Part shown: piece by piece, positions 1 through 36,674 of the stretch
Position numbering within the stretch: position 1 is the first letter of the stretch
Layout of the letters: every line of letters starts with the position of its first letter
Virus record (IMG/VR): IMGVR_UViG_3300028809_000040
Coordinates: 1-36,674 of that record
DNA: 36,674 nucleotides
Direction: 5' to 3' (one strand)
Source: a virus
Made by a program: the position numbers and the translations under genes
The notes under the pieces: generated by a model
Database searches by the model: none
What the model was told of the DNA's origin: nothing
What the model saw: only the letters and a program-made list of their open reading frames with translations

Positions 1-344
1 ATCAAGGCCTTCATCTCCCGCGGGAGATCACCCAGTTCCTCCTTCTCCTCATCGAACAGGAGGGAGAACTTGTGGGCCATGCTCTTGTGGACCGTCTGCC
101 AGTCCAGGTCCTGCTCGCCGGTCGGGTCGTCGTCCGGCCGGTAGTAGGTCTCCAGCAGAGAGTGGAACCACTTGCCGCGAGTGAGCGGCTTGGAGACGAC
201 CCGCGGCGAGAGTTCGTCCAGGTACTTGTATTTGAACTGGAGCGGACACCGCTTGAACGTCTTGGCCATGGACTGGCTGACGACGGTCAGCGGGAAGTGC
301 TTGCCGGCGAGGCCGCCCTCCATGACGGAGAGGTCGAGGGTCAC
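1..344 (-). CDS. PD-(D/E)XK nuclease, RecB/Cas4-like (partial, C-terminus outside window)
   Basis: The first 114 codons of a minus-strand gene that runs off the left edge. It starts at GTG 344-342, which overlaps the TGA of the upstream gene. The N-terminus contains S-x-S-x(6)-KRCPLQFKYKYLDEL, followed by LTRGKWFHSLLE. This matches the opening of RecB/Cas4-family exonucleases: a Ser-x-Ser helix, a Cys-Pro-x-x-Phe-x-x-x-Tyr segment, then Gly-x-x-x-His. In that family the catalytic D-ExK residues come later, so they are outside the window and cannot be checked. The family processes DNA ends in recombination and replication, which fits the location beside polymerase and helicase genes. Family call fairly firm; activity inferred. 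Confidence 0.8.
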   Translation of the reverse strand, partial: MTLDLSVMEGGLAGKHFPLTVVSQSMAKTFKRCPLQFKYKYLDELSPRVVSKPLTRGKWFHSLLETYYRPDDDPTGEQDLDWQTVHKSMAHKFSLLFDEEKEELGDLPREMKAL

Positions 345-796
345 AGGCTGGGCTCCTCGTTCTTGAGGACCGCACGGAGGCCGATGGCGTCGGACTGAGG
401 GCGAATCTCGGTGATGATGCTCCGCCACTTGCCCTGGTACTGCTCGGGCTTGAGGTGAACGAGAGCGGGACGGCCGAGGTAGGTCTCCACGTCCGGACGG
501 TCTTCGCCGGACAGCAGACGCGGCAGAGAGGGTGTGGGGAGACCCAGCGCCCGGTGGACCTGGCTCAACTTGTGGATGTCGTCCGCGGTCAGCGGGACGC
601 GCCACAGGTAGGTGTACGGCGTGCCCTCGTGCGGCGAGCCGACGAGCCGCCAGCGGAACACCATCATGGGGTTACCGCCGGAGGACATCGTGGCACCCAC
701 CCGCTCGACGGTGCCGAGGTAGAAGTCCTTCGGCATCTTCGGCTGAGGGTTGTGCCGGAGGGACATCTGGGGGTCGTACGTCGTCGTTTCGGTCAT
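341..796 (-). CDS. DUF669-like protein, probable replication or recombination accessory
   Basis: 151 residues with an ATG start. The centre reads like DUF669 phage proteins: a beta-rich start (YLGTVERVGATMSSGGNPMMVFRWRLVG) followed by a helical segment with L-x(5)-ALGLP. Proteins of this kind commonly sit next to RecB-like nucleases and helicases in phage replication modules and are thought to bind DNA, but the function is not settled. The stop overlaps the GTG of the downstream nuclease gene by 4 nt, so the two are translationally coupled. There is no Shine-Dalgarno at normal distance; instead a TACGAT -10 element ends 6 nt before ATG, so the message is probably leaderless. Family assignment is by eye only. 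Confidence 0.65.
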   Translation of the reverse strand: MTETTTYDPQMSLRHNPQPKMPKDFYLGTVERVGATMSSGGNPMMVFRWRLVGSPHEGTPYTYLWRVPLTADDIHKLSQVHRALGLPTPSLPRLLSGEDRPDVETYLGRPALVHLKPEQYQGKWRSIITEIRPQSDAIGLRAVLKNEEPSL

Positions 797-825
797 GACT
801 TGATCGTATTCCCTTCTTTGCGGTT
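797..825 (-). promoter_or_regulatory. Leaderless promoter, CCGCA-box type, copy 1
   Basis: Read on the minus strand: CCGCAAAGAAGGG (823-811), 2 nt, TACGAT (808-803), exactly 6 nt, then ATG at 796. A start point 7 nt past the -10 would fall on the A of ATG. No good -35 hexamer is seen. The same box and spacings occur at 3416-3442, 7480-7506 and 14174-14200. Confidence 0.6.
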
Positions 826-841
826 GGACTATGCCGTCACG

Positions 842-3415
842 CTATGAGGCCGCTTCGAGGATCTTCGGATCCCAGTTGGCGATCTGGTGCCCCTCCAACT
901 CGATGGCGTCACCCCACCGGTGCCCAACTTTGCAGTCAGCCACGATCGGAATGTCCACATGGAGGTCGAACCACTCCTCCAGGGGGAGGTTCTCCATGAC
1001 CTCCTTGACCATCGGAAGTACCACACCCATCTCGGGTGCTGGCACCTCCATGTTGAGGGCGTCGTGGACCGTGCCGATGCTTCGAGCCTGGAGGCCCATC
1101 TCACGGAACTTCTGGTGCAGGATCACCAAGGAAATGAGGATCATGTCCGAGGCGAACGACTGGACCGGCGAGTTGATCGCCTGACGCTCCGCTTCGGCCT
1201 TGACCTCTCGATCCGGCGAGTAGATGTCAGGCAGGTGACGCACGCGTCCTAGCGGCGACTGTACGCGTCCGTACTTAGCGACCATCGCCCTCTGTCGACG
1301 ATGCCAGACGAGAAGCTCCGGGAACTGAGCAAAGAAGGCCTTACGGAATGCCTTCGCCTCGTCATCGGTGACGCGGAGCCCGTAGTTGTTCCAGGCTGTG
1401 TCGATGTACTTCATCCACTGCATTCCGTACAGGAAGCCGAAGTTCACCGACTTGGCCTTCTTACGCTCCTCCTTGGTGACGAGGTGAGCCGGCTTGCCCG
1501 TCATCTGCATAGCCATGGTCATGTGGATGTCCTGGCCGGTCTGGTACAGGTACTTCATGGTCGGCTCGTTGGCGAGGAAGGCAGCCACGCGGAGTTCAAT
1601 CTGGCTGTAGTCGAACTCCACGAAGTACCAGCCAGGCTGGGCACCGAACAGGCCACGGATGAACTTGTCCCGCGGCACCTGCTGGAGGTTGACCCCGCGG
1701 ACCTGTTTCTTGGCGGAGATCTTCTCCCCGTCGTTCTCCTTGCCCGACGAGAGGCGGCCAGTCGTCGTGCCGTGGAGCTTGAAGGTGGTGTGGATGCGGT
1801 CGTCGTCGTCAATGAGCTCCAGGTAGGCCGCAAAGAAGCTGGAGCAGTACTTGTTCCACTTCACGCGGTCCAGCAGGAGCTGGGCGATGGGATGATGTTC
1901 GGCCAACTCCATCATGACGCCTTCGGCCACCGAGGGGTCGCCGGGCCGGCCGTCGTCCTTCTCCTTGCCTCGTCGGATGACGGGCAGCCCGAGGTGGTCG
2001 AACAGGAGCCAACGCAGGAAGTTGGACGGGTTGAAGTTGACCTCCTTGAGCCCGTGCCCCTCAGGCACATATTCCATGATCTTGGCGTCCACCTCGGCGA
2101 GCTGGCGCACCGCTTCCTTGTGACGCTCCACGAGGCGTTCGCGGTCGGTCCATACCCCGCGCCGCTCAATGCCCGTGAACTCGTTGGCGGAGGGCATGTA
2201 GAACCGGTTGAAGATGCGGTCCAGCGCGGGCTGTTCCTTGAGCTGCCGACGGAACAGACGGTACAGGTGGTAGGTGTACCAGGTGTCCAGGCCGTTGTAC
2301 TCCAGGACCTCCATGATGGGAGTCTTGAGGAGCTCCTTGGTCTCGATGGCCCAGTTGGGCACACCAAGCTCCATGTGAGCCAGCTCCTTGAGAGACTTCC
2401 GCCTGTTCTCTTCCAGGAGGTGAGCCGCCAGCATGGTGTCAAACGTGAGGTAGCGGTTCACACCCCACTGTCGGAGCCAGCGGTTATCGAACTTGCCGTT
2501 ATGGGCGATGGACACCCGGATACGACAGAACACCCGGCGGATGAACTCCAGGATCCGCTCCCAGTTGGAGCGCCACGGCGACTCCGGGTGGAACAGCGGC
2601 AGGGCCCAGCACGAGAGCTTCCGGTCCTTGCTCACCAAGGTGAAGGCAATGGACACGATCTTCGAGGACGGGTCCTTCTCCAGGAAGCCCGGATGGTCCG
2701 AGGCCGACTCGATGTCGTACGACACCACGTCCGCATTCTCCAACGCGGCCTTGAGTGCGCGGAGCGTGTCCTTGTCCAGGACGTATCGGATCCTCTTGGG
2801 CGGCTTGACCACAGCCGCGCCGTCTTTGCCGTTGACCTTGGCGGCGAAGAACTTAAGGTCCGCCATGAACCCGGAATACTGACCCGGGTTGCGCTTCACG
2901 GCGTTGTGGGCGAGGGTCGGCACGGCGATGAGCGGCTGGGAGTGGATCACCTTCCCGTCCCGCTCGACGGTTCCCGTGCCGGCGATCTCGTACTCCTTGG
3001 AGCGGTACTTGGTGATCCCGGACTTCCCGAGCGTCGCCTGGAGAGCCTCGTTACCCATGACGAGTACGTACCGCACCGTGTCGGGCAGGAGGGAAAGCTC
3101 CTGCTGGAGGTACGGTGCACAGGCCTTGATGACCGTCCTCGTGGGAGTTGCATCCCAGGTGCGACATTTGACCGCCCCGGTGAAGACTCCCTCGGTGGGA
3201 TTCAGCCCGACCTCTTCGAGGTACTGAGAAAGCTCCTGGAACGCCTTCTCGGACGGCGGGAACTTCCCGACGACTGCATACCTCGGCGCAGTGTTCGGCG
3301 TAGCCTGAGCGGTCATACAGACGTCCTTACTGGTCGCCTGAGCGCTCATGACGCAGAGGTCGCACGAAGGATCGCGCACCGCTGCGGCGATGAGGGGTAG
3401 TGGTTTCAGTGGCAT
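842..3415 (-). CDS. DNA polymerase I family (PolA) with N-terminal uracil-DNA-glycosylase-like domain
   Basis: 857 residues, the likely replicative polymerase. Residues 1-190 resemble family 4 uracil-DNA glycosylase. Cys18, Cys21, Cys84 and Cys99 match the spacing of its 4Fe-4S ligands. The catalytic GExPG loop has become GKFPPSEKAF and the later His-Pro is His-Asn, so glycosylase activity is doubtful. A 3'-5' exonuclease domain follows (YDIES, HNGKFDNRW, YNGLD, the DEDDy set). The polymerase domain has motif A FDYSQIELR, motif B KKAKSVNFGFLYG and motif C VHDAL, where the usual Glu after His-Asp is Ala. The reading frame is open upstream to 3883, but that part overlaps the deaminase in another frame. 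ATG 3415 is chosen because a TATGAT -10 lies exactly 6 nt before it. Confidence 0.92.
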   Translation of the reverse strand: MPLKPLPLIAAAVRDPSCDLCVMSAQATSKDVCMTAQATPNTAPRYAVVGKFPPSEKAFQELSQYLEEVGLNPTEGVFTGAVKCRTWDATPTRTVIKACAPYLQQELSLLPDTVRYVLVMGNEALQATLGKSGITKYRSKEYEIAGTGTVERDGKVIHSQPLIAVPTLAHNAVKRNPGQYSGFMADLKFFAAKVNGKDGAAVVKPPKRIRYVLDKDTLRALKAALENADVVSYDIESASDHPGFLEKDPSSKIVSIAFTLVSKDRKLSCWALPLFHPESPWRSNWERILEFIRRVFCRIRVSIAHNGKFDNRWLRQWGVNRYLTFDTMLAAHLLEENRRKSLKELAHMELGVPNWAIETKELLKTPIMEVLEYNGLDTWYTYHLYRLFRRQLKEQPALDRIFNRFYMPSANEFTGIERRGVWTDRERLVERHKEAVRQLAEVDAKIMEYVPEGHGLKEVNFNPSNFLRWLLFDHLGLPVIRRGKEKDDGRPGDPSVAEGVMMELAEHHPIAQLLLDRVKWNKYCSSFFAAYLELIDDDDRIHTTFKLHGTTTGRLSSGKENDGEKISAKKQVRGVNLQQVPRDKFIRGLFGAQPGWYFVEFDYSQIELRVAAFLANEPTMKYLYQTGQDIHMTMAMQMTGKPAHLVTKEERKKAKSVNFGFLYGMQWMKYIDTAWNNYGLRVTDDEAKAFRKAFFAQFPELLVWHRRQRAMVAKYGRVQSPLGRVRHLPDIYSPDREVKAEAERQAINSPVQSFASDMILISLVILHQKFREMGLQARSIGTVHDALNMEVPAPEMGVVLPMVKEVMENLPLEEWFDLHVDIPIVADCKVGHRWGDAIELEGHQIANWDPKILEAAS

Positions 3416-3442
3416 ATCCCGATCATACGCCTTTCTGTGCGG
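3416..3442 (-). promoter_or_regulatory. Leaderless promoter, CCGCA-box type, copy 2
   Basis: On the minus strand: CCGCACAGAAAGG (3442-3430), 2 nt, TATGAT (3427-3422), 6 nt, ATG at 3415. It lies inside the 3' end of the deaminase gene. It fixes the polymerase start and lets the polymerase be transcribed separately from the nucleotide genes upstream. Confidence 0.6.
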
Positions 3443-3917
3443 CTCGGATGCCCCGCATCTCGTACACGGTGACACCCGCAGCCAGGAGAAGCTGGAGGCC
3501 CCCATTGTCTCGGTACGGGTGTTCGTACACCACGCGAGCAATACCCGCGTTGACGATACCCATGGCACAGTTGAGACAGGGCTGGTGTGTGGTGTGGATC
3601 TCGGCGCTCTCCGTCGGCAGCCCATATCGAGCGGCGAACATGAGGGCGTTAAGCTCCGCGTGGACAGCAGTGCGGCAGACCTGGAGACTCCGGCAGTTCT
3701 CGTCGTGAGGCGGAATGCTCGCGTCCTTGAGCGGGTTCCGGCAGTTGCACGAGTGGTCGCAGTGCGGCATTCGGGCAGGCGCTCCGTTGAAGCCAGTCGA
3801 GAGGGAGCGACCATCCCGAGAGATGACCGCTCCCACCGCCAGCCGGGAGCACGTGGAGTGGGCGGACCAGAGATGCGCCACACCCATCAACGTCTCGTCC
3901 CGGCTGGGCCTACTCAT
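3423..3917 (-). CDS. dCMP deaminase
   Basis: 164 residues. Zinc-dependent deaminase that converts dCMP to dUMP, the thymidylate synthase substrate. The sequence shows the full-length ComEB/dCMP-deaminase pattern: N-terminal helix with STCSRLAVGAVI, GFNGAP, the catalytic HAE (86-88) and PCLNC (113-117) zinc motifs, plus a second His/Cys cluster (HCDHSCNC, 52-59) as in enzymes with a structural zinc. The start overlaps the end of the TS-like gene by 8 nt. The Shine-Dalgarno is weak, so expression probably depends on coupling. The alternative start at Met11 would remove part of the first helix. Confidence 0.93.
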   Translation of the reverse strand: MSRPSRDETLMGVAHLWSAHSTCSRLAVGAVISRDGRSLSTGFNGAPARMPHCDHSCNCRNPLKDASIPPHDENCRSLQVCRTAVHAELNALMFAARYGLPTESAEIHTTHQPCLNCAMGIVNAGIARVVYEHPYRDNGGLQLLLAAGVTVYEMRGIRAAQKGV

Positions 3918-4824
3918 CGACGGGCGCCCCGTTCCCGCTGGCGTAGTTCGACAGGCGCTGGGAGTAGTCGTTGGTCATCTCCCGGTGCATGGCAGCCAGA
4001 GCCAGGCGGTCCGGCTCGAAGATGTGCAGAGAGCCGGCGGTGAAGTACAGACGCCCGAGCGACAGGCCCGAGAAGGTCGAGGCGTCGTTCACGAGGTCCG
4101 TGGCCTGGAGCCGCTCGCGCATCCACTGAGCCAGGCGGATGGTCATGTAGATGTCGTCCGCCAGGTGCCTCATGAAGTCACAGGACCGCATGTGGTAGAA
4201 GATGTGCAGACGCTTGCCGGCAGCGCCCTCGCGGATGAGGAACTGGTAGCCCAGCGTGCACGGAACGCGCTGACCAAACGCGGCACCCGTGTCCTCGGGG
4301 AAGAACACCGGGAGGTAGGCCTGCCTCGTGTACGGCGACGCGTAAAGCTGGTCCACGACGTCCTGGAGATCGCCGAACGGGTAGCGGATACCCATGTTGA
4401 TCTCGTAGGGTATCGCACGGTTGGGAAGCTGCATGACCTCCTGGGGGTTGGCCCGCTTCGGCCAGTAGCGCTCAGGGTAGGTGTGGGAGAACTTCTCCTC
4501 CGCCTTGTGCATCGCGTTGCCGGCCTGTGCGAAGGGCCACCACGCGTTGCTCGGCGGCGGGTTCAGGGGCTCCCCGCTGACACGCTCCTGGAAGTGGTCC
4601 TCGGCCCACGGCAGGTTCGCCCCGACCATCCGAGCGGCGAGATCCGCGGTGGGCGGCATCTGCATCTCGAAGGTGGCGTTCAGGATCTCGTATGTGGTGT
4701 TGGCGGCGGAGATGCTCTTCTGGCTCTGCCACTCACCTACGTACACCGGGTCCGAGGTCAGGAGACGCTGGGCGAAGTCGTAACGAGCCGACGCCCAGCT
4801 CTCTCGGAGGTAGGCCTGGTTCAT
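3910..4824 (-). CDS. Thymidylate-synthase-fold protein A, candidate dCMP (hydroxy)methylase
   Basis: 304 residues, starting at the ATG that overlaps the upstream stop (ATGA); the frame is open further 5' but that region lies inside the neighbouring gene. The ThyA core is recognisable: TRQAYLPVFFPED (166-178), the nucleophile Cys189 in VPCTLGYQF, and MRSCDF (212-217), equivalent to ThyA RSCD. By alignment from RSCD, the position of ThyA Asn177 is Asp224 (LADDIYM). In this family Asn selects dUMP, while Asp is found in T4 dCMP hydroxymethylase and shifts activity to dCMP. The usual PCH is PCT. This suggests a modified-cytosine nucleotide rather than dTMP as product; a divergent thymidylate synthase remains possible. 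Confidence 0.72.
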   Translation of the reverse strand: MNQAYLRESWASARYDFAQRLLTSDPVYVGEWQSQKSISAANTTYEILNATFEMQMPPTADLAARMVGANLPWAEDHFQERVSGEPLNPPPSNAWWPFAQAGNAMHKAEEKFSHTYPERYWPKRANPQEVMQLPNRAIPYEINMGIRYPFGDLQDVVDQLYASPYTRQAYLPVFFPEDTGAAFGQRVPCTLGYQFLIREGAAGKRLHIFYHMRSCDFMRHLADDIYMTIRLAQWMRERLQATDLVNDASTFSGLSLGRLYFTAGSLHIFEPDRLALAAMHREMTNDYSQRLSNYASGNGAPVDE

Positions 4825-5885
4825 CCGACCTCGACCTCGGCTCCCGTGTCTCCGTACAGGCATTCGCACCCGTCCTCGGTGTAGTTGGCCATCTCCGCCG
4901 ACTCAGCGGGGTCCGGCTCGACCTTGAGCTTCCGCAGCGCCGAGAAGTCGAGGGTGGACGACGAGACGGATGGCAGGGGCTTGAACCTCTTGGACTGGCC
5001 CTTGAGCTTGCCGATACCGTCCCAGCCCTCCCACTTCTCGCCGTAGTCGTAGCCCTGCACCTCGGTGTGGTACCGACGACGGACGCGACCACAGCCGCCC
5101 CAGGTCATGTCGCCGTACTTCACACCCTCCTCGTCCTCCTGGAGGAAGCGGTCGAACCAGAGGGCGGCGACGAACAGACCCGGCTTCTCGAACCAGAGCT
5201 GGTCGGACGTGTCGTCGTCGGCGAGCGCTTCACGGGCCCGCCAGAGCGTCTGTGCGCGCTCCTCGGTCTGGAACATGTACGACAGGGACTTCCAGCTCCA
5301 CTGGGCGTCCTCGATCTGCCAGACGAACTTCATGTCCTCGACGGGCACGCCGGTCCGCTCGGACACCAGCTTGGCGCAGGTGTGAGCGACGGTCATGTCC
5401 AGGTACCCGATGTACCCGAAGTACGAGGTCCGGGAGTACAGGGTGATCTGGGGCGTGGGGATGCGGCGGAACGAGATCGCCAACATGCAGGAGCCCCACT
5501 GCCGGCTCGGCCGGTTCGTGTTGCCGCGCTTCTGGACGAGGTTCGTCCGCATGACGGCGGTGCCGCGCTTGCGCTTGGACAGCTTGGCCTCGACGGTGTC
5601 CAGCCAGTTTTCGAGGGCGTCCGGGTTGATGTACTGCCGGACGAGGGTGGAGAACCGCGCCTTGGTGAGCCAGACGTCCTTGAGGTCGAACTCCCACTGG
5701 AAGGAGTCGGCCTCGGCCACGACGTTCAGGAGGTGGGTGTCGACCGACGACACCATGTCCACCGGCTGGACACGCTTCTGGTTGAGGAAGTCCTCACCGG
5801 CCTCAGGGTGGGGGTGGTAGACGAGGCGGCTCGTCACATCCCGCATGAGGTCGTTGGCTGTAGCGGCCTGGATGAGATGCGCCAT
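4821..5885 (-). CDS. Thymidylate-synthase-fold protein B, divergent paralogue
   Basis: 354 residues. The middle resembles the ThyA active-site region: paired basic residues (VQKRGNTNRPSRQ), Cys133 in WGSCMLAISF, and a YSRTSYFGYIGYLDM segment that lines up with YQRSCDVFLGLPFNI of ThyA. The position matching Asn177 is again Asp (Asp163). The 70-residue N-terminus and 130-residue C-terminus show no motif I know. It may be a partner, a second nucleotide-modifying enzyme or an inactive paralogue. A good Shine-Dalgarno (AGGAG) lies 10 nt before ATG. It is four-base coupled to TS-like gene A. The superfamily call rests on short motifs and is less secure than for A. Confidence 0.55.
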   Translation of the reverse strand: MAHLIQAATANDLMRDVTSRLVYHPHPEAGEDFLNQKRVQPVDMVSSVDTHLLNVVAEADSFQWEFDLKDVWLTKARFSTLVRQYINPDALENWLDTVEAKLSKRKRGTAVMRTNLVQKRGNTNRPSRQWGSCMLAISFRRIPTPQITLYSRTSYFGYIGYLDMTVAHTCAKLVSERTGVPVEDMKFVWQIEDAQWSWKSLSYMFQTEERAQTLWRAREALADDDTSDQLWFEKPGLFVAALWFDRFLQEDEEGVKYGDMTWGGCGRVRRRYHTEVQGYDYGEKWEGWDGIGKLKGQSKRFKPLPSVSSSTLDFSALRKLKVEPDPAESAEMANYTEDGCECLYGDTGAEVEVG

Positions 5886-5889
5886 GGGG

Positions 5890-6882
5890 TCAGGACTCCT
5901 GGGTGTTGTGGAACGGAACGTCGGTGCCGTGCACCAGCGACGGCCGCGGGCCGTTTACCTTCTCGATGCACTCCGGCGAGCAGTAGTCTACACCCCCGAA
6001 ATTGCCCACGGGCAGGCCCTTCGCGCGCAGATCATCAATCGCGCGCTTGCAGCCGGGGCACTTGCCCGACACGCCGTCGTACTTGTCCTCCTGCCGCTTG
6101 ATGTTGCGGAGGACCTTCTCCTGGTGCAGGGCGAACAGGTCGTCCGCGGACAGTCCCACACCCAGCGCGAGGTTCACGAGGAAGCACAGGACGTCCGCCA
6201 GCTCGCCGGCGAACTCCTTGTGGTTGACGTGCCGGCTCGACGCCCACGGCTTCCAGCCCACCTCGTTCAGGGCCTCGTGCGCCTCGTCCAGCAGGGCGAG
6301 GATCTGGTCCTTGAGGTAGCCCGCCTTGGTCTCCTCGTCGTACTCGGACAGGTCGTGCCCGAGCAGACGCTGGAACTTGTCCTGCGAGGCGAACACGGTG
6401 CGGAACAGGTCGGCACCGCGTGCGTCCCTGACGTCCTCGACCACTCCGCGGATGGGACCCTGACCCTTGCGGCCGGTTCCCGCCTCGTACATCTGGGCGA
6501 TGGTCTCGCACGCCCGCTGGTGGCTGGCCTTGTACTCCTCGGCCTCGGCCTGGAGGACGTAGTTCTGCCCCTTGTACGAGATGGTCATGGCCATCTCGTT
6601 GGGGATGACCTCCGAGTCGGAGACGGAAACCATACGCCGGTAGTGCTGACCCTTGTAGGCGACGGTCTCACCGTCCTCGGAGATGAAGGTTTCGGGGCCG
6701 AGGACGGTCACGTCACCGTCCCGGTACGGGAAGGGGCTGTCCGCGGCGGCGGCCATGCTCATGACGTAGCGGCCGGGCAGGGAGTCGTACGCCCGCTGGT
6801 GCTCGATGTGCTCGCGGAGCGCCTCGGGGATCTCCTCGAAGGTCGCCGGCACGGAATTGAGCGGGTACTGGTCGTGGGCCAT
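5890..6882 (-). CDS. MazG/dUTPase-type all-alpha NTP pyrophosphohydrolase with C-terminal zinc ribbon
   Basis: 330 residues. Residues 190-265 carry the all-alpha NTP pyrophosphatase signature: E200-x2-E203 (LLDEAHEALNE) and E227-x2-D230 (GELADVL), the Mg-binding acids of MazG and dimeric dUTPase/dCTPase enzymes. These hydrolyse a dNTP to dNMP plus pyrophosphate. The C-terminus adds a zinc ribbon (C275, C278, C301, C305). The 150-residue N-terminal part is unknown; it contains two similar beta-hairpin segments (VAYKGQHYRRM and ISYKGQNYVLQ). The substrate cannot be read from sequence. The context (dCMP deaminase, TS-like pair, kinase) suggests dUTP or dCTP. GAGGA precedes ATG. Confidence 0.75.
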   Translation of the reverse strand: MAHDQYPLNSVPATFEEIPEALREHIEHQRAYDSLPGRYVMSMAAAADSPFPYRDGDVTVLGPETFISEDGETVAYKGQHYRRMVSVSDSEVIPNEMAMTISYKGQNYVLQAEAEEYKASHQRACETIAQMYEAGTGRKGQGPIRGVVEDVRDARGADLFRTVFASQDKFQRLLGHDLSEYDEETKAGYLKDQILALLDEAHEALNEVGWKPWASSRHVNHKEFAGELADVLCFLVNLALGVGLSADDLFALHQEKVLRNIKRQEDKYDGVSGKCPGCKRAIDDLRAKGLPVGNFGGVDYCSPECIEKVNGPRPSLVHGTDVPFHNTQES

Positions 6883-6891
6883 GGAGAGTCC

Positions 6892-7479
6892 TCAGATCTC
6901 GAAGTGGGCCGAGCACAGGTCGAGGACCTGGCCCGGCTTGTGGATGGTGTAGTCGTACACGAACGAGCGGCCCGGGAACTTCATGGCCTCAAGTCGGTAC
7001 GCGGTGTAAAGCTGGGAGATGTTCCGCCAGACGCCGTCCATGTCCCGCGAGGGATGAACGTGCTTGGCGACCTCGTCGTACGGCGGCAGGCACCAGATGA
7101 CGAGCGGGTCCATCTCGATGAAGTGGGCCCACGTCTCGCGGTACCAGGTCGTCAGAAACTCCGGCTGGGGTCCCTTACGGACGTGCAGACCGTAGATGGG
7201 CTCCGAGATGAGCGGGTACCGGTCGTACAGCCGGGAGGGTGTGGTGCGTCCGAACAGCGGAGCGTGGAGCTTGGGGTTCATGCTCGCGTTGTTCGACCAT
7301 CCCTTCATGTCCTCGTTGACGTACGCGGCAAGGTTCTTGCCCTGCACTCCCTTGAGGGAGTCGGAGATGCGGCGAGCCACCGGGACGTCCAGAACGGGCG
7401 ACAGCCACTTCACCAGAGTGGACTTGCCGGCGCCATCAGGACCTTCGATGATCACATGCCGGTTGGATCTCGTGCTCAT
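6892..7479 (-). CDS. P-loop deoxynucleoside monophosphate kinase (thymidylate-kinase-like)
   Basis: 195 residues. The Walker A motif is GPDGAGKST (13-21) in the IIEGPDGAGKST context of thymidylate kinases, followed by DRYP (86-89) in YDRYPLISEPIYG, matching the DR-Y-P substrate-side motif. A kinase of this type would raise dNMPs to dNDPs. In T4 the equivalent enzyme accepts 5-hydroxymethyl-dCMP, so here it could serve the TS-like product. No Shine-Dalgarno is seen; a TAACCT -10 element ends 6 nt before ATG, so the mRNA is probably leaderless and this is probably the promoter-proximal gene of the 3423-7479 nucleotide operon. Confidence 0.8.
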   Translation of the reverse strand: MSTRSNRHVIIEGPDGAGKSTLVKWLSPVLDVPVARRISDSLKGVQGKNLAAYVNEDMKGWSNNASMNPKLHAPLFGRTTPSRLYDRYPLISEPIYGLHVRKGPQPEFLTTWYRETWAHFIEMDPLVIWCLPPYDEVAKHVHPSRDMDGVWRNISQLYTAYRLEAMKFPGRSFVYDYTIHKPGQVLDLCSAHFEI

Positions 7480-7506
7480 ATGCTTAGGTTAACACCCTTC
7501 TTGCGG
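7480..7506 (-). promoter_or_regulatory. Leaderless promoter, CCGCA-box type, copy 3
   Basis: On the minus strand: CCGCAAGAAGGG (7506-7495), 3 nt, TAACCT (7491-7486), 6 nt, ATG at 7479. The distance from the first C of the box to the -10 is 15 nt, the same as at the other three sites. Confidence 0.6.
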
Positions 7507-7523
7507 TTACCGATGATGACGGG

Positions 7524-9059
7524 TTACTTCGTGCGGAGCAGCTTACGGGGGTCGGTGATGATCATTTGCGCGACATCGTGATCGTTCTCCAGGGTCTCCA
7601 TGAGGAGTTCATCGACCGTACCTTCCGCGAGGAGGTACACGAAGGTCGTGGAGTTCCTGGAGAGGGCGATGCGGTCACAGCACTGGGTGTAGTCGACATA
7701 CGAGGGCGTCAGAGACATCCAAATCATCTTGCTCGCCGTGGACAGGTCGATGCCGAGCGAGGCAGCCTGAGGCTGGACGACCATCACGCCGGCGTCGTCC
7801 CACTTGCGGAACTCCCGGATGTACTCGTCGGTTTCCTGGCGCTTGATGCCGCCGCGGATCTGCCACACCTTCAAGCCGAGCTTATCGGCCATGCTGGCGA
7901 TGGCGTCCATGTCGGGCTTGAAGCGGGCAGCCACCACCAGCTTCTCCTCCCGCTCCAAGGCATCCTCAAGGTGCGGCTTGAGGGCGTCCAGCTTCTCGCG
8001 TCCCACACGAACCACGTTGCCGTCTGTGGTCTTCGTCGTGCCGCCCGTGATCTGAGCGAGCCGCAGTGCCAGGACGAGGGCGATGGACGCCTCCGTAATC
8101 TCACCGTTCTCCAGGCGCGCCACCATCTCCTCGGCCATCTCGTCGTACACGCGGGCGGACTCACCCTTGAGGCGGATGTACTCGGTGATGTTCTCACGGG
8201 GCGGCAGGTCGAAACAGTCCGCGCGCTTGACGGCGTAGGAGTCCTCGAAGATGGCCTCTCGCACCTTGGCCAGCCCGAACTGTTTGGTGCCAACGAACTG
8301 CGGATAACCGTTCTTCTCGATCCACTTCCCGGTCATGTCCTGCATATCCTGATGGGTCTGGATGCCCAGCTCTCGCAAGCGCGCGGGATTGAGAAACTTC
8401 CACTGCATGTAGAGGTCGGCGATCTTCTTGGCCTTGGTCACGGGCGTGCCGGTGAGGATCACCCGCCACCCGAAATAGCCCTGCATGGACACGACCATCG
8501 TGGCCGCCTTGCCGGACGGGCTTTTGATCTTGTGCGACTCATCCAGGACCATGGCGACGTTACGATCGTTCCTACGGCCCCCGCCAAGCGCCGCCCAGTC
8601 CAGCAGCACCTTACGAGTCTTGAAGCGCCCTGACGCCTTGCTACGGCGTCCGCTGGGCAGCTTCTTTCCCGGCGTAGCGAACGCCTCGTAATTGATGACC
8701 ACCACCTGCATGTCGTAGGGGCCCATGGTGTCGGGCAGCGTGGGCATCTTGCGACGAGCCTTGGAGTCCCAGATGATCACCTGTGCCATGTAGGGACAGT
8801 GGACGTGGAATTCTTCGGCCCACACCCCCATGACGCGTGTCGGGCAGACGACGAGGAACCGACGGACACCGCGCTTCATGTGCAGCATGGACATGTAGTC
8901 GATGGTGGTCTTCGTCTTGCCGGTACGCGGCTCCATGAGGAGCCCGCCCCCATAGCCGTTGGAGATGAGCTTGCGGAGCGCCTCCTTCTGGTGGGCGTAG
9001 GGCCTCGTCTTGAAGCGGTACGTGGCCTTCTTCTTCCGCGGCAGGGTGGCCGTGGTCAT
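7524..9059 (-). CDS. SF2 DNA helicase, SNF2-like
   Basis: 511 residues. Motifs in order: Q-like segment PYAHQKEAL (20-28); Walker A EPRTGKTKT (43-51); motif Ia VVCPTRVMGVW; VVINYEAF; motif II DESH (173-176); motif III LTGTP (202-206). In the second RecA lobe are QPQAASLGIDLSTAS (motif V) and QCCDRIALSRN, the motif VI region with an Arg finger. This is the SNF2/RapA-type arrangement common in phage replication modules, where the enzyme unwinds or translocates on DNA. An AGGAG lies about 9 nt before ATG. It is the last gene of the 9059-13471 group before the leaderless promoter of the kinase operon. Confidence 0.9.
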   Translation of the reverse strand: MTTATLPRKKKATYRFKTRPYAHQKEALRKLISNGYGGGLLMEPRTGKTKTTIDYMSMLHMKRGVRRFLVVCPTRVMGVWAEEFHVHCPYMAQVIIWDSKARRKMPTLPDTMGPYDMQVVVINYEAFATPGKKLPSGRRSKASGRFKTRKVLLDWAALGGGRRNDRNVAMVLDESHKIKSPSGKAATMVVSMQGYFGWRVILTGTPVTKAKKIADLYMQWKFLNPARLRELGIQTHQDMQDMTGKWIEKNGYPQFVGTKQFGLAKVREAIFEDSYAVKRADCFDLPPRENITEYIRLKGESARVYDEMAEEMVARLENGEITEASIALVLALRLAQITGGTTKTTDGNVVRVGREKLDALKPHLEDALEREEKLVVAARFKPDMDAIASMADKLGLKVWQIRGGIKRQETDEYIREFRKWDDAGVMVVQPQAASLGIDLSTASKMIWMSLTPSYVDYTQCCDRIALSRNSTTFVYLLAEGTVDELLMETLENDHDVAQMIITDPRKLLRTK

Positions 9060-9071
9060 CGAGGCGGTCTC

Positions 9072-9563
9072 CTAGTCGTGCTGATGGACGGGGTAGGTGT
9101 GGCACTTGCAGTGCCCGTTCTCGTCCAGCCGGGTGCACTTGCAGGACGTCTTGGCACAGCAGGGGTGGTAGTGGAACAGCACCTGCCCGGTGCCCTCGAT
9201 GGTGACGAGGTTGCCGTGCGTCAGGCAGGTGAACAGCGGGCGAGTGGCCGCGTCGTCACCCGTGAACGTCGCCCGCCAGTTGTTCGGGTCCATCGCACGC
9301 TGCCGCTCGGCCTCGGAGCGGTTGGACGTCTCGTGCGCGATGCGGAGGAGATCCTCGTGCTGACGGAGACGCTCGGTTAGGTCACGGACCTTGTTGTTCT
9401 CGCGGTGGTACGCCTCGGCCCATCGCGCCGACGACTCGCGGACCGTCTTGTTGTCCCGCTGGAGAGCCTGCACCGCGCTCATGATGTCTGTCACCGTGGC
9501 TCGTGCCGGCAAGCCGAGCATCTTCGTTAGCGGGACCAGTCTCGGGTCCGGGCGTTCGTACAT
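9072..9563 (-). CDS. Hypothetical protein, coiled coil plus Cys/His-rich tail
   Basis: 163 residues, family not recognised. Residues 25-85 form a long charged helix with heptad character (AVQALQRDNKTVRESSARWAEAYHRENN), likely a coiled coil. The C-terminal 45 residues are rich in Cys and His (HYHPCCAKTSCKCTR, then HCKCHTYPVHQHD) and probably bind zinc. It sits between the helicase and a zinc-ribbon protein, so a DNA-associated role is possible but unproven. The leader GAGAGTGAGAGACC before ATG resembles the GAGAGTGAGGAC leader used in the plus-strand block. Confidence 0.7.
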   Translation of the reverse strand: MYERPDPRLVPLTKMLGLPARATVTDIMSAVQALQRDNKTVRESSARWAEAYHRENNKVRDLTERLRQHEDLLRIAHETSNRSEAERQRAMDPNNWRATFTGDDAATRPLFTCLTHGNLVTIEGTGQVLFHYHPCCAKTSCKCTRLDENGHCKCHTYPVHQHD

Positions 9564-9619
9564 GGTCTCTCACTCTCGTGGTACATGGCTGCGGGATACA
9601 CGGATCAACCGAGAACGAG

Positions 9620-9657
9620 GCGGGAGTCTCGACGCTAGGGGACAACGAGACTCCCGC
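9620..9657 (-). terminator. Hairpin, terminator or mRNA-processing element
   Basis: A perfect 12-bp inverted repeat, GCGGGAGTCTCG (9620-9631) and its complement (9646-9657), with a 14-nt loop. It lies 16 nt past the stop of the minus-strand gene at 9674. The tail on the minus strand is pyrimidine-rich but not a T run, so termination may be partial. Confidence 0.6.
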
Positions 9658-9673
9658 TCTGTTGGGTGTGGTG

Positions 9674-10129
9674 CTAGTTCTTGCCCAGCGTCACGTTTCC
9701 GTGAAGCATGGTCTCTTCCCTCATGCCGCAGTACACGCACACCGGGTGATTCGCGTAGTAGCGGTGCAGGTCGTCCCTCAGCGCGTGGTGCCGGCGCATG
9801 GCCTTGAAGTGCGTGGGTCGCCGGCACATGATGCACCAGTCGTAGCCCGCGGCCCGGTAGTGGTCGCGCAGGTTCTCCGGGGGCTTGAAACCGACGACAC
9901 GGGAGGTGATCGCCACGTCCTCGAACAGCGGGTGGCGGAGCATCTTCTTGGTCATCTCGAAGGCCTCGGGGAACGAGGCTACGGCCTTGCCGGCCCACTT
10001 CCCGTTCTCCTTGAGCCCCCAGACCCGCCAGGGCAGGGGGTGGAACAACTTCTTCGGCAGCACAGGCTGGCGAAGGAAGTAGCGCTTGTAATCCTCGTGC
10101 TTGAGGAGGGTTTTCAGTGTCGGTGACAT
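9674..10129 (-). CDS. Hypothetical zinc-binding protein
   Basis: 151 residues. The C-terminal half has two CxxC pairs (CIMC and CVYC) separated by about 35 residues rich in His and Arg (FKAMRRHHALRDDLHRYYANH), so one zinc site is likely. The N-terminal half is basic and aromatic with no recognised motif. I considered an HNH endonuclease, but the His-Asn-His core is not evident. The start ATG has no close Shine-Dalgarno and lies exactly 6 nt from a TAAGAT -10, so translation is probably leaderless. It has its own promoter and is followed by a hairpin. Confidence 0.65.
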   Translation of the reverse strand: MSPTLKTLLKHEDYKRYFLRQPVLPKKLFHPLPWRVWGLKENGKWAGKAVASFPEAFEMTKKMLRHPLFEDVAITSRVVGFKPPENLRDHYRAAGYDWCIMCRRPTHFKAMRRHHALRDDLHRYYANHPVCVYCGMREETMLHGNVTLGKN

Positions 10130-10135
10130 GACTTG

Positions 10136-10165
10136 ATCTTACCCCACCAAAGGTATGCGGGTCAA
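10136..10165 (-). promoter_or_regulatory. Sigma-70-like promoter, leaderless layout
   Basis: On the minus strand: TTGACC (10165-10160), 18 nt, TAAGAT (10141-10136), then 6 nt to ATG 10129. The last bases before ATG (GATCAAGTC) are identical to those before the gene starting at 796. Confidence 0.65.
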
Positions 10166-10181
10166 CCCTGGAAATGATCGA

Positions 10182-10210
10182 GAAGCGCTGAGAGAGCGTT
10201 AGGGCGCTTC
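10182..10210 (-). terminator. Probable terminator of the primase-helicase gene
   Basis: A 7-bp stem GAAGCGC/GCGCTTC (10182-10188 and 10204-10210) with a 15-nt loop overlaps the stop codon of the gene ending at 10209. A T-containing stretch follows on the minus strand. It separates this gene from the promoter at 10136-10165. Confidence 0.5.
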
Positions 10211-12695
10211 ACTCGTCCTCGCGTGTACGCTTACGCCTCTCAATGTTCTCGCGCTTCCTACGGGCCCACTCAGCGCCGTCTCGGGGCATGTGCGTCTCGC
10301 TCTCGATACTCTCACTGGCGCAGGAACGACAGAGAGGCCGACCCTTCTGGTAGCCGATGTCGTCAGGTCGGAGCAGGTGCTCAAATTCACCACACCTGCG
10401 GCACTCGCGCTTGGGTCCCGCGTTGGGCCTGTCTTTGACCTTGGAGAAGTCCAGGTCCTTAACGCCGGGTCGGGTAGTCGGCGCGTTAGACACGGGTGCG
10501 TAGGTGGTGCGGTTGCCCTCCTTGTTCTCGATGAGCAGACCGCGGCGCACCATCTGATCCATGAGGTTGTACGCATTTTGGGCGTTACCCCCGATGGCAT
10601 TTTTCAGGCGGTAGCGAACCATGGGCTGGCCGCTCTCCCGCAGTATCTCCAGCACACGGAACTCCTCGTCCGACACGGGAGTATGCTGGGCATGGACGGG
10701 CGAATCGCCAGCAGGTGCCGAGTGGGTGGTCTCCCCCTCGACCGGTTCGAAGACCGCACGGGTGATCCTGCCCGCCAGAGTGGAGGTCATCACGAACTGG
10801 GCCACGTCGTGGAACGCCTCGGGTTGGTCGGCGGGCACGTGCCGGCGCTTGTACCTCAGGATACGACCCACGCGATCCTTCACGGCCGACAAGATTAGAC
10901 GACCCGTGCCGCCCATCACCAGGCTGCCGTTCTTATCGGCACGGAGTTCGTACTCCACGCCGGTGAGCTTGGCACCCTTCTGGATCGTGCCGGAGACACG
11001 AGACCCCATCTTGGTGGTGTGGTCGATCTGGAACGTGGCGATGCCCGCGTCCAGGAACGGCTGGATCTGCCGCTTGTGCCACCACGCGTAGTCTGTGGCC
11101 TTGCTGCCGTCCAGGAACGGAGCCGGTTTGTCGTGTCCCTCCTCGCTCGACCAGTCGGCCATGGAGGCCGACACACCGTCCACGATGACGAGATCCCACC
11201 CGGACAGCTTCTGTGCCAGAACCTCGATGGCCTCGCTGGCGGTCAGCTCCCCCGCGTCGGAAAGTATGCCACCGAAGTACAGGAACTGGGTCCGGATCAT
11301 CTGCTCGGAGATGCCGTGCTGACCCATCATGCGGTCACGGATGAACGTGTCGGGGCTGTCCTCGAAGTCGAAGTAAGCCACCCGGCCACCCTGTTTCATG
11401 ATCTCGTGGACCATGGCGATGGTGACGTGGGTCTTGCCGAGGCCTCGGTCCGACGAGATGCCGTGGGACTTGCCGGGGTACAGGAGGAAGTACTGCCCGC
11501 ACGGAACGAGCGTCGGCTCCAGCGGCTTGTAATCCGCGGAGAGTAGATCGTCCAGGTTGGGTGTGGCAAACGGGAAATCCTCGCCGAGATCCAGATCCAC
11601 CGCGGAGTGCGCCGTGGGAGCCGTGCCGGCAGGCCTCGTCGGGTCGACCTTGGGTTCGGTCCGGGGTCGATCCTTGACGTCCGGCGCCTGTGGGGTGGAT
11701 ACGATGTCATCCGCGGTGAGGGTGCCGGACGGGACAGCGGCCGACTCGCGCCGGTAGATGCGAGCGATGTCCTTGCGGATGTCGTAGCCGTTCTCCTCCT
11801 CCTGTTTGTCCAGCAGGGGCTCACACTCCAGCGAGAAGGCATAGGCCACGTTCACGTCAAGGCCGCTCTTAATGGCGTCCTTCACGATGGCGATGGCCGC
11901 CATGTAGCGACGGCATCCACCCGACTGGAAGCGCCCGTTCCACTCACGAACCACCTTGCGCATTCGTGCGTACTCACGGCCCCGGGGGTTGAAGTCCTTC
12001 GGCACCTCGGGCAGGGTGAGTGGCCCCTGTACCACACCAGCCGAGTCGGTGCCGGCGGGCGTGTCCGGGATGGCGAGCCACTTGGCCACGTTCTTCGGGT
12101 GGTGGCGCGTCTCGGACAGCCGCTCGATGGTGACCAGCGGTCGGTCGGGGTACTTGTGGTTCACCGTGCCGGGGATGCGCAGGACGGTGGTGCAGTCGAA
12201 CTTGTCCCCGTCGATGAGAGCCTTAAGGCCGCGGTTGAGACGCTCCAGCTCCGCCGGGGGTACGGCGTGGGACAAGCGGATGTAGACGTGGTACTTCGGC
12301 CCGACCGGGGTGGAGCCACCGGAACGGATGAGCGTGGCGTCCAGCTCCACGAGCCGCGCACGCGCCTCCTTGGAGAGCCCGTTGTCCGCGTCGCCGAACA
12401 CCACTCGGCTGGGAAGAGCCTGCTCCTTCTTGCGACCGGACTGCCCGCTCATGGGTGTGGGAGCAAAGAAGATCTCTTCACCGCGGTTGGAGCGCACGAT
12501 GAAGCGCTCCAGTCGCCCCATCACCACGTCCGGGTTGCCGGTGTTGAGCCGGAGACGATTGGGGGTATCGTGCCACTTCTGTGTCCGCTTACCGCGGTCG
12601 GTCATACTGGCCGTGGCGAGTTTGAGCGTGGCGCCCTCATCATCGCCGTACAGGTTCTCGAAGAACCTGGACGCCTCGTCAAGCCTGTTGGTCAC
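10209..12695 (-). CDS. Primase-polymerase / RecA-like helicase fusion
   Basis: 828 residues with a GTG start preceded by ACAGGGG. The N-terminal domain (1-190) is an archaeo-eukaryotic-type PrimPol as in RepB-like primases: GDAD (101-104) supplies the metal-binding acids, then SGGSTPVGPKYHVYIRLS and LRIPGTVNHKYP. A central RecA/AAA domain (395-600) has Walker A SDRGLGKTH (415-423) and Walker B LVIVDG (502-507), with FQIDHTTK downstream. A winged-helix segment follows (roughly 675-735, EEFRVLEILRESGQPM), then a CRRC...CRSC zinc ribbon near 765-795 and a basic tail. The combination fits a replication initiator that primes and loads or drives unwinding, next to the iteron region at 13737-14149. 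Confidence 0.88.
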   Translation of the reverse strand: MTNRLDEASRFFENLYGDDEGATLKLATASMTDRGKRTQKWHDTPNRLRLNTGNPDVVMGRLERFIVRSNRGEEIFFAPTPMSGQSGRKKEQALPSRVVFGDADNGLSKEARARLVELDATLIRSGGSTPVGPKYHVYIRLSHAVPPAELERLNRGLKALIDGDKFDCTTVLRIPGTVNHKYPDRPLVTIERLSETRHHPKNVAKWLAIPDTPAGTDSAGVVQGPLTLPEVPKDFNPRGREYARMRKVVREWNGRFQSGGCRRYMAAIAIVKDAIKSGLDVNVAYAFSLECEPLLDKQEEENGYDIRKDIARIYRRESAAVPSGTLTADDIVSTPQAPDVKDRPRTEPKVDPTRPAGTAPTAHSAVDLDLGEDFPFATPNLDDLLSADYKPLEPTLVPCGQYFLLYPGKSHGISSDRGLGKTHVTIAMVHEIMKQGGRVAYFDFEDSPDTFIRDRMMGQHGISEQMIRTQFLYFGGILSDAGELTASEAIEVLAQKLSGWDLVIVDGVSASMADWSSEEGHDKPAPFLDGSKATDYAWWHKRQIQPFLDAGIATFQIDHTTKMGSRVSGTIQKGAKLTGVEYELRADKNGSLVMGGTGRLILSAVKDRVGRILRYKRRHVPADQPEAFHDVAQFVMTSTLAGRITRAVFEPVEGETTHSAPAGDSPVHAQHTPVSDEEFRVLEILRESGQPMVRYRLKNAIGGNAQNAYNLMDQMVRRGLLIENKEGNRTTYAPVSNAPTTRPGVKDLDFSKVKDRPNAGPKRECRRCGEFEHLLRPDDIGYQKGRPLCRSCASESIESETHMPRDGAEWARRKRENIERRKRTREDE

Positions 12696-12767
12696 TCGGT
12701 CTAACCCCTGTCAGGTCAATGGGGGGTGTGGATGAAGGATCACGCTACGTGCCGATCTGCGGCTGTG

Positions 12768-13013
12768 CTACTCCGTAACCATGGCCTTGATGGAGGCATA
12801 GGGAGCGGTCAGGCTCTTACCCTCTTCGGTGGTGCAGGCAAACCACAAAGCCTCGGTACCGGGGAACGGCTTGCCGGTCTCTCGGTTCGGAACGCAGTCC
12901 CAGAACACGGAGAAGGAACCCTCCTTCAAGTGGTACCACTCGCCGTCGGGGAGTAGGATGGACAGGACGGAAGTCTCGTTGCCGTGGGAGTCCAGGTAAG
13001 GCTGGTTGCTCAT
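12768..13013 (-). CDS. Hypothetical protein
   Basis: 81 residues, family not recognised. It is a compact, mostly beta protein by composition (SVLSILLPDGEWYHLKEGSFSVFWDCV) without signal peptide or membrane segment. ATG overlaps the TAA of the upstream gene by one base (TAATG), so translation is coupled. Its place at the head of the replication operon suggests an accessory role, which is only inference. Confidence 0.7.
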   Translation of the reverse strand: MSNQPYLDSHGNETSVLSILLPDGEWYHLKEGSFSVFWDCVPNRETGKPFPGTEALWFACTTEEGKSLTAPYASIKAMVTE

Positions 13014-13471
13014 TAGACGGTTGCCCCTCGGATGTCGGCCTTCTCGACCAGGGGGACGGGTTTGGTGTTGAGGTTCTTACGGCGGATGCGGGGAACGACC
13101 GCACGGCCTTGCTTGACCACGGGCGGCTCGTCGCCCTCGAAGAACTGGAAGGCCACCTGTGTCTCGGACACGATGACCACGCGAACCTTGAGCTGGTCAT
13201 AGATGGGCTCCATGGAGACCGAGCCGCCCTTGACCACCAGCGCCTTTTTGGCCTTGGCGCGCCGCTGCTTGGTGACCACCTGCGCCCGCTTGTAGAGGGT
13301 CACGCGGAACCTCATGACCGTGTGCGTGGCCGGGAAGTCGATACCCAGCTCCGCCAGCCAGATGTCGCCGGCACCCTTCTCGTCCAGCTTGGTCCAGTGC
13401 TCCCAGGGGTAGACCATCTGGGCTTCCTGTGTTGGCTTCCGGTCGGGCCAGTAGTCGATGACCTCGGCCAT
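13013..13471 (-). CDS. Hypothetical protein, first gene of the leftward replication operon
   Basis: 152 residues, family not recognised. It has an acidic aromatic N-terminus (MAEVIDYWPDRKP), a central beta-rich region with a very basic stretch (YKRAQVVTKQRRAKAKKALVVKGG), and a basic segment near the C-terminus (PRIRRKNLNTKP). The charge pattern suggests nucleic-acid binding, possibly single-stranded DNA, but no OB-fold signature is clear. GAGGA lies 9 nt before ATG. It is the gene nearest the divergent control region on the left side, with a candidate promoter at 13584-13613. Confidence 0.7.
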   Translation of the reverse strand: MAEVIDYWPDRKPTQEAQMVYPWEHWTKLDEKGAGDIWLAELGIDFPATHTVMRFRVTLYKRAQVVTKQRRAKAKKALVVKGGSVSMEPIYDQLKVRVVIVSETQVAFQFFEGDEPPVVKQGRAVVPRIRRKNLNTKPVPLVEKADIRGATV

Positions 13472-13583
13472 GTGGGTATGTCCTCGCTTCCGCTTGACGG
13501 GTTCGGATAGTGCTGAGGCTGTGATCGGCGGTGCAGTGTGGGGCAGTTAATATGCCCACAGCAGCTGACGAGACAGCCACGCT

Positions 13584-13613
13584 ATCGTAACATACCGGGA
13601 ACGAATCGAACAA
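13584..13613 (-). promoter_or_regulatory. Candidate leftward promoter of the replication operon
   Basis: On the minus strand: TTGTTC (13613-13608), 18 nt, TACGAT (13589-13584), giving a leader of about 105 nt before the gene at 13471. The -35-like hexamer matches the first six bases of the TTGTTCYG repeats to its right, so the repeat-binding protein could also act here. Confidence 0.45.
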
Positions 13614-13736
13614 GTAACCGCATGAAGGCACGAGACGCGGGGCATGGATGGGTCGGAGGAACCCTATCCCCAAAAGCGATACGCGGAGGGCGTGGGTCAA
13701 AATGTTTGACAAGATCGGTAGTGCCGCCGAAAAAGA

Positions 13737-14149
13737 TTGTTCCGTATTGTTCCGTCCACTTTTATGGCGATTTGGTGTCGAGGAGCTTTTCCACCTGAGG
13801 GTTGGGTTGAAGCCACGGGAGTATTGTTCTGTATTGTTCCGTCCACTTACTGGATGTTATGTCCGAAAAGGATTGTTCCGCGGGAGTTTGGGGAGCGATC
13901 GAGGTGGGACGTAGGCGGGGAGCGCCGAGTGCATTGTTCCGATCTTGTTCTGAGTGCATTGTTCCGATCTTGTTCTGAGCTGTTTCCGCAGCGTAGGGGA
14001 CAAGTTACCGGTGCGTTGTTCTGCATTGTTCCGATCTTGTTCTGCTCGCGCGCGCGTGAGCGCACTCTCTCCCGCTTATTCTTCTCGGCGAAGCCGAGAG
14101 AAGAATAAGCGGAGAGAGCATGAGTGCGCATGGCTCGTCGATTGTTCTG
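13737..14149 (+). repeat. Iteron-like array, 13 copies of TTGTTCYG
   Basis: Exact copies start at 13737, 13747, 13824, 13834, 13873, 13934, 13945, 13959, 13970, 14016, 14026, 14037 and 14142; a degenerate copy lies near 13981. All are in the same orientation. Many pairs are 10 or 11 bp apart, so they face the same side of the helix. A composite unit GCATTGTTCCGATCTTGTTCTG, split here as two octamers 11 bp apart, occurs three times (from 13932, 13957 and 14024). The array lies in the 729-bp gene-free gap between divergent operons. Such arrays bind replication initiators or regulators. The rest of the gap (13472-13736) shows only the promoter at 13584-13613 and a TTGACA at 13706. Confidence 0.85.
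14060..14129. repeat. Long imperfect inverted repeat in the divergent control region
   Basis: The inner arms CCGCTTATTCTTCTCGGC (14072-14089) and 14093-14112 pair over 18 bp with a 2-nt bulge and a GAA loop. Outer arms starting GCGCACTC (14060) and ending GAGTGCGC (14129) extend the structure with a bulge. It lies directly after the main iteron cluster and after a CGCGCGCG run. It could be a bidirectional terminator, an origin structure or a cruciform. Confidence 0.8.
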
Positions 14150-14173
14150 CTGGGTAGAGATGGAGTTTTCTAG

Positions 14174-14200
14174 CCGCAAGACGGGTGATAGTTTGACAGT
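14174..14200 (+). promoter_or_regulatory. Leaderless promoter, CCGCA-box type, copy 4
   Basis: CCGCAAGACGGG (14174-14185), 3 nt, TAGTTT (14189-14194), 6 nt, ATG at 14201. It faces right, so the same promoter design starts both the leftward replication genes and the rightward block. The TTGACA at 14193 overlaps it and is too close to ATG to be a -35 for this gene. Confidence 0.6.
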
Positions 14201-14497
14201 ATGGATATGAAGATTTCTCTCGGCGGAAAGATCGTGGTTCAATGTCGGGAGTGCAGAGAATGGGAGGAGGGTATTGGTACCCTCAAGGTGGTTGTCTGTT
14301 GGTCCACCAAGAAGCGAGAGTGGAAGTCCTGGATCCTCCATCGAGGGTGCATGGCAACTTGGAGGGGGAGGGGGAGGGGTGGCATGGACTCGTGGCTGAC
14401 CGCGCAGGGTGCTACGGAGATGGAGTTCTCGGAGTTCTTGATCCGCCTATTCCGCCGGGAGGCTGTGGTGTTGACGCTTGACGATGACGTGGAGTAA
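14201..14497 (+). CDS. Hypothetical zinc-binding protein, first gene of the rightward block
   Basis: 98 residues, family not recognised. The Cys/His pattern C-x2-C (CREC) then, about 18 residues on, C-WSTKKREWKSWILHRGC suggests a small zinc site. A Gly/Arg-rich stretch follows (WRGRGRGG), and the C-terminus is acidic. The start at ATG 14201 is supported by the upstream TAGTTT -10 exactly 6 nt away and by the absence of a Shine-Dalgarno. As the gene nearest the iteron array on the right, it is a candidate regulator, but this is only positional. Confidence 0.65.
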   Translation: MDMKISLGGKIVVQCRECREWEEGIGTLKVVVCWSTKKREWKSWILHRGCMATWRGRGRGGMDSWLTAQGATEMEFSEFLIRLFRREAVVLTLDDDVE

Positions 14498-14607
14498 CGT
14501 CAGTTTCCCAGGGCGCCCATGTCCGTTTAAGGGCCCAACAACTGTTTACCGACCGGAGATGCGCGGCTAGTTCTGAGCCCTTCGCAGATGCCACGAGAGG
14601 ACCCACC

Positions 14608-14850
14608 ATGTCAAGGACCGCAGGAGCCGAGGGCCTGTCCCCGGCCATGGCTGGACACGCCCGCCTCAAGAAGTACCAGATCCGCCATGCGCCTGAGGGC
14701 TGGTGGGGCAGGGTGCCATACGGGTCCTGGAGATGGTACGAGACATGGGACCTGGCCGTCCTCGACCTGTCCATACGGCATGAGACGCGCCGCCTCAAGG
14801 CGGAGAAGCGAGCGCGACGAGAGCGCAACGAGAGCGCGACAATCGACTAG
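14608..14850 (+). CDS. Hypothetical small basic protein
   Basis: 80 residues. A tryptophan-rich middle (EGWWGRVPYGSWRWYETWDLAVLDL) is followed by a strongly basic helical C-terminus (ETRRLKAEKRARRERNES). There is no membrane segment or known motif. A GAGAGGA Shine-Dalgarno lies 7 nt before ATG. The 110-bp gap on its left shows no clear feature. A hairpin follows its stop codon. Confidence 0.65.
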   Translation: MSRTAGAEGLSPAMAGHARLKKYQIRHAPEGWWGRVPYGSWRWYETWDLAVLDLSIRHETRRLKAEKRARRERNESATID

Positions 14851-14891
14851 AGAGCGTGCCTAACGACGCTAGGAGCGTCCTGTAGGCTCTC
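14850..14891 (+). terminator. Two-part hairpin after the 14608-14850 gene
   Basis: Outer stem GAGAGC/GCTCTC (14850-14855 and 14886-14891), then a short CCT/AGG pairing and inner stem GACGCT/AGCGTC (14865-14870 and 14874-14879). No T run follows, so it may stabilise or process RNA rather than terminate. Confidence 0.45.
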
Positions 14892-14958
14892 GACAGTGCG
14901 AGTGCGCGTGTACTCTCACTCAGCAAGTGATCAAGCGCCAGAGAGCACGTGAGGACTT

Positions 14959-15327
14959 TTGATCTTGGACAGAGCCAACAAGAGGCGCACAGGACCCCCG
15001 GCCTCGTGCGTCTGCTGTGGGAAGCTGGGTCCGATCATGGCACGAGGCCTGCGGGAGAAGTGCTACTGGCGGTGGCGGCGGGTCGGGAAGCTCCACACCT
15101 TCGAGCCGTCACGGAGGTCGGGCGTGTACCGCCTGGAGACGAGAGCCGCGCTGAACCGGGCGGAGAGGTACCGAGAGATGACCTCGGGCCCGGGTAGACT
15201 TAGCCGCAACCGAGCGTGTATCGTTCTCGGTATCAGTACCCGCACGGCCTACAGATACGAGGCCTGGATCCGAGAGCAGGGAGCGACGAGTGGACGAGGT
15301 GAAGGTGACCCAAGATCGTTCGGGTAA
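14959..15327 (+). CDS. Zinc-finger and helix-turn-helix protein
   Basis: 122 residues from TTG 14959. A second TTG at 14965 has better spacing from AGGA (9 nt against 3), so the true N-terminus may be two residues shorter. The N-terminal part has C-x2-C (CVCC) and a further Cys (KCYWRW). The C-terminal part has a helix-turn-helix-like run: LSRNRACIVLGISTRTAYRY, with Gly-Ile-Ser in the turn, as in short DNA-binding regulators. It is likely a DNA-binding protein acting on host or phage promoters. The 3' end overlaps the next gene by 38 nt in another frame. Confidence 0.6.
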   Translation: MILDRANKRRTGPPASCVCCGKLGPIMARGLREKCYWRWRRVGKLHTFEPSRRSGVYRLETRAALNRAERYREMTSGPGRLSRNRACIVLGISTRTAYRYEAWIREQGATSGRGEGDPRSFG

Positions 15328-15619
15328 GCTCCGCTATCACTGGCCGTGGGACCTGTGGACGATGGGCGTGGAGTACAAGTTCGTCGGCACGACGTGGGGT
15401 AAGACCCCGCAGCAGATGGTGAACTTGTGGCGCACAGTGGGTCCGAGACACGGCAAGACGGTGCACTCCTACTTCGGCACGGACGAGCAGACGGGCAAGG
15501 ACTACGTCCTCTTGTCCATGAGCGAGAAGGACGAGAGCCACGACCGCCTCGACTGTGACCGCTGCGGGGATGAGCGCAAGATGACGAGCCGGCGATCCGT
15601 GGATCGCTGGGGCAAGTGA
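15290..15619 (+). CDS. Hypothetical protein with C-terminal CxxC
   Basis: 109 residues from GTG 15290, preceded by AGGGAG. It has an aromatic N-terminal half (LRYHWPWDLWTMGVEYKFVGTTW), a segment PRHGKTVHSYFGTDEQTGKDYVLLSMS, and a CDRCGDERK motif near the C-terminus. The family is not recognised. It is embedded in a run of tightly packed small genes and probably co-transcribed with them. Confidence 0.65.
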   Translation: MDEVKVTQDRSGKLRYHWPWDLWTMGVEYKFVGTTWGKTPQQMVNLWRTVGPRHGKTVHSYFGTDEQTGKDYVLLSMSEKDESHDRLDCDRCGDERKMTSRRSVDRWGK

Positions 15620-15638
15620 GAGTGGAGAGTGAGGACGT

Positions 15639-15953
15639 ATGGGTGACGGGCTGGACTACTGGGACAGGCCGAAGTATCCCGCGTGTCGTGACCCGCGCTG
15701 TAGCGCGGTGAGGGCGGGTATCCCGCACGTGGTGGATGAGACGCACCAGGCGGTGTTGGACGCGCTGCCGCCGGTGCAGTGGAACATGCGGGACATGGGT
15801 GACAGGCCGCCTCGTGCGCTGTACCTGCGGGCCGCCCTGAGGGGCGAGGCCAAGGCGAGGAAGCGCCGTCGGGTGCTGACCGTGAGCGTCGGGCTGGTGT
15901 GGTGCTGCGGCGTGGGTGTCCTCGTCGCCCTGCGCCTGATCGGGGCCGTGTGA
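15639..15953 (+). CDS. Hypothetical single-pass membrane protein
   Basis: 104 residues. The N-terminal 75 residues are soluble in character, with an early Cys pair (PACRDPRCSAVR). A basic stretch (KARKRRR) is then followed by a C-terminal hydrophobic helix (VLTVSVGLVWCCGVGVLVAL), so it is probably tail-anchored with the N-terminus in the cytoplasm. It uses the GAGAGTGAGGAC leader 2 nt before ATG. Its stop overlaps the next start (TGATG). Confidence 0.7.
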   Translation: MGDGLDYWDRPKYPACRDPRCSAVRAGIPHVVDETHQAVLDALPPVQWNMRDMGDRPPRALYLRAALRGEAKARKRRRVLTVSVGLVWCCGVGVLVALRLIGAV

Positions 15954-16249
15954 TGAGGACCCGCGTACTGCTGGTGGGTGGCCCAAACGATGGCACGTGG
16001 GTGCACTCACACCCGTCGGATCAGGTGATCATGACGCTGGACCCTGCGGAGATCGAGAGCGACACGACGAGGCACCCGGGGTACGAGCCGACCCGGCACA
16101 TGTACGAGGTGCTCCGCATGGACTTCATGGGGTATCACCTGTGGGTGGGGATGCACGAGGCCACTCTCCGTGACGGTGGTGATCGTAACGCGGCTGTGCT
16201 GCGGGCGATCCTCCAGCGTGACGTGGCAACCGAGATGAAGGTAAGGTAA
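15953..16249 (+). CDS. Hypothetical protein
   Basis: 98 residues. It opens with MRTRVLLVGGPNDGTWVH, a pattern seen in many small actinobacterial and phage proteins (beta strand, then GGPxDG), but I know no function for it. The middle has YEPTRHMYEVLRMDFMGYHLWVGMHE. The ATG overlaps the preceding stop by one base; an upstream in-frame start would overlap the neighbour's membrane helix and is not favoured. Confidence 0.7.
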   Translation: MRTRVLLVGGPNDGTWVHSHPSDQVIMTLDPAEIESDTTRHPGYEPTRHMYEVLRMDFMGYHLWVGMHEATLRDGGDRNAAVLRAILQRDVATEMKVR

Positions 16250-16252
16250 GCC

Positions 16253-16459
16253 ATGGGCAAGGTGCGTAAGGGCAGTGGCGGCCGCATACAGAAGCGGCGC
16301 AACGGGTCACGCGGGATGAGCGCCACACCTGCGAGTGCCGGCAAGGTCCTGTACTGCGAGAAGTGCGGGCTCACGGAGCACCGTACGATCCGTGAGGTGA
16401 GGGCGTGCCACGGGCACGATGTTGTGACGGGCCGTGACTTCCGATGGGTGAGGCCATGA
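16253..16459 (+). CDS. Small zinc-binding protein
   Basis: 68 residues. A very basic N-terminus (MGKVRKGSGGRIQKRRNGSRG) precedes a short zinc site YCEKCGLTEHRTIREVRACHGHD, with Cys-x2-Cys and a Cys-x-Gly-His about 20 residues on. It is likely a nucleic-acid or protein binding element. Its stop overlaps the next ATG (ATGA). Confidence 0.65.
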   Translation: MGKVRKGSGGRIQKRRNGSRGMSATPASAGKVLYCEKCGLTEHRTIREVRACHGHDVVTGRDFRWVRP

Positions 16460-16776
16460 GCAAGTGGGAGCCGGGCACCGGCCGGCACGGTAAGCGCACG
16501 TCGTGGTGGCTGTTCGCCGCTCACCTCGTGGTCCTGTTCCTCGCCACCCTGTGGATGGTGTCGGCCTTCTCTCAGGGCAGGCTCTGGGTGATCATCGTGG
16601 CCACGGCTGGGTGGGTGGGAGCGTTCGCCATCACCGCCATGGACGACGTGCGTATCCCGCCGCTTGAGTGGGTGGGCACACAGGTGATCCGCGGGGTTGA
16701 CAGGCTGACCCGGATGGGCAAGACTCGTAAGAGCGAGGAGAAGGACAAGTTCAAGCCCTCGGGAGAGGCGGAGTAA
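16456..16776 (+). CDS. Two-helix membrane protein
   Basis: 106 residues from the ATG that overlaps the upstream stop, with GTGAGG just before it. Two hydrophobic segments follow: WWLFAAHLVVLFLATLWMV and WVIIVATAGWVGAFAITAM, joined by a short loop. The C-terminus is charged and lysine-rich. The topology suggests a hairpin in the inner membrane. No holin or exclusion family can be assigned; either role is possible. Confidence 0.7.
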   Translation: MSKWEPGTGRHGKRTSWWLFAAHLVVLFLATLWMVSAFSQGRLWVIIVATAGWVGAFAITAMDDVRIPPLEWVGTQVIRGVDRLTRMGKTRKSEEKDKFKPSGEAE

Positions 16777-17181
16777 GTGACCGACTACCTAGTCGGTTCC
16801 CTCGTCGTCGTGGCCTTCCTGGTTACGGCGGCGTTCGGGGAACGCATACAGAAGTGGCTCCACGCTCGAAGATTGCGCCGGCACATGTGCCACACCACCT
16901 GCGAGGAGTCAAGGCGCTGCAAGTGCGGGTGCCGTGACGGACTCCCGGGCGACAACGCCGGCACACATTGCGCGGTGTGTGGTGCAGAGGTACTGGAGGC
17001 CGAGCTGGTCGAAGACCTGGAGGAGTACGACGGACCGTACTCGTACCTGGACCCGAGTAGCCCGACCGCACGCGGTGGTGAGGTCACCGACGAGATGCCC
17101 GCGCCTCGTGGCTTCACCTCGTGGGGCTGGGAGCGGGACAGGGAGTTCCGGCGCGTGTATCGAGACTGGGAGAGGGACTAG
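16777..17181 (+). CDS. Membrane-anchored zinc-ribbon protein
   Basis: 134 residues from GTG 16777, immediately after the previous stop. An N-terminal hydrophobic helix (YLVGSLVVVAFLVTAAF) is followed by a basic stretch and a Cys-rich segment (MCHTTCEESRRCKCGC, then HCAVCG), which could form one or two zinc sites. The C-terminal 60 residues are acidic. The organisation suggests a cytoplasmic domain held at the membrane. Function unknown. Confidence 0.7.
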   Translation: MTDYLVGSLVVVAFLVTAAFGERIQKWLHARRLRRHMCHTTCEESRRCKCGCRDGLPGDNAGTHCAVCGAEVLEAELVEDLEEYDGPYSYLDPSSPTARGGEVTDEMPAPRGFTSWGWERDREFRRVYRDWERD

Positions 17182-17882
17182 TGAGGACCCGATGTGTGCG
17201 GGACACGGATGGGGACGGGAACTGTGCGGCGTGCGCACATAACCCCGAAGCTCCGTGCCGTGTGCCCGTGCCCGATGTGCTTGAGGGCGCGAGGCGAGCA
17301 GACGAGACGAGGGCCGAGGCCAAGGTGCGGACCCACCGTGAGTACAACGGGTGGACCGAGCTGGGCATGACCCCACCCGCCGAGGACTACGAGCGGTGGT
17401 CGCGTGAGTGGTCCGAGCGGTTTGGGGGCGAGGGTGAGCAGAGGCCCGAGCCGACCACCCACATCTCGTCGGAGAGGACCCGCATCCACCGGGAGTCCAT
17501 CCGCATCAACGACCAGGTCAAGCCGGTCACCTACGACGAGGTAGTGGAGTTCATGTCCCGCATCTCGCGTCCCGACCATCGTGACTCGTGGGGCAACACG
17601 CCCGGGGACATCAAGCGCTGGAACCTCGCGCTGCATCCCCTGCACCACATCCCTGTGGCCTACCACATGCGGCCCAAGGAGTTCATGCAGGGGGTGGGCG
17701 GGGGCCTGCCGTACAGCACGAGGAGCTTGGCCCACTTCTCCATGCGCTACGGTACCCCTCACAGGCCGGGCATTCGAGTCGGGGTCCTGCGGGCTACCCC
17801 TCGCCTGATGGCCGAGCATGAGGCGAGCAAGAGAGCGGAGCTGGAAGCCTACCGCCTCTTGTCACTGGACGACTTCGGGTGA
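17181..17882 (+). CDS. Hypothetical protein
   Basis: 233 residues from GTG 17181, overlapping the previous TAG by one base and preceded by GAGAGGG. An N-terminal Cys cluster (TRCVRDTDGDGNCAACAHNPEAPC) may bind metal. The middle is charged. The C-terminal half contains conserved-looking segments (TYDEVVEFMSRISRPDH, SLAHFSMRYGTPHRPGIRVGVLRATPRL). The family is not recognised, and there is no membrane segment. An earlier in-frame ATG at 17121 lies within the preceding gene and is not favoured. Confidence 0.65.
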   Translation: MRTRCVRDTDGDGNCAACAHNPEAPCRVPVPDVLEGARRADETRAEAKVRTHREYNGWTELGMTPPAEDYERWSREWSERFGGEGEQRPEPTTHISSERTRIHRESIRINDQVKPVTYDEVVEFMSRISRPDHRDSWGNTPGDIKRWNLALHPLHHIPVAYHMRPKEFMQGVGGGLPYSTRSLAHFSMRYGTPHRPGIRVGVLRATPRLMAEHEASKRAELEAYRLLSLDDFG

Positions 17883-17923
17883 TACGCTCAATGCGTTAGA
17901 ACGAGCAAGGGAGAGGAGGTGTC

Positions 17924-18091
17924 ATGGGTACGGAAGCTGTGATGGAAGACGGCGAGCACGACGAGGTCGGTATCCCCGGCGAGTCGACCGAGCCGCCGCC
18001 CGTCGAGGGTGAGCCGGTTCCGCCGCCCCCGCCGGAGCCCGAGCCGACGGTTCCGCCGGAGCCCGAGGTTCCGGTAGACCTGCCGGGCTAA
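17924..18091 (+). CDS. Very small Pro/Glu-rich protein
   Basis: 55 residues (MGTEAVMEDGEHDEVGIPGE, then repeated Pro-Glu runs such as PVPPPPPEPEPTVPPEPEVP). It is acidic, probably disordered, with polyproline-II character. A near-perfect Shine-Dalgarno (GAGAGGAGG, 17911-17919) ends 4 nt before ATG, which is the main support that it is translated. It may be a spacer-like or protein-binding peptide; nothing more can be said. Confidence 0.65.
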   Translation: MGTEAVMEDGEHDEVGIPGESTEPPPVEGEPVPPPPPEPEPTVPPEPEVPVDLPG

Positions 18092-18104
18092 CCTGGGAGT
18101 TCAC

Positions 18105-18144
18105 GGGGGCAGTCTCGCCTAGGCAGTAGGTGCAGGCTGCCCCC
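18105..18144 (+). terminator. Probable terminator
   Basis: Stem GGGGGCAG/CTGCCCCC (18105-18112 and 18137-18144) with a 24-nt loop, followed by TTCT. It lies between the small Pro/Glu gene and the next Shine-Dalgarno. Confidence 0.5.
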
Positions 18145-18169
18145 TTCTCATGGAGAAGGAGGTATGACC

Positions 18170-18391
18170 ATGCGATGCAGAGAACATGGGAAGGTCATCT
18201 ATACGGCGGAGACCACGGCACAGCTGGCCTGCGTCAAGGCTGCGCTGGAGGGTGACTCCGGCATGACGTGGTACTACAGCCGAGAGTGCGGCGTCTGGCA
18301 CCTGACCAATGTCGAGAAGCGCGGGCACACGGGTAAGCGAAACAACTGGGTGAAGGGTTTCAAGAATGCAGGTGGTTGCACCGCAGCCTGA
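18170..18391 (+). CDS. Hypothetical protein
   Basis: 73 residues. ATG 18170 is preferred over ATG 18164 because AAGGAGG ends 8 nt before the former but only 2 nt before the latter. The protein starts MRCREHGKVIYTAET and contains MTWYYSRECGVWHLTN; the two Cys and two His could form a small metal site. Family not recognised. Its last 26 nt overlap the next gene. Confidence 0.65.
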   Translation: MRCREHGKVIYTAETTAQLACVKAALEGDSGMTWYYSRECGVWHLTNVEKRGHTGKRNNWVKGFKNAGGCTAA

Positions 18392-18647
18392 CGAGTCGGG
18401 CAGCGAGGAGAAGCCCAGCGAGAGCTGGCGCGTCTCGTATGGACGGCGTGTCGGACAGCGCGTCATCGAGGCTGGTGTGGTGCTGGAGAACGAGACGGAC
18501 AGAGGCAAGGCTCAGGCCGCCTACCTGGCGAAGATCCAGGAGTTCCTGCCCTACGGCTCGATCCGCGCCGCCACCAACCGAGAGGGCTCGTACTGCCGTG
18601 ACGGCAGGTCGGGCAAGTTCGTGGAGATGAATCGGGTCCGTCGGTGA
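18366..18647 (+). CDS. Hypothetical protein
   Basis: 93 residues. An acidic N-terminus (PQPDESGSEEKPSE) is followed by a compact alpha/beta-looking segment (WRVSYGRRVGQRVIEAGVVL, then KAQAAYLAKIQEFLPYGSI) and a basic C-terminus. Family not recognised. Its TGA overlaps the GTG of the next gene. The Shine-Dalgarno is weak (AAGGG, 8 nt before ATG), so coupling to the upstream gene is likely. Confidence 0.6.
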   Translation: MQVVAPQPDESGSEEKPSESWRVSYGRRVGQRVIEAGVVLENETDRGKAQAAYLAKIQEFLPYGSIRAATNREGSYCRDGRSGKFVEMNRVRR

Positions 18648-19048
18648 AGTTCTACCGCGTGGACCCTGAGACCGGCGAGGCCATGGACGAGGTGTATGAC
18701 CTCCGTCGACGCCTGGAGAAGGAGCCCAGCAACAAGGACGTGAGGGACCGCCTGAACGCCTTGAAGAGTCAGCGCCGCATGAAGCTACTGGCAGCCGCCG
18801 GCGTGACCCCTGAGCGCCGGTACAAGCGCTCGGACCTGCCCACCACTACCGTGGTGGCGGTCGTCAAGGTGTACGGGTTTCGAGCGTGGCATGTGTTGTG
18901 CGAGACGTACCCTTGGAAGGTCGTTCTCCGTGCCTTCGAGCGGGACCTGGACCGGGGGTATCTCAACTGTGGCAGCACGCAGACCCCGTGGGTTGACCTG
19001 AAGGGCGAGGTGCTGATACGCTCCGAACGCAACAAGGTCATCTGTTAG
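18644..19048 (+). CDS. Hypothetical protein
   Basis: 134 residues from GTG 18644 (GTGA overlap). The N-terminal half is helical and charged (DEVYDLRRRLEKEPSNKDVRDRLNAL). The C-terminal half (TTTVVAVVKVYGFRAWHVLCETYPWKVVLRAFERDLDRGYL) looks like a small globular fold. There is no recognised family, signal or membrane segment. Confidence 0.65.
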   Translation: MKFYRVDPETGEAMDEVYDLRRRLEKEPSNKDVRDRLNALKSQRRMKLLAAAGVTPERRYKRSDLPTTTVVAVVKVYGFRAWHVLCETYPWKVVLRAFERDLDRGYLNCGSTQTPWVDLKGEVLIRSERNKVIC

Positions 19049-19066
19049 GAGAGTGAGGACTCACCG

Positions 19067-19390
19067 ATGAGCACGAGTACCGACGGGAGCGTACGCGCTC
19101 CCGAGAGCAAGTTCCAGCAGGAGAGATGGTCTCTCCATGTGGAGTTCGACCCGCCTGGCAAAGATGACGGGGGCCGGGACGAAACCGTCATGTTCATGAT
19201 GCACGTGGCGCGTACCTTCGGCGGTCTGTGGGAGGAACTCCGGGAGATCCTGTCCCACGAGATCGGCACCACCAAGGTGGAGATCTCCACCGACGAGATG
19301 AACTACCTGGCCGACCTCATGGGCTGGGTCATGTTCCACACCATCCCGCGTGAGGCGAAGCTCATCCGCAACCACGGGAGACGCCGATGA
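19067..19390 (+). CDS. Hypothetical protein
   Basis: 107 residues with the GAGAGTGAGGAC leader before ATG. It contains RWSLHVEFDPPG near the N-terminus and a helical segment (ETVMFMMHVARTFGGLWEELREIL) in the middle, with a second helix (DEMNYLADLMGWVMFHTI) near the C-terminus. Family not recognised. Its stop overlaps the ATG of the HAD-like gene, so the two are coupled. Confidence 0.65.
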   Translation: MSTSTDGSVRAPESKFQQERWSLHVEFDPPGKDDGGRDETVMFMMHVARTFGGLWEELREILSHEIGTTKVEISTDEMNYLADLMGWVMFHTIPREAKLIRNHGRRR

Positions 19391-20034
19391 CTGTGGCCAT
19401 CGACTTCGACGGGGTGATCCACCGCTACTCCCGAGGGTGGCAGCGCGGGGTCATCTACGACCCGCCCATGCCGGGAGCCGTCGAGGGTATCCGCGAGATC
19501 ATGGAGGTGGAGGCGGTTGTTGTGCTGACCGCTCGCACCGACCTGGACGCCGTGTGCACGTACCTCGGGGGTTACGGCATTCATGCCGTCACTCAGGACG
19601 ACTGGGACCGTGAGAGGGCCGCAGACCCGATCCTGGCGTCCTCGCTCGGGGACAGCTTCTGGAACGACAGGTCCCGCGTCCTCGTGACGAACCGCAAGCC
19701 AGCGGCTCGTGTGTACCTGGACGACCGCGGCGTGACGTTCACCCGGGAGGGTGGATGGGAGCGTGCTCTCCAGGACATGGAGATCGCACCCGCGGAGCGT
19801 GAGCACCTGTACCTGGTGACGGTCAAGATCCACAAGAACCCGGAGCACAACCCGCGGAACAAGAGGTTCGGTCCCTGCCCCGTCAACGGTGAGCCCTGCA
19901 CGGACACGACCGGGGAGCACCACACCATCCTCGTGCGCAGTGCTGACGGCGTGGACCTCGTCACCAAGAAGGCCCGCCAGAAGTACGGCCACGTCACGAG
20001 GGTGGAGAGCGTCCCCGAGGCGATCCCGTTCTGA
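19387..20034 (+). CDS. HAD-superfamily phosphatase-like protein with extra C-terminal domain
   Basis: 215 residues. Residues 1-130 show HAD motifs: motif I AIDFDGVIH (nucleophile Asp in DFDG), motif II VVLTART, and a late Lys plus acidic pair (NRKPAARVYLDDRGVTF), where the paired Asp would hold Mg. This is the short type found in phage 5'-nucleotidases and polynucleotide 3'-phosphatases. The substrate cannot be inferred. The last 80 residues (HLYLVTVKIHKNPEHNPRNK onward) form a separate beta-rich domain without a name. It ends the operon and is followed by a clear terminator. Confidence 0.78.
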   Translation: MTVAIDFDGVIHRYSRGWQRGVIYDPPMPGAVEGIREIMEVEAVVVLTARTDLDAVCTYLGGYGIHAVTQDDWDRERAADPILASSLGDSFWNDRSRVLVTNRKPAARVYLDDRGVTFTREGGWERALQDMEIAPAEREHLYLVTVKIHKNPEHNPRNKRFGPCPVNGEPCTDTTGEHHTILVRSADGVDLVTKKARQKYGHVTRVESVPEAIPF

Positions 20035-20058
20035 CGGTAGGTGTGGTTTAGTAGCCAG

Positions 20059-20081
20059 GCCCTCGCTCCGGCGGGGGCTTT
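20059..20081 (+). terminator. Rho-independent terminator
   Basis: GCCCTCGC (20059-20066), TCCG tetraloop, GCGGGGGC (20071-20078), then TTT. It closes the 19067-20034 unit. Confidence 0.8.
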
Positions 20082-20110
20082 GGCATGGGTGAGACATGCG
20101 TCACCTATGG

Positions 20111-20138
20111 TTGACCGACAGACCAGGTGGGTCATATT
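20111..20138 (+). promoter_or_regulatory. Sigma-70-like promoter for the exported NlpC/P60 gene
   Basis: TTGACC (20111-20116), 16 nt, CATATT (20133-20138). It lies between the terminator and the gene at 20187, giving a leader of about 40 nt. Confidence 0.5.
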
Positions 20139-20186
20139 GTGTAACAGTCGGGTAACCGCCTGACACTGGTCAACCTAAGGATGGAC

Positions 20187-20621
20187 ATGAAGACCAGAGC
20201 CGGTATAACCGTGGCGGGCACCATCGCCGCTCTCCTCGTCGGCACGTCTGCCGGCACGGCCGAAGCCGCTCCCTCGCTCGGACAGAAGGCCCTCTCGGTG
20301 GCCAAGGCCCAGAAGGGTGACCGCTACCAGTGGGGAGGCACCGGTCCCTCGCGGTTCGACTGCTCGGGCCTGACCCTGTACTCCTACAAGAAGGCCGGCA
20401 AGAAGCTCCCGCGCACGGCCCAGCAGCAGTACAACAAGTCCAAGAAGGTCAGCGCCAAGAGCCGCAAGCCGGGGGACCTCGTGTTCTTCGGCGGCTCCCG
20501 CAGCATCTACCACGTCGGCATCTACGCCGGGTCCGGGAAGATCTGGCACGCCCCGAAGCCGGGCACCAGGGTGCGGCTGGAGAAGATCTGGACCAAGAGC
20601 GTGCGCTACGGGCGGCCGTGA
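20187..20621 (+). CDS. Exported NlpC/P60 cell-wall hydrolase
   Basis: 144 residues from ATG 20187; ATG 20181 abuts the AAGG Shine-Dalgarno and is less likely. A classical Sec signal peptide (positive MKTRAG, hydrophobic core, then SAGTAEA with cleavage near residue 27) precedes an NlpC/P60 catalytic domain: Cys59 in FDCSGL, His109 in YHVGIY and His121 in IWHAPKPG. It also has the usual PGDLVFF strand. The family cuts gamma-D-glutamyl-diaminopimelate or related peptide bonds in peptidoglycan. Secretion by the host pathway, rather than release through a holin, makes it distinct from the endolysin at 27435. It has its own promoter and a possible second promoter just after it. Confidence 0.88.
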   Translation: MKTRAGITVAGTIAALLVGTSAGTAEAAPSLGQKALSVAKAQKGDRYQWGGTGPSRFDCSGLTLYSYKKAGKKLPRTAQQQYNKSKKVSAKSRKPGDLVFFGGSRSIYHVGIYAGSGKIWHAPKPGTRVRLEKIWTKSVRYGRP

Positions 20622-20628
20622 CGGCGGG

Positions 20629-20658
20629 TTGACACGCTAGTCCTCCGGGCAGTAGTGT
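20629..20658 (+). promoter_or_regulatory. Sigma-70-like promoter
   Basis: TTGACA (20629-20634), 18 nt, TAGTGT (20653-20658). Predicted start near 20665, leaving a leader of about 100 nt with a strong hairpin before the next gene. Confidence 0.65.
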
Positions 20659-20712
20659 GAACCTAGTCCGAGTGACCTCGACCTGACGGCCGGTCAAGCG
20701 GGCTGACAAGAA

Positions 20713-20745
20713 GGGGCCCCGAGTTTACCCCCTGCTCGGGGCCCC
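20713..20745 (+). promoter_or_regulatory. Leader hairpin with loop complementary to the ribosome binding site
   Basis: An 11-bp stem GGGGCCCCGAG (20713-20723) pairs with 20735-20745. There is no T run, so it is not a typical terminator. The loop contains CCCCCT (20728-20733), which can pair with the Shine-Dalgarno AGGGGG at 20753-20758; the loop TTT could also pair with AAA at 20759-20761. This could form a pseudoknot that hides the ribosome binding site. Confidence 0.5.
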
Positions 20746-20776
20746 TCACCAAAGGGGGAAAGAAGTGGAGAGTCCC

Positions 20777-20965
20777 ATGGACACGACCGTGGCATTCCTC
20801 ATCGTGTTGTCCGTCCTGTCCGTGTCGGGACTGTTCGCTCTGTGGCAGACCCGCACCAGCCGGAGGGACCCCGACTGGCGGGGGACCCTGCTGGCGCGTC
20901 AGAGGGACGAGGAGGCGATAGAGCGTGCCGCCGAGAACGAGCGGAACCACACGACGGCCGCGTAA
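20777..20965 (+). CDS. Small single-pass membrane protein
   Basis: 62 residues from ATG 20777 (GGAG 6 nt upstream); GTG 20765 with AGGGGG upstream is an equally possible start, adding four residues. An N-terminal hydrophobic helix (TVAFLIVLSVLSVSGLFALW) is followed by a charged cytoplasmic or exposed tail (RTSRRDPDWRG, RQRDEEAIERAAENER). It resembles many small phage membrane proteins of unknown role. Its 3' end overlaps the next gene by 41 nt. Confidence 0.65.
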   Translation: MDTTVAFLIVLSVLSVSGLFALWQTRTSRRDPDWRGTLLARQRDEEAIERAAENERNHTTAA

Positions 20966-21356
20966 GTACGAGCCGGGCTGGTCGGGAGATCTCCCGTCGG
21001 GTCAGGGGTGTGGGAAGTACACCGACCAGAAGTGTCCGCGCGAAGGCTGTTCGGGCAAGGTCGTTTACAATGGGAACTACTTCTGTGAGCACTGGACCTG
21101 GCGCCCGAGTCGGAAGGTCGACTACGACGCCGGCGAGTGCGACTACGCCCTCCCCCACCCCCAGACCGAGTACCTGGACCGTCTCCTCTCGTGGAACCTG
21201 ACGAGGGAGTGGGAGTGCGAACTGCCGGACTCCATGCACCGGCACACCACCAAGCCCGAGCCGGGCGAAGTGTGCACGATCACCTGGCCCGTGAACGGCG
21301 GCCTGGTGAATGACAAGACCCACCTTGACGGTGGAGAGAGCGAGAGCGACCAGTGA
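20925..21356 (+). CDS. Hypothetical zinc-ribbon protein
   Basis: 143 residues from GTG 20925, with GGAGG about 10 nt before. The segment QGCGKYTDQKCPREGCSGKVVYNGNYFCEHW contains four Cys and a His in a zinc-ribbon arrangement; a Trp/Tyr-rich region follows (DYALPHPQTEYLDRLLSWN). The true start could be further downstream, since the first 20 residues are basic and low in structure. Its stop overlaps the GTG of the ThyX gene. Confidence 0.6.
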   Translation: MPPRTSGTTRRPRKYEPGWSGDLPSGQGCGKYTDQKCPREGCSGKVVYNGNYFCEHWTWRPSRKVDYDAGECDYALPHPQTEYLDRLLSWNLTREWECELPDSMHRHTTKPEPGEVCTITWPVNGGLVNDKTHLDGGESESDQ

Positions 21357-22180
21357 CACCGGCCGAGACGACTCACGAGGGAGCGGACCCCTCGCACGGC
21401 GGGATCACCACACACCGGGGGACACGCGAGAACTGCGCCGGTCCCGACTGTGGACCCGACCGAGGGTTCACGACCTCGGAGATCTCGGCGGAGCTGGTCA
21501 AGAGCGCGGCCACGGACAGCGACGTCCTGTGGTCGGCTCGTGTCTCCACGCTGGGCGAGACCTCGCTGGCCGACCAGTACTCGGGAGAGCTGGCCCCGCG
21601 TGACCGCGGCCTGATCAACTTCCTCATGAGGGACAGGCACGGCACGCCCTTCGAGCACAACTCCATGACCTTCCTGATCAAAGCGCCCATGATGGTGTTC
21701 TGGCAGATGGTCAGGCACCGCGTGGGCTGGTCGTACAACCTGGAGTCCGGGCGATACCGTGAGCTGGGTCTGGAGTTCTACTCTCCCGACCGGGACCGTC
21801 CGCTCCGGCAGGTCGGCAAGCCGGGCGCCTACGAGTACGTGCCGGGCACCGACTACCAGCAGCGTCTGATGTGGCACGAGTTGGAGACCTCGTACGGCCA
21901 GGCGTGGGACTCCTACCAGCGGATGCTGACCGCCGGCATCGCCCGTGAGGTAGCCCGCCTCGTCCTGCCGTTCGGGGTGTACTTCCACGGGTACGCCACA
22001 TGTAACGCGCGGAGCCTCATGCACTTCCTGAGCTTGCGCACGAAGGACGAGGGCGCTACTGTCGTCTCGTCACCTCAGCACGAGATCAACGTGGTGGCCA
22101 ACCAGATGGAGGCCGAGTGGGCCCGGCTCATGCCGGAGACCCACGCCGCCTTCATCCGTAACGGGCGCGTTGCGCCCTGA
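21353..22180 (+). CDS. thyX: Flavin-dependent thymidylate synthase ThyX
   Basis: 275 residues. The ThyX signature is present as RHRVGWSYNLESGRY (121-135), matching RHRxxSxNxxSxRY-type motifs that bind dUMP and FAD. Further family features are HGTPFEHNSMTF (96-107) and the C-terminal CNARSLMHFLSLR, which matches the NARELxHFxxLR motif. The enzyme makes dTMP from dUMP using methylene-tetrahydrofolate and NADPH. The first 40 residues are an unusual extension with CAGPDC, so the real start may be later. It coexists in this phage with two ThyA-fold proteins, which suggests those do something else. Confidence 0.93.
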   Translation: MTPAETTHEGADPSHGGITTHRGTRENCAGPDCGPDRGFTTSEISAELVKSAATDSDVLWSARVSTLGETSLADQYSGELAPRDRGLINFLMRDRHGTPFEHNSMTFLIKAPMMVFWQMVRHRVGWSYNLESGRYRELGLEFYSPDRDRPLRQVGKPGAYEYVPGTDYQQRLMWHELETSYGQAWDSYQRMLTAGIAREVARLVLPFGVYFHGYATCNARSLMHFLSLRTKDEGATVVSSPQHEINVVANQMEAEWARLMPETHAAFIRNGRVAP

Positions 22181-22195
22181 GAGTGAGGATCAGAT

Positions 22196-22324
22196 ATGGG
22201 TAAGAAGCGCATGAAGCCGCAGGGTGAGCCGAACAGCAAGCGCCGCAACGGCAAGGCCTGGAAGCGCCGCGCCTGCGGTCAGCGTCACGCCGTGACCGAC
22301 CAGTGCCGCGGTTGCAACAAGTAG
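22196..22324 (+). CDS. Very small basic protein
   Basis: 42 residues: MGKKRMKPQGEPNSKRRNGK, then AWKRRACGQRHAVTDQCRGCNK. It is highly basic, with three Cys and a His in the C-terminal half that could bind one zinc. The GAGAGTGAGGAT leader (22180-22191) ends 4 nt before ATG, which strongly supports translation. It is probably nucleic-acid binding. Confidence 0.7.
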   Translation: MGKKRMKPQGEPNSKRRNGKAWKRRACGQRHAVTDQCRGCNK

Positions 22325-22346
22325 CCCGGCGAGAGTGAGGACTCAC

Positions 22347-22637
22347 ATGAACCAGAACATCAAGCGCGGCACCCTCGTCGCGGCTTCCCTCGTGGCCATG
22401 GTCGGTCTCGGTACCGGCTGCTCCCGCTTCGGCGAGGAGTACAACGACGCGCCCGTCCAGAAGAAGAACGACCGCCCGGCCGAGGTCTACTCCATGCCCG
22501 ACGGGTTCGCCAACGTGGCGACCAAGTGCGACAACCATGGCAACCGGATGTACGTCACCCGCCAGGGTGACTCCGCCGGCAAGTCCGTCGCGGTCGTCGC
22601 CAACGACCCGTCCTGTGCGGAGTTCAAGGAGAAGTGA
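22347..22637 (+). CDS. Putative phage-encoded lipoprotein
   Basis: 96 residues from ATG 22347, with the GAGAGTGAGGAC leader. The N-terminus has a signal peptide with a lipobox-like end (KRGTLVAASLVAMVGLGTGC), the Cys at residue 29 being the likely lipidation site. The mature part begins SRFGEEYNDAP and contains two further Cys (ATKCDNHGNRMYVTR and DPSCAEF), which could form a disulfide outside the cell. Surface lipoproteins of phages often block superinfection, but here that is inference. The lipobox is weak at -3 (Gly). Confidence 0.65.
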   Translation: MNQNIKRGTLVAASLVAMVGLGTGCSRFGEEYNDAPVQKKNDRPAEVYSMPDGFANVATKCDNHGNRMYVTRQGDSAGKSVAVVANDPSCAEFKEK

Positions 22638-22639
22638 CC

Positions 22640-22668
22640 TTGACCGGCTGAGCCGGCGGGTGTAGTGT
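22640..22668 (+). promoter_or_regulatory. Sigma-70-like promoter with a dyad in its spacer
   Basis: TTGACC (22640-22645), 17 nt, TAGTGT (22663-22668). The spacer contains the dyad CCGGCT-G-AGCCGG (about 22644-22656), a possible operator. It would drive the sortase-like gene at 22730. Confidence 0.6.
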
Positions 22669-22701
22669 CGAGGCGAGGCGGTCCATCCGTTCTCGCCTCG
22701 A
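22668..22701 (+). terminator. Hairpin at the promoter start site
   Basis: TCGAGGCGAG (22668-22677) pairs with 22692-22701, 10 bp, with a 14-nt loop. It could end transcripts coming from the lipoprotein gene. Because its left arm overlaps the predicted start point, it would be incomplete in RNA from the promoter at 22640. Confidence 0.5.
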
Positions 22702-22729
22702 CTGGTATCCAGACAAGGGAGCAGAGATC

Positions 22730-23458
22730 ATGAACAAGTCCATACGAGTGGCACTGGCCGGCACCACGGGAGCCGTGTTCCTCACCGCGGTGTCGGTCAT
22801 CATGCCGGCACACGAGTCGACGGAGGGTGTGGGACGTACCACACCTGCCGCGAGCGAGAGCCTGGAGGGGGACCAGCGGTACTTCCCGAACGTCGGGACA
22901 GTGCCGGTCGTCACGCCCTCGCCGACGAAAAGCTCTGTGTCGCCGTCTGGCGCTCCGAAGAAAGCGCGACAGGAGAAGACACGCGAGAGCGTGTCGGCGT
23001 CGCCTAGCGCATCGTCAGAGCGCGTTAGGGACACTCCTCGCGCTACACCGACGAGAGAGACGCGAGAGAAGACGACCGCAAAGCCCGCGCCGACGAAGAC
23101 CCGTCCGCCCGCTGAGACGGTGTCCACCATCTCCGGTTACGCGTGGTGCGGGTCCGGAGTGTCGAACGCCCAGCCCTGCATCGACCAGGGGAAGCTGACC
23201 CTGTACTACCCGGCAGGTGTCGCCACGCTGGCGGGCCACAACTACATGGGCTATGACTGGATGGACGACCTGCCCGTCGGCCGCAAGGTCAAGATCCTGA
23301 GCGGGAGCCTCGCCGGCACGTACGTGGTCTACTCTCACGGATACGCGGCTCGCGGTTCGGCCGGGGGCACGTTCCCCGACGCCGGGCTGGGCGCGGCTGT
23401 CGCCCTCCAGACCTGCACCAAGACCGGCACCGGCTTCTCGTTCTTGCGCCGGATCTAG
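22730..23458 (+). CDS. Secreted sortase-like (class E/F-type) protein with Ser/Thr/Pro linker
   Basis: 242 residues. The N-terminal hydrophobic segment (residues 6-25) is a signal peptide or anchor. Residues 30-130 are a Ser/Thr/Pro/Lys-rich, probably disordered linker that could span the cell wall. The C-terminal 100 residues resemble a sortase beta barrel: LAGH with His170, LPVGRKVKIL (the strand after the loop), GTYVVYS, and LQTCT with Cys229, followed by Arg240. His, Cys and Arg in that order and context are the sortase catalytic triad. Cys140 and Cys150 may form a disulfide. The domain is shorter than typical host class E sortases. Target unknown; acts outside the membrane. Confidence 0.62.
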   Translation: MNKSIRVALAGTTGAVFLTAVSVIMPAHESTEGVGRTTPAASESLEGDQRYFPNVGTVPVVTPSPTKSSVSPSGAPKKARQEKTRESVSASPSASSERVRDTPRATPTRETREKTTAKPAPTKTRPPAETVSTISGYAWCGSGVSNAQPCIDQGKLTLYYPAGVATLAGHNYMGYDWMDDLPVGRKVKILSGSLAGTYVVYSHGYAARGSAGGTFPDAGLGAAVALQTCTKTGTGFSFLRRI

Positions 23459-23473
23459 TGCGGCATGTAGCGT
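23444..23473 (+). promoter_or_regulatory. Weak candidate promoter
   Basis: TTGCGC (23444-23449), 18 nt, TAGCGT (23468-23473), across the end of the sortase-like gene. It could start the transcript of the next operon (23507-25130). Confidence 0.35.
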
Positions 23474-23506
23474 CATAACGTCAACTCCGACGAGAGGAAC
23501 CGAGGG

Positions 23507-24100
23507 ATGAAACTCCTCCGATGTAATCGTTGCAAGGCGGAAGTGGCCATGCCCGAGCCGCTGTCCAACAACAGCCCGATGGCCCTCATGGGTAAGACCA
23601 TGGAGATCCTGAGCAAGACGAGGGGATGGGCTCACCTCAGGGTGGAGCGCCGGGGAGCCCTCATCTCGCCGCCGGTCGAGATCCTGGACCTGTGCGAGGA
23701 CTGCGTGGAGGTCCTGGTCGAACAGTTCATGGTGGGTGCCGAGGTGGCCCCCATCACCACGCCGCAGGACCAGACGCCGCTCCCCCACGCTCCGATGCTG
23801 GACTGCCAGCTCATCTGGAATCCGGGGACTGGGAGTCTCATCTGCCGGCACGACGACCCGGAGCTGTTCGACTCCCTGGTGGTCGACCAGGATCGGACCG
23901 TGAGCGACCTCCAGGAAACCATTCGGGAGACGAGCGAGGACATGGCCACCGCGGTCGTGGCCCACGCCGTCCCGCAGAGGTGCGGGCGGAAGTGCTCCGA
24001 GGCGCACACGTACAAGGCGGGGTGCCTGCTGGTGCTGGGTGACGGGTGTTCCATCCCGCCCCAGCGTCAGAGCGACGATTTGGACGTGGAAGGTGAGTGA
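23507..24100 (+). CDS. Hypothetical protein with zinc-binding Cys pairs
   Basis: 197 residues, ATG preceded by GAGGAACCGAGGG. The N-terminal LLRCNRCKAEV and the later LCEDCVEVLVEQF each carry C-x2-C, which together would make one zinc ribbon. The middle and C-terminal parts (CQLIWNPGTGSLICRHDDPELF, RCGRKCSEAHTYKAGC) hold further Cys. No family recognised. It overlaps the following gene by 8 nt. Confidence 0.65.
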   Translation: MKLLRCNRCKAEVAMPEPLSNNSPMALMGKTMEILSKTRGWAHLRVERRGALISPPVEILDLCEDCVEVLVEQFMVGAEVAPITTPQDQTPLPHAPMLDCQLIWNPGTGSLICRHDDPELFDSLVVDQDRTVSDLQETIRETSEDMATAVVAHAVPQRCGRKCSEAHTYKAGCLLVLGDGCSIPPQRQSDDLDVEGE

Positions 24101-24617
24101 GGGACTGGAGGGGCCCGGCCCCTACTCGATGCTGGCCGTCTCCGCGCTGGAGAACCACATCAAGGCCGTGGAGCTTGCCGGCAAGAAGTACCCGGCGATC
24201 CAGTGGGGCGAGGGAACATCTCTCACCCAGGTGATGATCTTCTGCCGCGGTCTGCTCGGGTTCGACAACTCGAACGACAACGTGGTTCTCCGGGACATGA
24301 TGGGCGGCGGTGTCGTCGTGGAGCCCGGTGACTGGCTCGTCATGCGCTCGCGTACGGACTTCGCGGTGATGCGTCTGCACGAGAGCGCGTCACTGTTCGA
24401 CCTCGTGCCGAGCACGCCCCTGAGCACCGCTGAGGATCGTCTCTCGCGCATCGCCGAAGCGCACAGCAAGAATCAGTTGGCGGGCGGGGGAACGACCGGC
24501 GACTGTGACGAGTGCGGCTATCACTGGCCGTGCCCCACGTACGTCTGGGCTACCGGGGACCGGAGCCCGCTCGCCACGTGGGACCCGAAGGACGGGCCGG
24601 CGGACGCCGATGGGTAA
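24093..24617 (+). CDS. Hypothetical protein with PGDWLV-type domain and C-terminal Cys motif
   Basis: 174 residues from GTG 24093. The core (AIQWGEGTSLTQVMIFCRGL, then VVVEPGDWLVMRSRTDFAVM) follows a layout common in small phage proteins of unknown function, in which an EA-x-Q-W strand is followed by GDW-hydrophobic and a final strand. The C-terminus has CDECGYHWPCPTYVW, a Cys motif common in actinobacterial and phage proteins. The Shine-Dalgarno is poor, so coupling to the upstream gene is likely. Confidence 0.6.
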   Translation: MSEGLEGPGPYSMLAVSALENHIKAVELAGKKYPAIQWGEGTSLTQVMIFCRGLLGFDNSNDNVVLRDMMGGGVVVEPGDWLVMRSRTDFAVMRLHESASLFDLVPSTPLSTAEDRLSRIAEAHSKNQLAGGGTTGDCDECGYHWPCPTYVWATGDRSPLATWDPKDGPADADG

Positions 24618-24756
24618 CAGTCTGCTCTGGTTCGTGACCGTTCGCCTGTTCCTCCTGGCCTGGATGAGGCTTGCCATGTCACTAGTTGAGGCATGTATGA
24701 TCGCCACCAACTTGGACATGGACAGCCCCTTCAACATCAGGAGGCTTGGGGTATGA
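24610..24756 (+). CDS. Small membrane protein
   Basis: 48 residues from ATG 24610, overlapping the stop of the upstream gene by 8 nt. It is mainly one hydrophobic helix (LLWFVTVRLFLLAWMRLAM). There is no clear Shine-Dalgarno, so it depends on coupling. The stop overlaps the next ATG. Coding is plausible because of the exact fit between neighbours, but it is short. Confidence 0.5.
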   Translation: MGNSLLWFVTVRLFLLAWMRLAMSLVEACMIATNLDMDSPFNIRRLGV

Positions 24757-25130
24757 GCAGTGAGGTCAGGGACGAGGGACCTCGATGGAGGGCGAACGTC
24801 GCAGACGCCGAGGCTGGTGTGGAACTCCCGGTGGGTAGCACGACCATCCGACTCACCGGGTCCTTCCGCGACCTTGCGGCTTCACTGCTGACCGATGACG
24901 GGGACACCGTGTCGGCAGCGGTGGAAGAAAAGCGGTGCATCGGCACGCCCATCGGGTGCGGTCAGGCCCTGATCAACGACGACGGTACTCCGCGGTTCAA
25001 TGAGTTCTCCACCAGGGAGGAGGCTCAACTGTACGAGTCCGAGTGGTATATGACGGGCATGTGCCCGACGTGCCAGGACAGGGCCGAGGCTGCTGCCAAG
25101 GCAGCCGACGAGGAGCAACCGACCACCTGA
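24753..25130 (+). CDS. Hypothetical protein with Cys motifs
   Basis: 125 residues from ATG 24753, with AGGAGG 8 nt before. The C-terminal half has CIGTPIGCGQALINDDGTPRF and MCPTCQDRAEAAAKAADEEQ; the two Cys pairs (C-x5-6-C and C-x2-C) about 40 residues apart could bind zinc. The FSTREEAQLYESEWYMTGMC segment between them is helical. The N-terminal half is acidic. Function unknown. It ends the operon and is followed by a strong terminator. Confidence 0.68.
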   Translation: MSSEVRDEGPRWRANVADAEAGVELPVGSTTIRLTGSFRDLAASLLTDDGDTVSAAVEEKRCIGTPIGCGQALINDDGTPRFNEFSTREEAQLYESEWYMTGMCPTCQDRAEAAAKAADEEQPTT

Positions 25131-25152
25131 CACACGGGAACTCCCTTCGGTA

Positions 25153-25190
25153 GAGGGCTACGGCTTGAGGTATGATGAGCCGTAGCCCTC
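25153..25190 (+). terminator. Strong hairpin terminator
   Basis: A perfect 12-bp stem GAGGGCTACGGC (25153-25164) pairs with 25179-25190, with a 14-nt loop, followed by TTGG. It closes the 23507-25130 operon. Confidence 0.7.
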
Positions 25191-25206
25191 TTGGATTGGA
25201 GCAACG

Positions 25207-25458
25207 ATGGCAGAGCGTGCATCGAAGGAGCAAAAGATCGGCCAGCTCCTGGACACCCTCGGGGTGACCATGTGTCTGGACGAGGGGGACATGGTGACGG
25301 ATGTCGTGGTCATCATGAAGGTTCTGGAGCAGGATGGCACGGTGAACATCGGGATGACCAAGAGCGAGGGCACCGACTGGATCACCAAGCTAGGTCTACT
25401 GGACGCGGCCAACCGGCTCGAAGGTAACAGGTTCCAAAGCGTGGAGGACGAAGACTGA
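25207..25458 (+). CDS. Hypothetical protein
   Basis: 83 residues, ATG preceded by GGAG at 7 nt. It reads as a small alpha/beta protein: KEQKIGQLLDTLGVTM, a strand VVVIMKVLEQDGTVNIGMT, then a helix TKLGLLDAANRL. The pattern recalls small phage proteins of unknown function. No membrane segment or metal motif. A promoter for the next gene begins 7 nt after its stop. Confidence 0.65.
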   Translation: MAERASKEQKIGQLLDTLGVTMCLDEGDMVTDVVVIMKVLEQDGTVNIGMTKSEGTDWITKLGLLDAANRLEGNRFQSVEDED

Positions 25459-25465
25459 GGCGGAG

Positions 25466-25495
25466 TTGCATCGGGCGTGCCGTGGGTCATATGAT
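25466..25495 (+). promoter_or_regulatory. Sigma-70-like promoter
   Basis: TTGCAT (25466-25471), 18 nt, TATGAT (25490-25495). Leader of about 35 nt to ATG 25538. Confidence 0.6.
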
Positions 25496-25537
25496 TGGTG
25501 CAACCTGTTCGACACCGCACCACACCACCTAAGGCAA

Positions 25538-25789
25538 ATGAACCTCCTGGATATCCTCGCCGTCATGTCCGGTGTCCACGACCTCACCCTGGAGTACTCC
25601 ATGCTCGAAGACCACGCCGGCTTCCTGGCCATCCTCCTCTTCATGGGCGGCCTGCTGTTCTGGTTCATCCTCCTCGTCGGCGCCGTCGTCGGTGTCTGCC
25701 GGGGAATCAAGCGCCTGTGGGACACCGTCCGGGACATGCTCACCAAGGTGCACCCCGACCTGGAGATGGCTCGCCGTCCCGCAAAGTAA
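25538..25789 (+). CDS. Small membrane protein
   Basis: 83 residues from ATG 25538 (AAGG 3 nt before); ATG 25565 is an alternative. One long hydrophobic segment (GFLAILLFMGGLLFWFILLV, continuing GAVVGVC) is followed by a basic amphipathic tail (KRLWDTVRDMLTKVHPDLEMARR). The topology is probably N-out with a cytoplasmic tail. No family recognised. It is transcribed from its own promoter. Confidence 0.65.
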   Translation: MNLLDILAVMSGVHDLTLEYSMLEDHAGFLAILLFMGGLLFWFILLVGAVVGVCRGIKRLWDTVRDMLTKVHPDLEMARRPAK

Positions 25790-25834
25790 GCGTTAAGCTG
25801 TCCTTGTAGGGCAACAGCCGAACCGAGGGAGATC

Positions 25835-26047
25835 ATGATGGCGAAGCCGATACAGGTAACTGACGTGAAGTACACCGTGGCCGAGGCCACCCCCATCGGG
25901 GGTAGTGGTCGCCTTAGCGCGGGTGGTGCGTTCGTCGCCGGCATCCTCCTCGGAGCCTGGCTGACCGGAGGCTGGGCGTGCGACGACAACCCCACGCCCG
26001 GCCCTGGCAGCGACCGCGTGGTGCAGGACCAGAAGACCGAGAAGTGA
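25835..26047 (+). CDS. Small membrane-anchored protein
   Basis: 70 residues from ATG 25835 (GAGGGAGATC before it; ATG 25838 also possible). One hydrophobic helix (GGAFVAGILLGAWLTGGWAC) is followed by an acidic, proline-containing tail (DDNPTPGPGSDRVVQDQ). The Cys at the end of the helix recalls a lipobox but lacks the consensus at -3 and -1. Function unknown. Confidence 0.6.
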   Translation: MMAKPIQVTDVKYTVAEATPIGGSGRLSAGGAFVAGILLGAWLTGGWACDDNPTPGPGSDRVVQDQKTEK

Positions 26048-26061
26048 GTGAGGACCCACCC

Positions 26062-26244
26062 ATGATGCTGACCTTATTGATCCTGCTGGGAGCCGGCCTG
26101 ATCGGCTGGATCCTGCTGGGCATCGAGGACGAGGGCCACTGGCGAACCTGCAAGGCTCCCCGTCGACTGGAGGTGGAGGTGCCGGTCATGTTCGCGGACA
26201 AGACTCGCGCACCCCGCCGTCCCATCGCCTCGTCGCACAAGTAA
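26062..26244 (+). CDS. Small single-pass membrane protein
   Basis: 60 residues from ATG 26062, with the GAGTGAGGAC leader upstream. It has an N-terminal hydrophobic helix (MLTLLILLGAGLIGWILLGI) and a basic soluble tail (KAPRRLEVEVPVMFADKTRAPRR). It continues the run of small membrane proteins (25538-26244). Function unknown. Confidence 0.62.
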   Translation: MMLTLLILLGAGLIGWILLGIEDEGHWRTCKAPRRLEVEVPVMFADKTRAPRRPIASSHK

Positions 26245-26252
26245 GCCACGGC

Positions 26253-26281
26253 TTGACAGCCGCCGGCCAATCATCGAGACT
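26253..26281 (+). promoter_or_regulatory. Candidate promoter for the exonuclease-Acb2-endolysin operon
   Basis: TTGACA (26253-26258), 17 nt, GAGACT (26276-26281). The -35 is perfect and the -10 is poor. The GAGAGTGAGGGC leader lies between it and ATG 26303. Confidence 0.45.
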
Positions 26282-26302
26282 GTAACGGAGAGTGAGGGCA
26301 AA

Positions 26303-27037
26303 ATGATCCACGACGCCATAAGGGCAACGCTCCTTCAACCGTACTCCCACACATTCGTGACGTACGACCTGGAGTTCCTGACGGACGGCACCATGCTGGA
26401 ACTCGTGTCCGCCGGCATGGTGTCCGGCGACGGGCGGAAGTTGTACGTCGTGAACCGTGAGCTGGACGAGCGGAAGCTCCTCACCCACAGCGACGGCTGG
26501 ATGCGGAAGAACGTCTGGCCGCACCTGCCCCTGACCGACCTGCCCGAGAAGCGGGCCGGCGGAAACGGTCTGTATGGGGGCGAGTACATCAAGAAGTGCC
26601 GGTGCGCGCCTGTGCCCGGTACGGGAGCTGGTACGGGCAAGGCGGCGGAGTACTCGTGCTACTGCATGAACGGGCGCCTGGACCGTGACCACCCGGACGT
26701 CCGCCCCATCGGACAGATCCGCCGTCTCGTGTCGGACTTCCTGATGGAGTCGCACCCGGAGGGTGTGGAACTGGACCGCAACAACATCCACATGTGGGCC
26801 TGGTACGGCGCCTATGACCACGTCTGCCTGGTGCAGAGCCTGTGGCAGAACATGGTCGACCTGCCGGCTCACGTCCCCATGCTGACCCACGACCTCAAGT
26901 CGGAGCACATGAGGCTGGGCAGTCCGAAGATCCCCCAGCAGATCGGCACGGAGCACAACGCCCTGGCGGACGCTGAGGGCAACCTGACCAAGGCTCGGTT
27001 CATGGCCGAGCTGGTCGCCAGCCGGAAGGAGCAGTAG
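26303..27037 (+). CDS. DEDDh 3'-5' exonuclease, DUF5051-like
   Basis: 244 residues. The start FVTYDLEFLTDGTMLELVSAGMV contains the D-x-E pair (Asp22, Glu24) and the following strand of a DnaQ/RNase T-type exonuclease. WYGAYDHVCLVQSL supplies the second Asp region, and EHNALADAEGN the His-x4-Asp pair. This layout matches actinobacterial and phage 3'-5' exoribonuclease-like proteins of the DUF5051 type. A Cys-rich insertion (KCRCAPVP, then YSCYCMNG, about residues 96-117) is unusual and may bind metal. Likely acts on RNA in the cytoplasm, substrate unproven. The stop overlaps the start of the Acb2-like gene. Confidence 0.78.
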   Translation: MIHDAIRATLLQPYSHTFVTYDLEFLTDGTMLELVSAGMVSGDGRKLYVVNRELDERKLLTHSDGWMRKNVWPHLPLTDLPEKRAGGNGLYGGEYIKKCRCAPVPGTGAGTGKAAEYSCYCMNGRLDRDHPDVRPIGQIRRLVSDFLMESHPEGVELDRNNIHMWAWYGAYDHVCLVQSLWQNMVDLPAHVPMLTHDLKSEHMRLGSPKIPQQIGTEHNALADAEGNLTKARFMAELVASRKEQ

Positions 27038-27438
27038 TGGGCATGACCCCCGACGACATCCACGACAGGTTCAGCTACCACAAGCCCATGAGCGAGGAAC
27101 GCAGGAACGCGCACGCCGACGTGCGGGACCTCTGCGAGCGTGCGGCCATGAAGCTCGGCCGTATGCTGCCCGAGGGACGAGAAGCCAGCCTGGCCATCAC
27201 CAAGCTGGAGGAGGTCATGTTCTGGGCGAACGCCTCACTGGCGCGAGCCGAGGACCCGGCCGCCGGTCACGCGGAGGTCATCACCGCGAGGCAGAAGGGT
27301 CAACGGGCGTACGCGGCTTACGCCGACGCGACCGGCGGGAAGACCCACGACGGTCGGGACATGCCCGACTGGTCGGGCCTCGGAGACAAGATCCAGGCAG
27401 CGTGGATTGCTGCCGCGACGACGGAGGAGAACAGGTGA
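27037..27438 (+). CDS. Acb2-family cyclic-nucleotide sponge (predicted anti-CBASS) with C-terminal extension
   Basis: 133 residues from GTG 27037 (AAGGAG 5 nt before). Residues 5-72 match the Acb2 family (T4 Vs.4 and relatives): FSYHKP near the start, a charged helix with ERRNAHADVRDLCERAA, then the hallmark REASLAITKLEEVMFWANAS (48-67). Acb2 proteins form hexamers that bind cyclic di- and trinucleotides and so silence CBASS immunity. The C-terminal 60 residues (QRAYAAYADATGG, then MPDWSGLGDKIQAAWIAAA) are an extra helical module, also found on other small phage proteins. The family match is strong; ligand and activity in this phage are inferred. Confidence 0.85.
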   Translation: MGMTPDDIHDRFSYHKPMSEERRNAHADVRDLCERAAMKLGRMLPEGREASLAITKLEEVMFWANASLARAEDPAAGHAEVITARQKGQRAYAAYADATGGKTHDGRDMPDWSGLGDKIQAAWIAAATTEENR

Positions 27439-28379
27439 GCACACGAACCGGCCCGCAGTACTACCCGGGAGCCAACCGTACCTCGTACTGGTACGAGGAC
27501 AACTACCCCGCTTCCGCGATGGAGGTGAACGTCTGTGCGCTCCACACCACCGAGGGTCGCAGCGTGCCGACGTACGGAGGTGGTGCCTCGGCGCCGAACT
27601 TCACCAAGCTGCCCGACTTCAAGAACAAGCGGCTGGCCTCGTACCAGCACTTCCGGGTGGACAGCTCGGCGCGTGCCCTCGTGAACCGGTACGGCGGTGT
27701 CGAGACCAACACGCTCAACGTCGTCCAGGTGGAGCTGGTGGGCACCTGCGACCCCAAGACACGTGATAAGTGGATCCGCGAGGGCCACGTCCAGGACAAG
27801 GACTTCATCTACTGGCCCGAGGCTCCCGAGTGGGCGCTGGACGACCTCGCGGAGTTCCTGGCCTGGCTGCACGAGGAGCACGGCGTCCGCCTCGAAGCAC
27901 CGAGCAAGTGGCCGGCCTACCCCTCGTCGTACGGCAACGGCCAGGGTCAGCGGATGAGCCACTCCGCGTGGAACAACTTCTACGGCGTCTGCGGCCACAT
28001 GCACGTGCCGGAGAACGACCACGGCGACCCCGGGAACATCAAGATCGTATGGCTCCTGGAGCTCGCCAAGCGGAAGCTGGGCGTAGACAAGGACAAGCCG
28101 AACGGTCCGGCTGCTCCGCCCGCGACCAACAAGCCGAAGCCGCCGGCCTTCCCTGGGCGGAAGTACTTCGGGGCTGGGGCCAACAACAAATACGTGACCC
28201 AGCTCGGCACCCAGCTCAAGAAGAAGGGGTTCGGCAAGCACTACAACGTGGGCCCCGGGCCGAAGTGGTCCGACGCCGACCGCCTGAACGTCCGCGACTT
28301 CCAGCGGTCGGATAAGCGCCTCGCCGGCGACGCTGACGGCTACCCCGGCCCGCTCACCTGGCAGCTCCTGTTCTCCTAG
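27435..28379 (+). CDS. Endolysin: N-acetylmuramoyl-L-alanine amidase with peptidoglycan-binding domain
   Basis: 314 residues from GTG 27435, overlapping the previous stop, with GGAGG 7 nt before. The N-terminal amidase-2 domain (30-210) has zinc ligands in CALHTTEG (His37) and GHMHVPENDHGDPG (His190 or His196), a VQVELVG strand (Glu100), and a helix WALDDLAEFLAWLHEEHG typical of the fold. A Pro/Lys-rich linker leads to a C-terminal peptidoglycan-binding repeat ending DADGYPGPLTWQLLF. No signal peptide is present, so release needs a holin; candidates lie at 30168-30778 on the other strand. It cuts the bond between muramic acid and L-alanine. Confidence 0.93.
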   Translation: MSTRTGPQYYPGANRTSYWYEDNYPASAMEVNVCALHTTEGRSVPTYGGGASAPNFTKLPDFKNKRLASYQHFRVDSSARALVNRYGGVETNTLNVVQVELVGTCDPKTRDKWIREGHVQDKDFIYWPEAPEWALDDLAEFLAWLHEEHGVRLEAPSKWPAYPSSYGNGQGQRMSHSAWNNFYGVCGHMHVPENDHGDPGNIKIVWLLELAKRKLGVDKDKPNGPAAPPATNKPKPPAFPGRKYFGAGANNKYVTQLGTQLKKKGFGKHYNVGPGPKWSDADRLNVRDFQRSDKRLAGDADGYPGPLTWQLLFS

Positions 28380-28382
28380 GGG

Positions 28383-28412
28383 TTGCACGTCGTGCCCTGT
28401 GGGCACTATCGT
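28383..28412 (+). promoter_or_regulatory. Candidate promoter with spacer dyad
   Basis: TTGCAC (28383-28388), 18 nt, TATCGT (28407-28412). The spacer holds the dyad GTGCCC-TGT-GGGCAC (28392-28406), a possible operator. Confidence 0.45.
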
Positions 28413-28445
28413 GAGAGCAGACATCGAACCGAGGGAGATCGGACC

Positions 28446-29111
28446 ATGATCGTGGATTACGACAGGTCGAGAGAGGCAGGACGAGCGGTGGCACTGGACG
28501 AGGGCGAGACGGGGGAGGACTTCGGCTTCGAGGAGACGATGGCCCTCCGCGCCGTCGTTCCCGTCGTGCCGCTCACCCGCATGAACAGCGGCGGCAACGG
28601 CGGGGAGTACAAGCCGTGGCCCATGCCCGACGACGGCGAGGGCGACGAGGTCGTCCCGGTGCCGGCGAGTGACACCACGGAGCCCGACCCGGGCCCGTTG
28701 CCGAAGCCTCACCCCGGTCCGAACCCGGGGCCGCACCCCATCGGCCAGTCCGTGAAGAACTGGGCGGGTCCGTTCCCGGTGCGCCGGGCGATCCTCGCCG
28801 CGCCCCTTCCCGAGGAGGAGCCCGCGGAGAAGGTCGACGAGGAGTCCGAGCAGTACGACCCGGAGGGTGTGGGGCACACCGGCACCTTCGCCCTCGCCGC
28901 GATCCAGCGTCAGACCGGCGCGCCCTCGAAGAACAAGATGGCTCACCGCACGGCCCAGCGCATCCAGAACACCTTCACCGCCGCGGGCTGGGACGTCGCC
29001 ATCTGGTACGGCGAGTACACCGAGGAGTTCTGGGTTATGGACCACGAGGGCCTCCACGGCTTCAAGGACGTGACCTCCATGTACCGGGGCATGGGCTGGC
29101 AGACGCTCTAG
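28446..29111 (+). CDS. Hypothetical protein with Pro/Gly-rich linker and folded C-terminus
   Basis: 221 residues, ATG preceded by GAGGGAGATCGGACC. The N-terminus is acidic; residues 60-105 are rich in Pro, Gly and Asp (PDPGPLPKPHPGPNPGPHP), probably flexible. The C-terminal 70 residues form a compact domain (NKMAHRTAQRIQNTFTAAGW, then DVAIWYGEYTEEFWVMDHEG and YRGMGWQTL). No signal peptide. Function unknown. Its own promoter and a terminator at 29147-29183 make it a single-gene unit. Confidence 0.65.
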   Translation: MIVDYDRSREAGRAVALDEGETGEDFGFEETMALRAVVPVVPLTRMNSGGNGGEYKPWPMPDDGEGDEVVPVPASDTTEPDPGPLPKPHPGPNPGPHPIGQSVKNWAGPFPVRRAILAAPLPEEEPAEKVDEESEQYDPEGVGHTGTFALAAIQRQTGAPSKNKMAHRTAQRIQNTFTAAGWDVAIWYGEYTEEFWVMDHEGLHGFKDVTSMYRGMGWQTL

Positions 29112-29146
29112 CCCAGGGAGCTAGTCTCCTGCTCAGCGCCCAACCG

Positions 29147-29183
29147 AGAAGCCCCAGGGAAGTGGAGAGCCCCTGGGGCTTCT
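29147..29183 (+). terminator. Strong rho-independent-type terminator
   Basis: A perfect 13-bp stem AGAAGCCCCAGGG (29147-29159) pairs with 29171-29183, with an 11-nt loop, then TTGG. It closes the unit at 28446-29111. Confidence 0.85.
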
Positions 29184-29191
29184 TGGCAGCC

Positions 29192-29220
29192 TTGACACTC
29201 CTACCGACCTACCGTAATGT
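29192..29220 (+). promoter_or_regulatory. Strong sigma-70-like promoter
   Basis: TTGACA (29192-29197), 17 nt, TAATGT (29215-29220). Nearly ideal. It drives the gene at 29262. Confidence 0.8.
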
Positions 29221-29261
29221 AGTCCTCGTAAGCCCGAGCGAACGAGAACGAGGAGCCCGCC

Positions 29262-29510
29262 ATGAACCACACCCAGCGCCCGACGCGACGCAGCCGCAAG
29301 ATCCGTAACTTCGCCCTCCCGATCTTCTGGGAGCCGGAGCTCCTCACCGCCCGGGAACTGTACGAGGAGCGTGCCGCTCAGGCCGAGTACGAGGCCGAGA
29401 TGGCGGGAGAGCGCTACTTCGAGAACGGGCGCCGCTATCACTCCGAGGACTTTTACGAGATGGAGCAGGAGGAGAAGGCGCTCGCCTGGCTCGCCCCGCC
29501 GATGTACTGA
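29262..29510 (+). CDS. Hypothetical small protein, single-gene unit
   Basis: 82 residues, ATG preceded by GAGGAG. A basic N-terminus (RPTRRSRKIRNF) is followed by a long charged helix (ELLTARELYEERAAQAEYEAEMAGERY) and an acidic C-terminus (YHSEDFYEMEQEEKALAW). There is no membrane segment. The gene is flanked by its own strong promoter and by terminators on both sides, like a phage moron. Function unknown. Confidence 0.68.
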   Translation: MNHTQRPTRRSRKIRNFALPIFWEPELLTARELYEERAAQAEYEAEMAGERYFENGRRYHSEDFYEMEQEEKALAWLAPPMY

Positions 29511-29522
29511 TCAGATCTAGCA

Positions 29523-29555
29523 GAGAGCCCCTGACCAGGAGGTCGGGGGTTTCTC
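29523..29555 (+). terminator. Terminator
   Basis: The stem is built on GACC/GGTC (29533-29536 and 29541-29544) with an AGGA loop. It continues through CCCC/GGGG and a weak outer GAGA/TTTCTC part, with G-T pairs. Its right arm ends GGGGGTTTCTCGG, as in the next two terminators. Confidence 0.65.
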
Positions 29556-29576
29556 GGTGGAATCTCAGGAACCTCC

Positions 29577-29605
29577 TTGACGGGAGAGTGGGACCCATGT
29601 AATGT
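29577..29605 (+). promoter_or_regulatory. Strong sigma-70-like promoter
   Basis: TTGACG (29577-29582), 17 nt, TAATGT (29600-29605). Same -10 and spacing as the promoter at 29192. It drives the gene at 29656. Confidence 0.75.
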
Positions 29606-29655
29606 TATCCATGTCAGCAAGAACGACGCACCGCCCAACTCAACAGGGAGTCACA

Positions 29656-29847
29656 ATGGGAAGCATCGCCATCGCGCACACGGGTCGCTCCACGCTTCAC
29701 TCCAAGAACAATCGAGCGGGTAAGCCCAACGGGGTGATCAGCAACTCCCACATTCTCTCCGGCTGGAATGGCAAGAGCAAGACCCAGCGTCGCAAGATCC
29801 GCCGAGTCGAGAAGATGATGTGGAAGCGAGAGATCGCCAGCGCGTGA
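29656..29847 (+). CDS. Small basic protein, single-gene unit
   Basis: 63 residues from ATG 29656 (GGGAG at 6 nt); the frame is open upstream to 29602 but those codons overlap the promoter and leader. The sequence is basic throughout, with an N-terminal STLHSKNNRAGKPNG and a C-terminal helix SKTQRRKIRRVEKMMWKREI. It is likely to bind nucleic acid. Own promoter and terminator. Function unknown. Confidence 0.68.
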   Translation: MGSIAIAHTGRSTLHSKNNRAGKPNGVISNSHILSGWNGKSKTQRRKIRRVEKMMWKREIASA

Positions 29848-29860
29848 CAGTAACCCAGTA

Positions 29861-29898
29861 GAGAAACCCGCCACTCCCCGTGAGTGAGCGGGTTTCTC
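29861..29898 (+). terminator. Strong terminator at the end of the plus-strand block
   Basis: GAGAAACCCGC (29861-29871) pairs with 29888-29898, and an inner CACTC/GAGTG pairing extends the stem. GGTATTTGT follows. Confidence 0.8.
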
Positions 29899-29955
29899 GG
29901 TATTTGTGCCGGCAGGAGTTAAAAGCTCTGTGCGCTCGCTAGGAGAGATCAATTA

Positions 29956-29984
29956 GGTGAGTGAGTGTCTGACACTCACGTACC
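29956..29984. repeat. Palindrome in the convergent intergenic region
   Basis: GTGAGTGTC-T-GACACTCAC (29961-29979) is a perfect dyad with 9-bp arms around one base; outer GGT/ACC (29956-29958, 29982-29984) extends it. A short hairpin CGCC-GAGA-GGCG follows near 29994-30005. The rest of 29899-30094 shows no gene. The site could be an operator, a recombination site or part of a small RNA ending at the 30095-30149 hairpin. Confidence 0.6.
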
Positions 29985-30094
29985 CGTGTGAGTCGCCGAG
30001 AGGCGCTGTTCTGTGAGTTTTGGAGCTAGGTGAGAGCGTCTGTATCGTCGTTCATCGGCGAATGCTCTTGGTGCGAGAACCGGTGTGTCCGCCA

Positions 30095-30149
30095 AGAAAC
30101 CCCCTGCCATGTGCCCGACAGCATGGGCTCCCCCAGGCAGGGGGTTTCT
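30095..30149. terminator. Bidirectional terminator between convergent blocks
   Basis: A perfect 14-bp stem AGAAACCCCCTGCC (30095-30108) pairs with 30136-30149, with an inner GCCC/GGGC pairing. It lies just past the stop of the minus-strand gene at 30168 and past the plus-strand block, so it can stop transcription from both sides. Confidence 0.8.
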
Positions 30150-30167
30150 CTGTGGAGTGGTACCTCG

Positions 30168-30482
30168 CTACTTCGGCACCATGTTGATGGCCGCGCCGAT
30201 GCTTGCGGCGGAGCTCATCAACAGGGCGGCGCCGATAGCGTATCGCCAGTTCTCCAGGGTGCTCACGCGGGTAACGACCTTCTCCACGTCGTCGTGGATC
30301 TCGTCCACGTCCTTCTCATGGTCTGCCCTCAATTGAACCACGTCTTTCTCGTGGTCAATGCGGAGCTGGGCCATGTCCTCGTCGTGAGCACGACGGTCTT
30401 CATTCAGACGTTGGAGAGCTTCGTCCAGCTTGGTCTCGATGCGGACGAGTCTCTCCACATCCTCTCGTGCCATGTCACTCAC
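30168..30482 (-). CDS. Coiled-coil, tail-anchored membrane protein (XhlA/holin-like)
   Basis: 104 residues. The first 75 form a continuous charged coiled coil with near repeats (DMAQLRIDHEKDVVQLRADHEKDVDEIHDD shown here only in part: LRIDHEKDVV and LRADHEKDVD). A single C-terminal transmembrane helix follows (YAIGAALLMSSAASIGAAI). This is the layout of XhlA-type haemolysin/holin partners. It is 4-nt coupled to the upstream two-helix protein, which fits a two-component holin system. It is last in its transcription unit, before the bidirectional terminator. Confidence 0.7.
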   Translation of the reverse strand: MSDMAREDVERLVRIETKLDEALQRLNEDRRAHDEDMAQLRIDHEKDVVQLRADHEKDVDEIHDDVEKVVTRVSTLENWRYAIGAALLMSSAASIGAAINMVPK

Positions 30483-30778
30483 AGGTGATCTCCGTCACGG
30501 GCGGGGGTCACTATCTGAGTGTCGGCAGCACCACCTCCCACGTAGGTCGGAGCCTGCTTCGATCCGAGCAGGAAGCGACCGGTCATGGGCCACTTCCGCT
30601 GGAGAGCACTGGCCGCCGTGTAGTAGGCGGCAGTGATGAGTGCGGTCCCGAAGGCGATGAGGCCGACCTGAGCCTCGGCGCCGAGGTTGATCCCGAGAGA
30701 CAGAAGCCAGGTGAGGAGAGCGCCGACGCCAACCGGGACGTAGGTGCGGACCTGAGCGATGATGTAATCCTGGAACAT
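30479..30778 (-). CDS. Probable holin
   Basis: 99 residues, ATG preceded by TGGAGGAACC. Two hydrophobic segments (VPVGVGALLTWLLSLGINLG and AQVGLIAFGTALITAAYYTAA), a short polar turn and a polar C-terminal tail make a class II-like holin, a type common in actinobacterial phages. Holins form the membrane lesions that let the endolysin reach the wall. The endolysin is 2 kb away on the other strand, so the lysis genes are not one operon. The family call is by topology and location after tail genes. Confidence 0.72.
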   Translation of the reverse strand: MFQDYIIAQVRTYVPVGVGALLTWLLSLGINLGAEAQVGLIAFGTALITAAYYTAASALQRKWPMTGRFLLGSKQAPTYVGGGAADTQIVTPARDGDHL

Positions 30779-30816
30779 GGTTCCTCCAGTGTTTGCAGAC
30801 TGCCGGAGTGTGTGGG

Positions 30817-31083
30817 TTAGTTAACAGGCCACGGATCTCCAATGATGGCTCGCGCCGCGTAGTCCCGAGAGGCTTTGACCTCGAATCCAAGCTCCTCGGG
30901 GTAGTTGTTCCTCAGGTCCTCCAGGTACTCGTCCATGATGGACTGGATCCGCTCGTCCATCTTCTGGGCCGACTGGACCGAGCTGCCGTGGAGGGGGAAG
31001 GTCAACATGTCATTGAACACCTCCCCGCTCTCGTTGTGAACCGAGAGACGATAGGTGACCGAGGTCGCGTTACGGATGGGCAT
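30817..31083 (-). CDS. Hypothetical protein
   Basis: 88 residues, ATG preceded by AGGAG. The N-terminal half is beta-rich (ATSVTYRLSVHNESGEVFNDMLTF); the C-terminal half is helical and acidic (AQKMDERIQSIMDEYLEDL). No family recognised. It lies between the glycine-rich tail protein and the holin, a usual place for tail accessory or chaperone proteins, but nothing in the sequence proves this. Confidence 0.65.
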   Translation of the reverse strand: MPIRNATSVTYRLSVHNESGEVFNDMLTFPLHGSSVQSAQKMDERIQSIMDEYLEDLRNNYPEELGFEVKASRDYAARAIIGDPWPVN

Positions 31084-31092
31084 GAGAGTCTC

Positions 31093-32037
31093 CTAGAAGA
31101 ACGTGGTTACGATCACGATGCCGGGGGACCCGTTACCACCGGTGGTGGAGGCGTTGTTGCTGGTGCCGCTTGCAGCCCCACCGCCCCCACCGCCGTAGCC
31201 CGCAGCATTGGTCCCCGTGACGAGTGCGCCGGCAGCGGCGACTCCACGTCCCCCGCCCCCCAGGTGTGACGAGCCGCCGGCGCCGCCCATGCTTACCGCT
31301 CCCGAGGCCGCAGCGCCACCAGCGCCTCCGCTGCCATTGATGGAGAGGTCGGCCACTATCACCTGGGAGGTGGTCGTGCCGCCCGAGATACCAGCGTTGG
31401 TTCCCACTGACCCAGTGGAGCCGCCGCCAGGACCTCCGCTCGCCGATACGTAGGCACCGAACGACGAGGTGGTGCCGCTGCCTCCCGTACCGGTACCCCC
31501 CACACCAGCCGAGCCGACGGTGACAACGACCGACGAGGTGACCGAGTTGGCGGACAGCCAGGACTCGCCATACGCTCCGCCGGCACCTCCACCACCCGCA
31601 CACACCGCACCTGACGCGGTAGCGACACAACCGCCGCCAGCGCCTCCGCCACCTTGAACCTGTACCCGGATCATCCGAGAGCCGCCAGGCTTCTCCCAGG
31701 TGTCTGACTCCGTGAAGTAGCTGACCACCGGATCCTGCTGGACGGAGTCCACCGACCCGATGATGAGGTAGGTGGTGCCCACCGGGATGAGGCAGACGCG
31801 ATGACCGGGCTGGGGATAGTAGCCGGCGACCACCTGGTACCGCTTCTGGCTCACGGTCTTCTCGCCGTCGAACAGGACCCGCGGCATGACGCCGCCGAGA
31901 AAGTCCGATGGGGCGTAGTCGTAGTCCACCCGTCCCATCTTGATCGGCTTATTGGCCGACGAGGCGGGAGCGTTGGCCTGGCCGAAGGCCGCGATGGTGC
32001 GGAGGAAATCATGTCCCTTGCCGCTGGAGCCAGCCAT
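31093..32037 (-). CDS. Tail tip protein with glycine-rich C-terminal domain
   Basis: 314 residues. Residues 1-125 are an ordinary beta-rich structural domain with YYPQPGHRVCLIPVGTTYLI and SYFTESDTWEKPGGSRMIRV, the latter typical of the start of phage tail fibre glycine-rich domains. Residues 125-310 consist almost wholly of Gly, Ala, Ser and Thr, with many GGGGAGG-like runs and an end IVIVTTFF. Such domains in some tail adhesins (for example Salmonella phage S16 gp38) fold as stacked polyglycine II helices that bind receptors. A receptor-binding role is therefore likely but inferred. The start overlaps the preceding stop by one base. Confidence 0.78.
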   Translation of the reverse strand: MAGSSGKGHDFLRTIAAFGQANAPASSANKPIKMGRVDYDYAPSDFLGGVMPRVLFDGEKTVSQKRYQVVAGYYPQPGHRVCLIPVGTTYLIIGSVDSVQQDPVVSYFTESDTWEKPGGSRMIRVQVQGGGGAGGGCVATASGAVCAGGGGAGGAYGESWLSANSVTSSVVVTVGSAGVGGTGTGGSGTTSSFGAYVSASGGPGGGSTGSVGTNAGISGGTTTSQVIVADLSINGSGGAGGAAASGAVSMGGAGGSSHLGGGGRGVAAAGALVTGTNAAGYGGGGGGAASGTSNNASTTGGNGSPGIVIVTTFF

Positions 32038-32306
32038 CAGTCATCCTCCAATACAGGTCGGACGATTGTGGACCGGTGACACTCTCCGCACTGACCGCGG
32101 TGGATGCCGTCCGCATTCTCGTGCAGGGTCACGGGGAGGTGCTGAGCGAACGCCCGACAGGTAGGTGTGGTACAGGTCGAGACACCCGGGACCGACAGCC
32201 AATCGTCGTAGTCCGGCCACTCCTGCTCTTCCTGCGGCTTCTGTGCCTCGGCCAGGAGACGAGAGCGGAACTCCTGAGCGGCCTTCTCATACTCTGACCG
32301 CTTCAT
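32037..32306 (-). CDS. Hypothetical zinc-binding protein
   Basis: 89 residues. A helical, charged N-terminus (EYEKAAQEFRSRLLAEAQK) is followed by CTTPTCRAFAQHLPVTLHEN and RGQCGECHRSTIV: two Cys pairs about 35 residues apart, likely one zinc site. It overlaps genes on both sides by 1-4 nt. It does not look like a virion structural protein; perhaps it is an assembly or accessory factor. Confidence 0.62.
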   Translation of the reverse strand: MKRSEYEKAAQEFRSRLLAEAQKPQEEQEWPDYDDWLSVPGVSTCTTPTCRAFAQHLPVTLHENADGIHRGQCGECHRSTIVRPVLEDD

Positions 32307-32608
32307 CCGTTGTACCCCTGCCAGGAGAGCCAGTGGACGTTGGTGTCCGCGTCGCTCGTACGATAGATGTACGCGGTGAACCCACTGGGTGAGGCGAAAC
32401 GGTAGCCCACTTCCCGAACACGAGTCCAGGGGAAGGCTGAGTGTGCGGTCAGCAGGATGGTGGGTTCGTTGGTTCCCACGTTGTTGGTCTTGACCTCAGC
32501 GGCCGTCGGCTCGTTCGTCGTCGGGGTGATGGTCACCGAACCGAACAGGATGTTGGCAGCCGAGAGGGCACCGGCCACCACTAGGTCATCGTTGATTTTC
32601 GTGGCCAT
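32303..32608 (-). CDS. Tail-associated small protein, copy 1 of a repeated domain
   Basis: 101 residues, ATG preceded by GGGAGG. It contains DDLVVAGALSAANILFGSVT, ITPTTNEPT, a central beta region, then AYIYRTSDADTNVHWLSWQG. The same order of motifs occurs in the protein at 32906-33211 and in the last 100 residues of the large tail protein at 33215. It is therefore probably a virion tail component, free-standing version. It has its own promoter and operator-like dyad at 32641-32671. Confidence 0.7.
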   Translation of the reverse strand: MATKINDDLVVAGALSAANILFGSVTITPTTNEPTAAEVKTNNVGTNEPTILLTAHSAFPWTRVREVGYRFASPSGFTAYIYRTSDADTNVHWLSWQGYNG

Positions 32609-32640
32609 GTCAAGACACCTCCCTCGGGAAAAAATCTTTC

Positions 32641-32671
32641 ATTATCTCAGAGTTGACGGGTTATTGTCAAC
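32641..32671 (-). promoter_or_regulatory. Promoter overlapped by an operator-like dyad
   Basis: On the minus strand: TTGACA (32670-32665), 18 nt, GATAAT (32646-32641). The dyad GTTGAC (32652-32657) / GTCAAC (32666-32671) covers the -35. It would drive the tail and lysis genes from 32608 leftwards. Confidence 0.7.
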
Positions 32672-32854
32672 TAGACCAACACTACCACCCAGGGCTTACT
32701 CTTTGCAACAAGGGACGTAGCTCGGGCCCAAGACCACCTAGGCGGGGGGAACACCATGGGGGATGATCAAGTTTGACCACCTCTGAGAAAATGATTAGGT
32801 AAAGACTTTGTAACAAATGTCTTCACACGTCTACCCCGGTTCTTCAACCATAAA
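32672..32854. other. AT-richer gap without a gene
   Basis: Part of the 297-bp gap between 32608 and 32906. No open frame with a ribosome site is seen. It contains an imperfect inverted repeat with arms AAGAC (32802-32806) and GTCTT (32819-32823) around TTTGTAACAAAT. It is noticeably richer in A and T than its surroundings. Confidence 0.6.
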
Positions 32855-32890
32855 CCTACCCCCAGGCTAGGACCGTAGCCTGAGGGTAGG
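32855..32890 (-). terminator. Terminator after the 32906-33211 gene
   Basis: A 15-bp stem with one mismatch (32855-32869 with 32876-32890) and a 6-nt loop. On the minus strand the right arm is followed by TTTAT. It separates the upstream tail genes from the promoter at 32641-32671. Confidence 0.8.
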
Positions 32891-32905
32891 GAGAGGTGAG
32901 CGGAA

Positions 32906-33211
32906 CTAGACCCTCTTGCGCCACATGAGCCAGCCGACCTCGGTCGGTTCGGTGTTGGTGCGGTAGATCCAGAGCGTCATGCCAGTGGAGGAGACGCTGG
33001 ACACCGATGTCTCGTGGACGGACGTGCCGGGCACCGAGGTTTGTGTGGTACAGAGACCAATCACTTGACCCGCGCCCTTGAGCCTCAGACCTGAGATGGC
33101 TACCGAGGTGGGGGTATTCGCCACAGGGGTGATCTTCACCTGACCATTGGCGATGTTGCCGGCCTTGATCCGACCGCTAATGCGGAGGTCGTGGTTACGT
33201 ACGTCAGCCAT
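32906..33211 (-). CDS. Tail-associated small protein, copy 2 of a repeated domain
   Basis: 101 residues, ATG preceded by GGAG at 8 nt. Motifs: NHDLRISGRIKAGNIANGQV, KITPVANTPTSV, a central VPGTSVHETSVSS, and LWIYRTNTEPTEVGWLMWRKR. It matches the last 100 residues of the large tail protein just upstream closely in length and order, so it looks like a detached duplicate of that domain. It starts 3 nt after the large tail gene's stop and is followed by a terminator. Confidence 0.72.
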   Translation of the reverse strand: MADVRNHDLRISGRIKAGNIANGQVKITPVANTPTSVAISGLRLKGAGQVIGLCTTQTSVPGTSVHETSVSSVSSTGMTLWIYRTNTEPTEVGWLMWRKRV

Positions 33212-33214
33212 GTC

Positions 33215-36200
33215 TCATGCTCCCCGCGCTGCCAGCCAGTGGATGTTGGTCGGGCCCGTGTTGGTTCGGAATGCGTAGATGGTGAAACCGTACGGGGTAT
33301 GGTCCGCGGTAGTTACCTCTCGGAACGTGGAGCCGGGCACGGTGGACTCCGCGGTGGCGATGACCCGGACGGGACCTCGTCCCTGGAGGTTCAGTCCCGA
33401 GACGACTACCTTGGTCGGCTTGTTCGCCACGGTAGTGATGGAGGTGATACCCACCGCGATGTTACCGGCCTCCAGGGCGCCGGATACTTCCACGTCGTCG
33501 TCAATGATGGACGGATCCTGTGCGGCCACGAGGGAGATCACGCGGCGAGCACGGTGGCTCATCTTCGCGCCGGCGGAGAGCTCCATGTCCCACGACACCT
33601 CGGAGTACTGGCCATTGAGGCCGAGGGCGTCATAAATGAGGGAGTACACGTCGTTACCCGAGTGGAACGGCATGAGGCCCGTGTCAAACTCGATGGCCTC
33701 GTATACCTGGCTCGACTCGAAGGCAAGACGGGTGGCCTTCTCGATGAGGGTGGCCTCACTGTCCGCGTCCTGCTCTTGCACGAACGAGGTGATGGTACGG
33801 CCTCGTCGGATCGTGCTGGTGGGAGAGGCCGGGTCAGCATTGGTGAAGTCCACCACGATGGTGTCCCGGTCCGGATCAGACACGGTGAGGATCCACCGGT
33901 TCGGCACGGTGAAGAGGTCCAGCTCCTGCATGACCTCCGGGTACATCACGGAGAGTTTGTCGTCCTGGTATGTGAACTCCGAGCCGCGGTCCTGGGGGGA
34001 CACGTACGGCTTGACTACCGCGTAACCGTCCTCGTCAAAAGACAAGGACTCATAGTTGATCGCGGCCAACAGGTCGTTGATGATCTCCCGCTTACTCGTG
34101 CCGGCTTCCCATTCCTTGACCACAGGAATGGCCGCATTGGACGGGGTGATCTTCTTGGGGATGTCGGCCAGCGTGAGGATGTGGTCCACCACGCCGGTGT
34201 AGAGGTTCTTCGGGTTGGGGTTGAGCTGGAACAGGTCGTAGCGGAACTGGGGGTTGGTGTTCGTGTTGTCCCCGAAGGCCGAGGCGGAAATCCCCGTGTA
34301 CCCATAGTCGATCTGGTCGTCGGGGTTGTCGATCTCCTCCTCCAGCATCCAGCCGGCCGGTTCGGGAGTACCGTCCCTCCACACCTTGCCGCGGATGACG
34401 TGCCCGATGCACTGGGCCCGTACGTTGACGTAGGTTCCCGGCACGTAGTTGAACCCGACTGACACGCTGGACCCATACTGAGTGGCGGCCATGGTAGCCG
34501 CGAGGGACAGAGTGCCATTGGTGTTGTGGACCACCCTCATGCGGTAGTACCGAGAGGTGGAGAACAGACGGAAGACGATGGCAGGAAGGAAGGCTCCGCC
34601 CGTGGCGGTCTGGGTCACCGAGATGCGAGTGTAGACCTCGGAGTCGGTGAGGATCTGCCTCGCCGTGTTGCCCGCTTGGAAGAGCCTGATGGTTCCAGGA
34701 GAGCCGTTCAGGGTGCAGTAGGCATAGCCGGACAGGCTCGTGCCGACCGTCGCCGTGGACGCCGCCTGGAGCCAGATCGTGCCGTCCTGCGAGGTGCCCC
34801 AGCTTCCGCTGGTCTCCCGGGTGAAGTTGTCGTTCACCCTGAGCAGGTTGGCCGTGCTGTACCTGTCGTCCACCTGGTCATCCTGGAGAACCTGTGCGAG
34901 GTCATATCCCTGGATATCACGGTTGACGGTCTGTGCCTCATCCGTGTCCCGTTGGGGAGACGACAGGATGAACACTCCCTGGGGCCACTCCACCCAGTTG
35001 ACCGAGTCGTCGGTCCAGCGCTGGTAGGTGCGAGGCTCGGCGATGAGGAGGTTGTCAACCCAGACGGGAGGTGTGGAACTCCCACCGCCAGCCACCGTCA
35101 CGGTCAGCAGGGCGTCCCGGTTTACGTTGCTCTCGGACGTGACGTAGTCCGGGGAGTTACCCGCGGGATCATTCCAGAACAGGCGGTAAACGGTCAGAGC
35201 TTCGGTGGTGATGATCTCCAGTTTTACCAGCCGGTCCACGAGGTTGGCCCGAATGTACGCGGGGATGGTAGCCGTGCCGAGCTTGAACACATCCGCAGCG
35301 TCATCCACCGTTACGTCGTTGGATGTGCTTGGGTTCGGGCCGTCAGGCCGCAGCGAGAAGGCTCCGCCGGCGGGAATGTAAAAGTAGGTCCGGAGTGACC
35401 AATCGCTGAGAGCAGAGCGCAAGCGTGCGACGAGAACACCTCCAGACGTCCCAGAATCGTCCCCTAGCTTCGCGGACTTGCTGCTGTCTGCTGAGTGTGT
35501 GTCGTCGTACGTTGCGACGCCCTGAACGTCGTCCAGAGCGTTTCCGTGCCGGGCCGAGTTGTTGGTGGAGATCACTTCACCCGTGACGCCCGGGGTGCCG
35601 TTGAAGTTGTTCCGCCACTCGGCCTGCGGCATGAAGGGCTGTTCCACACCCTCCGGCGTCAGGTTGAGCCGGGCTATCTCCGCGTAGTCCCCGCCGCCAT
35701 CCCCGAGGGCGTCACCGTTCGCCTGGACGAACAGCTCCAACGTGCCGGCCTCAGTGGTGAGCCAGGCGGGAGTCGGCTCCTGTCGGTGCACCTGCCAGGT
35801 GCCGGGCAGACCGGTGCGGCTCGTGCCCCAGAAGACGGTGCCGCCCGACTCCCATATCCGCCACCACTTGTGCTCGTCCGGGTCGTAGTCGATGGAGACC
35901 GAGGTGGCGTCCGTGTAGTTGTCGTGGAAGTTGAGGAACTCCATCTTGTTCTCGGTCCCGTACCCGGTGAGGCGGTACTGGATGGTCAGGTTCGTGCCGG
36001 CAGTGTTCGAGCCGACGACGACCGACACAGCCACGTCGGTGGCGCCGTCCGTGAGGGTCGGGACCTTCGTGACCTCGCACGCCACATGAGAGCCGAGCAG
36101 GGACCACACTCGTGCGGTTGCGGCTCCCGGCCAAGTCGGCTTGGTGGGGATGACGAGGTGGCCACCCACATTGGAGACGCCGTTGGCGTAGTAGGTCCAT

Positions 36201-36604
36201 ACGTCGGACATCTCCGCGCTGGAGAAGTCGTCGGTCAGGGCAGCGAACGAGGGGGGTGTGGGAGGGTCCGGAGGCAGTACGGTGTCCGGGTCGGGCAGCG
36301 CCTTGGGCGGCATGTGCAGCCGGACGATGGGCTTGATCCGGTCCCTGAGGTAGTCGATGGGGTCCTCAGAACCGGAGCGGAGGGAGAAGGTGGCCGTCCG
36401 TTTGATGTCCGCCAGCCAGTTCTGAGAGATCTTCCCCGACTTGACCGTGGTCAGCTCTCGGAGGACGCGGTTCTTGTTGTTCAGGAGTTCGTACCGGAAC
36501 GAGAACCTACGGGAGCCGGTGGCCCCCAGGAGTGCGGCTTGGATCTCCTCGGCCGTGTAGTTATTGGGGTTGCGGAGACCCTGTGGGATCTTGAGGGACT
36601 GCAC
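33215..36604 (-). CDS. Minor tail protein, hub-like, with inserted jelly-roll domains
   Basis: 1129 residues from GTG 36604, with GAGGAGG 9 nt before. Segments at about 30-100, 525-585 and 790-1020 read as one tail-hub-like scaffold (VEWPQGVFILSSPQRDTDE, NRDIQGYDLAQVLQDDQ, KREIINDLLAAINYESLSFD). Three beta-sandwich, LamG/concanavalin-like domains appear inserted at about 120-315 (DDFSSAEMSDVWTYYANG), 330-525 and 590-750 (NDNFTRETSGSWGTSQDG). They may bind wall or capsule sugars. The last 100 residues (EVSGALEAGNIAVGITSITT, then IYAFRTNTGPTNIHWLAARG) are the domain repeated in the next two genes. It is probably part of the tail tip that contacts the host. Confidence 0.82.
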   Translation of the reverse strand: MQSLKIPQGLRNPNNYTAEEIQAALLGATGSRRFSFRYELLNNKNRVLRELTTVKSGKISQNWLADIKRTATFSLRSGSEDPIDYLRDRIKPIVRLHMPPKALPDPDTVLPPDPPTPPSFAALTDDFSSAEMSDVWTYYANGVSNVGGHLVIPTKPTWPGAATARVWSLLGSHVACEVTKVPTLTDGATDVAVSVVVGSNTAGTNLTIQYRLTGYGTENKMEFLNFHDNYTDATSVSIDYDPDEHKWWRIWESGGTVFWGTSRTGLPGTWQVHRQEPTPAWLTTEAGTLELFVQANGDALGDGGGDYAEIARLNLTPEGVEQPFMPQAEWRNNFNGTPGVTGEVISTNNSARHGNALDDVQGVATYDDTHSADSSKSAKLGDDSGTSGGVLVARLRSALSDWSLRTYFYIPAGGAFSLRPDGPNPSTSNDVTVDDAADVFKLGTATIPAYIRANLVDRLVKLEIITTEALTVYRLFWNDPAGNSPDYVTSESNVNRDALLTVTVAGGGSSTPPVWVDNLLIAEPRTYQRWTDDSVNWVEWPQGVFILSSPQRDTDEAQTVNRDIQGYDLAQVLQDDQVDDRYSTANLLRVNDNFTRETSGSWGTSQDGTIWLQAASTATVGTSLSGYAYCTLNGSPGTIRLFQAGNTARQILTDSEVYTRISVTQTATGGAFLPAIVFRLFSTSRYYRMRVVHNTNGTLSLAATMAATQYGSSVSVGFNYVPGTYVNVRAQCIGHVIRGKVWRDGTPEPAGWMLEEEIDNPDDQIDYGYTGISASAFGDNTNTNPQFRYDLFQLNPNPKNLYTGVVDHILTLADIPKKITPSNAAIPVVKEWEAGTSKREIINDLLAAINYESLSFDEDGYAVVKPYVSPQDRGSEFTYQDDKLSVMYPEVMQELDLFTVPNRWILTVSDPDRDTIVVDFTNADPASPTSTIRRGRTITSFVQEQDADSEATLIEKATRLAFESSQVYEAIEFDTGLMPFHSGNDVYSLIYDALGLNGQYSEVSWDMELSAGAKMSHRARRVISLVAAQDPSIIDDDVEVSGALEAGNIAVGITSITTVANKPTKVVVSGLNLQGRGPVRVIATAESTVPGSTFREVTTADHTPYGFTIYAFRTNTGPTNIHWLAARGA

Positions 36605-36607
36605 CCG

Positions 36608-36674
36608 TCACACCTCCTCGATCTTGAGGGACACACGGCCGAACTTAAAGCCGACGGTTACGCCCCACGCCTGG
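36608..36674 (-). CDS. C-terminus of the preceding tail gene (partial)
   Basis: The last 21 codons of a gene that enters from the right edge, reading QAWGVTVGFKFGRVSLKIEE, then V and stop (TGA, 36610-36608). The fragment is beta-strand-like. By position just before the hub-like protein, it is probably a distal-tail or other minor tail protein, but the fragment is too short to name. Its 3' end contains the GAGGAGG ribosome site of the next gene. Confidence 0.6.
   Translation of the reverse strand, partial: QAWGVTVGFKFGRVSLKIEEV

Follow-up and report, generated by a model that had tools for sequence, protein, structure and literature searches.

Descriptions of Acb2-type sponges present them as minimal proteins with a single domain. 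The sponge function of T4 Vs.4 has been established experimentally, with Y8, H11, K23, R79 and F82 as contact residues, R79 and F82 contacting cGAMP, and with L29, A66, A73 and A77 at the hexamer interface (PMC10097602). Tad1 has the hairpin domain in common with these proteins, and its architecture includes an N-terminal beta-sheet domain (PMC12043709). Among actinophages, Acb2 carriers have been announced for the cluster E mycobacteriophages Xandras/BigBubba and for the Microbacterium phage Statler (PMC11953737, PMC13348362). As far as the literature could be searched, we found no tests of sponge function in actinophages.

We analysed a 36,674-nucleotide stretch of viral DNA (IMG/VR record IMGVR_UViG_3300028809_000040; hereafter the window) that carries an acb2-like gene encoding 133 aa. 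The protein has Pfam family PF24729 in common with Vs.4 (PDB 7uq2) and Pseudomonas p26 (PDB 8h2j/8ixz), but it differs from both in an additional C-terminal domain of 49 residues. Its hairpin loop is shorter than that of Vs.4, with a profile span of 57 residues compared to 77, and it falls in PHROG 1454 whereas Vs.4 is in PHROG 717 (PMC10097602). The sponge half is already known in kind; the novelty lies in what the C-terminal module is.

The acb2-like gene is coupled to an exonuclease and an endolysin

The acb2-like gene lies at 27037-27438 on the plus strand, with a GTG start and a TGA stop. An in-frame ATG at 27043 (codon 3) is an alternative start; homologues begin at the matching position, and translation may in fact begin there. 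By direct reading, a probable ribosome-binding site, GGAAGGAG (27024-27031, +), sits within the end of the upstream gene. This upstream gene (26303-27037, +) encodes a 244-aa RNase-AS/Rv2179c-like DEDDh 3'-5' exoribonuclease. Its match to RNase AS, a polyadenylate-specific 3'-exoribonuclease (NF033638), has an E-value of 2.2e-35, yet is below the cut-off, and the Zuko copy is annotated as 'DnaQ-like'. In every Zuko-like genome the exonuclease gene accompanies that of the sponge.

The exonuclease TAG stop and the acb2-like GTG start overlap by one base. Downstream, the GTG start of an endolysin gene (27435-28379, +; amidase-like with a PG_bind_siph peptidoglycan-binding domain) overlaps the acb2-like TGA stop, and the last acb2-like codons hold GGAGGAG (27423-27429, +), read directly as the probable endolysin ribosome-binding site. 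At both ends of the acb2-like gene a start and a stop codon share bases, which bears out the coupling to exonuclease and endolysin proposed in the initial annotation. The endolysin coupling suggests late expression, later than would be expected for a sponge.

The N-terminal half is an Acb2/Tad1-type hairpin

PF24729 (Acb2_Tad1_hairpin) matches residues 14-70 (27076-27246, +) with 66.4 bits against a curated cut-off of 27 (E = 2.7e-18), and phrog_1454 matches the 133-aa protein with an E-value of 6.8e-24. The Vs.4 sequence from the T4 genome matches the same Pfam model (E = 7.1e-20). PDB entry 9ptq, 'Acb2 homolog 43', is reached with an E-value of 4e-4 when a single sequence is used and 2.4e-9 with a profile. 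The family invariants R11, F12, R30, E49, E58, E59, W63, A64, N65 and R70 are all kept. Relatives were found by tblastn in 291 phage records, nearly all via the hairpin and mainly from phages of Mycobacterium, Paenibacillus, Gordonia and Streptomyces. Judged by sequence, the protein is a member of the Acb2/Tad1 hairpin family at the domain level, as had been proposed.

The protein is about 40 residues longer than Vs.4 (88 aa) and Pseudomonas Acb2 (94 aa), as first described, and about 60 longer than its nearest actinophage homologues. The latter (phrog_1454 type, such as Ibantik gp60) have hairpins 43-61% identical to this one with the same invariants, but the aligned members, most of them 69-79 aa long, have no module; their function is an annotation.

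When the profile of this branch was compared to PDB, it gave a weak match to Tad1 (E = 0.012), and Vs.4 was absent from the matches at E<=1. A profile comparison against Vs.4 alone was also weak (probability 7%). The motifs quoted in the initial annotation, such as FSYHKP, are present, but they mark out the actinophage branch phrog_1454 and not T4 Vs.4 or PaMx33 Acb2, because Vs.4 is in a different PHROG, the branch profile misses Vs.4, and alanines replace R79 and F82. A Foldseek search of PDB with the full-length model returned no Acb2 or Tad1 entry and nothing significant, probably due to the small, helical chain. The full protein also matched ribosomal protein uS2 (E = 0.0058 in NCBIfam and 0.03-0.7 in PDB). 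We rejected this identity, as the match scored 16 bits against a cut-off of 211 and straddled the domain border.

Ligand-site residues differ from those of T4 Vs.4

We compared the ligand-site and interface residues of Vs.4 to the aligned positions in the window protein. The phosphate-contacting basic residue, K23 in Vs.4 and K26 in p26, is retained as R30, which is invariant in the branch. Also kept are T68 (T55 here) and the alanines A66 and A77 (A53 and A64), while A73 is V60. The stacking aromatic Y8 falls on Y14 according to Pfam profile positions or on H15 according to MAFFT, so that an aromatic residue or His may take its place, and the RF.(Y/F)H motif is conserved. H11 is not conserved (M18), nor are R79 and F82, which correspond to A66 and A69. 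These two residues belong to the Vs.4 dinucleotide pocket and need not define all Acb2 homologues: the proven Acb2 p26 has the R but not the F in these columns. Since R79 and F82 are replaced, we do not claim a Vs.4-type pocket. The near-invariant R48 aligns with p26 R67, which we take to be a cyclic-trinucleotide contact. Retention of R30 together with loss of R79 and F82 points to a messenger specificity that is probably unlike that of T4 Vs.4.

The fusion of hairpin and module is conserved

We identified four distinct versions of the fusion: the window type, its relative L008 (76% identical), Zuko gp36 and KimJongPhill gp38. A near-identical record (L007) is 100% identical to the window type, and an environmental record (L063) carries a close copy of the KimJongPhill fusion. 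All four versions sit between an RNase-AS-like exonuclease and an endolysin. The two Zukovirus proteins contain both domains and are 50-53% identical to the window protein over their full length, differing from it in sequence divergence only. The KimJongPhill protein is named 'Acb2/Tad1 hairpin domain-containing protein' in UniProt, and the module is unannotated in both. The hairpin-module fusion is real and conserved.

The two halves have diverged at different rates among close relatives. Between the window type and L008, the hairpin is 71% identical and the module 88%; between Zuko and KimJongPhill, the values are 43% and 81%. When the two pairs are compared to each other, identity is about the same for the hairpin (0.49-0.59) and the module (0.50-0.52). 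NG86 dN/dS between the window type and L008, estimated from few sites, is about 0.36 for the hairpin and about 0.14 for the module. These sequence comparisons indicate that the module is maintained while the hairpin changes faster among close relatives. Faster change may be expected if the hairpin faces an arms race, and hairpin recombination in one lineage may also account for it.

Other enlarged hairpin proteins were observed. MalagasyRose gp5 (record L184, 572-1159) is a 195-aa Acb2-hairpin protein with a different C-terminal part (W-V-P..H..C-C..GG..VH..DGR); because it is enlarged differently, fusions of the Acb2 hairpin are recurrent. A tRNA-Pyl (cta) is annotated beside this sponge gene (L184:95-179) and is a possible amber-suppressor tRNA. 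A third enlarged version, of 162 aa (L023:3962-4447), has a low-complexity C-terminal extension.

The C-terminal module resembles a mobile mini-domain

AlphaFold2, run with a 34-sequence alignment, predicts a short helix at residues 5-11, the hairpin helices at 20-43 and 48-70, and then two further helices at 84-98 and 117-132. The linker, residues 71-83 (27247-27285, +), is of low confidence (mean pLDDT 63 for residues 71-80), and the extension that follows reaches pLDDT 91-94, mostly above 90. This agrees with the added C-terminal helical module recognised in the initial annotation. The module (residues 84-132; 27286-27432, +) consists of the two helices with an MPDW-containing loop between them. 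We interpret the C-terminal part as an autonomous, self-folding mini-domain because the module modelled alone from 34 module sequences has a pLDDT of 95.9 and a pTM of 0.79. Foldseek comparison of the module model to PDB gave nothing significant; matches to RNase H and U-box entries (E>2.8) were rejected as noise.

The window's module had no match in a profile search of Pfam and PDB. It does match phrog_20502, a family of unknown function (E = 7.3e-7), as do 34 of 34 module sequences. Here the N-terminal 46 positions of phrog_20502 correspond to the C-terminal module of the window protein, and the other phrog_20502 members lack the hairpin; some continue into a different C-terminal domain and the rest have none. 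The pattern AY.AYG..TG.K...G..MP.W..L.D.IQ.AW.AAA spans about 45 aa; its Y, Y, P, W and A do not vary across the 34 sequences, and these columns are kept in the window's helix-loop-helix.

The module occurs in many settings. It stands alone in proteins of about 54-80 aa, including Kela gp19, Frankenweenie gp27, many IMG/VR contigs and one Streptomyces genome. It is N-terminal in proteins of about 170 aa (phrog_20502 type) and precedes DUF4314 in record L143 (ORF from 1252). It is C-terminal to Endonuclease VII plus DUF7768 in L082 (ORF ending at 3126), to a zinc-ribbon-like protein in L098 (a weak match) and to Acb2 hairpins. When one diverged module sequence was searched by tblastn against phages and plasmids, there was no match; therefore, BLAST alone underestimates the size of the family. 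From this sequence distribution, the module looks like a promiscuous, mobile phage mini-domain that is apparently undescribed.

A probable two-part counter-defence protein

We think it fairly probable that this gene encodes a two-part counter-defence protein, in which an actinophage-type sponge hairpin is joined to a promiscuous adaptor mini-domain. We infer that the N-terminal Acb2/Tad1 hairpin most likely assembles with copies of itself and captures a cyclic nucleotide messenger, which would keep the CBASS of the Streptomyces host, or a related signalling defence, from firing. The module, held on a short flexible linker, would most likely be a generic adaptor or an oligomer-supporting element and not a determinant of nucleotide specificity; the evidence for the adaptor role is the promiscuity and conservation of the module. 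A specific form of this role, in which the module is a general phage adaptor used by several actinophage proteins (for example, docking to host or phage assembly) and keeps the sponge at the site of messenger production or use instead of leaving it free to diffuse, is distinctly unlikely.

The module could instead widen the binding repertoire to a different cyclic nucleotide or capture one dedicated CBASS component, and its conserved fusion in all four Zuko-like versions agrees with such a role. However, the module is also found on non-sponge proteins and alone. If it were a dedicated Acb2 partner, the two domains might also co-occur in trans ('Rosetta stone' test). A PF24729 protein was present in 0 of 31 genomes or records that carry the module elsewhere, and the module in 0 of 31 Acb2-only records, in samples where many records are fragments. 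The module search recovered all four fusion records; the PF24729 search of the 31 module-bearing genomes had no internal positive, and the same search was positive in Streptomyces genomes. With no co-occurrence in either direction, we dropped the dedicated-partner idea. The lack of trans co-occurrence and the unrelated proteins that carry the module argue against a role in nucleotide specificity, as does the stronger constraint on the module than on the hairpin within sister pairs, which is unlike an arms-race specificity element. We consider this explanation unlikely, and the suggestion in the initial annotation that the extension alters nucleotide choice finds no support in the distribution of the module; its other suggestion, of an extra partner, may still hold. 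A related question is whether the hairpin acts like Tad1, binding up messengers of the Thoeris gcADPR type or cyclic trinucleotides in place of CBASS dinucleotides. The branch profile reaches Tad1 and not Vs.4 in PDB, Vs.4 R79 and F82 are missing, and the signature R-E...A..T..EE..(M/L).W.N is common to Tad1 and the window hairpin. Against this, the Tad1 match is weak and the beta-sheet that precedes the hairpin in Tad1 is absent: the AlphaFold2 model has only a short helix there, and the window protein carries a C-terminal alpha mini-domain instead. Tad1-like action is decidedly unlikely.

Two further explanations draw on the position of the gene. An accidental fusion, with the module a passenger retained because the gene end holds the endolysin ribosome-binding site and start, fits the GGAGGAG and GTG in the last codons as well as the promiscuity of the module. 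Yet the module is under purifying selection with its invariant Y, P and W retained, and the endolysin start of L008 lacks an overlap of this kind, making a passenger highly unlikely. Finally, the conserved place directly 5' of the endolysin, with overlapping start and stop codons, would suit a lysis-cassette regulator (of endolysin timing, for example) that only resembles a sponge. Genes for related proteins with this hairpin occur in unrelated surroundings, near tRNA, peptidase, endonuclease and terminase genes, as in Ibantik and MalagasyRose, and we regard such a regulator as extremely improbable.

A sponge whose fusion to a shuffled mini-domain is conserved would demonstrate that proteins of this kind can acquire additional functions. 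We regard the module, a shuffled phage mini-domain that has no name as yet, as the most useful lead. Attached by phages to endonucleases, to DUF4314 proteins and to sponges alike, it looks like a small, undescribed domain worth a family of its own.

Some Streptomyces genomes encode a plausible target

We searched a sample of 199 Streptomyces genomes for a SMODS CD-NTase and found one above the cut-off in 28. Therefore, CBASS is available as a target, and with about one in seven sampled species carrying a CD-NTase, actinophage sponges have a plausible one. The Acb2/Tad1 hairpin itself was found in 5 of the 199 genomes, presumably in prophages.

Elsewhere in the window, a ThyX-like thymidylate synthase is encoded at 21353-22180 (phrog_85, E = 9e-58). 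A glycine-rich tail fibre-like protein (phrog_863) is encoded on the minus strand at 31093-32037, with more small minus-strand genes nearby; the window therefore contains two opposing transcription units.
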